DNA of 64,000 bases, from NCBI RefSeq assembly GCF_030064165.1, contig NZ_CP125947.1, positions 4,154,001 to 4,218,000 of the forward strand. The letters are read 5' to 3'. The position numbers and the translations under genes were made by a program. Numbering within the stretch: the stretch's first letter is position 1; every line of letters starts with the position of its first letter. Source of the stretch: Comamonas resistens. Lineage in GTDB: Bacteria; Pseudomonadota; Gammaproteobacteria; Burkholderiales; Burkholderiaceae_C. This document shows positions 1 to 64,000 of this stretch, one piece after another. The notes below the pieces were generated by a model. That model did no database searches. It worked only from the letters and a program-made list of their open reading frames with translations, and was not told the DNA's origin.

Positions 1-69
1 CTGAAGAATCTGCTTGGCACGAATGCAATATGGGCAGACGGCGGTGGTGTACATCTTTACGGCTTGCAT
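1..69 (-). CDS. grxC: Glutaredoxin 3, N-terminal fragment (runs off left edge)
   Basis: The first 23 codons of a gene that leaves the window on the left. They include the dithiol redox motif CPYC at residues 12-15, directly after the first beta strand (VKMYTT), as in glutaredoxin 3. Glutaredoxins reduce protein disulfides and glutathione mixed disulfides in the cytoplasm. The next gene upstream on the same strand is a membrane-anchored rhodanese. The pairing with a YibN-like rhodanese and a nearby phosphoglycerate mutase is the order known from the yibN-grxC-secB neighbourhood of enterobacteria, so secB may lie beyond the edge (inference). Confidence 0.85.
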   Translation of the reverse strand, partial: MQAVKMYTTAVCPYCIRAKQILQ

Positions 70-143
70 GGGCAACTTTCCTTGATCTCTAGCACGGCGC
101 GGCTGATCGCTGCGCCCGTCAAAACACACAGCTGGGGGCTGAA

Positions 144-551
144 TCAGGCTTTTTCAACCGGCAGGCCTGCATCACGCCAGGCCTTCATGCCGCCAGCCAG
201 AGCCTGGGCCTTCTCGTAACCCAGCTTCTTGGCGGTGGCCTCGGCACGCACGGCACGGGCGCCCGATGCGCAGACCAGCACCACGGGCAGCTGCTTGTTC
301 TTCACGGTCGTGGGCAGCTTGTCTTCCAGCTGGCTCAAAGGCAGGTTCTTCGCGCCATTGACATGGCCTGCGGCGAATTCCTCGGGTTCGCAGACATCGA
401 TCACCACGGCTTTTTCGCGGTTGATCAGGTGCACGGCAGCCGCAGCTGACAGGGAGCCACCCGAGGCACCACGCAGGGCCGGCAGCAGCAGCATCACGCC
501 CGACGCAGCGGCAATCAGGATCAAATACCAGTTATCGATGATGAATTTCAC
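144..551 (-). CDS. Membrane-anchored rhodanese-like sulfurtransferase (YibN-like)
   Basis: 135 residues. One N-terminal membrane segment (about residues 8-25) is followed by a single rhodanese domain (about 38-133). The active-site loop is CASGARA with Cys94, so the catalytic cysteine is present. The domain probably faces the cytoplasm and carries persulfide sulfur; the substrate is unknown. I chose the GTG start at 551 because AAGGA lies at proper spacing before it and the membrane segment follows at once. The frame stays open upstream to about 719, but that part has no rhodanese character. It is followed 74 bp later by grxC on the same strand, so the two are probably co-transcribed. Confidence 0.85.
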   Translation of the reverse strand: MKFIIDNWYLILIAAASGVMLLLPALRGASGGSLSAAAAVHLINREKAVVIDVCEPEEFAAGHVNGAKNLPLSQLEDKLPTTVKNKQLPVVLVCASGARAVRAEATAKKLGYEKAQALAGGMKAWRDAGLPVEKA

Positions 552-856
552 GTCATTCCTTGGGATGGCAAACCTGTCGATTTTAGAGGCCATGCCGCGG
601 CTTGACCCGCCCGGGTGATGACAGCCCTTGACCGGCATGCAGGTGACCGCAGACAAGCAATGACAATCACGAAAGTGGGCGCTCTCTTTCATGGCAAGCG
701 CAATTCCTGCCAAGATCAACAGGAATAGCCGCCAGGTTGCTCAAATTCATAGCAAGCTTTCCTTGCCATGTGCTTGGACAAAGGCCAACCTCTAGAATAC
801 GCACACTTTTGACTTCGCGTCATTACTGCTTTGCTACTTTGAGAAGATAAGAATCC
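552..856. other. Divergent intergenic region between rhodanese and gpmA
   Basis: About 300 bp holding the divergent promoters of the rhodanese/grxC unit and gpmA. A weak sigma-70-like pair (TTGACT at 810-815, TGCTAC at 833-838, 17 bp apart) lies before gpmA. The match is modest. No gene is supported here. Confidence 0.4.
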
Positions 857-1600
857 ATGTACAAGCTCGTTCTGATTCGCCACGGTGAATCCACCTGGAA
901 CCTTGAAAACCGTTTTACCGGCTGGACCGATGTGGATCTGACGGCCACCGGCGTCGAGCAGGCCAGAAAGGCCGGCCAACTGCTCAAGGCAGAAGGCTAT
1001 GACTTCGATGTGGCCTACACCAGCATGCTCAAGCGTGCCATCCGGACCCTGTGGCATGTGCAGGACGAGATGGACCGCACCTGGCTGCCCGTGGTGCATA
1101 GCTGGCGCCTCAACGAACGTCATTACGGCGGCCTGCAAGGCCTGAACAAGGCCGACATGGCCAAGCAGTACGGTGACGCCCAGGTCCTGCAATGGCGCCG
1201 CAGCTACGATGTGCCGCCACCCGCCCTGGAAGCCGCAGACCCCCGCAGCGAACGCGGCGATCTGCGCTATGCCAAGCTGCAGCCCGAGCAGATTCCGCTG
1301 ACCGAGTGCCTCAAGGACACGGTCGAGCGCGTCGTGCCCTTCTGGAACGAGTCCATCGCCCCCGCCATCAAGGCCGGCAAGCGCGTGGTGGTTGCCGCCC
1401 ACGGCAATTCCATCCGCGCCCTGATCAAGTATCTGGACAATATCGCCGACGACAAGATCGTGGGCGTGAACGTGCCCAACGGCATTCCTCTGGTCTATGA
1501 GCTGGATGCCGATCTCAAGCCCATCCGCCACTACTACCTGGGCGACGCCGAAGCCGCAGCCAAGGCTGCAGCGGCAGTCGCGGCCCAGGGCAAGGCCTGA
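857..1600 (+). CDS. gpmA: 2,3-bisphosphoglycerate-dependent phosphoglycerate mutase
   Basis: 247 residues, the usual size of dPGM. It interconverts 3- and 2-phosphoglycerate in glycolysis and gluconeogenesis in the cytoplasm. The phosphohistidine motif LIRHGEST places the catalytic His at residue 9. The following [11 protein letters not shown] stretch, the ERHYG motif and the second catalytic His in AAHGNSIRA are all intact. The C-terminal tail is rich in Ala and Lys and is probably flexible. The gene stands alone between a divergent rhodanese and a downstream CtpA protease, with two perfect hairpins in the 113-bp gap that follows. Confidence 0.97.
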
Positions 1601-1612
1601 GACCTCTTCACC

Positions 1613-1672
1613 GCCCGGTTCAGCCTGAACCGGGCTGACACGGCAAAAGGCCTATGGAACCTCATAGGCCTT
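1613..1672. terminator. Two consecutive perfect hairpins after gpmA
   Basis: The first hairpin has 10-bp arms (1613-1622 and 1626-1635) around a 3-nt loop. The second has 10-bp arms (1647-1656 and 1663-1672) around a 6-nt loop. Neither has a long T tract, so termination is likely but not certain. The arms are exact. The second hairpin lies 41 bp before the ctpA start. Confidence 0.6.
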
Positions 1673-1713
1673 CTGTCGTCCAAGGTGTATATTGCGAAGG
1701 CTTAAGGGGTGTT

Positions 1714-3204
1714 ATGGGTCAAAAAATCAAAATTGCAGGTTGGATTTCTGTGGGCGTGCTGGCCGGTGCGCTGACCACGGTGTCGCTACAGACATTGGCC
1801 CGTGGGGGTATGACACCTCTGCCGCTTGAAGAGATCCAGCAACTTTCTGCTGTCTTCGGTCTGATCAAGACCGATTATGTGGAACCTGTCAGCGACAAAA
1901 AGCTGATCACGGATGCCATCTCCGGCATGGTCTCCAGCCTGGACCCCCACTCCCAGTACTTCGACAAGAAGAGCTACAAGGAATTCAAGGAAGGCACTTC
2001 CGGGAAGTTCGTCGGCGTAGGCATCGAGATCACCATGGAAGATGGTCTGATCAAGATCGTTTCGCCCATCGAAGGCTCCCCCGCTTTCCGCGCCGGTCTG
2101 AAGACTGGCGATCTGATCACCAAGATCGATGACACGGCCGTCAAGGGACTGAGTCTCAACGACGCGGTCAAGCGCATGCGTGGCGAGCCCAATACCAAGG
2201 TGCGCCTGAACATCCTGCGCAAGGACGAAAGCCGCAGCTTCCCCGTCACCATCACACGTGAAGAGATCAAGACCCAGTCGGTCAAGGGCAAGGTGATCGA
2301 GCCCGGCTATGCCTGGATTCGCCTGAGCCAGTTCCAGGAACGCACCGTGGACGACTTTGTTCGCAAGGTCGAGGAAATCTACAAGCAGGATCCCAAGCTC
2401 AAGGGACTGGTGTTGGATCTGCGCAATGATCCCGGCGGCCTGCTGGATGCGGCCGTGGCCATTTCTGCAGCCTTCCTGCCACCCGATGTGACCGTGGTCT
2501 CCACCAACGGCCAGCTGGCCGAAAGCAAGTCCACATACAAGGCATCCCCCGAGTTCTACGCCCAGCGCGGCTCTGGCGACCCCCTGCAGCGTCTGCCTGC
2601 AGCCCTCAAGAAGCTGCCTCTGGTCGTGCTGGTCAACGAGGGCTCTGCTTCTGCCAGTGAAATCGTGGCCGGTGCGCTACAAGACCACAAACGCGCCACC
2701 ATCATGGGCAGCCAGTCGTTTGGCAAGGGTTCGGTGCAAACCGTACGCCCTCTTGGCCCTGACACCGCTCTCAAGCTGACCACGGCCCGCTACTACACCC
2801 CCAGCGGCAAGTCCATCCAGGCCAAGGGCATTGTTCCCGACCTGATGGTCGATGAAACCGCAGAAGGCAATCTGTACGCAGCTCTGGGTATGCGCGAAGC
2901 AGACTTGGAAAAGCACCTGTCCAGTGGACAGGGCACCGAGGTCAAGAACGAGGCATTGGAAAAGGCCCGTGAAGAAGCCCGCAAGCGCCTGGAAGAAGAA
3001 GCCAAGAAGCCGATCTCCGAGCGCCGCCTGCCTGAATTTGGCACAGACAAGGACTTCCAGCTTCAGCAGGCGCTCAATCAACTCAAGGGCCAGCCTGTGA
3101 AAATCAGCAAGACCCTGACCGAGCGCAAAACCGAGGAAAAGTCCGAAGATTCTGCAGGCTCCGACAAGAAGTCCGATGACAAAAAGCCGACGGACAAAAA
3201 ATAG
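1714..3204 (+). CDS. ctpA: S41 carboxy-terminal processing protease (CtpA/Prc type)
   Basis: 496 residues. One N-terminal membrane/signal segment (about 8-28) exports the protein to the periplasm. A PDZ domain (about 95-185) follows, then the S41 peptidase domain. The catalytic Ser313 is in GSASASE, Lys338 in SQSFGKG, and Gln342 four residues later. The 25 and 4 residue spacings equal those of E. coli Prc. Such proteases cut proteins and cell-wall hydrolases near their C-termini. The tail (about 465-496) is a very charged Lys/Asp/Glu/Ser stretch. The start at 1714 follows AAGGGG at good spacing; an open extension of 20 codons upstream would run into the preceding hairpin. Confidence 0.93.
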   Translation: MGQKIKIAGWISVGVLAGALTTVSLQTLARGGMTPLPLEEIQQLSAVFGLIKTDYVEPVSDKKLITDAISGMVSSLDPHSQYFDKKSYKEFKEGTSGKFVGVGIEITMEDGLIKIVSPIEGSPAFRAGLKTGDLITKIDDTAVKGLSLNDAVKRMRGEPNTKVRLNILRKDESRSFPVTITREEIKTQSVKGKVIEPGYAWIRLSQFQERTVDDFVRKVEEIYKQDPKLKGLVLDLRNDPGGLLDAAVAISAAFLPPDVTVVSTNGQLAESKSTYKASPEFYAQRGSGDPLQRLPAALKKLPLVVLVNEGSASASEIVAGALQDHKRATIMGSQSFGKGSVQTVRPLGPDTALKLTTARYYTPSGKSIQAKGIVPDLMVDETAEGNLYAALGMREADLEKHLSSGQGTEVKNEALEKAREEARKRLEEEAKKPISERRLPEFGTDKDFQLQQALNQLKGQPVKISKTLTERKTEEKSEDSAGSDKKSDDKKPTDKK

Positions 3205-3251
3205 CCCGAAAAGAGCAATCCATAAGCAAGGGAACGCCCCTTCATCCAATC

Positions 3252-3276
3252 AGCCGGGCTTGCCCGGCTTTTTCTT
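3252..3276 (+). terminator. Rho-independent terminator after ctpA
   Basis: 7-bp GC stem (3252-3258 with 3263-3269), loop CTTG, followed by TTTTCTT. It lies between ctpA and the MoeB-like gene, so the latter may need its own promoter or depend on read-through. Confidence 0.8.
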
Positions 3277-3296
3277 GGAACCCTGAAAGCCAATCG

Positions 3297-4049
3297 ATGA
3301 ATGACGATCAACTGCTGCGCTACTCCCGCCACATCATGCTCGACGAGATTGGCATCGAAGGGCAGGAACGCATCCTCGCCGCACATGCGCTGATCATCGG
3401 TGCCGGTGGACTGGGCTCCCCGGCTGCACTGTATCTGGGCTCAGCCGGTATTGGCACGATGACGCTGGTCGATCACGATACCGTGGACATGACCAATCTG
3501 CAGCGCCAGATTGCCCATACAACCGCCCGCATCGGCACACCCAAGGTGGAGTCCATTCGCCAGGCGGTGCACGCCATCAACCCCGAAGTCCAGATTCGGT
3601 GCATAGCAGAGCAAGCTACGGATGCCCTGCTCGATCAGCTGGTTCCCCAGGCCACCATCGTACTGGACTGCACCGACAACTACCGCACGCGCCAGCTCAT
3701 CAATGCCGCTTGCGTGCGCCATGGAGTGCCTTTGGTGGAAGGAGCCGCCATCCGGCTGGATGGGCAGCTCATGGTCATTGATCCCCGGGATCCCCAGAGC
3801 CCCTGCTACGCCTGTATCTTCCCGCCAGAAGCCGAGTTTGAGGAGGTCCAATGTTCAACCATGGGCGTCTTCGCACCTCTCGTTGGCCTGATTGGGACTC
3901 AACAAGCAGCAGAAGCCCTCAAGCTGGTTACCGGTTTCGGCCAAAGCTCTGTCGGACGACTTCAAATGCTGGATGCCCGCTCCATGGATTGGAGTACGAT
4001 GCACACAACACGCAATTCCGACTGCCCAGTCTGCAAAGAAAAAAACTGA
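3297..4049 (+). CDS. moeB: MoeB/ThiF-family E1-like adenylyltransferase
   Basis: 250 residues, the normal length of MoeB. Members adenylate the C-terminal Gly-Gly of a small sulfur carrier (MoaD or ThiS) for molybdopterin or thiamine synthesis. The ATP-binding loop GAGGLGSPAALYLGSAGIG is near residue 30. The N-terminal LLRYSRHIMLDEIGIEGQ signature is typical. The two zinc CxxC pairs are present (CYAC near 175 and CPVC at the C-terminus). No MoaD or ThiS gene is adjacent, so the choice between the two pathways cannot be made from context. The M-N-D-D start overlaps no other gene. Confidence 0.88.
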   Translation: MNDDQLLRYSRHIMLDEIGIEGQERILAAHALIIGAGGLGSPAALYLGSAGIGTMTLVDHDTVDMTNLQRQIAHTTARIGTPKVESIRQAVHAINPEVQIRCIAEQATDALLDQLVPQATIVLDCTDNYRTRQLINAACVRHGVPLVEGAAIRLDGQLMVIDPRDPQSPCYACIFPPEAEFEEVQCSTMGVFAPLVGLIGTQQAAEALKLVTGFGQSSVGRLQMLDARSMDWSTMHTTRNSDCPVCKEKN

Positions 4050-4109
4050 ATTCTGTGCAACCGGCAGCAATTACGTAGAGACACTGACTCGCGTTGCCGG
4101 GCCTCGATG

Positions 4110-4140
4110 TAACAATGTTTCAGAAGCATTTAACAATGTT
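4110..4140. repeat. Two direct copies of TAACAATGTT, 21 bp apart
   Basis: Exact decamers at 4110-4119 and 4131-4140, just upstream of the receiver-only gene. Each contains the near-palindrome AACA-A-TGTT. A 21-bp pitch (two helical turns) puts both on the same DNA face, which suits tandem binding by a dimeric regulator. Regulatory function is an inference. Confidence 0.5.
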
Positions 4141-4177
4141 GCGATAAGCGTTACCGCCAGAATCCGATGGAACCGAC

Positions 4178-4558
4178 GTGAAACTGCGTACCTACTTTGT
4201 TGAAGACAATCCCACAATCCGCGAGAACCTGATCGCAACCTTGGCCGAGCTGGCCGATGTGGAAGCTGTCGGCACTGCGGATACGGAATTGGATGCCACA
4301 CACTGGCTGACGCAAAATGCAGATGCCTGGGATCTGGTTGTGGTCGATCTTTTTTTGCGTCAGGGCAGCGGCCTGGGCGTAGTCAATGCCTTGCAGGCAC
4401 GATCCAAAAATCAAAAGCTGCTGGTGTTGAGCAATTACGCAACCCCTGATGTGCGTGAACGCTGCCAACGCTTGAATGCCGATGCAATTTTTGACAAGTC
4501 GAATGAAATCGATGGCTTGGTCGATTTCTGCATCGATCTCAATACCAATAAGGTCTGA
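4178..4558 (+). CDS. Single-domain response regulator (receiver only)
   Basis: 126 residues forming one receiver domain and nothing else. The acidic pair Glu9-Asp10, the phosphoryl-acceptor Asp57 (VVVDLF) and the conserved Lys in FDKSNE are all there, so it should be phosphorylatable. The start is GTG at 4178. There is no DNA-binding output, so it probably acts as a phosphate relay or sink, or by protein contact. It sits beside a NarL-type regulator (convergent) and a histidine kinase, which are the obvious partners by context. Confidence 0.85.
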   Translation: MKLRTYFVEDNPTIRENLIATLAELADVEAVGTADTELDATHWLTQNADAWDLVVVDLFLRQGSGLGVVNALQARSKNQKLLVLSNYATPDVRERCQRLNADAIFDKSNEIDGLVDFCIDLNTNKV

Positions 4559-4574
4559 AGATTCACATGGCAAC

Positions 4575-4604
4575 AAAAAAGGCTTGGAATTCCAAGCCTT
4601 TTTT
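4575..4604. terminator. Bidirectional terminator between two response regulator genes
   Basis: An exact palindrome: a 9+9 bp GC-containing core at 4581-4598 flanked by A6 on the left and T6 on the right. It can stop transcription from both converging genes. Confidence 0.93.
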
Positions 4605-4608
4605 GTTT

Positions 4609-5241
4609 TCAATCGATCAATCGATTTTTCAACGCATAGTAGGTCAGGTCACTATTCGAGGACAGACCCATTTTTTCCATCAGCCGTGTACGGTAGGTGC
4701 TCACCGTCTTGACACTTAGTGATAAGGATTTGGCGATATCACCAGCAGTCTCGCCTCGGGCGAGCTTGAGAAACACCTGAAACTCGCGCTCGGAAAGCTG
4801 TTCATGCGCCGGAATATCATCCTTGCGATTGAGCTGCTGGGCCAGCAGGTCTGCGACGGTCGGCGTCAAATAACGGCGTCCCAGGGCAACAGTGCGAATG
4901 GCTTCCGCAATTTCCTGCGGATCACATTCCTTGTTCAGATACCCGCTGGCACCCTGGCGGATCAGATTGATGGCGTAATGCTCCTCAGGGTAGCCGCTGA
5001 GTATCAAGATGCCCATATCAGGAGCTTTTGCCCTAAGCATGGCCAATGCATCAATGCCACTTTGACCGGGCATGGATAGATCCATCAGCAGAACATCGAT
5101 TTCCTGTTCACGCACCAAGTCAATGGCTTCTCGACCATTGCCTGCTTCACCGACAACACGCAAATCAACATGCTCGGACAGGAACTGACGAAGTCCCGAA
5201 CGCACGATTGCATGGTCATCCACGATTCCTACTTTTATCAT
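4609..5241 (-). CDS. NarL/FixJ-family response regulator with LuxR-type HTH
   Basis: 210 residues. The N-terminal receiver has Asp8-Asp9, acceptor Asp54 (LLMDLSMPG) and a conserved Lys in YLNKECD. The C-terminal LuxR/GerE helix-turn-helix (about 145-205) contains LSEREFQVFLKLARGETAG and SVKTVSTYRTRLMEKMGL. It is a transcription factor phosphorylated by a kinase of the HisKA_3 class, and such a kinase is divergently encoded 133 bp away. Closest named relatives by pattern are UvrY/NarL-like regulators; the target genes are unknown. Confidence 0.92.
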   Translation of the reverse strand: MIKVGIVDDHAIVRSGLRQFLSEHVDLRVVGEAGNGREAIDLVREQEIDVLLMDLSMPGQSGIDALAMLRAKAPDMGILILSGYPEEHYAINLIRQGASGYLNKECDPQEIAEAIRTVALGRRYLTPTVADLLAQQLNRKDDIPAHEQLSEREFQVFLKLARGETAGDIAKSLSLSVKTVSTYRTRLMEKMGLSSNSDLTYYALKNRLID

Positions 5242-5374
5242 GCATACCTCTTTTTCATAAATCTGCGCCCATCTCCCAAGCGCTTCATTCTGGGTCCCGA
5301 TCTATGATGTCGATCATCAGCTGAATCACTATGCAGAATAGCAGGTAATTTATTTGTAGGTGAGGGGGGTGTAG

Positions 5375-6727
5375 ATGCGCTGGACGAATATTCGCAAAAT
5401 TGCTGTCAGTCTCACGATTGCAATCATTGCGGCCGTGCTCATGGTCAGTATTAACGAGGCTGGCTATACGCGCTCTCTTCACGCTCTTGATGCGCTCACC
5501 AAGACACAAAGCAATCGGGCAAAGATCAATGAACTGATGCAGCAGATCCTTGATGCAGAAACAGGACTGCGTGGTTATCTGCTCACAGGAGAAGAGCGCT
5601 ATCTGGCCCCTTACACATCTTCTGCCGAAGCCATTAATGGAACCATGGATGAATTGCGCCGCATCTTCATCATGAACCCGGCGGAGCTTGCGACATTCAC
5701 ACCATTGGCCAGACAGGTGGAACGCAAAACAAGCGAAATGGATCTCAGCCTCAGGCTGTATCGCCAAGGCAACGAAGAAGCCTGGCGCTTTGTCATGTTC
5801 ACCGATGTGGGCATGGAAAACATGGATGCCATTCGCAGTTACAGCAAAGTCTTGCTGGAGAGCATTGATAAACAGGCCCAGATCAATCTTTCGGATATCG
5901 AGCAGACTTTGAGCCTGTCGCGCATAGGCATTGCGACCGTGACCGCGCTCGGCATTCTGGGATTCTTCATGTATCTGCGTCAGGCCAATGCCTTGCAGCA
6001 GGCTCATCAACGCGAGCAGGAAATCCAGCGCGAAGAGCGCAATCGTCTGGAGGAAATAGTACGGGAACGCACCGCCACTCTGACGGAGCTGGCTACGCAC
6101 TTGCAGCAGGTACGTGAAGATGAGAGAGCCCACCTGGCCCGCGAGCTGCACGATGAACTGGGCTCTTTGCTGACCGCAGCCAAGCTGGATGTGGCCAGGC
6201 TGAAGTCCAAGATCGACACCTCGTCACCCGAGGTGTCCGAGCGCATTACCCACCTAGTCGAAACCCTCAACAGCGGAATTGCGCTCAAACGCCGCATTAT
6301 TGAAGATTTGCGTCCCTCTTCCCTCTCCAATCTGGGCCTGACCACGGCATTGGAGATTCTGACTCGCGAGTTCGGAGAACGCAGCGGTATCGATGTGGAA
6401 TCCAGCCTGGAGCAGGTTGATCTGCCCGAATCCACGCAGCTCACCGTCTATAGGGTGGTGCAGGAATCGCTGACCAATATCGGCAAATACGCCAAGGCAG
6501 GTCATGTCATCGTATCCGTGCACAACTACCCGACCTATGTGGCAGTCCAGATTCAGGATGACGGCCTGGGATTCGAGCTGGCCAGCATGCGCCCCAACTC
6601 CCATGGACTGACAGGCATGAAGCACCGCGTGGAAGCGGCAGGAGGCAGATTGACCGTGGCATCCCAGCCGGGCAAGGGCACCACGATTTCGGCGGTAATA
6701 CCCCTGACCACTGTCGCCGCCCTGTAA
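5375..6727 (+). CDS. Membrane histidine kinase, CHASE3 sensor, HisKA_3 type
   Basis: 450 residues. TM1 is about 9-25 and TM2 about 184-201. They enclose a helical periplasmic region with the QQILDAETGLRGYLLTG motif of CHASE3 domains. A coiled-coil linker (about 205-235) leads to the HisKA_3 dimerisation helix with phospho-acceptor His259 (ARELHDELG). The ATPase domain has an N box (QESLTNIGKYAKA), a G1 box (DDGLGFE) and a G2 box (HGLTGMKHR). The kinase class fits the divergently encoded NarL-type regulator. The ATG follows a G-rich Shine-Dalgarno. The stimulus is unknown. Confidence 0.92.
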   Translation: MRWTNIRKIAVSLTIAIIAAVLMVSINEAGYTRSLHALDALTKTQSNRAKINELMQQILDAETGLRGYLLTGEERYLAPYTSSAEAINGTMDELRRIFIMNPAELATFTPLARQVERKTSEMDLSLRLYRQGNEEAWRFVMFTDVGMENMDAIRSYSKVLLESIDKQAQINLSDIEQTLSLSRIGIATVTALGILGFFMYLRQANALQQAHQREQEIQREERNRLEEIVRERTATLTELATHLQQVREDERAHLARELHDELGSLLTAAKLDVARLKSKIDTSSPEVSERITHLVETLNSGIALKRRIIEDLRPSSLSNLGLTTALEILTREFGERSGIDVESSLEQVDLPESTQLTVYRVVQESLTNIGKYAKAGHVIVSVHNYPTYVAVQIQDDGLGFELASMRPNSHGLTGMKHRVEAAGGRLTVASQPGKGTTISAVIPLTTVAAL

Positions 6728-6894
6728 CAGAATCGCCCCCCCGGCTTTCGGCTTTTCCTACAAGTCTCTCAGAGATCTGCTCCGGCGTTGCAAAGCCGCT
6801 CACTGGCAAGCATGCCGTACAGGCTTCTCTAAATTGTGACTAAAGGGCGCGACAGACCGTCTGCCGCGCAAACCAGTGCCGAGAAGGGAACCTC

Positions 6895-7056
6895 ATGCTG
6901 CATTACGCCATTGTTTTTCTGATCATTGCCTTGATTGCTGCCATATTTGGCTTCGGAGGCATTGCTGCTGGTGCAGTGGGCATTGCCAAGATCCTGTTCT
7001 TTGTCTTCATCGTGATGGCGGTCATCACTTTTGTGATGGGGCTCATCAAGAAATAG
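6895..7056 (+). CDS. DUF1328 small membrane protein (YtjA-like)
   Basis: 53 residues, almost all hydrophobic. The opening [20 protein letters not shown] and the glycine-rich turn before a second membrane helix ending in GLIKK are the signature of the DUF1328/YtjA family. These inner-membrane proteins of two helices are often seen near stress genes; their function is unknown. GAGAAGGGA lies 8-14 nt before the ATG. It heads a group with the two following stress-type genes, although a gap of 163 bp suggests separate promoters. Confidence 0.85.
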
Positions 7057-7219
7057 GCCTTACAGACTTCGCACAGACAGTAACCCTGCGCATTGCTCCA
7101 CGCATTGCGCAATCGAATGAGATTCGCCATGATCTGACTTCTGAGGTTTCTTGCAGAAGCTGTTCCATTCATTGCAACTGTCGCCTTGTGCGACAGTGTG
7201 TTTTCAGGGAGTTAAAACA

Positions 7220-7744
7220 ATGAACCAACAAGATAAAAACGCCAGTACAGCAGTAGAAGACATCAAGACCGATGTCAAAAATGCCGCTGCCGATGTGGCA
7301 GACACTGCCAAGCATGCGGCTCACAAGGCAGCGGACATTGCCGGGGATGCATTCGAATCCGCCAGGGGCTCGGCAAGGAAAGTGGCCGAGACCGTCAAAG
7401 ATGCAGCGGACGATGTCGCGGATACCGTCAGGTACAGCGCACGCAGTGCCCGCCGCACGGCCTCCGAAGCCATTGATCAATCCGGCCGTCACATGCGCTC
7501 GGCCGACGAAGAAGCAGACAGCCTGTTCATCGACAACCTGGCCAATCGCGCACAGGACCTTGCCGAGCGCAGCATTGACTTCTGGGCCGACAACACCTAC
7601 CGCGCACGCCGCCAATTCCAGGCTACGGCCGAGGCCACAACACGCTATGTGTCCGAGCAGCCTGGCCGCTCCGTGCTGATTGCCGCTGCCACAGGTGCGG
7701 CACTGGCTACCGCGTTCTTCCTGGGTCGCTCGCGCAGGAAATAA
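7220..7744 (+). CDS. YqjD/ElaB-like ribosome- or membrane-associated stress protein
   Basis: 174 residues. The first 130 or so are a long amphipathic alpha-helical region of Ala/Asp/Lys-rich near-repeats (ADVADTAKHAAHKAADIAG and relatives), like LEA or apolipoprotein-type proteins. The C-terminus has the pattern of YqjD/ElaB/DUF883: an Arg, a glycine-containing membrane helix (SVLIAAATGAALATAFFLG) and a basic tail RSRRK. Known family members anchor to the inner membrane and bind ribosomes in stationary phase; here that is an inference. The ATG at 7220 follows GGGAG; an upstream in-frame ATG lacks a site. Confidence 0.75.
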   Translation: MNQQDKNASTAVEDIKTDVKNAAADVADTAKHAAHKAADIAGDAFESARGSARKVAETVKDAADDVADTVRYSARSARRTASEAIDQSGRHMRSADEEADSLFIDNLANRAQDLAERSIDFWADNTYRARRQFQATAEATTRYVSEQPGRSVLIAAATGAALATAFFLGRSRRK

Positions 7745-7753
7745 AGACCACGA

Positions 7754-7817
7754 CTTACGCAAATCAGGTTCAGGCAAGAGCTTGGCCTCATCCTTGAAAC
7801 ATCCTTGTTTGCGTAAG
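7754..7817. repeat. Perfect 10-bp inverted repeat with 44-nt spacer
   Basis: CTTACGCAAA at 7754-7763 and its exact complement TTTGCGTAAG at 7808-7817, between the YqjD-like and BON genes. The long spacer and lack of a T tract argue against a simple terminator. It could be two halves of an operator or an mRNA structure. Confidence 0.45.
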
Positions 7818-7903
7818 CTCCAAAGACGCTCCCACCCCGAAAGCGGGCGCGCCACACCGTTTACAGCGCCTCACCTTTTCAACTGTTTCCGAAGGAAAAC
7901 TCG

Positions 7904-8224
7904 ATGTCCAAAGTCATTCGCGCCATCGCCTTTGCAACTGTTACGGCAACCACCTTGCTGGCCGCAACCGGCTGCTCCGTCGCTCGCGATCAGCAGTCGG
8001 TGGGCTCTTACGTAGACGACACGGCCATCACCGCTGCCGTCAAGGCCAAGATGGCCGAAGACAAGAGCGTGTCTGCCACCGCCATCAGCGTGGAGACCCT
8101 CAAGGGCGTGGTGCAGTTGTCAGGCTTTGCCAAGTCCGAGGCGGAAAAAGCCCGTGCAGGCGAAATTGCCCGCACCACCAAGAACGTCAGCGAAGTACGC
8201 AACAGCATCGTGGTCAAGCCCTGA
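7904..8224 (+). CDS. BON-domain lipoprotein (OsmY-like)
   Basis: 106 residues. A signal peptide ends in a lipobox-like LAATGC, with the lipidated Cys at about 24. A single BON domain follows (VDDTAITAAVKAKMAEDKSV...VEVRNSIVV pattern). BON domains bind phospholipid membranes and recur in osmotically or envelope-stress-induced periplasmic proteins. A purine-rich AAGGAAAA precedes the ATG. It ends the three-gene stress group begun by DUF1328 and has a strong terminator 50 bp downstream. Confidence 0.87.
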   Translation: MSKVIRAIAFATVTATTLLAATGCSVARDQQSVGSYVDDTAITAAVKAKMAEDKSVSATAISVETLKGVVQLSGFAKSEAEKARAGEIARTTKNVSEVRNSIVVKP

Positions 8225-8272
8225 CGGGCCATGGGGTCAGGCCGCTTGCCCTGGCTCCTTCCTACTCCTCAC

Positions 8273-8302
8273 AAGCCAGCTTTCGAGCTGGCTTTGTTTT
8301 TC
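8273..8302 (+). terminator. Rho-independent terminator after the BON gene
   Basis: 9-bp stem (8273-8281 with 8286-8294), UUCG tetraloop, followed by T-rich TGTTTTTC. Confidence 0.9.
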
Positions 8303-8343
8303 GACGACTCCACAGCGTCATGCTTCACGGCTAAAGTGCAAAC

Positions 8344-9417
8344 ATGCAAGTTTTCAACTGCGAAGCCTGCGGCCATCTGATCTATTTTGAAAGCCTGCAG
8401 TGCGTGCATTGCGGTGCAGCCCAGGCCTTTTTGCCCGACCAGTTGCGCGTGGGCATACTACCCTCTGCTCAGCCCTCGGAGGCCGGCGGCATGCCCCGCT
8501 ACCGAGCCTGTGCACACCGCCACGATATCAGTCTGTGCAATTTTGCGATCGAGGCTTCCGACCCGCATACGCTGTGCGTCTCGTGCCGCCAGACGGAATG
8601 GCTGCCCGACGCAGGCAATCCGGCCAATCAGCTGCGCTGGGCCAAGATTGAAGTCGCCAAGCGCAGGCTCTATTACACGCTGGCCAAGCTGGGCCTGGAG
8701 GGGCCCAATGCCAGCACGCCCACTCATCTGCGTTTTTCATTGCTGGCGGACATTCCTGGCGCCGCGCCCATCATGACCGGCCATGCCAGCGGCATGATCA
8801 CGCTCAATGTGGTGGAGGCCGATGACGACGAGCGTGCCAAACGCCGTCTGGCGCTGCATGAACCCTATCGCACCTTGATAGGCCACCTGCGCCACGAATC
8901 CGGGCATTTCTACTGGGATCAGCTGATAGCACATAGCGCATGGCTGGAGCCGTTCAGAGCGCTGTTTGGCTACGAAGGCCATGACTACAGCCAGGCACTG
9001 AAGCAGCACTACGACAAGAACCCCTTCGATACCCAATGGAGAGAGAACTTCATCAGCGCCTACGCCACCTCCCATGCCTGGGAAGACTGGGCCGAAACCT
9101 GGGCCCACTATCTGCACATGGTGGACCTGATGGAGACGGCCGCCAGCTACCACACCTGCATCACCGTGCCCGATATTCCCAATAGAGGCCCGCAATCAAT
9201 CTGCAATCCGCTGGGCACAGAGCCTGTGGACTTTGAGCTGATGCAGAGCCAGTGGGTGCCGCTGACCTTGCTGCACAACAGCCTCAACCGCAGCCTGGGT
9301 CACGAGGATGCCTATCCGTTTGCCATCTCGGCTGCGGCCTGGAACAAGCTGCGCTTTGTGCACGACCTCATCCAGGCCAATCGTCAAAGATCAGCGGCGG
9401 CACCCACAAACCGCTGA
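8344..9417 (+). CDS. Zinc-ribbon protein with putative zinc metallopeptidase domain
   Basis: 357 residues. The N-terminus is a zinc ribbon with CEAC and CVHC pairs (residues 6-24), and there is a further CxxC near residue 78. The main domain matches the putative zinc-binding metallopeptidase family (Peptidase_Mx). It has HESGHFYW near 195, where HExxH is altered to HESGH, followed by a W-E-D-W-A-E-T-W-A-H-Y-L-H segment that would supply the third ligand. No signal peptide is seen, so it is cytoplasmic. Substrate and role are unknown. It stands alone, converging with coaD. Confidence 0.75.
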   Translation: MQVFNCEACGHLIYFESLQCVHCGAAQAFLPDQLRVGILPSAQPSEAGGMPRYRACAHRHDISLCNFAIEASDPHTLCVSCRQTEWLPDAGNPANQLRWAKIEVAKRRLYYTLAKLGLEGPNASTPTHLRFSLLADIPGAAPIMTGHASGMITLNVVEADDDERAKRRLALHEPYRTLIGHLRHESGHFYWDQLIAHSAWLEPFRALFGYEGHDYSQALKQHYDKNPFDTQWRENFISAYATSHAWEDWAETWAHYLHMVDLMETAASYHTCITVPDIPNRGPQSICNPLGTEPVDFELMQSQWVPLTLLHNSLNRSLGHEDAYPFAISAAAWNKLRFVHDLIQANRQRSAAAPTNR

Positions 9418-9453
9418 TTGCCAGGCCTTTTTTTGACCCGGCTTCTCGCAGTT

Positions 9454-9972
<519 letters not shown>

Positions 9973-10047
9973 CTAGAGTGGCATGCAACTGCTGCGACGC
10001 AGCATGAAAAGCATTATGCATGGATGCCCTTCGGCCGCTACTCCATG

Positions 10048-10092
10048 AAAAAAGAGCTGCTGACGCTCTATCTTCAAGCGTCAGCAGCTCTT
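10048..10092 (-). terminator. Terminator after rsmD, copy of the palindromic repeat family A
   Basis: 16-bp perfect stem (10052-10067 with 10077-10092), 9-nt loop, and A6 on the left, which gives U6 on the minus strand. The core AGCTGCTGACGCT recurs at other places in this window (see the family A findings). Confidence 0.9.
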
Positions 10093-10107
10093 ATATCAGT
10101 AGCAGAC

Positions 10108-10806
10108 TTACTGTTTCTTCAGCAGATGCGCGTGCACTGCACCGGCCTTGAGGTAGCGGTGCAGCTCCAGCCCCAGCTCCAGGCAGCGTTCCTCGGACCA
10201 GGCCTCCGGTGCCTCCAGATAGATATAGCCGCCCTCGTTGAGCGCACTCATTGCAGCTTTCACCGCAGGCTCGAACAGATCCGCCTGCTCGAACGGAGGG
10301 TCGAGCAGGATCAGATCCTGGCCCGTCACGGTCTTCAGGCAGCTCAGCGCATCGCCGCGCTGGATCTTGAGCATCCTGGCATCCAACTTTTGCTGCAGAC
10401 GCTGCAGCTGCTGCACCAGGGCTGCATCCTGCTCGTTCATGATGACACTGGTGGCCCCACGCGACGCGGCTTCCAGGCCCAAAGCACCCGTGCCGCTGAA
10501 GGCATCAAGCACCTTCCAGTTGGTCAGATCCTGGCCCAGCCAGTTGAACAAGGTTTCGCGCACACGGTCTGGCGTAGGGCGCAGGCCCGGTTTCTGGGCC
10601 ACGGCCAGACGCGTACGGCGCCACTGCCCGCCGATGATGCGGATCTCGCCCGCACCGGTGGCTGCCCCAGCGGCAGCAGGCTTGGCGCCGGCCCGGCCGG
10701 GCCTGGCCGCCGCCGACTCCTGCGCCTTGCGCTCGGCCTCGTGAATCATCTTGTCCAGCGCCTTGCGGCCTGCGGGGGTATGCAGCTTGATGGCACTGCG
10801 GCTCAT
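10108..10806 (-). CDS. rsmD: 16S rRNA (guanine(966)-N(2))-methyltransferase
   Basis: 232 residues. An Ala-rich, probably flexible N-terminal extension of about 50 residues precedes the usual domain. The domain begins IRIIGGQWRRTRL and includes the RPTPDRVRETLFNWL signature. The SAM-binding motif is DAFSGTGALGLEAASRGA and the catalytic motif is LLDPPFE (the NPPY-type motif as DPPF). It methylates G966 of 16S rRNA on 30S subunits. The start overlaps the stop of the upstream M16 gene by ATGA, so translation is probably coupled. Confidence 0.95.
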   Translation of the reverse strand: MSRSAIKLHTPAGRKALDKMIHEAERKAQESAAARPGRAGAKPAAAGAATGAGEIRIIGGQWRRTRLAVAQKPGLRPTPDRVRETLFNWLGQDLTNWKVLDAFSGTGALGLEAASRGATSVIMNEQDAALVQQLQRLQQKLDARMLKIQRGDALSCLKTVTGQDLILLDPPFEQADLFEPAVKAAMSALNEGGYIYLEAPEAWSEERCLELGLELHRYLKAGAVHAHLLKKQ

Positions 10807-12155
10807 GGTTTAGCTCCCAAAGTCACGGTCACCATGCGCTCGGGTTGCACCATGCGCTGCATGGCATCCTTCACGTCCTTGGTGGTCAGAGCCTGAACGC
10901 GGTCGGTCCAGTGCTCCAGATAGTCGAGTGGCAAGCCGTTCCAGGCAATATTGGCCACATTGCCCAGCAGCTTGCGGTTGCTGTCGATGCGCAGCGCAAA
11001 GCCGCCAATCAGGTTGTCCTTGGCCGCCTTGAGTTCCTTCTCGGTCGGGCCTTCGGCAATGAATTTGCGCAGCACATCCTGCGAGACCTTGAGTGCCTCG
11101 GCCGCCTGGTCGGGACGGGTCTGCAGACCGATCACGAAAGCACCTCGATCCAGGCCAGGCGAAAAATCGCTGGAAACACCATAGGTCAGGCCGCGCTTTT
11201 CACGCACCTCTTCCATCAGGCGCGAGGTAAAGCCTCCACCGCCCAGGATGTGGTTGCCCAGCATCACGGCCAGGAAATCGGGGCTGTTGCGGGCGATGCC
11301 GGGCTGGCCAATGATGACCTGGGCCTGAGCCGATTCGAACGGGATGTTCTCGACCTTGGCTTCCTTCAGATCCTGCACCTTGGCCACCTCGGGCAGCGGC
11401 GGGCAATCATTGCCGTTGGCGGCCTGCAGCGGGCCCAGCAGCTGCTTGACCATGGTGTCGGCCTGCTGGCGGCTCACCGCCCCCACCACGCTGACCTTGG
11501 CACGGCAGGCCGCGATCAGCTTGCGGTGAAAGTCCTGCATGGCCGAGATATCGATTTTTGCCAGGCTGTCCACCGTGGTCTGGTAGCCATAGGGCGAGCT
11601 GCCGAAGACACCGGCACGGAAAGCCTTGGAGGCCACGGTGCCGGGGCGGGTGTCGGCTTCCTTGATGGACGCCGCCCAGCGCTCGCGGTCGCGCTGCCAT
11701 ACGGCCTCGGGCCAGCTGGGTGTGGCCAGCTGACGCGCAGCCAGGGCCACGGCTTTTTGCAACAGATCGGGCTGTGTCAGCGAACGCAGTCCATAGGTAA
11801 AGCTGTCCCGGCCTGCGCTGGCGCCAAAGCTGGCGCCCAGATCGGCCCAGGCCTGGCCCAGTCCATTTTCATCAAGCCCAGGTGCATCACCAGCGGCCTT
11901 GATGCCCTTGGACGCCATCATGGCCACAGCGGCGGCCAGGCCAGCCTTGCCCTCAGGATCACGGCGGCTGCCCGCATCAAAGTCCAGCTGCACATCCACC
12001 ATGGGAATGCCAGGACTTTGCACCAGCCAGACCTGGGCGCCGCTGGGCTGGGTCCAGTGTTCAATCGGCAGCAAAGCCCAGGCAGACTGGGTTAAAAATC
12101 CTAATCCAGCGCTTGCTACAAAAGCGCTAGCGGCTATCTTTTTCATAGTTTTCAT
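10803..12155 (-). CDS. M16 peptidase family protein without the HxxEH zinc motif
   Basis: 450 residues with a signal peptide (about 1-28, MKKIAASAFVASAGLGFL region), so periplasmic. The fold is that of an M16 (pitrilysin/insulinase) peptidase, with the second-half RGLTYGVSSDFSPGLDRG signature. At the place where M16 enzymes have HxxEH, this one reads GKAGLAAAVAMMASKG, so the metal site is absent. It is probably the non-catalytic partner of the active M16 protein encoded just upstream, as in mitochondrial-type heterodimers. GAGG precedes the ATG at 12155; a second ATG at 12146 is part of a repeat. It is translationally coupled to rsmD. Confidence 0.88.
   Translation of the reverse strand: MKTMKKIAASAFVASAGLGFLTQSAWALLPIEHWTQPSGAQVWLVQSPGIPMVDVQLDFDAGSRRDPEGKAGLAAAVAMMASKGIKAAGDAPGLDENGLGQAWADLGASFGASAGRDSFTYGLRSLTQPDLLQKAVALAARQLATPSWPEAVWQRDRERWAASIKEADTRPGTVASKAFRAGVFGSSPYGYQTTVDSLAKIDISAMQDFHRKLIAACRAKVSVVGAVSRQQADTMVKQLLGPLQAANGNDCPPLPEVAKVQDLKEAKVENIPFESAQAQVIIGQPGIARNSPDFLAVMLGNHILGGGGFTSRLMEEVREKRGLTYGVSSDFSPGLDRGAFVIGLQTRPDQAAEALKVSQDVLRKFIAEGPTEKELKAAKDNLIGGFALRIDSNRKLLGNVANIAWNGLPLDYLEHWTDRVQALTTKDVKDAMQRMVQPERMVTVTLGAKP
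12106..12146 (-). repeat. Family A palindromic repeat inside a signal-peptide coding region
   Basis: Arms AGCGCTT (12108-12114) and AAGCGCT (12122-12128) with a 7-nt loop. On the minus strand it begins ATGAAAAAGATAGCCGCTAG. This resembles the terminator copies at 10048 and 21420, which begin ATGAAAAAAG(AG)CTGCTG. Here the sequence is read as codons of the M16 signal peptide. Confidence 0.6.
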
Positions 12156-12236
12156 AAGGTGTAACCTCAAGATTGCGCAGCGCCACACACTGTGCGCAAT
12201 GCACAAAACTGCCGCACTTCAAGCGAAGGACAGCGA

Positions 12237-12330
12237 GCAAGGGCCGCCCCGCAGCAAAGCTGTCGTCTCCCTCCCTTAGCACGAAGTGCGTAGAGAGAGG
12301 AGGAAGGCGCGAAACGACTCAGGGGGTGCA
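12237..12330 (-). repeat. Family B post-stop repeat, copy 1
   Basis: On the minus strand it starts GCACCCCCTGAGTCG, directly after the stop codon of the catalytic M16 gene. It then runs through CGCGCCTTCC and a hairpin and ends GACGAC...GCGGGGCGGCCCTTGC. Three other copies (31206, 56486, 58251) share these blocks in the same order. Confidence 0.8.
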
Positions 12331-13797
12331 TCAATGTACCGATCCACCGGTATCCGCCTTGCCCGACATGGGACGGGCCTTGCTGCCCTCGGGCAAAGGC
12401 TGGGGCACCAGCGTGCCGACAGTCAGTTGGTCGTCGCCAAAATACTTGGCCGCCACAGCCTTGACGTCGTCCGAGCTGATCTTTTTCAGCTCGGCCAGCA
12501 GCTTGTCCTCTGCATCCAGCGGCATGCCCTGAATCCAGTAATTGCCCAGGTTCTGCGCCTGACCCATGACGGAATCGCGCTCATAGACGTTGGAAGCCAT
12601 CCACTGCGTCTTCACACGCTCCAGCTCGTCGGTCTGCACACCTTCCTGAGCAATCTTCTGAATCTGGGCACGCAGGGCAGCTTCCACATCGGCAGCCGTC
12701 CGGCCCTTGGCGGGTACACCCGTCAGCATGAACAGACTGGGACCACGGCCCATGATGGAGGCCGAGCTGCCCGCGCTATCGGCCACGCGACCATTGGCCT
12801 GGCCTTCGCCCTGCACCAGAGCGCGCTCCAGGCGCGCGCCGTCATAGCCGTCCAGCACGGCCGACAGCACCAGCAGCGCCAGTGCATCCTTGTCGTCGGC
12901 CTGCAGCTTCTCCACATGGTTCAGCGTCGGCACGCGATAGGCCATGGCGATAAAAGCCTGCTCGGCCGGCTGCTTGACCTCGATGCGACGCACGCCGATC
13001 TGCTTGGGCTCGATCTGGGGCTTGCGCTCGGGCACGGCGCGGGCGGGAATGCTGCCGTAGTATTTTTCGGCCCAGGCACGCACCTGGGCCACGCTCACAT
13101 CGCCGACCACCACCACGGCGGCATTGGCGGGCACATACCAGCGCTTGTGGAAGTCACGCACATCGGCAGGCTTCATGGAATCCAGATCGCTCATCCAGCC
13201 CACCACGGGGTGATGGTAGGGCGAGGCCATAAAGGTGGCCGCCGTCAATTGCTCCATCAGCACGGCACGTGGCTGGTCGTCGGTGCGCATGCGGCGCTCT
13301 TCCTTGATGACCTCGATTTCCTTCTTGAACTCGGCGTCGGGCCACTGGTTGTTGGCGAAGCGGTCCGACTCCAGCTTCATCACGTCCTCGAGACGGCTGG
13401 ACGGAATCTGCTGGTAATAGCCGGTGTAGTCACGCCAGGTGAAGGCATTTTCCTGACCGCCCAGCGCTGCCACACGGCGCGAGAAATCACCGGGTTTGAC
13501 GGTCTTGGAGCCCTTGAACATCATGTGCTCCAGCGCGTGGGCCACGCCGGTGACGCCATTGATTTCGTCCATGGAGCCCACACGTACCCAGACCATGTGC
13601 ACGGCCGTGGGCGCGCGCCGGTCTGGCTGCACAATCAGCTGCATGCCGTTCTTCAGTGTGAACTGCTGCACGGCAGGCGCAGCCTCGGCAGCTTGGGCAG
13701 GCACAGGTTGGGACGATGCGCCCGGCGCAGCCAAGGCTGCCCCAGCGCTCAAACAGGCCATTAAGCCCAGTACAGGGAGTGCGCGTACATGTTTCAT
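12331..13797 (-). CDS. M16 zinc peptidase, catalytically complete
   Basis: 488 residues. Signal peptide (about 1-23, ending ALAAPG), so exported. The inverted zinc motif HALEH (HxxEH), with M and F after it, lies about residue 93. The distal Glu is expected in the ENAFTWRDYTGYYQ block. The fold is the two-domain M16B type. It and the following motif-less M16 protein are about equal in length and adjacent, so they probably form an active/inactive pair in the periplasm. The start codon at 13797 is 28 bp from the divergent ftsY start, so the promoters must overlap. Confidence 0.9.
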   Translation of the reverse strand: MKHVRALPVLGLMACLSAGAALAAPGASSQPVPAQAAEAAPAVQQFTLKNGMQLIVQPDRRAPTAVHMVWVRVGSMDEINGVTGVAHALEHMMFKGSKTVKPGDFSRRVAALGGQENAFTWRDYTGYYQQIPSSRLEDVMKLESDRFANNQWPDAEFKKEIEVIKEERRMRTDDQPRAVLMEQLTAATFMASPYHHPVVGWMSDLDSMKPADVRDFHKRWYVPANAAVVVVGDVSVAQVRAWAEKYYGSIPARAVPERKPQIEPKQIGVRRIEVKQPAEQAFIAMAYRVPTLNHVEKLQADDKDALALLVLSAVLDGYDGARLERALVQGEGQANGRVADSAGSSASIMGRGPSLFMLTGVPAKGRTAADVEAALRAQIQKIAQEGVQTDELERVKTQWMASNVYERDSVMGQAQNLGNYWIQGMPLDAEDKLLAELKKISSDDVKAVAAKYFGDDQLTVGTLVPQPLPEGSKARPMSGKADTGGSVH

Positions 13798-13825
13798 AGA
13801 ATGATGTGATTCTAAAAACCCGCCA

Positions 13826-14992
13826 ATGTTCAGTTTTTTCAAGAAAAAGCCCAATCCACCCGATGTGGTGGACACCACGCCCGCAGCCGAGACAGCTGCG
13901 GCGCCCGCTCCTGCTGTCCCGGCCAGGCCGGAGCCACAGGATACGCCTGCAACGCCTGCCGAAAATGGCAGCAGCTCATGGTGGCGCAAGCCTTTTGGGG
14001 GCGGTTCGGCTGCCAAGCATACCGAAAGCCAGCCAGCCACTCAGGATTTTGTAGCAGTCCCCGAGCCTACCGCAAAGCCGGAAGCGGAAAACAACCGCCA
14101 AAGCTGGATGGAGCGCCTCAAGGCCGGCCTGCGCAAGACCGGCTCCAGCATCGCCACCGTCTTCACCGGCACACAGATCAACGACGCACTTTATGAAGAG
14201 CTGGAAGATGCGCTGCTGATGGCCGACACCGGCGTCAAGGCCACCGAGCATCTGCTGGCCGACCTCAAGCGCCGCGTCAAGGAGACCAAGACCACCGAGC
14301 CCGCCGCCGTCAAGGCGCTGCTGGCCGATGCCCTGGCCGACCTGCTCCAGCCGCTGGAAAAGCCGCTGACGATTGGCGAACACCAGCCCACCGTCATCAT
14401 GGTGGCCGGCGTCAACGGCGCGGGCAAGACCACGTCGATCGGCAAGCTGACCAAGCATCTGGCCGACAGCGGTCAGACCGTGCTGCTGGCCGCGGCCGAC
14501 ACCTTCCGCGCCGCCGCGCGCGAGCAGCTGGGCGTCTGGGCCAACCGCAACACCGTGGAGATCATCAGCCAGGAAGGCGGCGACCCCGCAGCCGTGAGCT
14601 TCGATGCCGTCTCCGCCGGCAAGGCCCGCAAGAAGGACGTGGTGCTGGTCGATACCGCAGGCCGCCTGCCCACGCAGCTGCACCTGATGGAAGAGCTCAG
14701 GAAGATCAAGCGCGTGGTGAGCAAGGCCGACGGCACGGCGCCGCACGAGGTGCTGCTGGTCATCGACGGCAACACCGGCCAGAACGCCCTGACCCAGGTG
14801 CGCGCCTTCGACGACGCACTGCAGCTGACAGGTCTGGTGGTCACCAAGCTCGACGGCACGGCCAAGGGCGGCGTGCTGGCGGCCATCGCGCAGGAGCGCC
14901 CCATTCCCGTCTATTTCATCGGCGTGGGCGAGAAGATCGAAGACCTGGAAACCTTCAGTGCCAAGGAATTTGCCCAGGCGCTGCTGTCCTGA
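13826..14992 (+). CDS. ftsY: Signal recognition particle receptor FtsY
   Basis: 388 residues. An acidic, Pro/Ala-rich A domain (1-75 or so) is followed by the NG GTPase domain. The domain shows the P-loop GVNGAGKTTSIGKL (about 193), DTFRAAAREQL, DTAGRLPTQ and TKLDGTAKGG. It docks the SRP-ribosome complex at the inner membrane for co-translational insertion. The N-terminal MFSFFKKK is a short amphipathic membrane-binding start. It is divergent from the M16 pair, an arrangement common in betaproteobacteria, and ends with a strong terminator. Confidence 0.97.
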   Translation: MFSFFKKKPNPPDVVDTTPAAETAAAPAPAVPARPEPQDTPATPAENGSSSWWRKPFGGGSAAKHTESQPATQDFVAVPEPTAKPEAENNRQSWMERLKAGLRKTGSSIATVFTGTQINDALYEELEDALLMADTGVKATEHLLADLKRRVKETKTTEPAAVKALLADALADLLQPLEKPLTIGEHQPTVIMVAGVNGAGKTTSIGKLTKHLADSGQTVLLAAADTFRAAAREQLGVWANRNTVEIISQEGGDPAAVSFDAVSAGKARKKDVVLVDTAGRLPTQLHLMEELRKIKRVVSKADGTAPHEVLLVIDGNTGQNALTQVRAFDDALQLTGLVVTKLDGTAKGGVLAAIAQERPIPVYFIGVGEKIEDLETFSAKEFAQALLS

Positions 14993-15007
14993 TCTGCTAC
15001 TCAAGCC

Positions 15008-15054
15008 ATAGCTGCCAGCGCTGGATTTTTCAGGAATTCAGGCGCTTTCAGCCC
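15008..15054. repeat. Degenerate family A palindrome after ftsY
   Basis: Left arm ATAGCTGCCAGCGCT and a weakened right arm AGGCGCTTTCAGC, with a longer spacer than other copies. It lies just after the ftsY stop and before the true terminator. Confidence 0.4.
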
Positions 15055-15065
15055 TAGAACCTATC

Positions 15066-15093
15066 AAAGGAGCGCGCAAGGCGCTCCTTTTTT
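15066..15093 (+). terminator. Rho-independent terminator of ftsY
   Basis: 10-bp stem (15066-15075 with 15081-15090), 5-nt loop, six T in total at the 3' side. Confidence 0.93.
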
Positions 15094-15172
15094 ATTGCCG
15101 GGCCGCCCCAAGATAAAAGCGCCGGGGCCGCCTAGGTCCTCCCGGAGGGAGAGCGTGGGATGCCATTTTTAT

Positions 15173-15532
15173 TCAGGCCTGCAATTGCTGTTTGAGCCAT
15201 TTGCCGTAATCGCTCAGGCAGAGTTCGGTACGCATGGTGATTTGCGGCACCTCGTAGCCATGCTGCTTGCGCAGGAGTCCGGTCAGCCGCGTCAGGACTT
15301 CGGGCAGGGTCTTGCAGACCAGCCGCCATTCGGGCGTGGCCTGCAGCACGCCATCCCATTCATAGTAGGAGGTGATGCTTTCCGTCTGCACGCAGGCCGC
15401 CACGCGGGCGGCAACCAGTGCACGGGCCAGATCATCGGCGTCAGCCGCATGGGCCACCGTGGTTGTCACCACGCACAGCGTGGTCCACTGGCTGTCCTGG
15501 AGAGGGTCTTTGGAGCGCATTGTGGAGATCAT
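15173..15532 (-). CDS. cutA: Divalent-cation tolerance protein CutA
   Basis: 119 residues; the family is about 105-115. The CutA1 fold has the signatures VAACVQTESITSYYEWDG and the C-terminal YEVPQITMRTELCLSDYGKWL. It forms very stable trimers in the cytoplasm and has been linked to copper tolerance, but the molecular role is unclear. The start may instead be the Met at residue 5. It is the last of four minus-strand genes that could be one unit with panE, the aldolase homologue and marR; the gap to panE is 66 bp. Confidence 0.93.
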   Translation of the reverse strand: MISTMRSKDPLQDSQWTTLCVVTTTVAHAADADDLARALVAARVAACVQTESITSYYEWDGVLQATPEWRLVCKTLPEVLTRLTGLLRKQHGYEVPQITMRTELCLSDYGKWLKQQLQA

Positions 15533-15598
15533 GGGCGATCAGTCTAGGTCAGTGCGCTCCGGAGCATCCAAGCCTTATCCCGCAACGGTGCAGGATTT

Positions 15599-16603
15599 TC
15601 ATGCCGGATACAGACCCAGCTGCCGGGCTCGCAGCCTGGCCAGCCCCAGCAGGGCATCGGTGGACGGCGTGGCCACGCCGCACAGAACGCCCATCTCGCG
15701 CACCGCGCCCACCAGGGCATCCAGCTCCACGGGCTTGCCCGCTTCCACATCCTGCAGCATGGAGGTCTTGAAGCTGCCCAGCTTGAGCGTGACCTGATGC
15801 CTGTCCTGCGGCGTATCGGCAATCGGCAAACCGATGCGGGCACCGATTTCCTTGGCCTCCAGCATGACCGAGGTGATGAAGCCGCGCACCAGCTCATCCC
15901 CCAGAATCTTGTCCGTGGTCGCACCCGTGATGGCACTGACCGGGTTCATGGTCATATTGCCCCAGAGCTTGTACCAGGCATCGCGCTGGATATTGTCCGA
16001 GACCTTGACCTCCAGACCGCCTGCACGCAGCAGCTCGGCCAGCGCCAGCAAGCGCTCGGTGGACGCATCTCCGGGCAGCGCCGTGGGCTCGCCCACGATG
16101 ATGCTGTTGCCGAAATGGCGGCGCACCACGCCGGGCGCATCGAGAGAGCAGCTGGCATGGACCACCGAACCTATCACCTGTGTGGTAGGTATGGCCTGGG
16201 CGATCTCGCCCTGCGGGTCCACGGTCTTGAGCTGCAGGCCACGCAGGCTGGCGTCCACCCCACCGGCCAGAAACCACCAGGGCACGCCGTTCATGGCCGT
16301 GAGCACTAGCGTCTGCGGGCCGATCAGCGGCGCAATGCGCCGCGCCACCTCGGGCATGGCTGGAGCCTTGACGGCGATCACCACCACATCCTGCACGCCC
16401 AGTGCGGCCGGGTCCTCTTCGGCCCTCAGCGCCACGGTTTCGCGCATATCGCCGTGCACCAGCGTCAGGCCCTGGCTGCGCAATGCGGCCAGCGTTTCGC
16501 CGCGTGCCACGGCAGCAAGTTCGCAACCCGCCTTGGCCAGAGCCACACCCAGCCAGCCGCCAATGGCGCCGGCACCGTAGATACATGCTTTTTTCAGAGT
16601 CAT
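15599..16603 (-). CDS. panE: 2-dehydropantoate 2-reductase family protein
   Basis: 334 residues. The Rossmann NADP motif IYGAGAIGGWLGVALAKAG is at the N-terminus. The ApbA/PanE core includes VKAPAMPEVA, the NGVPWW block and the catalytic-Lys region in the NIQRDAWYKLWGNMTMNPVS stretch. Canonical members reduce ketopantoate to pantoate for pantothenate synthesis. Because it is one base away from a class II aldolase homologue under a MarR regulator, it may instead serve a catabolic pathway (inference). The symbol reflects family, not proven role. Confidence 0.82.
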   Translation of the reverse strand: MTLKKACIYGAGAIGGWLGVALAKAGCELAAVARGETLAALRSQGLTLVHGDMRETVALRAEEDPAALGVQDVVVIAVKAPAMPEVARRIAPLIGPQTLVLTAMNGVPWWFLAGGVDASLRGLQLKTVDPQGEIAQAIPTTQVIGSVVHASCSLDAPGVVRRHFGNSIIVGEPTALPGDASTERLLALAELLRAGGLEVKVSDNIQRDAWYKLWGNMTMNPVSAITGATTDKILGDELVRGFITSVMLEAKEIGARIGLPIADTPQDRHQVTLKLGSFKTSMLQDVEAGKPVELDALVGAVREMGVLCGVATPSTDALLGLARLRARQLGLYPA

Positions 16604-16604
16604 T

Positions 16605-17357
16605 TCACAGATCCAGATAGCTGCTGTCGATGCGGTTCACACGCCGCACCAGATGGTCGAACACATCGCGCGGGCCGCCATGGTCGTCGTTGAAGGTCAG
16701 GGAGTCGGCGTTGCAGCGCGCTGCCGTAGCCTCGTCAATCATGCGCGGCGCGCCCATGGAGAGCGTGGCCAGCTGTACCTCGCAGGCGCGCTGCAGCGCC
16801 CACAACACGGCCAGGGCCTGAGGCAGGCTGCTGCCCCAGCTCAGCAGGCCATGGTTGCGCAGAATCACGGCCTTGCGCCCGCCCATGCTCTGCAGCAGCC
16901 GGGGCCCCTCATCGGCATGAATGGTAATGCCCTCGAAGTCGTGGTAGGCCACCATGCCGTGCAGCTGCGCGCTGTAGAAATTGCTCTGGCTCAGCCCGTC
17001 CTGCAGACAGGCCACGCCCATGCCAGCCGTGGTGTGGGTGTGCATCACGCAATGCGCACCCTCCAGCCCGTCATGGATGGCGGCGTGCACCACAAAGCCC
17101 GCAGGGTTGACCGGATGGTCCGAATGCCCGACCACCTCGCCGCGCACATTGATGCGCACCAGATTGCTGGCCGTGACCTCGCTGTAGTGCAGGCGGAAGG
17201 GGTTGATCAGAAACTGCTTTTCCCCGCCGGTCACGCTGTCCGGCAGGCGCACGGTGATGTGGTTGTAGATCAGCTCGTCCCAGCCCAGCATGGCAAAGAT
17301 GCGGTAGCAGGCCGCCAGCTCGCGACGGGCAGCAATTTCATCGGGGTGCATGTGCAA
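16605..17357 (-). CDS. Class II aldolase/adducin family protein
   Basis: 250 residues. The fold signature is present: YNHITVRLPD, the metal-binding HTHTTAGMGVACL and the later RNHGLLSWG. Bacterial members include fuculose-phosphate aldolases, ribulose-phosphate epimerases and decarboxylase-like enzymes; the substrate cannot be assigned. The His-x-His metal site is intact, so it should be active. It lies 1 bp before the panE homologue and 44 bp after marR, all on one strand, so it is probably regulated by that MarR protein. Confidence 0.85.
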   Translation of the reverse strand: MHMHPDEIAARRELAACYRIFAMLGWDELIYNHITVRLPDSVTGGEKQFLINPFRLHYSEVTASNLVRINVRGEVVGHSDHPVNPAGFVVHAAIHDGLEGAHCVMHTHTTAGMGVACLQDGLSQSNFYSAQLHGMVAYHDFEGITIHADEGPRLLQSMGGRKAVILRNHGLLSWGSSLPQALAVLWALQRACEVQLATLSMGAPRMIDEATAARCNADSLTFNDDHGGPRDVFDHLVRRVNRIDSSYLDL

Positions 17358-17401
17358 ATCTCCGTGGTTTCATGAAAAAGAGAGCATTCAGCGCTTGATG
17401 G

Positions 17402-17947
17402 TCAAGCGTTTGATGGCGATATGGCTTGAGATACAGACTGGCGCAGCTGCGCTGCGCGGGCGTCGATGTCCTCGGCCGCCTGCATCAGCTTGGCAATGAT
17501 GGCGGTCAGCGCTTCACGCTCCTGGGCGCTCAGTGCGTTGAGCAATGCCGCCTGAAACGGCCTGGCCTGCCTGAGCACCTGTTCGAAATTGAGCAGTCCT
17601 TCCTCGCTCAGGCTCAGCAGATGGCGGCGCGCATGCTGCGGATCGGGGCGGCGCAGCACCCAGCGGCGATCTATCAAGGGTTGCAGGCTGCGGCTGATCT
17701 GCGCCTTGTCCATCAGGCTGATGCGGGCCAGTGCGCCCGCATGGGTTTCGCCATGCTGCTGCAACAGTCCCATGAGCCGCCATTCCGTCAGCCCCACGGG
17801 CGTGACCGGCGCGATGTAATGCCTTGTGACCTGGGTCTGCAGCGCGTTGGCCAGGGCCATGAGCTTGAAGGTCAGGAATTCGTCCAGCGGCAGGGTCTGG
17901 CTGCAGACAGGCTCGTCGGCAGAGCAGTGCGGCAAAGAGGTTGGCAT
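17402..17947 (-). CDS. MarR-family transcriptional regulator
   Basis: 181 residues. The winged helix-turn-helix has LTEWRLMGLLQQHGETHAGALARISLMDKAQISRSLQPLIDRRWVLR read in pieces, and the wing DPQHARRHLLSLSEEG. MarR dimers repress nearby genes until a small, often aromatic, ligand binds. I prefer the ATG at 17947, preceded by AAGGTGAG; a GTG at 17998 is possible. It is transcribed away from a palindromic site at 18031-18056, its likely operator, and leads the aldolase/panE unit. Confidence 0.87.
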   Translation of the reverse strand: MPTSLPHCSADEPVCSQTLPLDEFLTFKLMALANALQTQVTRHYIAPVTPVGLTEWRLMGLLQQHGETHAGALARISLMDKAQISRSLQPLIDRRWVLRRPDPQHARRHLLSLSEEGLLNFEQVLRQARPFQAALLNALSAQEREALTAIIAKLMQAAEDIDARAAQLRQSVSQAISPSNA

Positions 17948-18030
17948 GAGGCTCTCACCTTGGGCGGTCACCGCAGCGGCATCGCCCAAGTGATTCACCT
18001 GTGTATCAATAGCGCGAATCTTTGCTTATT

Positions 18031-18056
18031 GTTGATACATCAACATCGGTATCAAC
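18031..18056. promoter_or_regulatory. Overlapping palindromes, probable MarR operator
   Basis: GTTGATAC (18031-18038) is exactly mirrored by GTATCAAC (18049-18056), with 10 bp between. Nested inside is the perfect 14-bp palindrome GTTGAT-AC-ATCAAC (18031-18044). A further half site GTATCAAT lies at 18003-18010. It sits in the divergent region between marR and a small plus-strand gene, as expected for autoregulation. Confidence 0.75.
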
Positions 18057-18171
18057 CCGGATGACACTGGAGACCATTCGCAGCCGGCATCCCTGCCCTG
18101 CCCCGCGCCAGACAATGGCCTGCGCTCCATGGCGGTGCTGCTGCTTCACCTCGCTTTGCAAAGGAATGCAC

Positions 18172-18387
18172 ATGAGCTCCAACCACACTGCTGTCGTCAA
18201 CCTCACCGCCCAGATCACGGCCTTGAGCACCGCCCTGCGCATCGTGATCGATGCCAGCCCCAATGCCCCACAGCTGCGTGAACAGCTGAGCGCGGCCCTG
18301 GACAAGACCATCCATGACGCGCTGGAAGAAGGCGTCTGGGACAACGCCGACGGCGTCAAGACCATCAAGGCTGCGCTGCTCGGTTGA
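18172..18387 (+). CDS. Small hypothetical protein divergent from marR
   Basis: 71 residues, soluble and mostly helical: AVVNLTAQITALSTALRIVI followed by a charged helix LREQLSAALDKTIHDALEEG and a short tail. I do not recognise a family. The ATG at 18172 has AAGGA six bases before it, a good site that decides between it and an ATG two codons earlier. The gene ends before a GC-rich hairpin with T5. It shares the palindromic control region with marR and may be regulated by it. Confidence 0.65.
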   Translation: MSSNHTAVVNLTAQITALSTALRIVIDASPNAPQLREQLSAALDKTIHDALEEGVWDNADGVKTIKAALLG

Positions 18388-18446
18388 TGTTTCGCAGCGC
18401 TGCAAAGCAAAAAAAGCCCCCCACGCTTGCTCACTAGCGTGTAGCC

Positions 18447-18472
18447 GCTGCCCCCCAAGGGGGCCGCTTTTT
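18447..18472 (+). terminator. Hairpin with T tract after the small plus-strand gene
   Basis: A G/C-rich stem built on CCCCC/GGGGG with one mismatch, followed by TTTTT. It is embedded in a C/G-tract repeat stretch (about 18405-18495) and preceded by a 5-bp CACGC/GCGTG hairpin. Confidence 0.65.
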
Positions 18473-18495
18473 GCCTTGGGGGGCGGCCCGGCGGC

Positions 18496-18528
18496 AAAAA
18501 AGGCCGGCTGAGTGCCCGGCCGGCCTTT
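18496..18528 (-). terminator. Terminator of the IorAB-like unit
   Basis: 10-bp perfect stem (18499-18508 with 18519-18528), 10-nt loop, and A6 at 18496-18501, giving U6 on the minus strand just after the iorB-like gene. Confidence 0.9.
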
Positions 18529-18544
18529 GGGATGCAGTGAAAAA

Positions 18545-20851
18545 TCAGCTTAGCTGACGAATCGGCAGCGCCCTCACCCGCTTGCCCGTAGCCGCAAACA
18601 CCGCGTTCGCCAGAGCCGGAGCCACTGCCGGCAATGGAGGCTCGCCCACGCCGCCGGGCGGCACCTCCAGGTTGTCGCCCACCAGATGCGTGCGGATGAG
18701 GCCGGGCTGCTGGGCATGGCGCAGCACCTCGTAGTCATGGAAGTTGCTTTGCTTGACCCGCCCTTTCTCGAAAGTGATTTCGCTGCTCATGGCCAAGCTC
18801 AGGCCCATGATGACGCCGCCCTCCATCTGCGCACGAATGCGCTCGGGGTTGATCTGCGGGCCGCAATCCAGCGCGGTATCGACGGCAATCACCTTCACCT
18901 CTCCCTTGCCATCGACAGCCACCTCCACCACCACGGCTGAATAGCTCATGAAGCTATAGCAAAAAGCCAGCCCCAGGCCATGCCCCTTGGGCAGTTTCCG
19001 ACCCCAGCCGGCACCACGCGTGGCCGCCTCGATCACCGCGCGCAAGCGTCCCGTGTCATAGGGGTAAACCGTGGGGGATTCGCTGTAGTTCCAGCCATCG
19101 CCCAGGTCTTTTTCCGGGTTCAGCCGACGTGCCGGGCCGATCAGATCCAGCGCGTACTGTCTGTGATCCTTGCCCGCCTGATGTGCCAACTCTGCAATAA
19201 AGCACTGGGCCGCGAACGCATGCGGAATGTTGTAGACCGAACGAAACCAGCCGATGCGGGTGTGGGCTTCGACCTCGGCCGTCTCTATGCGCACATTGGG
19301 TATCCGGTAGGGCATGTTGATGGCCCCCATGCCCATTTCCATGCCGCTTTGCCCCTTGGCACCTTCCTGAAACAGCGAAGAAATCGTGGGCGCCGCCGAG
19401 CGGTGCAGCCAGGTCAGGGGCATGCCCTTGCCATCGAGCACGGCCTCCAGCCGGTCGGCCGCCACCGCATGATAGAAGTCGTGCTGTATATCGTCATCGC
19501 GCGTCCAGACCACCTTGACGGGAGTGCCGGGCATGGACTGGGCGATCAAGGCTGCTTCCGCCGCAAAATCAGGTTTGGACTTGCGGCCGAACGCCCCCCC
19601 CAGCAGCAGCACGTTCACCGTGACCTGCTCGGGCTTCATGCCCAGAAAACCGGCCACCAGCTTTTTGCAGGTTTCGGGGTCTTGCACCGAAGTCCAGATC
19701 TCGCAGCGGCTCTTGTCCGCCGCCACCAGCGCCGTGGCTGCCGGCGGCTCCATGGACGCATGGGCCAGATGGGGCACGTAGTAGTCGGCAGCGATCAGGT
19801 TCTTGTCACCTGCCGCTTTCATCACGGCCTCGATATCGCCGTTGCTGCGCATCAGCTTGCCCGGGCTGGCTGCAGCCTTTTCCAGCAGCTTACGGTACTC
19901 ACCCGAGTCATAGCTGGCATGAGCTCCTTCGTCCCAGTCCAGCTCCAGCGCCTGGCGGCCTTGCATGGCGGCCCAGGTGTTGCTGGCCACCACGGCCACG
20001 CCGCCCAGCGGCTGAAAGGCCGGAGCCCCCTTGTAGCCCGGTATTTCCAGCACCTTCTTTACGCCTGCCACCTGCAGGGCTTTTTCGCCCTTGAAGCTGC
20101 GCAGCCTGGCGCCCAGCACAGCAGGACGGGCGACGACGGCGTAAACCATGCCGGGCAGATGCTGGTCCATGCCATAGACGGCCTTGCCCTGGCCGATATG
20201 GGCCAGATCCACGGCCGGGGTCTTGCCCTTGCCGATATAGCGGAAGTCGGCCTTTGTCTTGAGCCGCAGCTGATCGCCCATGGGCACGGCCTGCTTGGCC
20301 GCATCGGCAGCCAGCTCGCCAAAGCCCAGACGCTTGCCGCTGGCGGCATGGATCACCTCATGCTGCACGGCCTTGACCTGAGCCACAGGCACGCCCCAGC
20401 GCGCTGCGGCCGCGGCTTCCAGCATCTGGCGTGCCGCCGCGCCCACACGGCGCATGGGCATGAAGAAGTGGCGCATGCTGCGCGAGCCATCCACGTTCTG
20501 GTTGCCGTAACGGGCTTCATCGGCCACGGCCTGTTCGATCTTCACGCGATCCCAGCGCGCCTCCATCTCGTCGGCCACGACCATGGGCAGGCTGGTGCGC
20601 ACGCCGGTACCCATTTCCGCGCGGTGGGCCACGATGGTCACCTGCCCGTCGGGTGCAATGCTGACAAAGACCAGCGGGTTGTCCACCGTTGTGCCGGGCA
20701 TGGAGTCCGCGCCGTATTTCTTGGCCTCTTTGGCGGCATCCTGGGCATAGACCAGGCCGCTGCTGCTCACGCCCAGCGTGAAGGCCAGGCCAGCACCGCC
20801 CTGCAACAGGCTGCGGCGGCGGATGGCGTTGTGTTGTTCGATGACTTGCAT
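18545..20851 (-). CDS. Molybdenum hydroxylase large subunit (isoquinoline 1-oxidoreductase beta-like)
   Basis: 768 residues. A twin-arginine-type signal RRRSLLQGGAGLAFTLG near residue 12 suggests Tat export of the folded cofactor-loaded complex. The xanthine-oxidase-type molybdenum-binding domains follow. The GGAFGRKSKPDF block and the C-terminal GGVGEPPLPAVAPALANA carry the catalytic Glu. It has no fused 2Fe-2S or FAD domain. Those functions are split: the small iron-sulfur subunit is encoded directly upstream, with stop and start touching (TAAATG). Substrates of this class are N-heterocycles or aldehydes; the actual one is unknown. Confidence 0.88.
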   Translation of the reverse strand: MQVIEQHNAIRRRSLLQGGAGLAFTLGVSSSGLVYAQDAAKEAKKYGADSMPGTTVDNPLVFVSIAPDGQVTIVAHRAEMGTGVRTSLPMVVADEMEARWDRVKIEQAVADEARYGNQNVDGSRSMRHFFMPMRRVGAAARQMLEAAAAARWGVPVAQVKAVQHEVIHAASGKRLGFGELAADAAKQAVPMGDQLRLKTKADFRYIGKGKTPAVDLAHIGQGKAVYGMDQHLPGMVYAVVARPAVLGARLRSFKGEKALQVAGVKKVLEIPGYKGAPAFQPLGGVAVVASNTWAAMQGRQALELDWDEGAHASYDSGEYRKLLEKAAASPGKLMRSNGDIEAVMKAAGDKNLIAADYYVPHLAHASMEPPAATALVAADKSRCEIWTSVQDPETCKKLVAGFLGMKPEQVTVNVLLLGGAFGRKSKPDFAAEAALIAQSMPGTPVKVVWTRDDDIQHDFYHAVAADRLEAVLDGKGMPLTWLHRSAAPTISSLFQEGAKGQSGMEMGMGAINMPYRIPNVRIETAEVEAHTRIGWFRSVYNIPHAFAAQCFIAELAHQAGKDHRQYALDLIGPARRLNPEKDLGDGWNYSESPTVYPYDTGRLRAVIEAATRGAGWGRKLPKGHGLGLAFCYSFMSYSAVVVEVAVDGKGEVKVIAVDTALDCGPQINPERIRAQMEGGVIMGLSLAMSSEITFEKGRVKQSNFHDYEVLRHAQQPGLIRTHLVGDNLEVPPGGVGEPPLPAVAPALANAVFAATGKRVRALPIRQLS

Positions 20852-21325
20852 TTACTTCACCCCCGTTGTCAGGCGCTTGGAGGCCAGCTTCACAGCCGCA
20901 TGAATGCGCGGATAGGTGCCGCAGCGACAGATATTGCCGCTCATGGCTTCGTCAATCTGCTTGTCCGAGGGCTTGGGATTGCTTTTGAGCAAGCCCACCG
21001 CCGTCATGATCTGCCCGGCCTGGCAATAGCCGCACTGGGCCACGCCCAGCTCCACCCATGCCGACTGCACAGCCTGGCCCACGCGGTCACCGCTCATGGC
21101 TTCGATCGTGGTGACGCTTTTGCCCGCCACTGCAGAAATCGGCGTGCTGCAGGAGCGTACGGGCTGACCGTCCAGATGCACGGTGCAGGCACCGCACAAA
21201 GCCATGCCGCAGCCAAACTTGGTGCCACACATGCCCAGCTCGTCACGCAACACCCAGAGCAACGGCGTCTCCTGCACCGCTTCGGCCGTCCGGGCCTGGC
21301 CGTTGATCTTCAGATTCATCGTCAT
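20852..21325 (-). CDS. 2Fe-2S subunit of molybdenum hydroxylase (isoquinoline 1-oxidoreductase alpha-like)
   Basis: 157 residues. The N-terminal plant-type ferredoxin domain has the cluster motif [15 protein letters not shown]. The C-terminal all-helical domain has [14 protein letters not shown] and [12 protein letters not shown]. All eight cluster cysteines are visible. It passes electrons from the molybdenum site to an acceptor, commonly a cytochrome in Ior-type enzymes. AAGGAG before the ATG at 21325 fixes the start. It is co-transcribed with the large subunit. Confidence 0.93.
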
Positions 21326-21419
21326 GTGGGGTCTCCTTGAGTCGTGGTGGGTGCTTGAGCATACAAATTCCCCGCCAGGCATACACTCGCAAAAGCGACA
21401 AGCCGCCATCCTGGTCATG

Positions 21420-21459
21420 AAAAAAGCTGCTGGCGCTTATGGGTAAAGCGCCAGCAGCT
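21420..21459 (-). terminator. Terminator after the small lipoprotein, family A palindrome
   Basis: 14-bp perfect stem (21425-21438 with 21446-21459), 7-nt loop, A6 at 21420-21425, giving U6 on the minus strand. The arms AGCTGCTGGCGCTT / AAGCGCCAGCAGCT are close to those of the rsmD terminator. Confidence 0.88.
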
Positions 21460-21493
21460 CTCAAATCAACAGTTCCTGGGGGTTGCAGTCCTG

Positions 21494-21628
21494 TCAGCGA
21501 TGGCCTCTATGACCACCGTGATGGCCATGTCCTCCATAGCCGTAGCCGCCGCGATGGCCGTGGTCATGCATCACATAGCAGCCCGACAGCAACAAGGCGA
21601 TGGCCGAAGTCCCCAATAATTTCAACAT
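21494..21628 (-). CDS. Small His/Gly-rich lipoprotein, 44 residues
   Basis: The translation begins MLKLLGTSAIALLLSGC. That is a complete lipoprotein signal with lipobox LSGC and lipidated Cys17. The mature part is only 28 residues long and holds eight His with many Gly, Tyr and Arg (for example GHGHHGGHRGHR). I know no named family for it. Histidine density suggests metal binding (Ni, Zn, Cu) at the membrane surface, as an inference. It lies upstream of the IorA-like gene on the same strand but is separated from it by a strong terminator. AAAGG lies about 6 nt before the ATG. Confidence 0.7.
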   Translation of the reverse strand: MLKLLGTSAIALLLSGCYVMHDHGHRGGYGYGGHGHHGGHRGHR

Positions 21629-21843
21629 CACAAGCCTTTGCACTCACAAAAAGAGTGCAGTCTAGGTACCTGATCCAGCCCCAAAATGCATCAGGTGTAA
21701 ATCTTGGTGTTCCAGGCCTATCTCGCAGGACTGAATTACGCAAGCAGCTATTCAAACAATAGCAACCAGTTCATGCCACATGGGTGGTACTGCAATCGAA
21801 GCCGCTCACTTACGATAGGCCGCAATTTCCTTCGCTTTTCACT

Positions 21844-23082
21844 ATGTCCTCTACAAGCCTGCACCCTCTGGTCCGTGTCCGCACCGTCACCGCCTTCATC
21901 AATCTGCCTGGTGACCCGCAGCAGTGGCAACAGGTTCTGAGCCAGGCCAAACGCCAGTGCGACCGCCTGGCCGATGCGCTGGAGCGGGATGCAGGCTATG
22001 CCGTGCAATCCATCCGTCTGGTCAGCAACCCTTTTGGCGAATATCTGGATACCCGCAGCATCGCCAGCGCCCAACAAGGCCTGGCGAGCATCACCGCACT
22101 GCTGTCCCAAATCAACACCGGTACGCGCCGTATCCGCTTTGCCATTGGAGAGGCGCGCAGCAGCGAAGAGATTGCACTGCTGCCCGAGCTGATTGCCAGC
22201 CATGGCGACCTGTGCAATGCCTGTGTGAATGTGGACCTGGACGCCAACGGCTATCTGGCGGACGAGCTGCTGCAAGCCAGCGTGCAGGCCGTGCAGCAGA
22301 TCGCCCTGTGCACGCCGCGCGGCGAAGGCAATTTCAACTTCACCGTCAACTTCAACTGCGCCAGCGGCATTCCCTATTTCCCCGCCGGCTACCACCGCGG
22401 CGAACTCGATCAGCGACTGGTGCTGGGCCTGGAAACCCCGGATCTGCTGGTCGATGTGCTGCAGGCCCTACAACCCGAGCGCGAATCCCTGCCCCATGCC
22501 GCCTGGATGGCCCGCGCCACCCAGGCGCTGGGCGATGCGCTGAACACCCACACCCAGCGCATCAGCAACTGCGTGACCGCCACCGCCCTCGATGAAGGCT
22601 GGCAGGTTATCGGCATGGACACCTCGGCCGCTCCGTCCAAGTCCTGCGCGTCCATGGTGCAGGTCTATCAGTTGCTGGGCGTGCCGTTTTTCGGCGCTTC
22701 GGGCACGGTGGAAGCCTCTGCCCTGCTGACGCGTGTATTCAAGTCCGTGCAGCACATGCCCCAGATCGGCTTCAGCGGCCTGATGCTGGCCGTGACCGAG
22801 GACTCCGGTCTGGCCCAGGCCACGCAGGACGGCCAGTTCGACATCCGCGCCCTGTTGACCTATAGCAGCGTCTGCGGCATCGGTCTGGACACCGTGCCCG
22901 TGCCTGGCAACGCCAGCGCCAGCCAGATTGCCGCCGTCATGCGCGACACCGGCACCATGGCATTCCGCCTGAAAAAACCGCTGACCGTGCGCCTGTTCCC
23001 CGTGCCTGGCCTCAAGGCCGGCGACATCACGGCGTTTGAAAGTGCCGATCTGTGCAATTGCGCAGTGCTGGACCTGCCGTGA
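21844..23082 (+). CDS. DUF711 (UPF0210) family protein
   Basis: 412 residues, about the family length. It begins MSSTSLHPLVRVRTVTAFIN and contains the conserved FNFTVNFNCASGIPYFPAGYH stretch (in part) and GIGLDTVPVPGNAS near the C-terminus. The fold is related to glycyl-radical-like beta/alpha barrels, but no reaction is established. No signal peptide, so cytoplasmic. The ATG at 21844 is preferred over one 20 codons earlier because the conserved region starts here. Its stop abuts the stop of the convergent DUF2625 gene with no base between. Confidence 0.85.
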   Translation: MSSTSLHPLVRVRTVTAFINLPGDPQQWQQVLSQAKRQCDRLADALERDAGYAVQSIRLVSNPFGEYLDTRSIASAQQGLASITALLSQINTGTRRIRFAIGEARSSEEIALLPELIASHGDLCNACVNVDLDANGYLADELLQASVQAVQQIALCTPRGEGNFNFTVNFNCASGIPYFPAGYHRGELDQRLVLGLETPDLLVDVLQALQPERESLPHAAWMARATQALGDALNTHTQRISNCVTATALDEGWQVIGMDTSAAPSKSCASMVQVYQLLGVPFFGASGTVEASALLTRVFKSVQHMPQIGFSGLMLAVTEDSGLAQATQDGQFDIRALLTYSSVCGIGLDTVPVPGNASASQIAAVMRDTGTMAFRLKKPLTVRLFPVPGLKAGDITAFESADLCNCAVLDLP

Positions 23083-23721
23083 TCAATCTCCCTGCCCAAA
23101 CTGTGTGTTGAAGGCATAGATCTCGCTCATGGGCAGCGGCCTGCGGTCGCTGGTTGCCACGCTGCCCTGCGATGTCCAGAGAAACGGATAAAAGCCCAAG
23201 CCCTGGTCGGGCGGCAGCGCCAACACATCCTGCTCCCAGCCCTGCCAGCGCAGATCGGCATAAAAGTCCGTCAAACGCTCGCTCAGCGCCCATTGGACAA
23301 AGTCCGAGTAACCGATCTCCAGCGCCTCCCACTGCGCCGTATCGGGCGCCAGATAGTAAAGAGCACCGGGGTCAGCGCCCAGGCCGCCGCCGTTGATGGC
23401 GAAAAAACCACCCACGGCGTCATCAGCCACCAGCAAAAAGCCCTCGGCGCGCCCCTGATTCCAGTTGCGCAGATTGCGCGGCAGCCGTTCGTGGCCCGAG
23501 CCCAGAATGCGCAACCAGCCGTGATCGATCAAAACTCCGCCCGTCTCATGCGCAATCGCCCCCATGGGTGAGCGCGTGGTCACCTGCAGGCCCTGCAGCA
23601 CCTCGTCGGCCTGGGCAGAAGGCGGCAGCAGCTCAGCCGGCCGCTGGGCCTGGGCAAGCCACTGCCTGACCATGGGCATGGCGGGCTCCGTGGTGGAAAT
23701 CAGCTCCTGCAGGCTGCGCAT
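23083..23721 (-). CDS. DUF2625 family protein
   Basis: 212 residues. Recognised by the opening RSLQELI, the GGVLIDHGWLRILGSGHERLPR block, the central GFFAINGGGLG and the YLAPDTAQWEALEIGYSDFVQWAL segment. The function is unknown; members are single-domain cytoplasmic proteins similar in spread to SMI1/KNR4-type immunity or binding proteins. The IS element begins about 110 bp upstream of its start, so its promoter region is the left flank of the insertion. Confidence 0.82.
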   Translation of the reverse strand: MRSLQELISTTEPAMPMVRQWLAQAQRPAELLPPSAQADEVLQGLQVTTRSPMGAIAHETGGVLIDHGWLRILGSGHERLPRNLRNWNQGRAEGFLLVADDAVGGFFAINGGGLGADPGALYYLAPDTAQWEALEIGYSDFVQWALSERLTDFYADLRWQGWEQDVLALPPDQGLGFYPFLWTSQGSVATSDRRPLPMSEIYAFNTQFGQGD

Positions 23722-23892
23722 GAAGAACTTTCTGAGTTATGTAGACGCACTAAAAAGGCTAGCCACAACCATTGACTATCTGCATCTTAGTGACATTCAC
23801 TATGTATCAACGTATGGAGCCATTGAGATAGCCCCCTGAATCTCCGGACACGGTCCATCGCTTATCTTCGAGATAAGCATAGGACTGTGCGT

Positions 23893-24279
23893 ATGACTAG
23901 GCATACAGAAACGATTGAGGTCATCACCCGAGACCAGCGCAGGCGGCGCTGGTCGGCTGCCGAGAAGGCTGCCTTGGTTCGCAAAACTTATGAGTCAGGC
24001 ATGAGCGTGTCGCTCGTGGCCCGCCAGGAAGGCGTCTCTGCCAGCCTGCTGTTCACTTGGCGGCGGCTGGAGCGCGAAGGCGCGCTGGTGGCTGTCGGTG
24101 CAGGCGAGGCCGTTGTGCCGGCATCGGAGCTGGCAGCCGCCCGTGCCGAGATCGCCAAGCTGCAGCGCGTGTTGGGCAAGAAGACCTTGGAGAACGAGAT
24201 ACTCAAGGAAGCCGTGGAGATCGCTGCAGCAAAAAAATGGATTGCGCGCTCGCCCTTGTTGCCCGGGGACGACCAATGA
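23893..24279 (+). CDS. IS transposase OrfA (helix-turn-helix, leucine zipper)
   Basis: 128 residues. The N-terminal HTH of the HTH_Tnp_1 type ([20 protein letters not shown] ... [19 protein letters not shown]) is followed by a coiled-coil ([20 protein letters not shown]). It binds the IS ends. AGGA lies 8 nt before the ATG at 23893; a GTG two codons earlier is less well placed. An A7 run at 24231-24237 reads GCA AAA AAA in this frame, a canonical -1 slippery site. The stop overlaps the orfB start by ATGA. Confidence 0.92.
24231..24237 (+). promoter_or_regulatory. A7 slippery heptamer for -1 frameshifting in the IS
   Basis: In the orfA frame the run is A AAA AAA, the optimal heptamer. The -1 frame is open from well upstream and continues into orfB, so a shift here would give the OrfAB fusion transposase typical of IS3 elements. 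Confidence 0.8.
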
Positions 24280-25139
24280 AGTCGGTCTGCTCGGTGCTGG
24301 GCGTGGCGCGCTCGAATCTGCATGTGCGGCATCACCGCCCTGGCCACTGGCAGGACAGCCGCAGAGGCCGCACCCCGGCCCAGGATGAGCTCTTGCTGGC
24401 CGACCTGCGGCGCCACATTGCCGAGTTGCCCAGCTATGGCTATCGCCGCGCCGGTGCGCTGCTCAATCGAGAGCGACGTTCACAAGGTCAACAGGCGCTG
24501 AACCACAAGCGCATCTACCGGGTCATGGCGCGGCATCGACTGCTGTTGCCCAAGGCGCCCAAGCGACGGCATTCGAGCCGCATTCACGATGGCCAGGTCA
24601 GTGTGCCGATGAGCAACATGCGCTGGTGCTCTGACGGCTTTGAGATCAAGTGCGATTCTGGCGAGACGGTCACAGCCACCTTCGCCAAGGACTGCTGCGA
24701 CCGGGAGATCCTGGCCTGGCGGGCTTGGGAGGGCAAGGGACTTGCGGGAGAGCCTGTGCGCGACATGCTGGTGGAAGCCGTGGAGCGGCGCTTTGGCACG
24801 GTTGAAGCCGTGCCCCTGGAGCGTGAATTGGAGTTCCTCACCGACAACGGCAGCGCCTACATCGCGCACGAGACGCGTGGCATTGCTAGATCACTGGGCC
24901 TGAAGCCGATCAACACGCCCGTGTGTAGCCCGCAGAGCAACGGCATGGCCGAGAGCTTCGTGAACACCTTCAAGCGCGACTACATGAGCCGTATGGACCT
25001 GCGTGACGCGCCGACGGTGCTGGCGCAATTGCCGGGTGCGTTCGAGCACTTCAACGAGATCCACCCGCATTCGAGTTTGAAGATGATGTCGCCCAGGGAG
25101 TTCCGACGACGGCAGAATCACCCCGCCCATCAGGGCTAA
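24276..25139 (+). CDS. IS transposase OrfB (DDE integrase core)
   Basis: 287 residues from the ATG overlapping the orfA stop. The rve integrase core has the DDE residues in [10 protein letters not shown] (first D), FLTDNGSAY (second D) and [15 protein letters not shown] (E). The phrase [13 protein letters not shown] is close to IS2 OrfB. The reading frame looks intact, so the element could still move. The active form is probably the frameshifted OrfAB; initiation at this ATG would give OrfB alone. Confidence 0.93.
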
Positions 25140-25174
25140 CTTAGCGACTGGACGGTGTCCGGAACTACGGGGGC

Positions 25175-25850
25175 AAGATCACCATGCCCGATGCAATCTC
25201 GCCGCTGTTTCACAGTCAACTACACCCCATCCAGCGGCAAATTCGCGCAGACGTACCCAGCACTAGCAAGAGTACCTTTCATCCTGGACTCTTCACCGCG
25301 TTTCCATCGAGAGGGAAATGCATTCTTCATTCTTAATAAGACCGAGCTCTAGGGTTTTGGAGCTCACAAAACCGAGAGGATGGGTTGGTGACCCGAATCC
25401 CAACGCCTCAATCGATGAATGGCTACGCGGATAGGTTAGCCAACTTTTAAGAGTGAGCGGACGTTCGTGGAGTCGATATCCATTCATGCGAATATGCGCC
25501 CCATGCCACTGGCAGGTACCAGTCCGACATGCTGAGCGGCTTGTGGTCCCGGGATGAAGAGAGCCGTATGCCAAGGACTGTGAACGCACGCGTGCGACAA
25601 GCCTGTGCCTCTGCTCCAGTCTCAGTCATAGGCTTTACATTCCCGCTTGTCAAAATGATTGTTGCGGCCCGCAGGCCAGCAATTGGACTGCCGTCTCGAA
25701 CTTGGCTTCGCTTGATGTTCAATCCAGTGGAATTTCCAGGGATGACGGAGAATTCGTCCCAGCCCTATCCAGTCCAGACCAGCAGGGGGGCAGCAGCAAG
25801 CAATGCAGGAGTGCTGCTCATCCTTGGTTGGTGATGAAGGGAAGGTGGAG
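25175..25850. other. Unassigned stretch between the IS and the diguanylate cyclase
   Basis: About 680 bp on the right flank of the IS. It is less GC-rich than its surroundings and has only short open frames on both strands (for example about 25293-25589 and 25447-25722 on the minus strand). None has a convincing start site or a family I recognise. It may be debris of an older insertion plus the promoter of the downstream gene. Confidence 0.4.
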
Positions 25851-27413
25851 ATGTTTTTTCAGAAGGGGAAGAAGGAGGCTGGCGGTGACAACCCTCAGTG
25901 CGTGTGCAAGGTCCTGGCCGCAAAACGCGATACCCAGCTTGCGGCCTGCCTGCTGCTAGTGGTTTTTGTCTCTGTGTTGGCCGCCACCTGCTGGCAGATC
26001 TGGTCGGAGCGCCAGCGCACTCTGGCCGAGATAGACACCAACAATCGCAACTTGGCACAAACGCTGAACACCTATGCCGAGGGCGTGCTCACCCAAAGCT
26101 CCATGCTGCTGCTGGGTATGCTCGAGCGCCTGGAGGCGGAAGGCACTTCGCCCGATCATCTGCTTCGCATGCAACAACTGGTCAATCGCCAGGAGCATTT
26201 ATTCAACCAGCTCAATGAGCTGCTCGTCATCGATGCGCGCGGCAAGTGGCTCATGTCGTCGAGGGGGCGGTTTCCCGATGGCGCCAACAGCGCTGACCGT
26301 CACTTCTTTTCGTATCACCGGGATAACCCTTCGCACGAGATTTTTATCGGTGCGCCAATACGCTGCCGCTCTACAGGCGAATGGTTGCTCACCGTCAGTC
26401 GCCGCTTTGAGGACAGGCAGGGACATTTTGGCGGGGTCATTGTTGTGGCTCTAGGTATAGAGAATTTTCTGCGCCTGTTCGGCAAGATTGATGTCGGCGA
26501 GCAAGGGTCTATTGGACTGGCAACGACTAGCGGGCAATTGCTGGTGCGTTACCCATTCCGCGAGCAGGACCTGGGGCGAGATTTTTCGCGTTCGACCAAC
26601 TTCCTGCGGCATTACTCGAGCCTGAAGTCCGGTACAGCGTCCTTTGAGTCCGGCATCGATGGAACCGAAAGACTATATGCCTTCAGGAGCAATGACCGTT
26701 ATCCCGTCTTTACCGCGGTGGCCAGGGGAAGGCATGAAGCCTTGCGCGCATGGCGGCACCAGGCGCTGCTGACGGCGGGCGTGGTACTGAGTCTGCTGAC
26801 GGTGATCGCGGTCATAGGCTGGCGCCTGATTCTGCTCATCCGGTTACGTGCGCAAACCGAGACCGCCTTGATGGCCGCGCGTGAGAAGCTGGTTGACGCC
26901 AACCAAGAGCTAGGGCGGTTGGCCGCCCAGGACCCGTTGACGGGGCTGGCCAACCGGCGACGCTTTGATGAGACGCTGAGGCTCGAGGTCCGGCGTGCCG
27001 CTCGCGAAGGGACGCCGCTCTCGCTCTTGCTCATCGATCTGGATGATTTCAAAGGCTTCAATGATCGCTACGGCCATGTCGCCGGTGACGAATGCCTGAG
27101 AGCTGTGTCGCGGCAACTGGCGCTGTCGGCCAAGCGTCCCGGGGATCTCGCAGCGCGCTATGGGGGAGAGGAGTTGGCCATCATTCTTCCCAGCACCGCG
27201 CCGGAGGGAGCCATGCGCGTTGCCGAGCAATTGCTGGAGTGCATAAGGGAGCTTGGCATCGCCCATGAGGCCAGCCACTTTGGCCGTGTGACGGCAAGCA
27301 TAGGAGCGGCTAGCATTCAAGGCAGGCAGGGTCGCACCGAAGATTTGGTGGAAGCTGCAGATCGCGCCCTGTATCGGGCCAAGGCGGCCGGGCGAAATCG
27401 GGTCGAGTGCTGA
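25851..27413 (+). CDS. Membrane-anchored diguanylate cyclase
   Basis: 520 residues. TM1 is about 29-50, a periplasmic sensor region of about 250 residues follows with Cache-like features (RHFFSYHRDNPSHEIFIGAPI), and TM2 is about 303-323. A short coiled coil leads to the GGDEF domain with DPLTGLANRRRFDETL and the active loop YGGEEL. GGEEL is catalytically competent, and it should make cyclic di-GMP from GTP. No clear RxxD inhibitory site directly before the loop is seen. AAGGGAAGGTGGAG precedes the ATG at 25851, which decides the start over one 16 codons earlier. The ligand is unknown. Confidence 0.9.
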   Translation: MFFQKGKKEAGGDNPQCVCKVLAAKRDTQLAACLLLVVFVSVLAATCWQIWSERQRTLAEIDTNNRNLAQTLNTYAEGVLTQSSMLLLGMLERLEAEGTSPDHLLRMQQLVNRQEHLFNQLNELLVIDARGKWLMSSRGRFPDGANSADRHFFSYHRDNPSHEIFIGAPIRCRSTGEWLLTVSRRFEDRQGHFGGVIVVALGIENFLRLFGKIDVGEQGSIGLATTSGQLLVRYPFREQDLGRDFSRSTNFLRHYSSLKSGTASFESGIDGTERLYAFRSNDRYPVFTAVARGRHEALRAWRHQALLTAGVVLSLLTVIAVIGWRLILLIRLRAQTETALMAAREKLVDANQELGRLAAQDPLTGLANRRRFDETLRLEVRRAAREGTPLSLLLIDLDDFKGFNDRYGHVAGDECLRAVSRQLALSAKRPGDLAARYGGEELAIILPSTAPEGAMRVAEQLLECIRELGIAHEASHFGRVTASIGAASIQGRQGRTEDLVEAADRALYRAKAAGRNRVEC

Positions 27414-27486
27414 GTCGGGCACCACATCATCTCAGTTGGGCCGCTTGAGTCTATCGATGCAGCATTGACTGCCCACTCGGGTGGGC

Positions 27487-28731
27487 CTATGCATGAATCA
27501 TGCTGTGCATACGCAGCCACAAATACAGCGCGGTGACGGCCATGGTGGAGATTGTCACAGGCACCCCGATTCGGGCGTGCCGTTTCCAGTCGATGATCAC
27601 GCCGTGGCGCGCGGCTGCGTCGACGACGATGATGTTGGCGATGCTGCCCACGATTAGCAGGTTACCGGCAAAGGTACTTGCCAGTGCTAGCAAGGTACCG
27701 GAGAGCGGATGATTCGCAACGGGCAGGAGCAGCATCACTGCGGGGACATTGGAGACAAGATTGGACAGCAGGAAGGTCGTTCCAAACAGCGGAGCTGGGT
27801 GATCCAGATGCAGGCCCAGGGCAGCTGAATCTGACACCAGCTGTGCTGGCAACCCCGTGCGCTGCAAGGCGTCGTTGACCACAAAAAGTCCCATGAAGAG
27901 CACGAGCAGTTCCCAATCGACCAGGCCCAGCATCCGGCTTGAGTGCAGCCGGCGGCTCATCAGCAGCACCCCAGCCGCCGTCAGCGCGACAACCTCTCTC
28001 GGCCAAGGCGCAAACAGAAACGACAAGAGAATCACGAGCGCTATTCCCAGCCCCTTTGCGGTCTGCCAACGGTTTAAGGCTCGCATCTCCAATTCAGGCT
28101 GCACCTCGAGCACTGCCTCGCCCGTCAGTTGCCATTGTCCTCTGACACAAATCACGATCACCACCCATGTCAACAGCAGTCCGACAAGCACGGGTACGGC
28201 CGCTTCGACGGCATAGGCTCCAAAGGACAAATGCAATGTCTGCCCAATGAGCATGTTCTGTGGATTACCGATCAAGGTTGCCGCCGATCCAATGTTGGCG
28301 GCGCAGGCGAGACCAAGCAAAAACGGAACCGGATCGAGTTTGCGGCGCATACAGGCATCCACCAACACGGGGGCGATGGCCAGGCAGACAATGTCGTTGC
28401 TGAATACGGCAGACAGCAGCGCGACGATGGCGATCAACACGCCCAGCAAAGTCGCAGGAGTCACTGGCAATGCCGATAGACGGACCGTAATCCAGTCATA
28501 GAAGCCGCCAAGGCGCATTTGCGCGGACACCACCATGAAGGCAAACAGCAGCAGCACGGTGGGCAGATCGATGGAGCGCGCAGCCTGCTCTACCGTGACA
28601 GCTTCAGTCGCAATCATGGCGATCGCACCGAGCAGCGCGATACCCGTACGATCGAGCTGCAAAAACGGCAGCCCTCCGAGAATCATGCCAAGGTACACCA
28701 AGCCAAAAATTACCAGGACGGTTGCGGTCAT
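27487..28731 (-). CDS. SLC13/ArsB-like anion permease (YbiR-type)
   Basis: 414 residues with about 10-11 membrane helices in the two-fold repeat pattern of the ion transporter superfamily. Each half has a signature Asn-rich segment: FSNDIVCLAIAPV and LLSNLVSNVPAVMLLLP. The loop ACAANIGSAATLIGNPQNML is typical of ArsB/CitM/DASS carriers. The substrate is likely an anion but cannot be chosen. I start at the Met at 28731, where the first helix begins; the frame is open 61 codons further upstream in sequence without membrane character. It is convergent with the diguanylate cyclase gene. Confidence 0.85.
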   Translation of the reverse strand: MTATVLVIFGLVYLGMILGGLPFLQLDRTGIALLGAIAMIATEAVTVEQAARSIDLPTVLLLFAFMVVSAQMRLGGFYDWITVRLSALPVTPATLLGVLIAIVALLSAVFSNDIVCLAIAPVLVDACMRRKLDPVPFLLGLACAANIGSAATLIGNPQNMLIGQTLHLSFGAYAVEAAVPVLVGLLLTWVVIVICVRGQWQLTGEAVLEVQPELEMRALNRWQTAKGLGIALVILLSFLFAPWPREVVALTAAGVLLMSRRLHSSRMLGLVDWELLVLFMGLFVVNDALQRTGLPAQLVSDSAALGLHLDHPAPLFGTTFLLSNLVSNVPAVMLLLPVANHPLSGTLLALASTFAGNLLIVGSIANIIVVDAAARHGVIIDWKRHARIGVPVTISTMAVTALYLWLRMHSMIHA

Positions 28732-29052
28732 GGGCCCATTATCGATGAGGGTCCAGCCAAGAAAACCGGGCCATTGCGGGAACCTCGAGAGATTCCGAAA
28801 ATTCCTAGAGACCAAACGATCACCTAAGCTAACACTCAGGGTTCTGGTCAGCCCTCCTGTCCCAGCAGCCCACTCCAATGAAATTGGAGGATTGGCTAGC
28901 GTAGCGCCAAACATAATTCAGGTTGAGATGCATCAAATGCTAGGGCATTGGGCAGGCAGCCCTGCCAAGTCCCCGTCAGCCGCTGTAAAAATACGTTGCA
29001 GTGCAACATTTACACTGACAGTTCCCTCTGTGAAGCACCTACAAAAATCCGG

Positions 29053-29080
29053 GGAACTTTGCCTTTAGCACTCTCTCTAA
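29053..29080 (+). promoter_or_regulatory. Sigma-E-type promoter for rpoH
   Basis: -35 GGAACTT at 29053-29059 and -10 TCTAA at 29076-29080, 16 bp apart. This fits the extracytoplasmic sigma-E pattern (GGAACTT-N15-17-TCNNA). The expected start of transcription is about 29086-29088, giving a leader of about 36 nt to the ATG at 29123. Confidence 0.72.
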
Positions 29081-29091
29081 CGGAGTGCTAA
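29065..29091. promoter_or_regulatory. CIRCE operator (HrcA site) at rpoH
   Basis: TTAGCACTC (29065-29073), nine bases, GAGTGCTAA (29083-29091): an exact match to the CIRCE consensus bound by the heat-shock repressor HrcA. It covers the -10 element and the likely start point of the sigma-E-type promoter. Confidence 0.95.
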
Positions 29092-29122
29092 TATGAAGAT
29101 CATGGAAGAAAGGAAAGCTGCA

Positions 29123-30067
29123 ATGAAATCTGCCACCGGCTCCATTGCTACAGCCTTGGCCCCCACGAACCCTTGGGCTCTGGTGCCACCGCTTGGCAAC
29201 CTGGATGCCTATATCTCGGCTGCAAACCGTCTGCCAATGCTCACCCAGGAGGAAGAGCAGGAGTACGCGCGCAAGCTCAAGGAACACAATGATCTGGACG
29301 CCGCCGGGCGTCTGGTGATGTCTCACCTGCGTCTGGTCGTATCCATTTCCCGCCAGTACCTGGGCTATGGCCTGCCCCATGGCGACCTGATCCAGGAAGG
29401 CAATGTGGGCCTGATGAAGGCCGTCAAGCGCTTCGACCCCGACCAGGGCGTGCGCCTGGTGAGCTACGCCATGCACTGGATCAAGGCCGAGATCCACGAA
29501 TACATTCTGAAGAACTGGCGCATGGTCAAGGTCGCCACGACCAAGGCCCAGCGCAAGCTGTTCTTCAATCTGCGCTCCATGAAGCATGACATGAAGTCCA
29601 ACGCCGCCATGGCTGACGACGATATGGTCATGCGCGAGACACTGACCGCCCACGAGATCGACGCCATGGCTGAAAAGCTCAACGTCAAGCGTGAGGAAGT
29701 CATCGAGATGGAAACCCGCCTGTCGGGTGGCGATGTGCTGCTGGACCCCTCGCCCAGCGATGATGGCGAGCAGGCCTATGGCCCCATTGCCTATCTGGCC
29801 GACGCCAACCACGAGCCTACAGCCATGATCGAATCGCGCCAGCGCGATCAGTTGGCCACCGATGGCCTGTCCATGGCCCTCGAAGGCCTGGATGATCGCA
29901 GCCGCCGTATCGTGGAAGAGCGCTGGCTCAAGGTCAACGACGATGGTTCCGGCGGCATGACACTGCATGAGCTGGCAGCCGAATATGGCGTGAGCGCCGA
30001 GCGCATTCGCCAGATCGAAGTGGCTGCCATGAAAAAGATGAAAAAAGCGCTGGCCGAGTTCGCGTAA
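29123..30067 (+). CDS. rpoH: RNA polymerase heat-shock sigma factor RpoH (sigma-32)
   Basis: 314 residues from the ATG at 29123. It shows region 2 (SHLRLVVSISRQYLGYGLP, DLIQEGNVGLMKAVKRFDP), the RpoH box (QRKLFFNLR) and region 4 (LHELAAEYGVSAERIRQIE). These distinguish it from RpoD. It directs transcription of chaperones and proteases. I prefer 29123 because AAAGGA lies at proper spacing; ATGs at 29093 and 29102 fall almost on the predicted transcription start and lack sites. Control is by the sigma-E-type promoter and the CIRCE operator upstream. A terminator follows at 30117. Confidence 0.95.
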   Translation: MKSATGSIATALAPTNPWALVPPLGNLDAYISAANRLPMLTQEEEQEYARKLKEHNDLDAAGRLVMSHLRLVVSISRQYLGYGLPHGDLIQEGNVGLMKAVKRFDPDQGVRLVSYAMHWIKAEIHEYILKNWRMVKVATTKAQRKLFFNLRSMKHDMKSNAAMADDDMVMRETLTAHEIDAMAEKLNVKREEVIEMETRLSGGDVLLDPSPSDDGEQAYGPIAYLADANHEPTAMIESRQRDQLATDGLSMALEGLDDRSRRIVEERWLKVNDDGSGGMTLHELAAEYGVSAERIRQIEVAAMKKMKKALAEFA

Positions 30068-30116
30068 ACGCCAGCTTGCGCATACGTCGCTAAAAAAGCT
30101 GAAATGCTGAACCACG

Positions 30117-30145
30117 AACCCGGATAATTTCCGGGTTTTTTATTT
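30117..30145 (+). terminator. Rho-independent terminator of rpoH
   Basis: 7-bp stem (30117-30123 with 30131-30137), 7-nt loop, followed by TTTT A TTTT. Confidence 0.9.
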
Positions 30146-30210
30146 TCTGGCGCGATCTTGCCTCAATGTCGCGCCGGCTACTCGCATTCAAAATAGAGAC
30201 TTGCCATCCC

Positions 30211-31203
30211 ATGCATACATTGCGCACTTTGAAAAATCTGTCTCGCCGCGGCCTGGTCGCCGCTGGAGCGGCCCTGATGACAGCCAGCCTGGCACCTGCC
30301 GCCATGGCGGCCGACAACTGGCCCGACAAGCCCCTGCACCTGATCGTGGGCTTTCCCGCCGGCTCCTCCCCCGACCTGACCGCACGCGCACTGGCTGAGC
30401 CCCTGGAAAAGAAACTGGGCCAGACCATCATCGTGGAAAACCGCGTAGGCGCGGGCGGCAATATCGCCGGCGAATATGTGGCCAAGGCCGACGGCTACAC
30501 CTTCAGCGTGATGATCAACGGCAATATGACGATTGCCAAGCTGCTCAACCCCGCAGTACGCTACGACCCCGTCAAGGATCTGCAACCCGTGAGCCTGATC
30601 GGCGTGGCTCCTCTGGTGCTGGTGGCTCCGGCCTCGGCACCTCAGGGCAAGGCTTTCATCGAGGCCGCCTCCAGGGCTGGCGACAAGTGGAGCTATGGCT
30701 CGCCCGGCGTGGGTACCGTGGGCCACCTTGGCATGGAGCTGCTCAAGAGCCGCTCGGCCATCAAGGCCGTGCATGTGCCCTATACCGGCTACCCCCAGGT
30801 CTTCAACGGCATTCAGGGCGGCGATCTGCAACTGTCCATGTTGCCGCCGGCTCTGGCCATGGCCCAGATTCAGGCCGGCAAGCTGCACGGCATTGGCGTG
30901 ACTTCGGCAGCCCGCAGCCCGCTGGCTCCCGGCCTGCCCAGCCTCAAGGACCTGGGCATCAACAACTTTGACCTGGAAATCTGGAACGCCGTGGCCGCAC
31001 CCAAGTCCATGCCCAAGGCCCATGTGGACAAGCTGGCCGCCGCCGTCAGCGAGATCGTGCGCACGCCAGAGATGCGCCAGAAGCTGTCCATGCAGGGCTG
31101 GCAGGCCGTGGGCAGCTCGCCTGAAGGGCTGAGCAACCGCATCCAGCAGGATGTGAAAGCCCTGGGCACCATCATTCGCGAGCAGCACATCACGGCGCAG
31201 TGA
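30211..31203 (+). CDS. Bug-family (TctC) periplasmic solute-binding protein
   Basis: 330 residues. An exported signal peptide with a twin-Arg-like SRRGLVAAGAALM ends near AMAADNWP. The Bug fold is shown by WPDKPLHLIVGFPAGSSPDLTARAL, the GAGGNIAGEYVAKADGYTF motif and GSPGVGTVGHLGMELLK. Such proteins bind carboxylates or amides for tripartite tricarboxylate transporters or sensing. They are hugely expanded in Comamonadaceae and Bordetella, and most, like this one, are orphans without TctA/TctB neighbours. The ligand is unknown. Confidence 0.93.
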   Translation: MHTLRTLKNLSRRGLVAAGAALMTASLAPAAMAADNWPDKPLHLIVGFPAGSSPDLTARALAEPLEKKLGQTIIVENRVGAGGNIAGEYVAKADGYTFSVMINGNMTIAKLLNPAVRYDPVKDLQPVSLIGVAPLVLVAPASAPQGKAFIEAASRAGDKWSYGSPGVGTVGHLGMELLKSRSAIKAVHVPYTGYPQVFNGIQGGDLQLSMLPPALAMAQIQAGKLHGIGVTSAARSPLAPGLPSLKDLGINNFDLEIWNAVAAPKSMPKAHVDKLAAAVSEIVRTPEMRQKLSMQGWQAVGSSPEGLSNRIQQDVKALGTIIREQHITAQ

Positions 31204-31205
31204 TG

Positions 31206-31277
31206 GCACCCCCTGAGCCGCTTTGCGGCTTCCCCCAGGGGGACGACGGCCTTTGCCGCGAGGCGGCTCTTGCTGGC
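31206..31277 (+). repeat. Family B post-stop repeat, copy 2
   Basis: GCACCCCCTGAGCCGC begins two bases after the Bug gene stop. It is followed by hairpin AGCCGC-TTT-GCGGCT, a second hairpin CCCCC-A-GGGGG, then GACGAC and GCGAGGCGGCTCTTGC. Confidence 0.8.
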
Positions 31278-31452
31278 CGTCTCTCACGTTGGGGTGCGCC
31301 AGTTTTTGACTGCAACAGCCTTACCTGAGCCCCTTTGGGTATCAGCTGGTGCTACTGCTCTGTCCGCTATCATGCGCCGGCCGGCATGCGGTTACGCTAT
31401 GCCATCGGGCGCATTGCTTTTATCTGGCTGCGTCATTGTTTACGGAGCCTTC

Positions 31453-32196
31453 ATGGACGCGGGAACCTGGTTTACTCAGCTCAATGCCTGGCAGGTCATG
31501 GCTTTGGGCCTGGTCTTTTTCGGTGGAATCTATGTGCTTGGTGCTCTGGCCATGCTGGGGCTGACACGCAGCCTGGCTCGCGTCGGCATCGGCAGGCCAC
31601 TGGATACACGTCCGCTCAAACCCGATCAGTTGCAGCGCGAATGGCGCCAGTCGTTTCATTCGGTCCTGATCTTCGGCACCGGCATGATCGTTCCCTGGGG
31701 CTTTCTGCAACTGGGCTGGGCCCATCTCTCGCCCACAGCCAGTACAGGCCGTATTGCACTGGAGATTGTTGCGCTGCTGATCTGGAACGATGTGCATTTC
31801 TGGATCAACCACCGGCTGCTGCATACGCGCCGTCTGGTGCGCTATCACGGCGATCACCATCGCTCCGTGGTGACCACGCCCTGGTCCACTTACAGCTTTC
31901 ACCCTATCGAGGCTCTGATGCTGGGCAACATCATCTTGCTGCCCATGGTGGTGCATGACTTCTACTTCTGGTCGCTGGCTTCCGTGCCCGTGCTGAGCCT
32001 GATCCTCAACCTCATCGGTCATTCCAACTGGGATTTTTTCCCCAAGGTGTCCAACACCCACCCCCTGGCCGCCAGCCGCCGCCACCACCTGCACCATGCA
32101 CGACCTGCGGGCAACTATGGTTTTGCGCTGGCCTTCATGGACCAGATCATGGGCACCAGGGTCAAGACCGACTCCAGCCAAACGCCCAGCCACTGA
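31453..32196 (+). CDS. Fatty acid hydroxylase / sterol desaturase superfamily membrane protein
   Basis: 247 residues. About four membrane helices. The histidine boxes of the superfamily are present: HFWINHRLLH, YHGDHHRS and, near the C-terminus, RRHHLHHA. They bind a non-heme di-iron centre that hydroxylates or desaturates lipid carbons with O2. GGAG lies 6 bp before the ATG at 31453; upstream in-frame Mets lie in repeat sequence. It is the first of seven close-packed genes and ends exactly where the desaturase gene starts (TGA-ATG). Confidence 0.85.
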   Translation: MDAGTWFTQLNAWQVMALGLVFFGGIYVLGALAMLGLTRSLARVGIGRPLDTRPLKPDQLQREWRQSFHSVLIFGTGMIVPWGFLQLGWAHLSPTASTGRIALEIVALLIWNDVHFWINHRLLHTRRLVRYHGDHHRSVVTTPWSTYSFHPIEALMLGNIILLPMVVHDFYFWSLASVPVLSLILNLIGHSNWDFFPKVSNTHPLAASRRHHLHHARPAGNYGFALAFMDQIMGTRVKTDSSQTPSH

Positions 32197-33129
32197 ATGC
32201 CCAAACATCCCAGCCAGGCCCTGCTGCCGCGCCTGCGCCATTGGCGTGACTGGCAATCCGTGCTTTATATGCTTGCCCTGCCCCTCATTGTCTGGTGGCA
32301 ATGGACGCATGGATTCAATCTCGTTCTGTACGGCATCGAACTGTTTCTGACCCTGGGCGTGGGCGTGATGCACCACAACCACACCCATGTGCGCATGTGG
32401 TGGGGCCGCTGGAGCAATCGCTTCACCGACTACTGGCTGACGCTGCTGCAAGGCCATCCGACCTTTGTGTTCTGGCCCGCCCATGTGGCCAATCACCATC
32501 GCTTTCGCCATGGGCCCAAAGACATCGCACGCACCTACCGACCCGAGTTCGGCGGCGATACCAACCACCTCTGGGGCTATCTGATCCACCCTGTTCAGGC
32601 GGGCTTGAAGCTGTATCCGCTGTTTTTTCGCTGGCTGAACAATCTGCGCCTCCACTGGCCGGGTGCGTTTCGCTACTGCATGGGGCAATACGCGCTGTGG
32701 CTGTCCAGCTGGGGATTCTTTCTGTGGCTGGACTGGCAGAAAGCACTGCTCTTCGTCATCGTGCCGCAGCTGCATGGACTGCACTGGCTGCTGGCCACCA
32801 ACTACCTGCAGCATGCCCATGCCGACGGCAGGCCACTCTCCAGAGCGCAGCGCAATACCCCGGGTATCGAGCTGAACTACGCGCGCAACTTCGAGGGCCT
32901 GGTCAACCCTCTGCTTTTTAATATTGGACTGCACACCGCGCACCATGAATGCCCGCATGCCCACTGGTCCGAACTGACAGACCTGCATGCACGCATCTAC
33001 CGGCAGCGGGTCACGCCCGCGCTCAATGAGGGCGGTCTGCTGCCCTACATGGGACGTGTGTATGTATTGGGTCTGGTCTGGCCCGCGGCAAGAACCAAGC
33101 CGCAGATGCCACCAGATGCTGTGAAATAA
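32197..33129 (+). CDS. Fatty acid desaturase family membrane protein
   Basis: 310 residues, several membrane helices. The three His clusters of membrane desaturases are visible: HHNHTH, HVANHHRFRH and HTAHHECPHAH, plus QHAH. This suggests a di-iron oxygenase acting on an acyl chain or a related lipid. The start directly follows the previous stop. The pair of di-iron membrane enzymes next to a ketosynthase implies a dedicated lipid product. Whether it desaturates or hydroxylates cannot be told from sequence. Confidence 0.85.
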   Translation: MPKHPSQALLPRLRHWRDWQSVLYMLALPLIVWWQWTHGFNLVLYGIELFLTLGVGVMHHNHTHVRMWWGRWSNRFTDYWLTLLQGHPTFVFWPAHVANHHRFRHGPKDIARTYRPEFGGDTNHLWGYLIHPVQAGLKLYPLFFRWLNNLRLHWPGAFRYCMGQYALWLSSWGFFLWLDWQKALLFVIVPQLHGLHWLLATNYLQHAHADGRPLSRAQRNTPGIELNYARNFEGLVNPLLFNIGLHTAHHECPHAHWSELTDLHARIYRQRVTPALNEGGLLPYMGRVYVLGLVWPAARTKPQMPPDAVK

Positions 33130-33145
33130 AACCTGTTGAGGATGT

Positions 33146-35077
33146 ATGCCTGTTGCCTATTCGAACGTCTATCTGCAATCTGCCGGCATGTTTCTGCCCG
33201 GCGCTCCGGTCGACAACGCCGGCATGGACGCGTTCGTTGCACCGTTGAACCGCATCTCCGAGCGCATCAAGCGCCGCATCCTGGCCGAGAACGGCATTCA
33301 GACGCGCCACTACGCCATCGACGGTGAAGGCCAGACCGTCTTCAGCAACACGCAGATGGCCAAGGGCGCCATCGAGCACACCCTGTCGCTGGCGGGCAAG
33401 ACACTGGCCGATGTGGGCTATCTGTCCAGCGGTTCCTCAGGCGGCGACGCGCTCATGCCCGGCTTTGCCAGCATGATCCAGGGAGAGATGGCAGCCCCGC
33501 CCATGGAGACTCTGTCCGTGCACGGTGTCTGCGCCGCCAGCGTGGGCGCCATGCAGGCCGCTGCCATGGCCGTGGACAGCGGTGCGCATGAGCTGGCCCT
33601 GTCCGTGGCCAGCGAGATGCCGTCGCGTCTGTTCAAGCGCTCGCGCTTTGCCACGCAGGGCTATGACACCGACTTTGACGCGCACTTTCTGCGCTGGATG
33701 CTTTCGGACGGTGCGGGTGCCGTGCTGCTGGGCGGACCCAAGGCCCTGCCTCAGATGAACGGACTGCGACTAAAGCTCAAGTGGACGCATCAGCGCAGCT
33801 TTGCGGGCGACTACCCCGTATGCATGCAGCTGGGCCTGACGGCCGACCGCAGCAAAAGCCATCTGGACTTCCCCGCATGGGCCGATGCCGAAGCCGCTGG
33901 CGCCCTGTCCCTGCGCCAGGACATACGCCTGTTGCCGCATCTGTTCGATGTCTGCATTCACGAATACGCCGACCTGGCGCACAAGGGCTGGGTGCCCGAG
34001 CGCGGCATTGACCACTTCCTGTGCCATTACTCGTCGGAGCGCTTCATCCCCGTGGTGGACGACTTGCTGCAAAAAGCCCAGCTGGCCATCCCGCGCGAGC
34101 GCTGGTGGAGCAATCTGGCATGGCGCGGCAACACGGGCGCAGCGTCGATTTTCATCATGATGTCGGAGTTTCTGCAAAAGCAGGGCAGCCACCTCAAACC
34201 CGGCGAAACCGTGCTCTGCTTCATTCCCGAATCAGGCCGCTTCACCGCTGGCTACATGCTATGGGAAGTAGAGCTGGATGCGCCCGTCCAGCAAGCGTCA
34301 GCGGCATATTTTCCTCATAAAACCTCGACATCGGACCGCATCGCCAATGACGCTCTGCCCGATGTCTCCACCATTGCCGCGCCGCACGACCCGGACACCG
34401 CGCCACAGCAATTGGCTCCGTTGCTGACCGAGCTGGCCAGCATCTGGCAGGACTACCGCTCACGCGTCTGGCGCACGCCGCTGCTGCACCGCATTCGCAC
34501 GCGCCAGTTGCAGACCGGCGACTATGTGCGCTGGATGAGTCACTGGATTCCCCAGGTACGCGAAGGCAGCCTGTGGATGCGCGAAGGCGCGGCATCGCTG
34601 ACCGGCGACTATGCACAGCTGGCCTCGCTGATCGACCTGCATGCGGGCGAAGAGCAAAACGACTTCAAGATTCTGCACAGCGACTATCTGACCGCAGGCG
34701 GCACGGAAACCGATATCGCCAAGCTGCGCCGCAACCCCGGCGGCGAGGCACTCAACGCCTATCTGCACGGGCTAGCCGCCACGCCCAACCCCATTGGCCT
34801 GCTGGGCGCCATCTACATCATCGAAGGCACGGGCCAGCGCATCGTCCCCAGCCTGCTGCCGCTGCTGCGCCAGGCCCTGCCGCTGCCGCCCGAGGCCTTC
34901 CGTTTTCTGGAGTACCACGGCGCCAATGATGAAAACCATCTGGAACGCTGGCTCATGGCCGTGCAGATGGCACTGGCGCTGGACAGCGAAGGCACGGCCC
35001 AGCAGGCCATACTGCAGACGGCACGCAACACGGCGGCCATGTATCTGATGCAGTTTCAGCATGTGCTGGCCGAGTGA
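33146..35077 (+). CDS. Ketoacyl synthase III-like protein fused to a heme-oxygenase-like (HDO/TenA-type) domain
   Basis: 643 residues, twice the length of FabH. Residues 1-385 form a thiolase-fold KAS III: Cys129 in SVHGVCAAS, His294 in FLCHYSSERF (in place of the FabH HQAN form), Asn329 in WRGNTGAAS, all three catalytic positions filled. After a linker (about 385-425), residues 425-643 are all-helical with the pattern of iron-containing redox enzymes of the heme-oxygenase-like di-iron class. Candidate ligands are in LHAGEEQNDF (500-507), EGTGQ (560) and YHGANDENHLE (590-600). It probably condenses an acyl group and then oxidises or cleaves it. GAGG precedes the ATG. The function of the whole is unknown. 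Confidence 0.75.
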   Translation: MPVAYSNVYLQSAGMFLPGAPVDNAGMDAFVAPLNRISERIKRRILAENGIQTRHYAIDGEGQTVFSNTQMAKGAIEHTLSLAGKTLADVGYLSSGSSGGDALMPGFASMIQGEMAAPPMETLSVHGVCAASVGAMQAAAMAVDSGAHELALSVASEMPSRLFKRSRFATQGYDTDFDAHFLRWMLSDGAGAVLLGGPKALPQMNGLRLKLKWTHQRSFAGDYPVCMQLGLTADRSKSHLDFPAWADAEAAGALSLRQDIRLLPHLFDVCIHEYADLAHKGWVPERGIDHFLCHYSSERFIPVVDDLLQKAQLAIPRERWWSNLAWRGNTGAASIFIMMSEFLQKQGSHLKPGETVLCFIPESGRFTAGYMLWEVELDAPVQQASAAYFPHKTSTSDRIANDALPDVSTIAAPHDPDTAPQQLAPLLTELASIWQDYRSRVWRTPLLHRIRTRQLQTGDYVRWMSHWIPQVREGSLWMREGAASLTGDYAQLASLIDLHAGEEQNDFKILHSDYLTAGGTETDIAKLRRNPGGEALNAYLHGLAATPNPIGLLGAIYIIEGTGQRIVPSLLPLLRQALPLPPEAFRFLEYHGANDENHLERWLMAVQMALALDSEGTAQQAILQTARNTAAMYLMQFQHVLAE

Positions 35078-35100
35078 GACGATCAACGCAGGACAAGCAG

Positions 35101-36030
35101 ATGAAGAACGAGTTCAACGACCATGCCTGGGACGAGAGGGATCCCAGCCCCTGGCTGGCCCTCTACCTGGATCAGAGCACGCCCCTGCCCGACGATGTGA
35201 AGGCCGCCTGGCTGCGTGACTGCAGCAGCGCATCGCGCCAGTACTTTCTGCCTGCCATGCGCCCGCTGGCACGCCTGTCGATGATCGTGATTCAGGCGCT
35301 GAAGATTTTTCTCCCCAAAAGATGGGCGCACTCCATCTTGCTGCACAGGCTGCTGGCCTTTGGCATGAAGAAATTTCTCTCTCCCGAGGCCAACTGGCTG
35401 ATCATGCGGCACTTCCATCTGGGCTCCCAGGTGCTGCAGTTCGTTGCAGCCAACGCACCTACCAAAGTCAGCACATCACCGCTGACTCCGGTGGAAATCG
35501 ACGATGTGAAGGACGAGCTGTTTCTCAAACACGACCTCAACCTCTTCAACTTCGTGATCCGCCTGAACAAGGCTCTGCGTGAAAACAATCAGGAGCTGGT
35601 TCCCGTCCCTGAGCCCGACTTCTCCATGATCCGCGAGCCGGAGCTGAAGCTGGAAGACATGCCCCATGGCCGCTTCAATGTCATAGACCTGCAAAGCGCC
35701 ATCGAGCTCTACACCCCCATCTACCAATTGCTGCTGACAGACAACGACTTCTGGCGCGCCAGCAATTCGCTGCAGCTCGACGAGACACTGGCCATCTACT
35801 GCGCCAAGATCCTGGCCTCGCCAGAGCATTTGGTACTGCTCAACAACAAGCACCCCATGGTGCCGCTGTCCACGCTGTATGCCGCCTACCGTCTGGTGCT
35901 GCATGGCCTGTCCACCGAAATGCTGCACTCCTTGCTAACACGAATGGCCAATGGAGAACACCCTGTCCCGGCGCGCGAGCTGGCCAAGATGCACAAGACA
36001 GCCGATGCGGCGGTGGCACAACAGGACTGA
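35101..36030 (+). CDS. Unknown protein of the lipid-type operon
   Basis: 309 residues. I do not recognise a family. The middle has a moderately hydrophobic basic stretch (about 55-90, with KIFLPKRWAHSILLHRLLAFGMKKF) that could be membrane-associated or a lipid-facing helix. The rest is soluble and helical with many Leu, and there are no Cys motifs. AGGA seven bases before the ATG at 35101 supports this start; a GTG at 35074 overlapping the previous stop is the alternative. Its place right after the KAS-HDO gene suggests a partner or carrier for that enzyme. Confidence 0.6.
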   Translation: MKNEFNDHAWDERDPSPWLALYLDQSTPLPDDVKAAWLRDCSSASRQYFLPAMRPLARLSMIVIQALKIFLPKRWAHSILLHRLLAFGMKKFLSPEANWLIMRHFHLGSQVLQFVAANAPTKVSTSPLTPVEIDDVKDELFLKHDLNLFNFVIRLNKALRENNQELVPVPEPDFSMIREPELKLEDMPHGRFNVIDLQSAIELYTPIYQLLLTDNDFWRASNSLQLDETLAIYCAKILASPEHLVLLNNKHPMVPLSTLYAAYRLVLHGLSTEMLHSLLTRMANGEHPVPARELAKMHKTADAAVAQQD

Positions 36031-36037
36031 CACCACC

Positions 36038-36682
36038 ATGTCCAGAATTGACAACCGCATCACCGGCATCCGCTTCGACGATCAGAAACTCTGGCTGATG
36101 CTGGCCGATGGCCGTAGCTTCAGCGAGTCCATCAAACGCCATATCCGGCTGGAAAAAGCCACACCCGAACAGCGCCAGCAATGGACGCTGACCGATGACG
36201 ACCACGGCATCAACTGGCCTCAGCTGTGGCAGCCCTCGGACACAGGCATGGTCAACATCTGGGATATCGAGCAGGACCTGATGTACGAACAGGCACTCCA
36301 GGCTCTGCAAGCCGTGCAATGGAATACTGCACGGGTCTCCCAGACACAGCATGAACTGGTGGCCCTGTGGCGCATGGAAGCCGATATCAACAATGGCGGC
36401 TTTCTGCAGCTCCTGGGTAACTGGGGTGTGGAAAACTTCCAGGTCACGCTGCGTGCCTTGCAAACCCTTGGAGCAACGCAGACCCATCAGTGCCTGCAGG
36501 ACATGTTTGCCGTCGTCCGGCGCTTCGAGGATTCGCCCGAGCACACCTCTTTGTCCGATCTGCCGGCCTTGCTGACCGAGGCTGAGCATGAGCGTCTGCA
36601 GGAACTGGACGAAGCCTTCTGGGACTATCCCGAGCGCCTGAGCCGGTTGATCGTCATGCACTATGGACAGGCTGCTGCATGA
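36038..36682 (+). CDS. DUF2442-DMP19 (DUF4375)-like two-domain protein
   Basis: 214 residues. The N-terminal 65 or so match DUF2442 (ITGIRFDDQKLWLMLADGRS, then a PEQRQQWTLTDDDHGINWP block). The C-terminal part has the DMP19-like motif ADINNGGFLQLLGNWG followed by helices. DUF2442 proteins accompany small toxin or conjugation genes, and DMP19 is a DNA mimic of Neisseria; both meanings here are inference. Spacing is 7 bp after the preceding gene and it overlaps the next by ATGA, so it is in the same transcription unit. Confidence 0.75.
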   Translation: MSRIDNRITGIRFDDQKLWLMLADGRSFSESIKRHIRLEKATPEQRQQWTLTDDDHGINWPQLWQPSDTGMVNIWDIEQDLMYEQALQALQAVQWNTARVSQTQHELVALWRMEADINNGGFLQLLGNWGVENFQVTLRALQTLGATQTHQCLQDMFAVVRRFEDSPEHTSLSDLPALLTEAEHERLQELDEAFWDYPERLSRLIVMHYGQAAA

Positions 36683-37257
36683 GCCCCAAAAAAAGCGACT
36701 CCCTGGCCTTTCGCAAGCTGCTGGTGGATGAGGCCTTGAATCGCACGCCCACAGGTGGCTTCCCCGAGCTGGAAAAGCGCCACCAGCTCCAACCCGGCAC
36801 CTTGTTTGACTGGGTGGAAGAACTGGGCCCCACACCACCGCCCGCACCTTTTTCCGCCCTGCATTTCTGGATAGGTAACACCGCGCTGGACGAAGCCGAT
36901 TTCTCGCGGTATTTCAACCATGCCGATGACTACTGGGACAGGGATATCGAGGAAATCGAAGCATCGGACAAGAATCTCACCGGCTGCGGCTTCTGTGAGG
37001 ATCTGAACAGCGCGTTTCTCTACGATGAAGACCTGCTGCTGGTGATCCACCTGCCAAAGCCCGTCCCTGTCGAAGAGATCGTTGCTCATAGCACTCTGGA
37101 TAGTGACGAATCGCTGGCTCTGATCGTGCAAGCTTGCATGGCGCGGGGCATCCATCAGGCCAATGTCATGTTCGCCTATGCAGACCCCACCCAGCCCATT
37201 CCCGAGCCTGACAAGCTCTATAACGGCCTGCCCTATATCGGCCTGTTTGACGACTGA
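36679..37257 (+). CDS. Imm22-like immunity family protein
   Basis: 192 residues. The block ALHFWIGNTALDEADFSRYF ... DYWDRDIEEIEAS ... CGFCEDLNSAFLYDEDLLLV, read in pieces, resembles the immunity-22 family of polymorphic toxin systems. No toxin gene is present next to it, so it may be an orphan immunity protein or may have been reused. It overlaps the previous gene by 4 bp (ATGA) and is followed 11 bp later by an unknown gene. Confidence 0.7.
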   Translation: MSPKKSDSLAFRKLLVDEALNRTPTGGFPELEKRHQLQPGTLFDWVEELGPTPPPAPFSALHFWIGNTALDEADFSRYFNHADDYWDRDIEEIEASDKNLTGCGFCEDLNSAFLYDEDLLLVIHLPKPVPVEEIVAHSTLDSDESLALIVQACMARGIHQANVMFAYADPTQPIPEPDKLYNGLPYIGLFDD

Positions 37258-37268
37258 GGCAAGCTGTA

Positions 37269-38420
37269 ATGAATAGCTTCATCACCCAGTTGCCCCAGCA
37301 GTTCCCTGACTTGCACCTCGACCACAAGGATGCAGCGCGCACATTGATCACCAAAGCAGATGTCGATGGCCTCATGGAAGTCGAAATCATGATCCATCAC
37401 TATGCGCAGGGAGGCTTTTCTGCAACCCGCTACGAAGAAAGCATGGTGTTGGGAGCTGGCGATCTTTCCCACGCCTGGGTCACACTGCGCGATGGTGAGC
37501 GCAATGTCATTCACCACGAGGTGATTTGTGCCCCTTCACGGCTGCAACAGCTGATTGCCGAATGGTGCGCAAAACCTGAGCCGGCACCCGCAACGATCAG
37601 GCTCAAGCCCGCCCCGGCGGCGCTTGCAAGCAGCTGGGATTCAGCCGTCTCACCCATCATCAAGCAAGACATAGACCCAGCCATGCTGGAAAGTCTGCCC
37701 GATGCTTGCGCAGCTGCAGAGCAATTGCGGGTCGACCTGAGCAGCCTTGACCCCATGCGCCTGGTCCAGTCCTGGCCGCGCGATGAACGTGGGCGGCTTG
37801 CGGCTCGCACCACCGCCATTCTGGCGGCCTACGGCCCTGCCACCCGCAAACGACAGCCCTGCTTGCTGATTCGCTCTGCAATGCAAAGCAAGATGCCCGG
37901 CTGGGAGCTGTTGCTGTCGCAGGAATTTCTCTACAACCAGCGCCACCAGTGGAGTGATTCGCCCTGGCTGTGGACTGCGCAGCCAGCTCCGCCCACAAGC
38001 CGGCTGGAACAGCAGGCTCGCAAGCTGATGGCTCAAGGGAAAATTGGCGAAGCCTGTGAGCTGTGCGGTGTGCAGCTCGGCGAAAAAGTGCGCAGGCTGT
38101 CCGCAGGCATGGGCTTTCAGCGGTTTGAGCCTGTATCCCAGGCCTGGCCGGACGAGCTGCGCATGGCCTTGCTGCAGCTGGCTCCTTGGCGGTTATCCGC
38201 AGGTTTGCAACGCATTCAACAGCACCTTGAACGGAGCAACCGCAAGCCCCCGAAAGCCGGCAGTTGGGAACGCAAGCTGTTCTGGTTTTCCGGCCAGCGC
38301 CAGCAAGTCCGCTGGGGCCTGGGTGCCGGGCTGGATGCACAGGGCAAGCCCTGGCTGGACCTGATTGCCACGGCCTCCAACGAACACCTGCCCGAGCCAG
38401 ACTGGAAAAATCCCGGTTGA
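37269..38420 (+). CDS. Unknown protein downstream of the Imm22-like gene
   Basis: 383 residues, soluble, no signal or membrane segment, no motif that I recognise. It is Trp-, Gln- and Pro-rich in the second half, with one CELC pair near residue 262. It is the last of the seven-gene run and ends 71 bp before the convergent GGDEF-EAL gene. No terminator is evident. It may belong to the immunity-like tail; nothing in the sequence shows its role. Confidence 0.55.
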   Translation: MNSFITQLPQQFPDLHLDHKDAARTLITKADVDGLMEVEIMIHHYAQGGFSATRYEESMVLGAGDLSHAWVTLRDGERNVIHHEVICAPSRLQQLIAEWCAKPEPAPATIRLKPAPAALASSWDSAVSPIIKQDIDPAMLESLPDACAAAEQLRVDLSSLDPMRLVQSWPRDERGRLAARTTAILAAYGPATRKRQPCLLIRSAMQSKMPGWELLLSQEFLYNQRHQWSDSPWLWTAQPAPPTSRLEQQARKLMAQGKIGEACELCGVQLGEKVRRLSAGMGFQRFEPVSQAWPDELRMALLQLAPWRLSAGLQRIQQHLERSNRKPPKAGSWERKLFWFSGQRQQVRWGLGAGLDAQGKPWLDLIATASNEHLPEPDWKNPG

Positions 38421-38491
38421 GATCGTTCAAGACCTTCACCAGGTCCTCATAAAGTTCAACACCGGTTTGGCCTGCCCCGATGTTTGGCCGC

Positions 38492-40261
38492 TCAGGCTGC
38501 CGCCAGCCATGCCTGCATCTGTTCTGCAGACATGGCGCGCGAGTGCAGCCAGCCCTGAAAGCACTCGCAGCCTATGTCGCGCAGCAGTTGCAACTGATCG
38601 GGCTGCTCCACGCCTTCGGCGACCACCTCCAGGTCCAGCGCGTGGACCATATGCACAATGCCGCCCATCAAGCTGTCCCGGCATGGCGAGGGAAAGAGAA
38701 ATTCTCGCCCCAGCTTGACACGCTGCAGCGGCAGATACTGCAGATAGGCCAGCGATGAGTGGCCGGTACCGAAGTCATCGAGGGCAATCGTCACACCCAG
38801 CTGCGCCAGCGCCCCTAGCACCTGGCGCCCCTGGTCGGGGTTGATCATGGCCTGCGACTCGGTGATTTCCAGCTCCAGCCACTGAGGCGGCACATCGTGC
38901 CGCTGCAGACAGGTTCGCACCTGCTCCACCAGATTCACCTGTCGCAGCTGATAGGCCGAGAGGTTGACCGCCACGCGCAGCGGCGTGCCGGACTTCAGCC
39001 ACAGGGCAATCTGCCTGCAGGCCGCATCCAGCACATAGTTGCCCAGAGCCACGATCTGGCCCGAGGCTTCGGCCACCGGAATGAAACGCGCCGGGATGAC
39101 ATTGCCCAGTACCGGGTCATGCCAGCGCAACAAGCCCTCCACGCCCACGATACGTGCCGTCTGTACATCGACTTGCGGCTGGTAATGCAGCTGCAGCCCA
39201 CCGTAGCTGAGCGCCATGCGCAAGCGCTCTGCCAACAGCACGCGCTCCGCCATCTCCTTACCCATGCACGCTTCGAAAAACACGGCATGCCCCCGGCCCT
39301 GGGCCTTGGCGGCATACATGGCCATGTCGGCAAAGCGCATGAGGTCATCTCCCGCCTGCGCATTGTCGGGATACAGCGCAATACCGATGCTGGCTCCGAA
39401 ATCCAGGGCCAGGCCATCGAGCTTGAACGGCAGCGACAGCGCCGCCAGAATCTGCTCGCTCCAGAAATGCGCGCGGCCTGCATTTTCGCCCACCAGCAGC
39501 ACCATGAATTCATCACCACCCAGCCGCGCCAGAATGCCCTCGCTGCGCAATTGCGACTTCAGCCGCCGCGCCACTTCACGCAACAGCTGGTCGCCTGCCG
39601 CGTGGCCGTAGCCGTCATTGATGGCCTTGAAGTTGTCCAGATCCAGCTGCAACAGGGCCAGGGCATCGCCCCCTTCCTGCGCAATCTTGAGCTGCTCCTG
39701 CAGTTCCTGGCCGAACTGCCAGCGGTTATGCAATCCGGTCAGCGTGTCGCGCGTGGCCTGAAACTTCAGGCGCTGCTGCATCTGATTGAGCTCGGTCACA
39801 TCCCGCACGAAAGCGACGGCCAGGCTGTTGTTCTCATCGCCAAAATGGCCGAGCGCAATATCCACCGGTACCGCACCGCCCTGTTTGCGCTGCAGCCACA
39901 GCGATCCACCCATGCCCATGGGACGGCGTGCAGGCTGTGCGAAATAGCTGCTCAGATAGGCGCCATGCGTGGAGCGCGATTCTTCTGGCAGCAGAATGTC
40001 GAGCGCCTGGGCTTCCAGCTCATGACGCTCATAGCCCGATATGGCCAGCATGGCGGCATTGGCGGCGACGATGCGTCCGTCCCGGTGCACGAGCAAGATG
40101 CCGTCGGGCGCCGCATCCAGGGCGTCACGCTCGCGCGAAGTGAGCAAGGCGCCAGCATCTGCCGGCCATGTGCCAAGGGCCTGTGCCAACCTGCTTTGAC
40201 ATTCAAGCAGTGACGTTGCGGAAATCGGCTCCATCAACGTGGAAAACGGGCACTCGGCCAT
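38492..40261 (-). CDS. PAS-GGDEF-EAL cyclic di-GMP protein
   Basis: 589 residues, cytoplasmic. A PAS domain (about 45-165, ALDAAPDGILLVHRDGRIVAA) is followed by GGDEF with RDTLTGLHNRWQF and the intact loop LGGDEF, then EAL as VGVEGLLRW (EGLL). The other EAL catalytic residues are present: NLSAYQLR, ELEITES, DDFGTGHSS, the Lys of VKLGREF and FQGW. In the usual KIDR-type motif after the Lys, Gly replaces Asp. Both synthesis and hydrolysis look possible. AGGAG seven bases before the ATG at 40261 sets the start. Confidence 0.9.
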   Translation of the reverse strand: MAECPFSTLMEPISATSLLECQSRLAQALGTWPADAGALLTSRERDALDAAPDGILLVHRDGRIVAANAAMLAISGYERHELEAQALDILLPEESRSTHGAYLSSYFAQPARRPMGMGGSLWLQRKQGGAVPVDIALGHFGDENNSLAVAFVRDVTELNQMQQRLKFQATRDTLTGLHNRWQFGQELQEQLKIAQEGGDALALLQLDLDNFKAINDGYGHAAGDQLLREVARRLKSQLRSEGILARLGGDEFMVLLVGENAGRAHFWSEQILAALSLPFKLDGLALDFGASIGIALYPDNAQAGDDLMRFADMAMYAAKAQGRGHAVFFEACMGKEMAERVLLAERLRMALSYGGLQLHYQPQVDVQTARIVGVEGLLRWHDPVLGNVIPARFIPVAEASGQIVALGNYVLDAACRQIALWLKSGTPLRVAVNLSAYQLRQVNLVEQVRTCLQRHDVPPQWLELEITESQAMINPDQGRQVLGALAQLGVTIALDDFGTGHSSLAYLQYLPLQRVKLGREFLFPSPCRDSLMGGIVHMVHALDLEVVAEGVEQPDQLQLLRDIGCECFQGWLHSRAMSAEQMQAWLAAA

Positions 40262-40497
40262 ATGCGCACTCCTAGCAGTCACCGCGGTGTACTGCTTGGC
40301 GCACCTTCAAGGCCGTGTCACCCGCCCTCAAACCGCGTCGCTACAGTCATTCCGCCAACGATTCAAGGCGCCCACTATGCGCAGTGACATCGCTGCGGGC
40401 TTTGCGCTGGATCAAACAGCAACATGTAACAAGGGGTTTCACTTACGCCGCAACCAAAGACAAAGACTTGCTCACCTCCGGCTGCGACCAAGGTGGC

Positions 40498-41109
40498 TCA
40501 GCTGTTGCCCAGCAGCATCTTCACATCCTGCGTCAGCAATTGCGGACCTGCACCATAGCGTTCATAGACGCGCAAACGGCCCTGAGGATCGTACAGATAG
40601 GTGCCTGCCGAATGGTCCAGCGTGTAGGTGCCTTCAATCTTGCCGGGCACCTTCTTGTAGAAGATCTTGAAGTCCTTGGCCACGGCGGCAATTTCGTCTG
40701 GCGTGCCATGCAGGCCGACAAAGCTCTCATCGAAATTGGCCAGATAGGCCTTGAGCACCTCGGGCGTGTCGCGCTCGGGGTCCAGGGAAACAAAGATGGG
40801 CTGCAGCTTGCCCCCATCAGCGCCCAGAGCCTGTTTGACTTCCAGCAGCTCCTGCAAGGTCGTAGGGCAGACATCGGGGCACTGGGTATAGCCAAAGAAC
40901 ACGGCCACCACCTTGCCGGAGAAATCCTTGAGGCTGCGCTTTTGACCGTTCACATCGGTCAGAGGAAGATCCTTGGCGTAATCAGCGCCCGTCACATCCA
41001 CGCCCTGAAACTTGGGCTTGCTCTCGTCCTTGCAGGCAGTCAATGCAAAGGCGGCCGTACAGGCCAGTGTTGCAGCGCTCAGAACGCGCAGCGCAGCTCG
41101 TTTATCCAT
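40498..41109 (-). CDS. SCO1/SenC copper chaperone for cytochrome oxidase
   Basis: 203 residues. A lipoprotein-type signal ends LTAC (Cys26). The thioredoxin-fold SCO domain has the copper ligands Cys77 and Cys81 in CPDVC and the distal His in TLDHSAG. It loads the CuA site of subunit II and/or acts as a thiol oxidoreductase in the periplasm. It is the last gene of the assembly group SURF1, SCO-like, ctaB, SCO1, six bases after ctaB. Confidence 0.93.
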   Translation of the reverse strand: MDKRAALRVLSAATLACTAAFALTACKDESKPKFQGVDVTGADYAKDLPLTDVNGQKRSLKDFSGKVVAVFFGYTQCPDVCPTTLQELLEVKQALGADGGKLQPIFVSLDPERDTPEVLKAYLANFDESFVGLHGTPDEIAAVAKDFKIFYKKVPGKIEGTYTLDHSAGTYLYDPQGRLRVYERYGAGPQLLTQDVKMLLGNS

Positions 41110-41115
41110 GGTCAG

Positions 41116-42039
41116 TCAGGCTAGGTAGTGATCCACCAGCAAGGCTGCAAACAGCAGGCTCAGGTGAATCAGGGAAAAGCGGAAGGTCTTGCGTGCCAGC
41201 GCATCCGAATAGTTGCGCAGCAATGCCCAACCATAACCGCAAAAAACCAACCCCAGAACCACTGCGGCAAAGAGATAGAAATAGCCGCTCATGCCCACGA
41301 CGAACGGCAGCAGGCAGGCCGCGAACAACACGACGGTATAGAGAAACACCTGCAGCCGCGTGAAGGCATTGCCGTGCGTCACGGGCAGCATGGGCAGGCC
41401 CGAGCGGCGATAGTCCTCCACCCGGTACAGCGCAAGCGCCCAGAAGTGCGGCGGCGTCCAGATAAAGATGATGAGAAACAGCAGCCACGCCTCATGCCCG
41501 ACCTGACCTGTCATGGCGGCCCAGCCCAGCACGGGCGGCATGGCCCCCGATGCCCCGCCGATCACGATGTTCTGCGGCGTCAGCGGCTTGAGCACCAGGG
41601 TGTAGATCACCGCATAGCCGATGAAGGTGGCCAGCGTCAGCCACAGCGTCAGCGCATTCACGGCCAGCAGCAGAATGGCCGCCCCCGCCGCACACAGCAG
41701 CGCGGAAAACACCAGCGCCTGCCGGTTGGAAAGCTCGCCCCGCGCCGTGGGACGCCAGGCCGTGCGTTTCATGCGCGCGTCGATGCCCCGCTCCACCAAG
41801 CAGTTGAAGGCCGCAGCCGCCGCTGCCACCAGCCAGATGCCTGCGCTAGCCACCAGCATCAACGACCAGTCATGCCAACCGGGTACCCCGGGAACGGCCA
41901 GCACCATGCCGATGAAAGCGCAGAACACGATGAGCTGCACCACGCGCGGTTTGGTCAGCGCGTAGTACTGCGACCAGCGTGAAGGCTGGGCCATTGCGGC
42001 CTGAGGGGTGCTTTCCACATTCATGACATCTGCCTGCAT
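41116..42039 (-). CDS. ctaB: Protoheme IX farnesyltransferase (heme O synthase)
   Basis: 307 residues, about nine membrane helices (UbiA superfamily). The prenyl-diphosphate Asp motifs are present as [15 protein letters not shown] and the second acidic region. [15 protein letters not shown] marks the start of the domain. It converts heme B to heme O, the precursor of heme A in the aa3 oxidase encoded nearby. Heme A synthase (ctaA), which usually sits next to it, is not present in this window. Confidence 0.95.
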
Positions 42040-42067
42040 ATCACCCTCTCTTTGCTGACTATGGTTT

Positions 42068-42100
42068 TGCTAGCTGCTGTCGCTTGATGCACAAGCGTTT
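42068..42100. repeat. Family A palindrome in the gap where ctaA would be expected
   Basis: TAGCTGCTGTCGCTT, 7-nt loop, AAGCG: a decayed copy in the 82-bp gap between the SCO-like gene and ctaB. Confidence 0.5.
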
Positions 42101-42121
42101 CAACCTGATTGCACCGCTTTT

Positions 42122-42862
42122 CTACTGCGCCCGCCCTGCCTCGTCCCATGATGCTGAAGCGCGTAGCAGCCGCTCCAGGTCACGCTTGGCCTTGCCGGCC
42201 GAGGCCTTGTCCAGGTCGGCAGGAAAGCGCAGCATCCAGTGCCCCTGCGGGTCCACCACATACAGGTGCTCATCAAGCGCATGCCCGGCTGCGGGCTTGA
42301 GCCAATCGCCGATGGCCTTGGCTGGCAGGCGCAGTGCCGTCGCCTGCTGCAGCGCGGGCTGTATGCGCTCGGGAACGGGCTGCTGGTCGTTAATCAGCCA
42401 GACCCAGTCCAGCCGATCTTTCTCGCGCCCCAGGGTTTCGCGCAGTTGCCGCTGCAGATAGAGGTTGTCCTGGCAGCGCTGCTCGCATGCCGCGTTGCTG
42501 GTGCTGACCAGCAGCCACTGCCCCTTGAGGCTTTGCAGCTCCACGCTGCGGCCGTCCAGCGTCCGGGCCTGGATATCGGGCAAGGCAGGTTGATCGACGA
42601 TCAGCTCGCCAAAGCTGCGCTGCTGTGTGGGCCGCAGCACGTAGTAGGTGAAATACGAGGCCAGCACCGGCGCCGCACAGACCAGCAGCACGGCCAGCAT
42701 CTTCCAGCGGCCGCTGCGCGTGCGCTCCTGCCGCACATCGCTGTGCGCAGGGTCCGGCAGGCTGTGCACGGCAAAGCTCAGCGGCTCATCGTCACGGCCG
42801 GAGGCTGGCCTCTCCAGCGCGGCGGGGGAGATAGAAGCGTCGGACGAGTTGAAACCAGACAT
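42122..42862 (-). CDS. SCO-like membrane-anchored protein of the cytochrome oxidase cluster
   Basis: 246 residues. A cytoplasmic N-terminal part of about 55 residues, one membrane helix (about 55-75, MLAVLLVCAAPVLASYFTYYV), then a thioredoxin-like periplasmic domain with CEQRC in place of the SCO CxxxC. A clear distal His ligand is not obvious. It resembles the unnamed SCO-like proteins found between SURF1 and ctaA/ctaB in Burkholderiales. The start at 42862 overlaps the 3' end of SURF1 by 71 bp; no strong site is seen, so it may begin later. Confidence 0.75.
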   Translation of the reverse strand: MSGFNSSDASISPAALERPASGRDDEPLSFAVHSLPDPAHSDVRQERTRSGRWKMLAVLLVCAAPVLASYFTYYVLRPTQQRSFGELIVDQPALPDIQARTLDGRSVELQSLKGQWLLVSTSNAACEQRCQDNLYLQRQLRETLGREKDRLDWVWLINDQQPVPERIQPALQQATALRLPAKAIGDWLKPAAGHALDEHLYVVDPQGHWMLRFPADLDKASAGKAKRDLERLLRASASWDEAGRAQ

Positions 42863-43640
42863 AAAGCAGCACCACCAAAACACTGAGTCCGAACCACTGA
42901 AAGGCATAGCCGTAGTGCTTTTGCACGCCGGCATTGATCTGCGGCCAGTCGCGCAGCAAACCTTCGCTGGCTGCGACTGCGCTGGTCTGGACCAGGCTCA
43001 GCCCCAGCAGCGGCAAACCGCTTTGCTGCGCCCACTGGGCAATGTCTGCATTCTGTCGGATGCGCGACTTTTGCTCATCAGGGTCTGCCCCGTCTGCGGC
43101 TGCCGAAGGCTTGGCTTCCAGCTCCATCAACTTGGAGGGCGGGGCTTCCAGGCGCCCTTCGATGTTCACCACGCCTGCACTGGTCTGCACAGGCGGCAGC
43201 AAGGTGCGATCCAGGAAGTTGCGCGGTGCCCAGCCACGCTGCACGATGATGACAACACGTTCGTGCGGCGGCGTCAGCCTAAACGGTGTGAGCACATAGA
43301 ACCCCACCTTGCCCTGCATCTGACGGTTGTCCAGAAACAGGGTTTGATCGCTCAGCCACTGCCCTTGCAGCTGCACCGGGCGGTGCAGCAAGTCCCGCTG
43401 CTGCGCCGTACCTATGCTTTCGGTGACCGGCGGCACCTGGGCCGCCAGCTCGGCGTTGTGCCAGGGAGCCAAGGCCTGCTGGCGCGCCATGGCATCAAAT
43501 ATCTCCTGCTTTTGCGCGGCGCGGCCCAGTTGCCAGAACCCCAGGGACGCCGTGATGGCCGCACATGCAAGCGCTGCCACAGTGATCAGTACAAACCGCC
43601 AGAGGTCTGGAATTCGGGAAGAGCGCACCAGATAATCCAT
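42792..43640 (-). CDS. SURF1 family cytochrome oxidase assembly protein
   Basis: 282 residues. TM1 is about 15-35 (ALACAAITASLGFWQLGRA) and TM2 near the C-terminus (YGYAFQWFGLSVLVVLLYVW). The SURF1 signature FWQLGRAAQK and the mid-region VVIIVQRGWAPRNF are clear. It helps insert heme A into subunit I. The start codon is only two bases from the start of the divergent DUF2909 gene, an unusually tight arrangement; a GTG four codons in is a possible alternative. Confidence 0.92.
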   Translation of the reverse strand: MDYLVRSSRIPDLWRFVLITVAALACAAITASLGFWQLGRAAQKQEIFDAMARQQALAPWHNAELAAQVPPVTESIGTAQQRDLLHRPVQLQGQWLSDQTLFLDNRQMQGKVGFYVLTPFRLTPPHERVVIIVQRGWAPRNFLDRTLLPPVQTSAGVVNIEGRLEAPPSKLMELEAKPSAAADGADPDEQKSRIRQNADIAQWAQQSGLPLLGLSLVQTSAVAASEGLLRDWPQINAGVQKHYGYAFQWFGLSVLVVLLYVWFQLVRRFYLPRRAGEASLRP

Positions 43641-43642
43641 CC

Positions 43643-43873
43643 ATGAAATTCGTGATCATTCTCGCCTTTCTGGCGATTCTTGCGAGCCTGGGAAGTGCCC
43701 TGTTCTTCATGATGCGCAAACATGATGGTACGGATGACGACGGCCAGCGCAGCAAGAAAATGTTTCGCGCCCTGGCGCTGCGCGTGGCGCTGTCTGTCGC
43801 ACTTTTCATCTGCATTCTGGTCGCGGCCAAGATGGGCTATATCCAGCCCACAGGCTGGCAGCCGGGCCAGTAG
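43643..43873 (+). CDS. DUF2909 twin-transmembrane protein
   Basis: 76 residues. Two hydrophobic helices (1-23 and about 46-66) are joined by a charged cytoplasmic loop with DGTDDDGQRSKKMFRAL. The family is nearly always found with cytochrome oxidase genes in betaproteobacteria, and its function is unknown. It lies on the strand opposite to its neighbours, between SURF1 (divergent, 2 bp between start codons) and subunit III (convergent). Confidence 0.88.
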   Translation: MKFVIILAFLAILASLGSALFFMMRKHDGTDDDGQRSKKMFRALALRVALSVALFICILVAAKMGYIQPTGWQPGQ

Positions 43874-43911
43874 GCATATCCAGCGACATCGTCTCAATCG
43901 CTCTCAAAAAC

Positions 43912-43991
43912 AAAGCGCCTTGCGCTTGTCCATTCCTGACTTCAGCATCGGATAACACTGAAGTCCTTGAATGGCAGGCGCAAGGCGCTTT
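43912..43991. terminator. Long branched hairpin between DUF2909 and subunit III
   Basis: A perfect 14-bp outer stem (43912-43925 with 43978-43991) encloses two further inverted pairs: CCATTC with GAATGG, and ACTTCAG with CTGAAGT (the last with one base offset). A-rich left and T4 right sides suit bidirectional termination of the two converging genes. Confidence 0.8.
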
Positions 43992-44006
43992 TGATTCGAT
44001 AGTGGC

Positions 44007-44888
44007 TTACATCCAGTACACCAGGATGTAGAGGAAGACCCAGACCACGTCCACGAAGTGCCAGTACCAGGCTGCGCCTTCAAAGCCGAAGTGGCTCTTG
44101 TCGGTGAAGTCGCCCTTCATCAGGCGGATGGTGATGAAGAACAGCATCAACATGCCCACCAGCACGTGAAAGCCGTGAAAGCCCGTGAGCATGTAGAAGG
44201 TGGAGCCGAATACGCCGGAGTTCAGCTTGAGGTTGTATTCGGTATAGAGGTGGTGGTACTCGTAGCCCTGCACGCAGAGGAAGACGAAACCCAGGATCAC
44301 GGTCATCCACATGAAGCTGATGCAGCGCGCGCGGTTGTTGACCTGCAGCGCATGGTGGGCGATCGTCAGCGTAACGCCCGAAGTCAGCAGCAAGGCCGTG
44401 TTGATGGTGGGCAGCCAGAACGGGCCCACGGTCTTGAACGGTTCGACAATGCCTGCGGGCGATGCCGTGGCACCGGCCGCCACACTGGGCCAGACGGCCT
44501 GGAAGTTGGGCCAGAGCAGCTCGTTGGACAGGCTGCCCAGCGCCGGCACGGAGTGCACGCGCGCCCACCACAGCGCGGTGAAGAAGGCGCCGAAGAACAT
44601 CACCTCCGAGAAGATGAACCAGCTCATGCTCCAGCGATAGGAGAGGTCGATCTTGCGGCTGTTGAGCCCGGCCTCGCTCTCGCGCGCCGCATCGCGGAAC
44701 CAGAAGAACAGTATCGACAGCCACCAGATCAGGCCGAAGAACAGGGAGTACATGCCCCATTCATGGCCGTTGATCCAGGTGCCTGCACCCAGAATCATGA
44801 AGAACAGACCGATGGCCGCCATGACGGGATGGCTGGATTCGGCTGGCACATAGTAGTAAGGGGTTGCGCCCTGAGGGGTTGCACTCAT
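44007..44888 (-). CDS. ctaE: Cytochrome c oxidase subunit III
   Basis: 293 residues, seven-helix subunit III. The conserved MSWFIFSEVMFFGAFF, LLTSGVTLTIAHHAL and TGFHGFHVLVG segments are present. It is part of the proton-pumping aa3 oxidase in the inner membrane and stabilises subunit I. AGGAG before the ATG at 44888 is better spaced than for the GTG one codon upstream. It is the last structural gene of the minus-strand order ctaC, ctaD, small gene, ctaG, DUF2970, ctaE. Confidence 0.96.
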   Translation of the reverse strand: MSATPQGATPYYYVPAESSHPVMAAIGLFFMILGAGTWINGHEWGMYSLFFGLIWWLSILFFWFRDAARESEAGLNSRKIDLSYRWSMSWFIFSEVMFFGAFFTALWWARVHSVPALGSLSNELLWPNFQAVWPSVAAGATASPAGIVEPFKTVGPFWLPTINTALLLTSGVTLTIAHHALQVNNRARCISFMWMTVILGFVFLCVQGYEYHHLYTEYNLKLNSGVFGSTFYMLTGFHGFHVLVGMLMLFFITIRLMKGDFTDKSHFGFEGAAWYWHFVDVVWVFLYILVYWM

Positions 44889-44971
44889 CACTCGGCTCCT
44901 GACACTGTTGATCGTTGTTCTAACCGACGTTCCACATCACCTGCACTTCGCTGCACCGGGTTCAGCCTAGG

Positions 44972-45169
44972 CTAAACCACAAGATTGACGACCCATATCA
45001 ACGCTAATACCAAGGCCACAATCGCCACCAGCCCCACGGCAATCACATGCAGCGGCGTGATGCTGGCGAAGTCCTTTTCATATTCCTTGCCCTTGCGCAC
45101 ACCCAGCATGGCCCAGCACACGGCCACGATGGTGCGCCACATCGTCGGCTTCTTCTCGGTCTGCGTCAT
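44972..45169 (-). CDS. DUF2970 small membrane protein
   Basis: 65 residues. A cytoplasmic start (TEKKPTMWRTIVAVCWAMLG) followed by one membrane helix (HVIAVGLVAIVALVLALIWV). The conserved GVRKGKEYEKDF link is the DUF2970 signature. The family is tied to cytochrome oxidase clusters; its role is unknown. The ATG overlaps the ctaG stop by ATGA, so it is translationally coupled. Confidence 0.87.
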   Translation of the reverse strand: MTQTEKKPTMWRTIVAVCWAMLGVRKGKEYEKDFASITPLHVIAVGLVAIVALVLALIWVVNLVV

Positions 45170-45798
45170 GACGCGCCTCCCTCTGGGGAGGCTGGCGCGG
45201 CGGCTGTCGCAGGGACGGCCTGTGCCTTTCCACCCACCTCGAAGAAGGTATAGGACAGCGTGATGGTCTTGACGTCCTTGGAGATGCGCGGATCGATATA
45301 GAAGACGACGGGCCACTCCCGCTTCTCACCGGGCTCCAGCGTGTACTGCGAGAAGCAGAAGCACTCGAGCTTGTTGAAAAATGCCGTAGCCTGGCGCGGT
45401 GCATAGCTGGGAATGGCCTGGGCAGCCATGCGGCGGTTCTGTACGTTCTGGAACTCGTACATCACCGTCGCCATCTCCCCCGGATGTACCTGCATGGAAC
45501 GCACGGCAGGCTTGAAATCCCAGAGGCTGCGCACATTGGAATCGAACTCCACCGTGATGGTGCGGCTGGTATCGACCTGGGAGTTGGCTGGCAGCTTGGC
45601 ATTCTTGCCTGCCGAGCCACCGCCGGGCACCTGACGCTCGGACAGGGACAGGATGTTGATGCCCGTGGCCTCGCAGATCTGCTGGTACAGCGGCACCAGC
45701 AGGTAGCCGAAGGCGAACATGCCCAGCGCCACGGCTGCGAGCTTGCCCACCGTCTTTGCATTTTCCCTGGCAATACTCAGATGCCTCGCGTGCTTCAC
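45166..45798 (-). CDS. ctaG: Cytochrome c oxidase assembly protein CtaG/COX11
   Basis: 210 residues. An N-terminal membrane helix (about 18-38) and a periplasmic Ig-like domain with the copper site CFC in NKLECFCFSQ. It delivers copper to the CuB site of subunit I. A GTG start at 45798 is preceded by AGGAGAGGC; the ATG two bases upstream is out of frame. It ends with an Ala/Pro-rich tail that overlaps the DUF2970 start. Confidence 0.94.
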   Translation of the reverse strand: MKHARHLSIARENAKTVGKLAAVALGMFAFGYLLVPLYQQICEATGINILSLSERQVPGGGSAGKNAKLPANSQVDTSRTITVEFDSNVRSLWDFKPAVRSMQVHPGEMATVMYEFQNVQNRRMAAQAIPSYAPRQATAFFNKLECFCFSQYTLEPGEKREWPVVFYIDPRISKDVKTITLSYTFFEVGGKAQAVPATAAAPASPEGGAS

Positions 45799-45832
45799 AT
45801 GCCTCTCCTGTCTGCCCCTGTGGCCCGCCGCG

Positions 45833-45943
45833 TCAATGCAGCCAGGCCATCTTCACCACGAACCCGATCAGAAACACCAGTGCGGTCGAGGCCAGAATCA
45901 GGCCCAGTCGCACATTGGCCTTGCGCTGCTCTTGTGTCGTCAT
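45833..45943 (-). CDS. Cytochrome oxidase small assembly protein, 36 residues
   Basis: The translation begins MTTQEQRKANVRLGLILAS and continues as one membrane helix ending KMAWLH. It lies in the gap between ctaD and ctaG, where betaproteobacteria carry a tiny helix protein named cytochrome oxidase small assembly protein. AGGAG six bases before the ATG gives good support. It is short enough to be missed by length-limited gene finders. Confidence 0.85.
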   Translation of the reverse strand: MTTQEQRKANVRLGLILASTALVFLIGFVVKMAWLH

Positions 45944-45956
45944 CTCAAGCTCCTGC

Positions 45957-47603
45957 TCAGCCGATCACACGGGTTGCGGTTTCATCGAGCTTGGGAGGGT
46001 TCTCGAAGGTATGGAATGGCGCAGGCGATGGCACTTCCCACTCCAGCCCTTCGGCTGCTTCCCAAGGCTTTTGCGGAGCCTTTTCGCCGCGGCCGCGCAT
46101 GGCAGGCCAGACCACGAAAACGAAGAAGTAGACCTGCATCAGGCCAAAGCCGAAGCCACCGATCGAGGCCACCATGTTGAAGTCGGCAAACTGCATGGGG
46201 TAGTCGGCATAGCGGCGTGGCATGCCGGCCAGCCCCAGGAAGTGCATGGGGAAGAAGGTGATGTTGAAGAAGATCAGCGAGCCCCAGAAGTGGATCTTGC
46301 CGCGCGTCTCCGAATACATCACGCCCATCCACTTGGGCGACCAGTAGTAGTAGCCGGCAAACATGGAGAACAGCGAACCGGCCACAAGCACGTAGTGGAA
46401 ATGCGCCACCACGTAGTAGGTGTCCTGCAGCTGGATGTCGATGGGTGCCATCGACAAAATCAGCCCCGTGAAGCCCCCCATGGTGAACACGAAGATGAAG
46501 CCCACGGCAAACAGCATGGGCGTTTCAAACGTCATGGAGCCGCGCCACATGGTGGCCGTCCAGTTGAAGACCTTCACCGCCGTCGGCACCGAGATCAGCA
46601 TGGTCGCGTACATGAAGAACAGCTGGCCCGTGACCGGCATGCCGGTGGTGAACATATGGTGCGCCCACACGATGAAGGACAGGATGGCGATGGCCGCCAC
46701 CGCGTACACCATGGAGGTATAACCGAACAGCTTCTTGCGGCTGAAGGCCGGCACGATCTGGCTCACGATGCCGAAGGCCGGCAAGATCATGATGTAGACC
46801 TCCGGGTGACCGAAGAACCAGAAGATATGCTGGTACATCACGGGGTCACCACCGCCTGCAGGGTTGAAGAAGCTGGTGCCGAAGTGGCGGTCCGTCAGCG
46901 TCATGGTGATGGCGCCGGCCAGCACGGGCATCACGGCGATCAGCAGATAGGCGGTGATCAGCCAGGTCCAGGCGAACATGGGCATCTTCATCAGCGTCAT
47001 GCCGGGAGCGCGCATATTCAGAATGGTCACGATGATGTTGATCGCGCCCATGATGGAGCTGGCACCCATGATGTGCATGGCGAAGATGCTGGTGTCCATG
47101 GATGGGCCCATCTGCAGCGTCAGCGGCGCATACAGCGTCCAGCCTGCGGCGGGTGCACCGCCGGGCATGAAGAACGAGCCCACCAGCATGATGCCCGCAG
47201 GAATCAGCAGCCAGAAGCTGAAGTTGTTCATGCGCGCGAATGCCATGTCGGAGGCACCGATCTGCAGCGGCAGCATCCAGTTCGCAAAGCCCACGAAGGC
47301 CGGCATGATGGCGCCGAACACCATGATCAGCCCGTGCATGGTGGTCAGCTGGTTGAACAGTTCGGGGTTGACGATCTGCAGTCCGGGCTCGAACAGCTCG
47401 GCACGAATCAGCATGGCCAGCGCTCCACCCACCATCAGCATGGTGAAGGAGAACAGCAGATACATCGTGCCGATATCCTTGTGGTTGGTGGCAAACAGCC
47501 AGCGGCGCCAGCCAGTCGGTGCGGCATGGTGATGGTGATCGTCGTGCCCGTGCTGGTGACTGTGGTCCTCAGGCGTATGGACGGGAGGAAGTACGGCGCT
47601 CAT
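45957..47603 (-). CDS. ctaD: Cytochrome c oxidase subunit I (aa3 type)
   Basis: 548 residues, 12 membrane helices. The heme a, heme a3 and CuB His ligands are in [28 protein letters not shown] (His and cross-linked Tyr region) and [13 protein letters not shown] His-rich N-terminal segment (about 8-28) is unusual but seen in relatives. It is the catalytic and proton-pumping subunit. GGAGAA precedes the ATG. It follows ctaC on the same strand. Confidence 0.97.
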
Positions 47604-47639
47604 ATTCGTTCTCCAATCGTTCTTCTGTACCCGGGGCGC

Positions 47640-49214
47640 TTACTGAGCCGCCACGATGTCAACGCGGCGTGCCTGCTTGTCTGCACCATCGCTGCCTGCG
47701 GTAATGGTCTGCGGCTTGCGCAGTTCGATGCGCTCGGACGCAATGCCGCTGTCGCTCAGCAGCTTGGCCACGGCCTTGGCGCGCTCCTTGGCCAGTTCGG
47801 CATTCTTGTCGGCACTACCTGTGGCATCCACAAAACCGGACAGGGCAATCTTTCCATCTTTGTGCGCATTCCAGTATTCGGCGGCCTTCTTGACTTCGGC
47901 CTGAGCCGCATCATCCAGCGCACTCTTGCCGCTGTCGAAGAACACCTGGAACGGGCCTGCGTCGCTGGCTGCGGCAGGGGCTGCCGCCTCAGGTGCCGCC
48001 GGTGCCGGCGTTGCAGCAGGAGCAGCGCTGCCACCGCCTTCAGGGAATTGGCCGCCGCGTGCCGCAACGAATTGCGCAGGCTGCACCAGTTGTCCGGTCT
48101 GGTTGCTCCAGTGATTCTTGGCAAAGGTCACCACCGCAGCCAGATCGGTATCGCTGAGCTGTTTCCACGAAGGCATGGCGCCGTTGGCCCGGCCTTCAAG
48201 CACGGCATGCATCATGTCGGCCGTGGGGCCCAGCACCACGGCGCTGCCGTCCAGCGGCTTGATGGGGCCCGCGCCCTTGCCATTGGCCTGGTGGCAAGCA
48301 GCACAGTTGGCGGCATAGACCTTCTCGCCACGCGCCACCAGATCGGTCAGCACCCAGACCTTGTTCGGGTCATCGGCTTTGGCGGCCACTTTTTTCTGCT
48401 CGGCCTCGACCCAGGCGCTGTAATCCTGGCTGGAGAGCACCTTCACATGAATCGGCATATAGGCGTGTTCCTTGCCGCACAGCTCGGCGCACTGCCCGTA
48501 GTAGTCACCGGTCTTTTCAGCCTTGAACCAGGTATCGCGCACAAAGCCGGGAATCGCATCCTGCTTGATGCCGAAGGCCGGCACCATGAAGGAGTGAATC
48601 ACGTCATTGGCCGTGGTGATGACACGCACCTTCTTGCCCACCGGCACCACCAGCGGGTTGTCCACCTTGAACAGATAGTCGACAGGAGCCTGACTCACAT
48701 CCCCGGAGTTGGACATCTGCCGCTGCGCGGTATCGAGTGTGGAGATATAGCTGAGGCCTGCACCTTCGCCAGTCAGATAGTCATAACCCCATTTCCACTG
48801 GTAGCCCGTGGCCTTGATGGTGAGATCGGCGTTGGTCGTGTCCTTTTGCGCAACCAGAACCTTGGTGGCGGGCAAGGCGATCAGCACGACGATGATGAAG
48901 GGAATGATGGTCCATGCCACCTCCACCTTGACCGATTCGTGAAAGTTCGCGGCCTGGGCACCTTTGGATTTGCGGTGCATCCAGATCGAATAGAACATCA
49001 CCCCGAACACACCGATGAAGATCAGCGTACAGATGATGAGCATCATCCAGTGCAGCCCATGCTGCTCCACGGCAATGCGCGTGACAGGCGGATGCAGATT
49101 GAGCTGATTGACGGCAGGGCCTCCGGGCAGATCCTGCACGGCATGCGCCATGGAACTACCCCATGCAGCCAAGGCCAAACTCCAGGGAACCAGCTTGGTG
49201 GAAATGTTTTTCAT
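47640..49214 (-). CDS. ctaC: Cytochrome c oxidase subunit II fused to cytochrome c and OmpA-like domains
   Basis: 524 residues. A signal peptide is followed by two membrane helices (about 52-78 and 100-120) and the cupredoxin domain with CuA ligands Cys242, Cys246 and His250 (CAELCGKEH). A cytochrome c domain follows with CAACH (304-308). A Pro/Ala linker (about 392-418) leads to an OmpA-like domain (about 420-524) with GFVDATGSADKN (Asp463) and the terminal QARRVDI. Asp and Arg at these places bind peptidoglycan diaminopimelate in OmpA. It receives electrons from cytochrome c. I prefer the ATG at 49214 over a GTG at 49223. Confidence 0.95.
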   Translation of the reverse strand: MKNISTKLVPWSLALAAWGSSMAHAVQDLPGGPAVNQLNLHPPVTRIAVEQHGLHWMMLIICTLIFIGVFGVMFYSIWMHRKSKGAQAANFHESVKVEVAWTIIPFIIVVLIALPATKVLVAQKDTTNADLTIKATGYQWKWGYDYLTGEGAGLSYISTLDTAQRQMSNSGDVSQAPVDYLFKVDNPLVVPVGKKVRVITTANDVIHSFMVPAFGIKQDAIPGFVRDTWFKAEKTGDYYGQCAELCGKEHAYMPIHVKVLSSQDYSAWVEAEQKKVAAKADDPNKVWVLTDLVARGEKVYAANCAACHQANGKGAGPIKPLDGSAVVLGPTADMMHAVLEGRANGAMPSWKQLSDTDLAAVVTFAKNHWSNQTGQLVQPAQFVAARGGQFPEGGGSAAPAATPAPAAPEAAAPAAASDAGPFQVFFDSGKSALDDAAQAEVKKAAEYWNAHKDGKIALSGFVDATGSADKNAELAKERAKAVAKLLSDSGIASERIELRKPQTITAGSDGADKQARRVDIVAAQ

Positions 49215-49792
49215 CGCTTTCACTCACCCCTCTAAGCCTTAGTTTGTCCACTCGCTCACACCACTCCCGCACCATCTGGCCAGAAGGCTGTGACACTCAC
49301 ACTACCTTGCAAACTGCATCACAGCATGCCTCAGAATTTGATAGCAATGTCTGCGCGCATTCACTAATACAGCTGCCGAAATATCACCTGACCGCAAGCC
49401 GGCAGATATCACCCGCATCAAGCGAAATCTGTCCCAATTGACCAGTGGCTGGACGCGACCGGGCCTGGCGCAATTGCCAAGCTCAGCAGAAAAAGAAATG
49501 GATGAGGAGACGCGCCCGGAAAAAGGCACTTTCACGCCGTGCACAAATGCAGCAGCGCCACCTGAGGCAGGCTTTTGGTGATGATCAAACTTGCGAACCA
49601 GCCGCTCTTGAACCCGCTGGCCAGCTCCCTTGGCAAAGCGAAACACCCGATTCTCCCCTGACGACCCATGGCCGCATGTCTAACGCCCATCAGGCGGAGA
49701 GAAGCCCAATGAACTGGCTGCGATCTATCGAATCAATGGGGAAATTGTAGGGAGCTTTGTGTTGAATCAATGACAGGAAAACGACACTTGCG
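49215..49792. other. Upstream region of the cytochrome oxidase operon
   Basis: About 580 bp between ctaC and the BioC-like gene. It should hold the operon promoter, but no convincing sigma-70 pair or palindrome stands out. Short open frames on both strands have no family resemblance. Confidence 0.4.
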
Positions 49793-50701
49793 CTATCGCA
49801 AACCCGTGTTGCGCGGCTGCTTGAGCATGGCCTTCATATCCTGCAAAGAGACGGAACTGCTTGATTCCAGACGTACCTTGGGCTGCGGCTTGTAGGCATG
49901 GCCATAGACGATTTCAAAGGTCAGAGACAATTGACCATCAGGCTGCTTGTCTGCCCATTTTTCCGCCATCTTCTGCAACAGCTGCGCCTTCCAGGCTCGG
50001 CCGCGCAAGCCTGCAAAACGCGCCGGATGCAGATTGCGCCCCAGCTCGCGCAGCTCCTGCAGCAGGCGCTCGGGCGTGGCAAACGTCAGCGTGATGCGCT
50101 CCATGTCCATCACGGGCTCGGCAAAGCCGGAATGCACCAGCATATCGCCCCAGTCATGCATATCCGTGAAGGCATGACCTGCCGGCCCCCAGCCCAGATC
50201 CGCGTAGAGACGGTGCAGTTGCATCACGGTGTCCGGCCCCAGGGCAGAGAACATGACATAGCCATCGGTCTTGAGCGCCTTGTGCCAGCGCTCTATCAAG
50301 GTCTGTGGATCGGCCGCCGTATGCAGCAGCATATTGGCCCACAACATGTCCACGCTGCCGTCGGCAGGCTCGGCCACCTGCAGGCCAGCCCCCTTCCAGC
50401 GCGACAGCTGCCACCAGCGGCTGCCCAGCTTTTCTTCGGCCACCGCCCGGCGCTGCTCCACCGGCTCGTAGATCGTGCACTCTGCCTGCGGGTAGCGCTC
50501 ACGCAGCAGCTTATGCGCCTGCAGGCCGCCGCGCACGGGTTCCCAGTGGCACCAGTTTTGAGGGGGCTTGACGATCCAGTCCAGGCGTAGCTGCATGCGA
50601 TTGGCCACCTCCTCATGCAGCCACGGCGCCTCTGCCTCGGCGGCCTGGTGCCAGTGATGGGCGGCGACGGGATCAATCGTGGGAGGCAGAGCGTGAGACA
50701 T
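49793..50701 (-). CDS. BioC-like SAM-dependent methyltransferase
   Basis: 302 residues. A class I methyltransferase fold is seen in the VDMLWANMLLHTAADPQTLIE and ALKTDGYVMFSALGPDT blocks, with the FTDMHDWGDMLVHSGFAEPVMDMERITLT segment characteristic of BioC. The N-terminal SAM-binding glycine motif is weakly conserved (the DLGCGTG region reads HWEPVRGG), so activity is uncertain. BioC methylates malonyl-ACP to prime biotin synthesis. No bio genes are near. It is divergent from comF with only about 70 bp between. I start at the Met at 50701. Confidence 0.75.
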   Translation of the reverse strand: MSHALPPTIDPVAAHHWHQAAEAEAPWLHEEVANRMQLRLDWIVKPPQNWCHWEPVRGGLQAHKLLRERYPQAECTIYEPVEQRRAVAEEKLGSRWWQLSRWKGAGLQVAEPADGSVDMLWANMLLHTAADPQTLIERWHKALKTDGYVMFSALGPDTVMQLHRLYADLGWGPAGHAFTDMHDWGDMLVHSGFAEPVMDMERITLTFATPERLLQELRELGRNLHPARFAGLRGRAWKAQLLQKMAEKWADKQPDGQLSLTFEIVYGHAYKPQPKVRLESSSSVSLQDMKAMLKQPRNTGLR

Positions 50702-50773
50702 GGCAACAGAACAGACAAGGTGCAAACGGTCGCACCAACCAGGGCTGACGCGCGCTGCACCGAAACGGGAACA

Positions 50774-51535
50774 ATGCGGCGCGAGTATATTGACACTATG
50801 CCCAACCTTGCTGCGACATGGCTTTCACGCCTGGGCCTGCCAGCGCAGGCATTGCCGGCCGTGCCCAGCCAGTGCGCAGTTTGCGGACGCTGGCCAAGCC
50901 TGCGTATCTGCCCGGACTGCCGCAAGCGCTGGATGCCCCAGGTGCATCGCTGCTCCCGCTGCGCCCTACCCCTGCCATCACAGACCCTGGAATGCGGAGC
51001 CTGCCTCAAGCGCCCTCCACACCTGAGCCATTGCGTAGCCGTACTCGACTATGGCTATCCCTGGCAGAAGCTGATCACGCGCTACAAATTCGAAGGCGAC
51101 TTGGGCCTGACCCACAGCCTGGCACATCTGATCGGCACGCATGAGCAGGCCTTGCACTGCCTGCAGGGCAGCGATGCACTGCTGCCGGTACCCGCCTCCG
51201 CGGCACGCGTTCGCGAGCGCGGGTTCGACCACATGGATTTGCTGGCCCGGTCGCTGGTGCGGCAAACCGGCTACAGCGCTCCTATCCTGAGCAGAGCCGT
51301 ACAGCGCCGGCATGTGGATTTACCCCAGCACAGCGCCAGCCGCCAGCAGCGCCTGCGGCAGCTGCGTGGCGTATTCAGCCTCCATGCAGACGCTACCTCG
51401 CAGATTGCAGGAAAACGCATTCTGCTGCTCGACGATGTGATGACCACGGGCGCCACGCTCGACGCTCTGGCGATATGCCTGCTAGACGCCGGTGCCGCCT
51501 CCGTCTGCGCACTGGCACTGGCCCGAGCCGCCTGA
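50774..51535 (+). CDS. comF: ComF-family phosphoribosyltransferase
   Basis: 253 residues. An N-terminal four-Cys zinc finger (CAVCGRWPSLRICPDCRKRW and CSRCALPL) is followed by a phosphoribosyltransferase fold with the PRPP loop ILLLDDVMTTGATL. In naturally competent bacteria ComF assists DNA uptake in the cytoplasm; the enzymatic substrate is unknown. GGGA before the ATG at 50774 favours this start over the Met eight codons later. It is transcribed toward trmL. Confidence 0.92.
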   Translation: MRREYIDTMPNLAATWLSRLGLPAQALPAVPSQCAVCGRWPSLRICPDCRKRWMPQVHRCSRCALPLPSQTLECGACLKRPPHLSHCVAVLDYGYPWQKLITRYKFEGDLGLTHSLAHLIGTHEQALHCLQGSDALLPVPASAARVRERGFDHMDLLARSLVRQTGYSAPILSRAVQRRHVDLPQHSASRQQRLRQLRGVFSLHADATSQIAGKRILLLDDVMTTGATLDALAICLLDAGAASVCALALARAA

Positions 51536-51617
51536 GACGGGCTTGACCCATGCTCGCCAGTCTGGAACTGCGGCCTGCGAGCACAAGGCGCAAGTTGGCC
51601 CTGCACAATATCGCCCC

Positions 51618-52112
51618 ATGTTTCATATCGTTCTTGTGGCTCCCGAGATCCCGCCCAACACCGGCAATGTGATCCGGCTGGCTGCCAATACGGGCTGCAG
51701 CCTGCATCTGATCGAGCCTCTGGGCTTTTCCATGGAAGACCGTCACATGCGCCGTGCCGGTCTGGACTACCACGAGTACGCCAACGTAGCCCGCCATGCC
51801 AACTGGGACGCTTTTTTGCAGACCTGCCAACCTCAACGCGAGCGCATGTTTGCCATGACGACCCATAGCAGCAGCCCGGCGCATTCCATCCAGTTCCAGG
51901 CAGGCGACTGGCTGGTGTTCGGTTCCGAGAGCAAGGGCCTGCCACCCGAGGTCCGCGCCCAGTTTCCCAATGAGCAGCGCCTGCGCCTGCCCATGCTGGC
52001 TTCACAGCGTAGTCTGAACCTGTCGAATGCCGTGGCAGTGACGGTCTTCGAGGCCTGGCGCCAGCAAGGCTTCACGGGCGCTGCACTGGCCGAACCTGTT
52101 CCGGCACCCTGA
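51618..52112 (+). CDS. trmL: tRNA (cytidine(34)-2'-O)-methyltransferase
   Basis: 164 residues, usual size. The SPOUT (trefoil-knot) fold has FHIVLVAPEIPPNTGNVIRL at the start, FGSESKGLP in the knot and the end motif SLNLSNAVAVTVFEAWRQ. It methylates the wobble nucleotide of leucine tRNAs. The Met at 51618 begins the conserved domain directly; the open frame upstream overlaps comF and has no domain character. Confidence 0.95.
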   Translation: MFHIVLVAPEIPPNTGNVIRLAANTGCSLHLIEPLGFSMEDRHMRRAGLDYHEYANVARHANWDAFLQTCQPQRERMFAMTTHSSSPAHSIQFQAGDWLVFGSESKGLPPEVRAQFPNEQRLRLPMLASQRSLNLSNAVAVTVFEAWRQQGFTGAALAEPVPAP

Positions 52113-52262
52113 CACTCATTGTCCTCATATGCAGAACAATCAGTTGCGGATTCAGGGATTTTTCTTTGAATTGGATAGTTCTACAGTACGACTCATGGAC
52201 TTGATGAAGAGTGACGATGTCCGCCAGCCCACAAGTCCCATCGACATACTGAAGGACTCATC

Positions 52263-52585
52263 ATGGCAATCGCCAATCGTTTCACCACCGCATCACCCTA
52301 GCCGCCGCACTGGCCTTCTCGGCCTTGGCTGCACAAGCCGGCGGCCTGGATTTCACTGGTGACCATTACCCCACTCAAGAAGCCGGCCAATCCACGCTGA
52401 CCCGAGCCGAAGTTCGTGCCCAGGTTCTGGATGCCATAGCCAAAGGCGAAATGCTCTCGCAAGGCGAGTCCTATCTGCCTCTGTCGGTCCAAAAACCAAC
52501 AAACTCCACGCTGACCCGCGAACAAGTGCGCAACGAAACCAAATCCGCAGCCAAAGCAGGCCTGCTCGACAACTACGGTGCCTGA
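52263..52585 (+). pseudogene. DUF4148-type small exported protein, frameshifted in the signal peptide
   Basis: An ATG with AAGGA six bases before it reads MAIANRFTTASP and hits TAG at 52299. Shifting frame by one base at about 52290-52292 restores a signal-peptide core (ITLAAALAFSALAAQAGG) and a mature part with two STLTRxxVRxx repeats, as in DUF4148 proteins. One missing base, for example GCC to GC before ATC, explains this. There is no usable start codon in the second frame. The rest of the frame is clean to the stop. Either a recent inactivation or a sequencing error. Confidence 0.8.
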
Positions 52586-52630
52586 TAAAGGCAGGGACGC
52601 AAGAGCAATCAGCCACTGTGCTGCACAAAG

Positions 52631-52666
52631 AAAAAGCCCCGGGGCCAGGCCCTGGGGCTTTCTTGA
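52631..52666. terminator. Bidirectional terminator between the DUF4148 gene and the MaoC gene
   Basis: A long GC stem (52633-52640 with 52654-52661, extended by GGGCC/GGCCC inside with one mismatch) is flanked by A5 on the left and T-rich sequence on the right. Confidence 0.85.
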
Positions 52667-52684
52667 TTTGTCTTGAAAGAGAGT

Positions 52685-53149
52685 TCAAGCCTCGGCGCCA
52701 TAGCTGCGCGCCAGCGATTCGGCCACGCACACAGGTTTGTCACTGCCTTCGCGCTCCACCGTCACCAGCCAGGTCATCTGCACGCCATCGGGCTCGATCC
52801 GTTCGGCCGCCTGCAGCGTCATGCGTGCGCGCAAACGGCTGTTGACGGGTACGGGGGCCATGAAACGTACCTTGTTGAGGCCATAATTCACGCCCATCTT
52901 CGCCCCCTCGATACTGAACGTATCTTCAAAAAACCGGGGCAGCAGCGACAGCGTGAGAAAACCATGAGCGATAGGCGCGCCGAACGGCCCTTTGGCGGCA
53001 CGCTCCGGGTCCGTATGAATCCATTGCTGATCGCCGGTGGCATCGGCAAACATCTGGATTTGCGCCTGTGTAATCGTGATCCAGCCGCTGACGGCCACTT
53101 CCTGCCCTATGCAGGACAGCACTTCGGAGTAGGAATGAAAGGTTTTCAT
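52685..53149 (-). CDS. MaoC-like (R)-specific enoyl-CoA hydratase/dehydratase
   Basis: 154 residues, hot-dog fold. The hydratase-2 motif DATGDQQWIHTDPERA contains the catalytic Asp and His. FGAPIAHGFLTLSLLP and the YGLNKVRFMAPVPVNSRLRA strand complete the pattern. It hydrates enoyl-CoA thioesters, linking beta-oxidation to polyhydroxyalkanoate or other acid metabolism. The ATG is chosen where the domain starts; a purine-rich AGGAATGAAAGG region precedes it. It stands alone. Confidence 0.88.
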   Translation of the reverse strand: MKTFHSYSEVLSCIGQEVAVSGWITITQAQIQMFADATGDQQWIHTDPERAAKGPFGAPIAHGFLTLSLLPRFFEDTFSIEGAKMGVNYGLNKVRFMAPVPVNSRLRARMTLQAAERIEPDGVQMTWLVTVEREGSDKPVCVAESLARSYGAEA

Positions 53150-53235
53150 GCCTGCCACTGTAGAAGCAGCCCACGCGCCTGCTTGTCTGGCGCGAGACAA
53201 GGGTTAGCCCATAGAGATCAATATCAAAACAGGCC

Positions 53236-53274
53236 GTATCGCTTATGCATCAAGCGCCTGCAGCTATCTTTTTT
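53236..53274 (-). repeat. Family A palindrome after the LysE-type gene
   Basis: On the minus strand AAAAAAGATAGCTGCAGGCGCTT, read in two pieces, followed by a 7-nt loop and AAGCG. It lies just past the stop of the LysE-like gene and ends near TGTTTTG, so it may serve as a weak terminator. Confidence 0.5.
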
Positions 53275-53281
53275 ACGGATT

Positions 53282-53914
53282 TCAGGCTTCCGACGAGCGC
53301 TGCACAAAGAACAACCCCGTCCCCACGGCCATCAGCAATCCGCCAAACACGCGGTTCTGGTTGCGCATGGCTCGCGCACTGCGCATCAGGCCGCGCAGCG
53401 CGCTGGCACCGGCCGCGTAGCTGTGCATGACCGTGGTGTCCACGGCCAGCATGGTGACGGCCAGAATGGCCAGCTGCGGCACCAGCGGGCGGCTGGTCGT
53501 CATGAACTGGGGCAGCACGGCCACCATGAAGATGATGCCCTTGGGGTTGGTGGCATTGGTCAGGAAACCGGTCAGCACGCGCTTTTTGACACTGACTTCA
53601 GGCGCCACTTCCTGCGCCATCAACGGAGAGCCACCCGAGCGCCACTGGCTGAAGCCCAGATAGATCAGATAGCCCGCGCCCACGACCTTGACCGTGTTGA
53701 AGGCCCATTCGGAGGCCATCAGCAGCGAGCCCACGCCCGCCCCGGCCACCAGCAGGATGGACAACAGGCCCAGTTGCAACCCCAGGATGGTGACACTGGT
53801 TCTGCGCACGCCATAGGAAAGGCCATGGCTCATGGACAGCACGGCCCCCGAGCCTGGCGACACCGCAATGATCCAGGACGCCACAAAAAATGCGAACCAT
53901 GTATGCAAATCCAT
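53282..53914 (-). CDS. LysE/RhtB-family amino acid exporter
   Basis: 210 residues with about six membrane helices. The family signature SPGSGAVLSMSHGLSYGVRR is near the N-terminus, and the central GAGYLIYLGFSQWR and TGFLTNATNPKGIIFMVAVLPQF blocks are typical of RhtB-type transporters. They export amino acids or their derivatives by proton exchange; the substrate is not predictable. It is divergent from the Kef-type antiporter. Confidence 0.9.
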   Translation of the reverse strand: MDLHTWFAFFVASWIIAVSPGSGAVLSMSHGLSYGVRRTSVTILGLQLGLLSILLVAGAGVGSLLMASEWAFNTVKVVGAGYLIYLGFSQWRSGGSPLMAQEVAPEVSVKKRVLTGFLTNATNPKGIIFMVAVLPQFMTTSRPLVPQLAILAVTMLAVDTTVMHSYAAGASALRGLMRSARAMRNQNRVFGGLLMAVGTGLFFVQRSSEA

Positions 53915-54115
53915 CTCAAGACCCCTGAAAACACCCGCTGGCAGATTAGCCGGATATTTTAAAAGTTACGCGCCAAGCCTGCAGGCGCAGCAGAGACATA
54001 CCAGTACAAGCCATCAGTAACGATTCATTGGCATTTATGGCCCGTCAAGAATTGACGGCTGTTGCGAGGTGCCAAAATGGCCCGAACCTGGGTTAACACC
54101 AAACAACATCCCCCC

Positions 54116-56026
54116 ATGGAACACAGCACTCCCATCTGGCTGACCTACGGCTTCATCTATCTCACAGCCGCCGTGCTGGCCGTGCCCATTGCCCGCGCAC
54201 TGGGGCTTGGCGCCATCATTGGCTACCTCGGTGCAGGCATTGCCATGGGCCCCTGGGGTTTCGGCCTGGTCAAGAATGTGGAGGACATACTGCACTTTGC
54301 CGAATTTGGCGTGGTGCTGATGTTGTTCGTGATTGGCCTGGAACTCCAGCCCAAACGGCTATGGGAGCTGCGCCGCCCGATTTTTGGCTGGGGCATGGCT
54401 CAGATGGCCGTCTGCACGGGCATTCTGTTCATCGCGGCCTGGGGCTTTGGCTTTTCCTGGCGCGTCAGCCTGATCGCAGGCATGGGTCTGGCGCTATCGT
54501 CCACGGCTATCTGCCTGCAGGTCATGGCCGAGCGCAATCTGATGCGCACCCCCAGCGGCCAGGCTGCGTTTTCCATCCTGCTGTTCCAGGACGTGGCCGC
54601 CATCCCCATCCTGGCCCTGATTCCCATTCTGGGCGCCTACAAGGCCGCCCACGCCACTCATACGGACGGGCATATCTGGCTGGCCATACTCAAGACCGTG
54701 GGCACGATTGCCGCTGTCATCATCGGCGGTCGCCTGCTGTTGCAGCCGCTGCTGCGCTGGATCGCGCGCAGCAAGACACCCGAGATCTTCACCGCCACCT
54801 CGCTGCTGCTGGTGGTGGGCATCGCCATGCTGATGACCCAGGTGGGCCTGTCCATGGCGCTGGGCGCCTTTCTGGCCGGCGTGCTGCTGGCCGACAGCGA
54901 ATACCGCAGCGAGCTGGAAACCAATATCGAACCATTCAAGGGACTGCTGCTGGGCCTGTTCTTCATGGCCGTGGGCATGAGCATCGACTTTGGCGTCCTC
55001 CTCAAATCGCCCTGGACCATGGCGGCCATGGTGGCGGGCTTCATCAGCCTCAAGGCACTGATGATTTTTGGCCTGGCCAAGTTCATGAAGCTGCCCTGGC
55101 GCGAGCGCCCCGTTTTCACCCTGATGCTGGCCCAGGGCGGTGAATTTGCCTTTGTGGTGTTCCAGACCGCGGCTCAGTACAAGGTCTTTCATCACACCAT
55201 CTCATCCATGCTGGTGGCCGCCGTCGCTTTGTCCATGCTGCTGGGCCCGTTGCTGCTGGTGCTGCTGGACAAGCTGCTGCTGCGCCGTTTCTCGACGGTC
55301 AAGGAAGAAGGCCAGAGCGGCAAGGCCAAGGAGATTTCCGAGCAGCAGGAGTCTCCCATCATCATCGCGGGCTTTGGCCGCTACGGCCAGATCGTGGCCC
55401 GCGTGCTGCTGGCCCAGGGCCAGCGCCCCACCATCCTGGACCACAGCGTGGAGATGCTGGAGACCGCGCAAACCTATGGCTACCGCGTCTTCTATGGCGA
55501 TGCCACCCGCATGGACCTGCTGCGCATCGCTGGCGCGGCATCGGCGCGCGTGCTCGTGATTGCCGTGGACTCTGTCGAGCAGTCGATCAAAATCGCCAGT
55601 CAGGTGCGCAAGCATTTCCCCAATCTGGAGGTCGTGGCCCGTGCCCGTGACCTCGATCACTGGTTCCGCCTGCGCGACCTGGGCGTAAAGCATGCCCAGC
55701 GCGAAGTCTTCGAATCCAGCCTGATATCTGCGCAGTCCGTGCTGGAGCTGATAGGAGAAAGTGCTGAAGACGCCCGGCGTGTGACAAAGCGCTTTCGGGA
55801 TCACAACCAGGCGCTGGCCGAGCGCATGTATCCACATTACAAGGACAAGGATCAGAACCAGTTGATCGCCGTGGCCAAGCAGGGCCGCCAGCAACTGGCG
55901 GAGCAAATGGCCAGGGAGCGTGCAGCCATGCTGGAAGGCGACAACGACGAGACCGCGCAGGATTCAGCACTTCCCGCACAGGCAGAAATCCAAGACCACA
56001 GACCTGCCAGCGCCGAGCAGCCGTGA
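54116..56026 (+). CDS. Kef-type potassium/proton antiporter with RCK domain
   Basis: 636 residues. Residues 1-380 form the CPA2 antiporter membrane domain with about 12 helices: LGAIIGYLGAGIAMGPWG, LLMLFVIGLELQP in part, FQDVAAIP and MALGAFLAGVLLADSEY. Residues 400-540 hold a TrkA-N/RCK domain with IIIAGFGRYGQIVARVLLAQG (NAD-binding) and HSVEMLE, FYGDATRMDLL. The C-terminal tail of about 60 residues is acidic. It resembles KefB/KefC, which respond to glutathione adducts and electrophiles. No ancillary KefF/KefG gene is adjacent. An ATG at 54077 with GAGGTG before it is an alternative start. Confidence 0.93.
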   Translation: MEHSTPIWLTYGFIYLTAAVLAVPIARALGLGAIIGYLGAGIAMGPWGFGLVKNVEDILHFAEFGVVLMLFVIGLELQPKRLWELRRPIFGWGMAQMAVCTGILFIAAWGFGFSWRVSLIAGMGLALSSTAICLQVMAERNLMRTPSGQAAFSILLFQDVAAIPILALIPILGAYKAAHATHTDGHIWLAILKTVGTIAAVIIGGRLLLQPLLRWIARSKTPEIFTATSLLLVVGIAMLMTQVGLSMALGAFLAGVLLADSEYRSELETNIEPFKGLLLGLFFMAVGMSIDFGVLLKSPWTMAAMVAGFISLKALMIFGLAKFMKLPWRERPVFTLMLAQGGEFAFVVFQTAAQYKVFHHTISSMLVAAVALSMLLGPLLLVLLDKLLLRRFSTVKEEGQSGKAKEISEQQESPIIIAGFGRYGQIVARVLLAQGQRPTILDHSVEMLETAQTYGYRVFYGDATRMDLLRIAGAASARVLVIAVDSVEQSIKIASQVRKHFPNLEVVARARDLDHWFRLRDLGVKHAQREVFESSLISAQSVLELIGESAEDARRVTKRFRDHNQALAERMYPHYKDKDQNQLIAVAKQGRQQLAEQMARERAAMLEGDNDETAQDSALPAQAEIQDHRPASAEQP

Positions 56027-56042
56027 TACGCTGCGCGCCATC

Positions 56043-56495
56043 ATGTTCAACCCCAGTCAAGCCGACGTACGGCGTTTTTTTTGCGGTGTGCGCGCCAAGA
56101 TGATCAGCGGCGCGCCCATGGAGGCCATCGAGACCCTGGCCAGCCTGTGGATCGATGAGCACCCCGAGTATTTTGCGGAGCTGGCAGATGCCGACGCCGC
56201 CGTGGCACGCGACTACGACGCCGAGCCCGAGCGCACCAATCCGTTCCTTCACCTGTCCATGCATCTGTCCATCAGCGAGCAATGCAGCGTGGATTCACCG
56301 CGCGGCATTCGCCAGGCCGTGGAGCTGCTGGCCAGGAAACGCGACCTGCATGACGCCCACCACGCGGCCATGGAATGCCTGGGGCAGATGCTCTGGGAAA
56401 GCCAGCGCTCGGGCCGCCCCCCTGACGGCGAGGCTTATGTGGCCGGTGTGCAGCGTCTTGCGACCAGTGACGGTAACTTCAAAAACACCCCCTGA
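56043..56495 (+). CDS. DUF1841 family protein
   Basis: 150 residues, helical and soluble. The FNPSQADVRRFFCGVRAK opening and NPFLHLSMHLSISEQCSVD core identify DUF1841, a betaproteobacterial family of unknown function. It follows the antiporter gene by 16 bp, so may be co-transcribed. The last codons and stop (N-T-P-stop) lie inside a family B repeat that starts at 56486, so the repeat supplies its C-terminus. Confidence 0.88.
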   Translation: MFNPSQADVRRFFCGVRAKMISGAPMEAIETLASLWIDEHPEYFAELADADAAVARDYDAEPERTNPFLHLSMHLSISEQCSVDSPRGIRQAVELLARKRDLHDAHHAAMECLGQMLWESQRSGRPPDGEAYVAGVQRLATSDGNFKNTP

Positions 56496-56558
56496 GTCGC
56501 TTCGCGCCTTCCCCCTCGACAGGGGGACGACACAATCGCTGCGGGGCGGCCCTTGCTC
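56486..56558 (+). repeat. Family B post-stop repeat, copy 3
   Basis: CACCCCCTGAGTCGCTTCGC, then CGCCTTCCCCC, a hairpin CCCCC-TCGACA-GGGGG, GACGAC and GCGGGGCGGCCCTTGC. The TGA inside CCCCCTGAG is the stop codon of the DUF1841 gene. Confidence 0.82.
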
Positions 56559-56576
56559 TGTGTCCCTGGTTCTTTC

Positions 56577-56617
56577 GAAAAAACACAAAGCCCGCATCTG
56601 CGGGCTTTGTGTTTTTC
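56577..56617. terminator. Bidirectional terminator before the cytochrome c4 gene
   Basis: 15-bp perfect stem (56581-56595 with 56600-56614) and 4-nt loop, flanked by A-rich and T-rich sides. It terminates the cytochrome gene (minus) and possibly the DUF1841 gene (plus). Confidence 0.92.
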
Positions 56618-56628
56618 CGAGGCAGGAC

Positions 56629-57291
56629 TTATTTCTGGCCCAGACGGAAATGAGGCTGCACCACCACCTGCATCTCGCTCTCCTGCGCTCCTATGTATTT
56701 GGCCAATTGCTGCAATTCATCATTCTTGAATTGCTTGGCAATGCCTGCCATTACACCGTTGCTGCGACCGATGAGCGGATTGCTCTCGGTCTTGTACGAC
56801 TGCAGTGCGCGGAACACATAGTCCGAATACTGCCCCGCCACCTTGGGGTAGGAGGGGTCTATGGGTTTGGAAAAGCCTTCACCGTGGCAGGAGAAACAGG
56901 CTCCCTTCTGCAGCAGCGCGGTGACTGCAGCATTGGCTTCTGCGGGCTTGGCGCCCTTGGTTTTCCCATGCCCAGCGTAGAAGGCCGCCACATCGGCGAT
57001 ATCCTGCTCGCTCAGCGAATCGGCAATGCCGCGCATGGTGGGGTGTTTGCGTTCGCCCTTTTTGTAGGCGTTGAGCGCCGAGACGATATAGGCCTCGTTC
57101 TGTCCACCGATCATGGGTACTTTGTACACCTCGGGGAAGCTGGCCTGATAGCCTTGAATGCCGTGGCAACCGATGCACATGGCGATCTTGCCTTCGCCGG
57201 CTTTGGCATCGCCCTTGACGGCCTGGGCATGTGCCACTCCGGTCACTGAGGCGACAACTACTGCCAATGCTGTGGTCCAAGTTTTTATCAT
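56629..57291 (-). CDS. Di-heme cytochrome c4-type protein
   Basis: 220 residues. A signal peptide (MIKTWTTALAVVVASVTGVAHA, about 1-22, read in part) is followed by two class I cytochrome c domains with CIGCH (about 40) and CFSCH (about 136). Distal Met ligands are expected in KHPTMRGIA and in GVMAGIA. It is a soluble or loosely bound periplasmic electron carrier that can feed cytochrome c oxidases. The Met at 57291 begins the signal peptide. It is divergent from the MoxR gene. Confidence 0.92.
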   Translation of the reverse strand: MIKTWTTALAVVVASVTGVAHAQAVKGDAKAGEGKIAMCIGCHGIQGYQASFPEVYKVPMIGGQNEAYIVSALNAYKKGERKHPTMRGIADSLSEQDIADVAAFYAGHGKTKGAKPAEANAAVTALLQKGACFSCHGEGFSKPIDPSYPKVAGQYSDYVFRALQSYKTESNPLIGRSNGVMAGIAKQFKNDELQQLAKYIGAQESEMQVVVQPHFRLGQK

Positions 57292-57407
57292 TTTGCGCGC
57301 ACAATCCTTCAAGAGTTCAGACGGGTGCTCAAATGCCTTGCTGCAGTGCAAATGATTATGGCAGCCAGAATTTGACACGCTTATCAATACTTACGCTGAT
57401 ACCGCCC

Positions 57408-58250
57408 ATGAAGTTTCAAGGTTCCGACAAATACGTGGCCACACAGGATCTGATGCTGGCCGTCAATGCTTCCGCTACCCTGCAGCGCCCCTTGCTCATC
57501 AAAGGTGAACCCGGCACAGGCAAGACCATGCTGGCCGAGGAAGTGGCAGCGGCACTGAAGATGCCGCTGCTGCAGTGGCATATCAAGTCCACCACCAAGG
57601 CCCAGCAAGGCCTCTATGAATACGATGCCGTCAGCCGCCTGCGCGATTCGCAGCTGGGCGACGAACGCGTCAAGGACATCACCAACTACATCGTCAAGGG
57701 CGTTCTCTGGCAGGCTTTCATGGCCGATGAGCCCGTGGTGCTGCTGATCGATGAGATCGACAAGGCCGATATCGAATTTCCCAACGACCTGTTGCGCGAA
57801 ATCGACCGCATGGAGTTCTACTGCTACGAGACGCACGAGATGATCCGCGCCAAGCATCGCCCGCTGGTCTTCATCACATCGAACAACGAAAAGGAATTGC
57901 CCGACGCCTTCCTGCGCCGCTGCTTTTTCCACTACATCAAGTTCCCCGATGCGGACACCATGCGCCAGATCGTCAGCGTGCACTTCCCCAAGCTGCAGGG
58001 CGAGTTGCTGAGCGCCGCCATGAAGGTGTTCTACGACGTGCGCAATCTTCCCGGCCTCAAGAAAAAGCCTTCGACCAGCGAGCTGCTCGACTGGCTCAAG
58101 CTGCTGGTGGCCGAGGACATTCCGGCCTCTGCGCTGCAGGATATCGATGGCAAGGTCAGCGTGCCCCCCATGGTGGGCGCACTGCTCAAGAACGAACAGG
58201 ACATGAGCCTGTTTGAAAAGCTGGTCTTCATGAACCAGAGGAATAGATGA
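57408..58250 (+). CDS. MoxR-type AAA+ ATPase
   Basis: 280 residues. Walker A GEPGTGKTML near residue 42, Walker B VVLLIDEIDKAD near 112, sensor 1 FITSNNEKELPDAFLRRC with the arginine finger region. MoxR proteins work with von Willebrand A (CoxE-like) partners to mature or insert cofactors in target proteins. Such a partner lies downstream, separated by a GNAT gene. The Met at 57408 starts the conserved FQGSDKYVATQDL segment. Confidence 0.94.
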   Translation: MKFQGSDKYVATQDLMLAVNASATLQRPLLIKGEPGTGKTMLAEEVAAALKMPLLQWHIKSTTKAQQGLYEYDAVSRLRDSQLGDERVKDITNYIVKGVLWQAFMADEPVVLLIDEIDKADIEFPNDLLREIDRMEFYCYETHEMIRAKHRPLVFITSNNEKELPDAFLRRCFFHYIKFPDADTMRQIVSVHFPKLQGELLSAAMKVFYDVRNLPGLKKKPSTSELLDWLKLLVAEDIPASALQDIDGKVSVPPMVGALLKNEQDMSLFEKLVFMNQRNR

Positions 58251-58346
58251 CATCCCCCTGTGTCGCGGCGCTCCTTCCCCCTTCTCTCACTTCGCTACGC
58301 TACGTGGGAAGGGGGTCGATGCCGGCGCGGCGGGGCGACCCTTGCG
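58251..58346 (+). repeat. Family B post-stop repeat, copy 4
   Basis: CATCCCCCTGTGTCGCGGC starts right after the MoxR stop codon. It carries a longer hairpin CCTTCCCCC/GGGAAGGGGG around a 24-nt loop and ends GCGGCGGGGCGACCCTTGC. It is the longest copy and is oriented like the gene before it. Confidence 0.75.
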
Positions 58347-58397
58347 CGGCATCTGCTGACCTGGACCATGCTTGTTTATGCACCATGGATAACTGAT

Positions 58398-59000
58398 ATG
58401 AGCTTTGTCGAACCCGTCACCTTGCGCGACCGGGGCGTGCGCCTGGAGCCCCTGTCCCTTGATCATGAAGCAGGCCTGGCTGCCGCCGCTGCGGACGGCG
58501 AGCTGTGGAAGATCCGCGTCACCTCGGTGCCGGCGCCGCAGGAAACCCGCAGCTACATCGAGACCGCCCTGCTGGGCCGCGCGCAAGGCCACCGCTTTGC
58601 CTTCGCCGTGCTCGACGACGAAAGCGGCAAGGTGCTTGGCACCACCAGCTATCACGACATCGTGCCCGCCGTGCGCCGCGTGGAAATCGGCTACACCTGG
58701 TACGCCCAAAGCGTGCAGCGCACGCATGTGAACACCTCGGCCAAACTGCTGCTGCTGGCCCATGCCTTCGGCACGCTGGACTGCCATGTCGTGGGCTGGC
58801 GCACCGATAACTTCAACTTCGCCAGCCAGCGTGCCATCGAGCGCCTGGGGGCCAAGAAGGATGGCGTGATTCGCGGCCATGCGCTGCGCCGCGACGGCAC
58901 GATTCGCGACACCGTGATGTATTCCATGCGCAGCGGCGAATGGCCCGAGGCCCGTGCGCAGCTGCTCTATCTTCTGGAGCAGCATACGCCCGCTGCATAA
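58398..59000 (+). CDS. GNAT family acetyltransferase (RimJ/RimL-like)
   Basis: 200 residues. A GNAT fold with RRVEIGYTWYAQSVQRTHVN and the later HVVGWRTDNFNFASQRAIERLGAKKDGV, which carry the acetyl-CoA binding and the N-x-x-S-x-x-x-x-x-L-G-A pattern of RimJ/RimL-type N-acetyltransferases. The substrate, protein or small molecule, is unknown. It lies between the MoxR and VWA genes, 18 bp before the latter, so the three are probably one transcription unit. Confidence 0.87.
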   Translation: MSFVEPVTLRDRGVRLEPLSLDHEAGLAAAAADGELWKIRVTSVPAPQETRSYIETALLGRAQGHRFAFAVLDDESGKVLGTTSYHDIVPAVRRVEIGYTWYAQSVQRTHVNTSAKLLLLAHAFGTLDCHVVGWRTDNFNFASQRAIERLGAKKDGVIRGHALRRDGTIRDTVMYSMRSGEWPEARAQLLYLLEQHTPAA

Positions 59001-59018
59001 GAGCTGGAGGCATATTTC

Positions 59019-60206
59019 ATGCTGATCGACTTTTTCTACACCCTGCGAGCCGCCAAGCTGCCGGTATCGGTCAAGGAGTTTCTGGCACTGCTGGAAGCGC
59101 TGGATGCGGGCCTCATCGGCCCCAAGAGCGAAGACCGCTGGAGCCTGGACGACTTCTATCACCTGGGCCGCACGATCCTGGTCAAGGACGAGAAGCACTA
59201 CGACAAATACGATCGCGCTTTTTCCGCCTATTTCAAGGGCGTGGAAATGCTGGCCGACCTGACCAAGGAGATCCCTCAGGACTGGCTGCAAAAGCTGCTG
59301 GAGCGCGAACTCAGTCCCGAGGACAAGGCCAAGATCGAGGCCATGGGCTGGGACGAGCTCATGGAGACGCTCAAGAAGCGCCTGGAAGAGCAGAAGGAAC
59401 GCCACGAAGGCGGCAGCAAATGGATCGGCACGGGCGGCACCAGCCCCTTCGGCCATGGCGGCTACAACCCGGCCGGCATACGCATAGGCGGGCCGGGCCG
59501 CAACAAGAGCGCCGTCAAGGTCTGGGAGCAGCGCGCCTACCGCGACTATGACGACACCCAGGAATTGGGCACGCGCAACATCAAGGTCGCGCTGCGCCGC
59601 CTGCGCAAGTTCGCACGCCAGGGCGGCGAGCTGGAGCTGGATCTGCCCGACACCATCCGTTCCACGGCCGCCAACGCCGGGTATCTGGACATCAAGATGA
59701 TTCCCGAGCGGCACAACAATGTGAAAGTGCTGCTGCTCATGGACGTGGGCGGCACCATGGACGAGCATGTGCAGCGCGTGGAGGAACTGTTCTCGGCCGT
59801 CAAGAGCGAACTCAAGCATCTGGAGTTCTATTACTTCCACAACTGCGTCTATGACTTCATGTGGAAGAACAACCGCCGCCGCTTTGCCGAGAAGTTCCCG
59901 ACCTGGGACATCATTCGCAAGTACAACAAAGACTACAAGCTGATCTTCGTGGGCGACGCAACCATGAGCCCCTACGAAATCCTGCAGCCCGGCGGCAGCG
60001 TCGAGTACATGAACGAGGAGCCCGGCGCCGAATGGTTGCAGCGCCTGACCCATGCCTTCCCGCGCTTTGCCTGGATCAACCCCGAGCCGCAAGGCGTGTG
60101 GCAATACCGCCAGAGCATCAGCATCATCCAGCAGCTGATGGGCGACCGAATGTACCCGTTATCGCTCAAAGGCTTGGAAGACGCCATGCGCATGCTGTCA
60201 AAATAG
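59019..60206 (+). CDS. VWA domain protein, CoxE-like partner of MoxR
   Basis: 395 residues. The N-terminal LPVSVKEFLALLEALDAGL region is typical of CoxE-like proteins. A charged helical middle (about 75-135) follows, then a Gly-rich stretch, then a C-terminal VWA fold (about 245-395). The metal (MIDAS) motif reads DVGGTM instead of DxSxS, as in many MoxR partners, so metal binding is doubtful. AGCTGGAGG lies before the ATG. It ends 4 bp before tamA. Confidence 0.9.
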   Translation: MLIDFFYTLRAAKLPVSVKEFLALLEALDAGLIGPKSEDRWSLDDFYHLGRTILVKDEKHYDKYDRAFSAYFKGVEMLADLTKEIPQDWLQKLLERELSPEDKAKIEAMGWDELMETLKKRLEEQKERHEGGSKWIGTGGTSPFGHGGYNPAGIRIGGPGRNKSAVKVWEQRAYRDYDDTQELGTRNIKVALRRLRKFARQGGELELDLPDTIRSTAANAGYLDIKMIPERHNNVKVLLLMDVGGTMDEHVQRVEELFSAVKSELKHLEFYYFHNCVYDFMWKNNRRRFAEKFPTWDIIRKYNKDYKLIFVGDATMSPYEILQPGGSVEYMNEEPGAEWLQRLTHAFPRFAWINPEPQGVWQYRQSISIIQQLMGDRMYPLSLKGLEDAMRMLSK

Positions 60207-60210
60207 GGGC

Positions 60211-62124
60211 ATGCCCCAGACCTTGCCCTTGAAAAAGCCGGCCTTGAGGCCGGCTTTGCTTTTGGGAGCCGCCTTGCTCCTCAGCGGCTGCAGCCTGCTT
60301 TCCCCCAAAGACAAAGAAGCCGAAACCATGGGCATCGACACCAGCGGCCCTGCGGCTTTCACGCTGGAAGTCGAGGCCCCCAAAGAAATGCGCGAGCTGC
60401 TGGAAAAACATCTGGAACTCAAACGCTTTCGCTACCAGCCCGATCTGCAGCGCCGCGAGCTCACGCGGCTGCTGGGCGCTACCGACGCCAATGTGCGCGA
60501 GCTGATCGGCACCCTCGGCTACTTCAGCCCCACGGTCACGGTGGAGCTGACGGACACCCCCGAAGAAGATGCCGATGCTCCGCGCAAGGTGGTGGTCAAG
60601 GTCGACCCCGGCCCCGCGACGGTGATCGAGCAATCCGAAGTCAAATTCGTCGGCCCCAATGCCGAGGATGAACTGGGCCGCTCGCAGCGCCTGACCATCG
60701 AGGAAACCTGGCCGCTGAATGTGGGTGAGCATTTCACCCAGAACGCCTGGGGCAGCGCCAAGAGCGGCGGCCTCAAGGAGTTGCAAAAGCGCCGCTATCC
60801 GCTGGCACGCATCGACCACAGCCTGGCCGATGTGGATGCAGACACCAACAAGGCGCGCATCAACGTGGCCTACGATCCGGGTCCGGCCTATACCTTCGGC
60901 CCCTTGCAGATCGAGGGTGCCCAGCGCTACGACTCCGTGGGCACGGCCCGCATCGCCCGCCTGCCCGAGGGGCAGGAGTACAACCAGCAAAGCATGCTCG
61001 ATGCGCAGCAGCGTCTGGTCAGCAGCGGCTATTACGACTCCGTCTTTCTGACGCTGGCCGATGCGCCTCAGCAAACCGAGAGCGCCGCGGCCGACGACGA
61101 GAAACGCAAGGCCATGGCCAATGAAGTCACCTCGCCCGTGATTGCCAAGGTGCGCGAGGCCAAGCTGCAGAAATGGGTGTTCGGCGTGGGCGCCAGCACC
61201 GATACCGGGCCACGCCTGTCCGTGGACCATGTCTACAACAAGGTGCCGGGTCTGAACTGGCGCGCCGTCAGCAAGCTGCAGCTGGATACCAAGAACCCGC
61301 TGATCTCCACCCAGCTCACCGGCTTGCCCGGTGAGGATCTGTGGCGCTGGTTCGTGGGCGGCAAGATAGAGCGCGCACCGGCCGGTGACTTCACCACCAA
61401 TAGCGCACAGTTGCGCTTTGGCCGCTCCAAGGCCGAAGACCGGATCGAGCGCAATATGTATCTGCAGTATGACTTCGCCAAGACGCAGGGCCCCGATGCC
61501 CCGCCCAGCGCCTCGTCGCTGCTGGGCAACTACGGCTGGACCGGGCGTTACTTCGACAACCAGATCTCGCCCACCTCGGGCTTTGGCTTTGCGTTTGAAG
61601 TCGGCGCAGGCACCACGCTGACACCGCAGCGCACGCCGTTTGGCCGCGCCACGGGGCGCTTTCTGACGCTGATTCCGATCGGCGAGCGCGACGAGGAAAC
61701 CAAGCGCCGCAGCCGCCTGTCGCTACGCGCCTCGGCCGGGGCCATCATGGCCAAGAAAGAGGCTGACCTGCCCATGACGCTGATGTTCCTCACGGGCGGC
61801 GACAACACGGTGCGCGGCTACGGCTACCAGAAGATCGGTGCACGTGCGGACAACGGCCTGGTCATCGGCGGCCGCTATCTGGCCACCGGCAGCGTGGAAT
61901 GGCAGCGCCCCATCACCATCAAGGGCAACACCCGCGACTTCGAGCACGCCGTGTTCATGGACGCGGGCACGGTGGGCGATGAGCTCAATCACATGTACAT
62001 GCGCGTCGGCGTGGGTACCGGCATTCGCTGGAAAAGTCCCGTCGGCCCGATTCAGGCTGACCTTGCCTACGGTTTGCAGGAAAAGCAGCTGCGTCTGCAC
62101 CTGCGCCTGGGCTTCACTTTCTAG
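60211..62124 (+). CDS. tamA: TamA-like outer membrane assembly protein with lipobox
   Basis: 637 residues. A signal peptide ends LLLSGC with Cys27, a good lipobox that is not expected in TamA. Two or three POTRA-like repeats (about 50-300) precede a C-terminal 16-strand barrel (Omp85 family) with the lock motif VRGYGYQKIGA and the terminal signature RLGFTF. TamA acts with inner-membrane TamB in outer membrane protein and lipid transport, and tamB follows with two bases between. The start lies 4 bp after the VWA stop. Confidence 0.9.
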   Translation: MPQTLPLKKPALRPALLLGAALLLSGCSLLSPKDKEAETMGIDTSGPAAFTLEVEAPKEMRELLEKHLELKRFRYQPDLQRRELTRLLGATDANVRELIGTLGYFSPTVTVELTDTPEEDADAPRKVVVKVDPGPATVIEQSEVKFVGPNAEDELGRSQRLTIEETWPLNVGEHFTQNAWGSAKSGGLKELQKRRYPLARIDHSLADVDADTNKARINVAYDPGPAYTFGPLQIEGAQRYDSVGTARIARLPEGQEYNQQSMLDAQQRLVSSGYYDSVFLTLADAPQQTESAAADDEKRKAMANEVTSPVIAKVREAKLQKWVFGVGASTDTGPRLSVDHVYNKVPGLNWRAVSKLQLDTKNPLISTQLTGLPGEDLWRWFVGGKIERAPAGDFTTNSAQLRFGRSKAEDRIERNMYLQYDFAKTQGPDAPPSASSLLGNYGWTGRYFDNQISPTSGFGFAFEVGAGTTLTPQRTPFGRATGRFLTLIPIGERDEETKRRSRLSLRASAGAIMAKKEADLPMTLMFLTGGDNTVRGYGYQKIGARADNGLVIGGRYLATGSVEWQRPITIKGNTRDFEHAVFMDAGTVGDELNHMYMRVGVGTGIRWKSPVGPIQADLAYGLQEKQLRLHLRLGFTF

Positions 62125-62126
62125 AC

Positions 62127-64000
62127 ATGGCGGATAACAAGACCCCCGCAGGGCAAGCGCCCTCCACTCCAGCTCCTTCCGCAGCCGCTGCAGCGCATGC
62201 TCCTCGAAAGCGCCGCCGCTGGCTGCGTGCCCTGGGCTGGCTGTTTCTCACATGCGTCGTCGCGATCGCGCTGGCCCTGGGCACCTTGCTGTGGTGGATT
62301 GGCCGCGACGACTCGCTGGCCACCACCTTGCAACGCGTGGCCCGCTGGCTGCCGGCGGAGCAATCGCTGTCGGCCAAGGAAGTGACGGGCTCGGTCAAGA
62401 ACGGCGGCCATATCGGCTGGCTGCAATGGCAAAGCCCGACCATGAAGGTCGAGCTCAAAGAAGCCACGATAGCCTGGCAGTTCAGGCCGTTGATTCTGTC
62501 GCGCGCGCTCAAGCTGGGCGAAGTTCATGTCGCCGAGCTGGAAATTTCCAGCACGCCCGACCCTGAGAAAAAGCCCAGCGAGCCGCTGCAGTCGCTGATG
62601 CTGCCGGTCAAGATCGAGCTGCCCTTCCAGATCGACCGCATTGTCTGGAAAGGCCCGCCCGAAACCGTGGTGGAAAACCTCAGCGGTCGCTACGAGTACA
62701 CAGGCAGCCTGCATGAGCTGCAGGTGCGCAGCCTGCATGTGGCCGACGGCGACTACCAGGCGCTGGCCCGCATTCAGGCTGCAGCGCCCATGCAGACCAG
62801 GGTGGAACTGCAAGGCCAGCTGAAAACGCCCAACCCCTTGCAGAGCAAGGATGGCCAGACTGCCAGCCTGATCGATGTACTGGCCGATGCGCAGATCAAG
62901 GGAACACTGGCCACGGAAGCCGCCGAGCTGCAGATCACCGCCCATGCCGAAGCGGCGGTGCAAACAGCCGAATCTCAAAATAGTGAGCAGCCAGCGCAAT
63001 CCGATGCTTCATCTAATAGCAAATCAATCCAGAAATCAGCCAACAACAAGCGCAAACAGCTAGAAAATCAGGAGCAATCCACGGCTGATGTGCAGCCCAT
63101 GCTGGCCGATATCAAGGCGACCATCGCCCCCTGGAAGCCACAGCCACTGCTGTCCGCCCAGGCCTTGCTCAAGAACCTGGACGTAGCGGCTTTCTGGCCC
63201 CAGGGACCGCGCACCGCCCTGTCCGGCGAGCTGCAGGCCGGCCCCGGCCCTGTGCTGCAGGCAGATTCGGCAGCCGCCGCTGATCAGACGCCGCAGCCCA
63301 CCTGGGCATTGAGCACGCAGTTCAGCAACGCCCTGCCCGGCCCCTGGGACAAGCAGCGCCTGCCGCTGAAGAATCTGCAGGCCCAGGTCAATTTCGATGG
63401 CAGCCAATGGCTGGTCGATGAAGCCCTGGTCGACATCGGCAAGGGCCAGCTCAATCTGGCTGGCCAATATATGCCCGCAGGCCAGATGTTCGAGGGCAAG
63501 CTGCTGGTCAAACAGCTGAACCCTGCCGACCTCTACAGCAGCCTGGAAGCCGCACCGTTGGACGGCAGTCTCAAGGCCGAGACACTGACGCCGCCTGTGT
63601 CCTCAGATGCAGGCAATGGCGAAACCGTTGCGGCAGCGCCCATTGCCTTCTCCGTCGATCTGCATGCCCCCGGCCGCCCCTCGGACAAGGCCTTGCGCAT
63701 ACAGACCCTGGCCACCCAGGGCCAATGGCAAGCCCCGCTGCTGCAACTGCAGACGCTGGAGCTGGAGGCCCTGCAAGCCAGCATCAGCGCCAAGGCCATC
63801 GAATTCAATACCGAGACCCAGCAGGCCAAAGCCCAGCTCAAGGCCGCCTTGCCCGGTGCACAGCTGCAACTGGCCGGTCATATCGCGCCCAAGGATGGGC
63901 AAGGTCAGGCCACGCTGCAGCTCAGTTCCCTGAGCGCGCTGACGCAGTGGCTGGCACGCCTGCCCGGCATGGACAAGCCGCTGGGTGGCGCCAAGCTGGA
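62127..64000 (+). CDS. tamB: TamB translocation and assembly protein, N-terminal part (runs off right edge)
   Basis: At least 624 residues with no stop before the edge. A basic N-terminus (APRKRRRWLRALGW) and one membrane helix (about 32-52) are followed by a long periplasmic region of beta-strand repeats. The AsmA-like SAKEVTGSVKNGGHIGWLQW and later strands fit TamB, a bridge-like lipid transport protein of over 1200 residues. About 63009-63072 there is a less GC-rich insert coding for Ser/Asn/Lys/Gln. Translation is probably coupled to tamA. Confidence 0.92.
   Translation, partial: MADNKTPAGQAPSTPAPSAAAAAHAPRKRRRWLRALGWLFLTCVVAIALALGTLLWWIGRDDSLATTLQRVARWLPAEQSLSAKEVTGSVKNGGHIGWLQWQSPTMKVELKEATIAWQFRPLILSRALKLGEVHVAELEISSTPDPEKKPSEPLQSLMLPVKIELPFQIDRIVWKGPPETVVENLSGRYEYTGSLHELQVRSLHVADGDYQALARIQAAAPMQTRVELQGQLKTPNPLQSKDGQTASLIDVLADAQIKGTLATEAAELQITAHAEAAVQTAESQNSEQPAQSDASSNSKSIQKSANNKRKQLENQEQSTADVQPMLADIKATIAPWKPQPLLSAQALLKNLDVAAFWPQGPRTALSGELQAGPGPVLQADSAAAADQTPQPTWALSTQFSNALPGPWDKQRLPLKNLQAQVNFDGSQWLVDEALVDIGKGQLNLAGQYMPAGQMFEGKLLVKQLNPADLYSSLEAAPLDGSLKAETLTPPVSSDAGNGETVAAAPIAFSVDLHAPGRPSDKALRIQTLATQGQWQAPLLQLQTLELEALQASISAKAIEFNTETQQAKAQLKAALPGAQLQLAGHIAPKDGQGQATLQLSSLSALTQWLARLPGMDKPLGGAKL

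Follow-up and report, generated by a model that had tools for sequence, protein, structure and literature searches.

A CIRCE operator overlapping a sigma-E-type promoter, with a proposed sigma-70 extended -10 inside it, upstream of rpoH in Comamonas resistens

Heat-shock control is usually taught as a pair of alternatives, i.e., sigma-32 as in Escherichia coli or HrcA and its operator CIRCE as in Bacillus subtilis. How, then, is rpoH, the gene for sigma-32, controlled in a bacterium that encodes both sigma-32 and HrcA? The question is raised by the rpoH locus of Comamonas resistens (contig NZ_CP125947.1, positions 4,154,001 to 4,218,000; this whole 64,000-nucleotide stretch of analysed DNA is referred to as the window, and positions are counted from its first letter). 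An earlier note on this DNA had placed a sigma-E-type promoter overlapped by a perfect CIRCE box upstream of rpoH, and had proposed that two heat-shock systems meet there at one promoter.

Operator and promoter elements upstream of rpoH

The product of rpoH (29123–30067) is assigned to sigma-32 by TIGR02392 (396.6 bits vs a cut-off of 323.1), NF005143 also scores above its cut-off, and the nearest named rpoH relatives of this gene are from Comamonas. The gene, its operator and promoter elements and the terminator-like site after it lie on the plus strand. The mechanical open reading frame begins at 29093; the start codon is most likely ATG 29123–29125, which is preceded by the ribosome-binding site AAAGGA (29109–29114) and is kept together with it in an alignment of Comamonas-type sequences. 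This ATG is favored because the frame from 29093 is broken in Comamonas composti, which has ATC at the position of the 29093 ATG plus one inserted base, and in C. kerstersii, which has one base fewer ahead of the conserved ATG 29123. The first ATG, being out of frame or non-ATG in these two species, was thus rejected as the start of rpoH, and the start codon implied by the end coordinate in the earlier note, 29123, agrees with the alignment.

The sigma-E-type promoter is read directly from the DNA. It consists of an exact -35, GGAACTT (29053–29059), and an exact -10, TCTAA (29076–29080), with a spacer of 16 bases, and the assignment of GGAACTT-N16-TCTAA (29053–29080) to the sigma-E type in the earlier note thus stands. 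Both expected transcription starts given here were placed by the usual distance from -10 to +1, which for sigma-E would give a start at 29086–29088. The CIRCE box, TTAGCACTC-N9-GAGTGCTAA with the loop TCTCTAACG, occupies 29065–29091, and TTAGCACTC-TCTCTAACG-GAGTGCTAA is as flawless as had been claimed, with 0 mismatches. The sigma-E-type -10 falls within the CIRCE loop, and the overlap of promoter and operator upstream of rpoH is confirmed in exact sequence and coordinates. With ≤3 mismatches allowed, CIRCE occurs once in the window vs 0.02 expected, and at two sites in the whole 5.3 Mb genome, both perfect, one before groES and one before rpoH. By its sequence, and with hrcA present in the genome, the box at rpoH is a predicted HrcA operator.

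The weight of the sigma-E string comes from its place and its conservation, not from its genome-wide frequency. Across the genome, GGAACTT-N16-TCTRA with ≤1 mismatch has 9 matches (2 exact) vs 40 for a reversed control pattern, and GGAACTT-N16-TCNNA has 3 exact matches vs 25 for the control; as genome-wide evidence the string was dropped, its counts being below control. The second exact match to GGAACTT-N16-TCTRA lies outside the window (L093:1501-1672, i.e., G000:C1:5195675 onward) and precedes a CCTCC-rich stretch that ends in a long inverted repeat and a T run, a candidate sigma-E-driven small RNA. Part of the L093 stretch is matched in 4 of 59 other family genomes, one of which (L352) has GGAACTT-N17-TCTAG upstream. 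The fold of the stretch is not unusual (z -1.2), and it matches no Rfam family at gathering score.

A further element is apparent at the right end of the operator. The right CIRCE arm plus three bases, TGCTAANAT, is nearly invariant at rpoH and not at groES; our interpretation is that the operator here incorporates an extended -10 for sigma-70. The proposed element, TG-C-TAATAT (29086–29094), comprises the end of the right arm and the three following bases, has TGn ahead of a TANNNT hexamer, and would place the sigma-70 start at 29100–29102. In the left arm, 18 bases before TAATAT, lies a weak -35-like TTAGCA (29065–29070, 4/6 to TTGACA), which we only infer to be a sigma-70 -35; its third base is G in 21/78 order genomes, giving TTGGCA or CTGGCA. 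A two-hexamer sigma-70 scan requiring 9/12 did not list the site, which by eye reaches 8/12, with 4/6 per hexamer. The operator and the two apparent promoters together take up 42 bases (29053–29094).

Both presumed regulators are encoded in the genome. HrcA is found at C1:948473-949456 (308.4 bits vs a cut-off of 197.2), and a single RpoE scores above the family cut-off (C1:1186984-1187553, L083; 257.8 bits vs 236.15 for TIGR02939), with seven further, weaker RpoE-family matches in the same genome. RpoE aligns nearly full length to structures of E. coli sigma-E (1OR7, 6JBQ, 2H27), and its DNA-reading stretch, MDCPxGTVRSRIFRAREAI, differs from that of E. coli sigma-E in one residue. There is no coding-strand GGAAC in the ~1.5 kb upstream of rpoE, and autoregulation from a GGAAC motif is thus not seen there; a sigma-E motif at rpoE itself is usual, not strictly required.

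As to the surroundings of the gene, an intrinsic-terminator-like site with a 9-pair stem and a T run follows rpoH at 30116–30138, and two such sites were found in the region vs 1.1 in shuffles. A short palindrome upstream of rpoH (28993–29009) has a T run on the minus strand and is not kept in related Comamonas. Farther away, overlapping open reading frames at 23887–25139 of the window resemble, by eye, an IS3-type transposase pair. No Rfam family reaches its gathering score across the window.

Conservation among near relatives and across the order

A scan of named genomes yielded at least 572 confirmed rpoH loci; the best 80 of these were used here, and 79 of them carry CIRCE (≤2 mismatches) ahead of rpoH. 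Of these 79 relatives, 72 also have a sigma-E motif under strict criteria, namely a GAAC core, no more than two mismatches to GGAACTT, and TCnnA at a spacing of 16 or 17. Its register, i.e., the distance in bases between the first base of the -35 and the first base of CIRCE, is 12 in 69 and 13 in three. The remaining seven include two with TCTAT and five with a weaker motif or none. Base by base, 78 distinct Comamonadaceae rows conserve the -35 as G65 G73 A77 A73 C72 T52 T39 and the -10 as T74 and C74, then A59 and A77. When nine Comamonas-type sequences are aligned, the bases ahead of GGGAACTT include a single, scattered invariant column; conservation as a block begins with GGGAACTT and continues across CIRCE as far as the start codon, and thus no other conserved promoter is in sight. 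Of 38 relatives searched genome-wide, 36 have two CIRCE sites (≤2 mismatches), one has three, and C. odontotermitis has a single site. Sorted by downstream gene, 31 loci have TC..A in the CIRCE loop at 10/13 rpoH sites vs 0/18 groES sites.

At the level of the order, rpoH was matched in 177/180 genomes, and 80 upstream regions, picked from the matches listed, represent 76 genera and 40 families, with f26 and f35 left out. The earlier note had named a search of the order's rpoH upstream regions for both motifs as a check, and the outcome is positive: CIRCE (≤4 mismatches) is found at rpoH in 78/80 genomes, and 48 of these 78, from 30 families, have a sigma-E motif no more than 40 bases ahead of it, vs 0.7 expected on the same strands. 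The register is 12 in four genomes (from the family of the window), 14 in four, 16 in 27 and 17 in eight; rarer values are 28–31 in four and 40 in one.

With the -35 register set blind to the -10, TCnnA is in place in 4/4 genomes at register 12, 4/6 at 14, 27/31 at 16 and 8/8 at 17, and in genomes without a -35 it is found at the register-16 place in 7/22. Because the last two bases of the CIRCE arm GCACTC supply the TC at registers 16 and 17, the A alone is informative there; this A is present in 27/31 register-16 genomes vs 20/47 of all others (p about 1e-4, shared ancestry ignored). The presumed sigma-E -10 thus moves with its -35 across registers. A chance overlap of two common motifs, for which the below-control counts of the sigma-E string would speak, is extremely improbable in the face of this blind-register result and of the recurrence in 72/79 Comamonadaceae and in 48/78 order genomes against 0.7 expected. 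The comparison shows that selection acts on the overlapping layout of predicted operator and sigma-E-type promoter. The earlier framing of this layout around Comamonadaceae was too narrow, as the layout is no peculiarity of that family and is found again among the order and class genomes sampled.

The bases that follow the right CIRCE arm bear on the proposed sigma-70 element. They form a NAT triplet at most rpoH sites, with A in 77 and T in 78 of the 78 distinct Comamonadaceae rows, and the T at 29094 is kept in 79/79 Comamonadaceae. In the order, groES was matched in 76 of the 80 genomes and 70 groES upstream regions were examined, 68 of them with CIRCE; T29, the T of the triplet, is present at 77/78 rpoH sites vs 7/68 groES operators of the same genomes. 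A28 is less specific (69/78 at rpoH vs 54/68 at groES). Among class genomes T29 is found at 34/37 rpoH sites. The proposed extended -10 keeps its position with respect to CIRCE, whatever the register of the sigma-E motif. Two other causes of the kept NAT were ruled out, namely a start codon, as the third base is G in only 46/78, and a CIRCE extended symmetrically on both sides, as the bases left of the operator at rpoH are unconserved and offer no mirror of the triplet.

Arm erosion is lopsided in the same direction. At rpoH in the order set, the left T1/A2 is changed in 23/78 sites and the mirrored right T24/A25 in 0/78, vs 6/68 on the left and 9/68 on the right at groES (p about 3e-5, shared ancestry ignored). 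Among changes in the right arm at rpoH, A26 to G, which alters the third -10 base, is the commonest (8/78). The extra conserved bases at groES are on the left side, T at -3 in 55/68 and A at -1 in 59/68, which would fit a -10 attached to the opposite arm there.

C. odontotermitis provides a natural test of the separate elements. Its rpoH upstream region (L032:2461-2502) has no CIRCE (8 mismatches at best), and the species retains hrcA and the CIRCE at groES. GGAACTC-N17-TCTCA is found there together with TG-T-TACTAT, which lies at the very spacing seen in the window, 36 bases counted from the first base of the -35, so that both presumed promoters appear to be kept without the operator. The retained -10 rests on this one species, because among 19 CIRCE-less sequences of the order and class five have a sigma-E-like motif and 0 of these five have an extended -10 behind it.

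These data can be set against two simpler accounts of the locus. According to the first, only the sigma-E promoter and CIRCE are real, and the AT after CIRCE is, say, a leader element or an HrcA contact; the weak sigma-70 hexamers and the frequency of A28 at groES (54/68) suit it. It is nonetheless unlikely, since T29 is specific to rpoH, is fixed to CIRCE as the sigma-E motif slides, is missing from the mirrored left flank and is kept with TGnTA in the CIRCE-less species. According to the second, only CIRCE and a sigma-70-type promoter matter, and the bases resembling sigma-E elements serve sigma-70 or another ECF sigma factor. This would agree with the seven weaker RpoE-family matches and with families f7 and f9, in which 10/10 sampled genomes have CIRCE (≤4 mismatches) and T29 and no strict sigma-E motif. 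The conservation of GGAAC and TC..A, which shift jointly across registers, the sigma-E type of the motif and the match of RpoE region 4 to that of E. coli render this second account quite improbable, and we prefer an operator combined with both promoters.

CIRCE at rpoH and hrcA across the class

The sampled class, which we take to be GTDB Gammaproteobacteria with the betaproteobacteria included, gave an rpoH match in 55/58 genomes, our own among them. The 54 other genomes were compared with one copy each, a second G245 copy at a contig edge being dropped. CIRCE (≤5 mismatches) is present at rpoH in 37/54 genomes, and 24 of these 37 have a sigma-E motif no more than 40 bases ahead of the operator, with register 16 in 19.

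The operator is linked to the repressor gene. CIRCE is found at rpoH in 35/39 class genomes with hrcA (G271, whose hrcA match is a fragment below cut-off, scored as present) vs 2/15 without (Fisher p about 2e-7, which overstates independence, the genomes being related). The two CIRCE-like sites in hrcA-less genomes have 1 and 5 mismatches, and four hrcA-bearing genomes have no CIRCE at rpoH. In the order, a search for hrcA in the two CIRCE-less genomes (G092 and G152) gave no match.

Two individual loci are recorded here as observations in their own right. Under a sigma-E-like rpoH promoter in G152 (L196) lies a palindrome, CAGGCACT-N9-AGTGCCTG, which resembles a drifted CIRCE; it is perhaps a CIRCE remnant or the site of another repressor. 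In G226 (L333), a second GAGTGCTAAAAT is located directly upstream of the rpoH CIRCE, which also ends in GAGTGCTAAAAT, and the second copy is apparently a partial tandem duplication of the right arm plus AAT.

HrcA might have little effect at rpoH if sigma-32 were controlled mainly post-transcriptionally. In E. coli the level of sigma-32 depends chiefly on translation of its mRNA and on turnover of the protein, and one Comamonas species lacks the operator at rpoH yet has hrcA. Throughout the sampled class, however, the CIRCE arms at rpoH are conserved and their presence follows that of hrcA, and a minor role of HrcA is therefore improbable.

A probable composite operator-promoter for rpoH

Our preferred reading, to which we assign a probability of roughly three in four, is that rpoH has a composite operator-promoter at which HrcA would block both a sigma-70 and a sigma-E promoter. 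From the arrangement of the elements we infer HrcA binding, repression, the use of the two sigma factors and their start sites. HrcA on CIRCE would cover both -10 elements and keep rpoH low in unstressed cells, most simply by steric exclusion of both RNA polymerases. HrcA loses activity once GroEL is occupied by unfolded protein, as established for the B. subtilis protein. Occupied GroEL would thus switch HrcA off and clear the operator, upon which rpoH would be transcribed always by sigma-70 and more strongly by sigma-E under envelope stress, i.e., the promoter logic would be "(sigma-70 or sigma-E) and not HrcA". Because CIRCE marks only groES and rpoH in this genome, GroEL supply would act as a common input that governs how much GroEL and how much sigma-32 is made. 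Because the operator seems to hold a sigma-70 -10, control by HrcA would extend to housekeeping transcription and not only to that under envelope stress. The earlier proposal of two heat-shock systems at one promoter holds insofar as the shared bases are conserved and both regulators are encoded; it had overlooked the sigma-70 extended -10.

HrcA and CIRCE are the operator and repressor family known from groESL and hrcA-grpE-dnaKJ in B. subtilis and many other bacteria, and the groES site occurs here too. In contrast to the classic systems, the target here is the gene of the heat-shock sigma factor, and the right arm, not the left, is apparently joined to a -10. In E. coli, rpoH P3 is a sigma-E-dependent promoter, and the same sigma class feeds rpoH as here. 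To our knowledge E. coli has no HrcA and no CIRCE, and the hrcA family search gave no match in the E. coli control. A 2003 study by Permina and Gelfand reportedly treats heat-shock regulons in beta- and gammaproteobacteria, and CIRCE at rpoH in these groups may already be in print there.

A perfect predicted CIRCE at -51 of rpoH is described for Geobacter sulfurreducens (PMC545781), which belongs to another proteobacterial group, and the available passages of that paper mention no overlapping sigma-E or sigma-70 promoter. In the accessible parts of the open literature, we came across no paper that places CIRCE or HrcA upstream of rpoH in a beta- or gammaproteobacterium, which is weak evidence since most subscription papers lie outside it. 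Nor did we find there a description of a sigma-E promoter overlapping CIRCE at rpoH or of a sigma-70 -10 within the operator. A term search in the accessible text of Leyn 2016 found neither HrcA nor rpoH, and the passages available from PMC3135505, PMC3224663 and PMC2194791 contain nothing on the rpoH promoter. For Variovorax WDL1, the available passages report that rpoH, hrcA and several chaperone genes are raised together and that grpE is lowered (PMC5911999), which is compatible with the model and not a test of it. CIRCE before rpoH has thus already been published for Geobacter; its overlap with a sigma-E promoter and the proposed internal sigma-70 -10 may be new.

Across the hrcA-bearing part of the class, the composite operator-promoter may represent one compact, old rpoH module, in which the operator would hold the sigma-70 extended -10 and overlap a sigma-E promoter. 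The latter would have slid to several registers, even taking the TC of its -10 from the CIRCE arm. The HrcA-free control by sigma-E seen at rpoH in E. coli would in that case be what was left once the repressor had been lost; for this wider proposal we regard the odds as even. The operator and promoter bases are separable, which would permit precise single-base tests. If HrcA sits on the rpoH promoters of most class members that keep hrcA, the two heat-shock systems would form one cascade, in which GroEL supply would set sigma-32 synthesis, envelope stress would act as a second input, and E. coli would be the exception.
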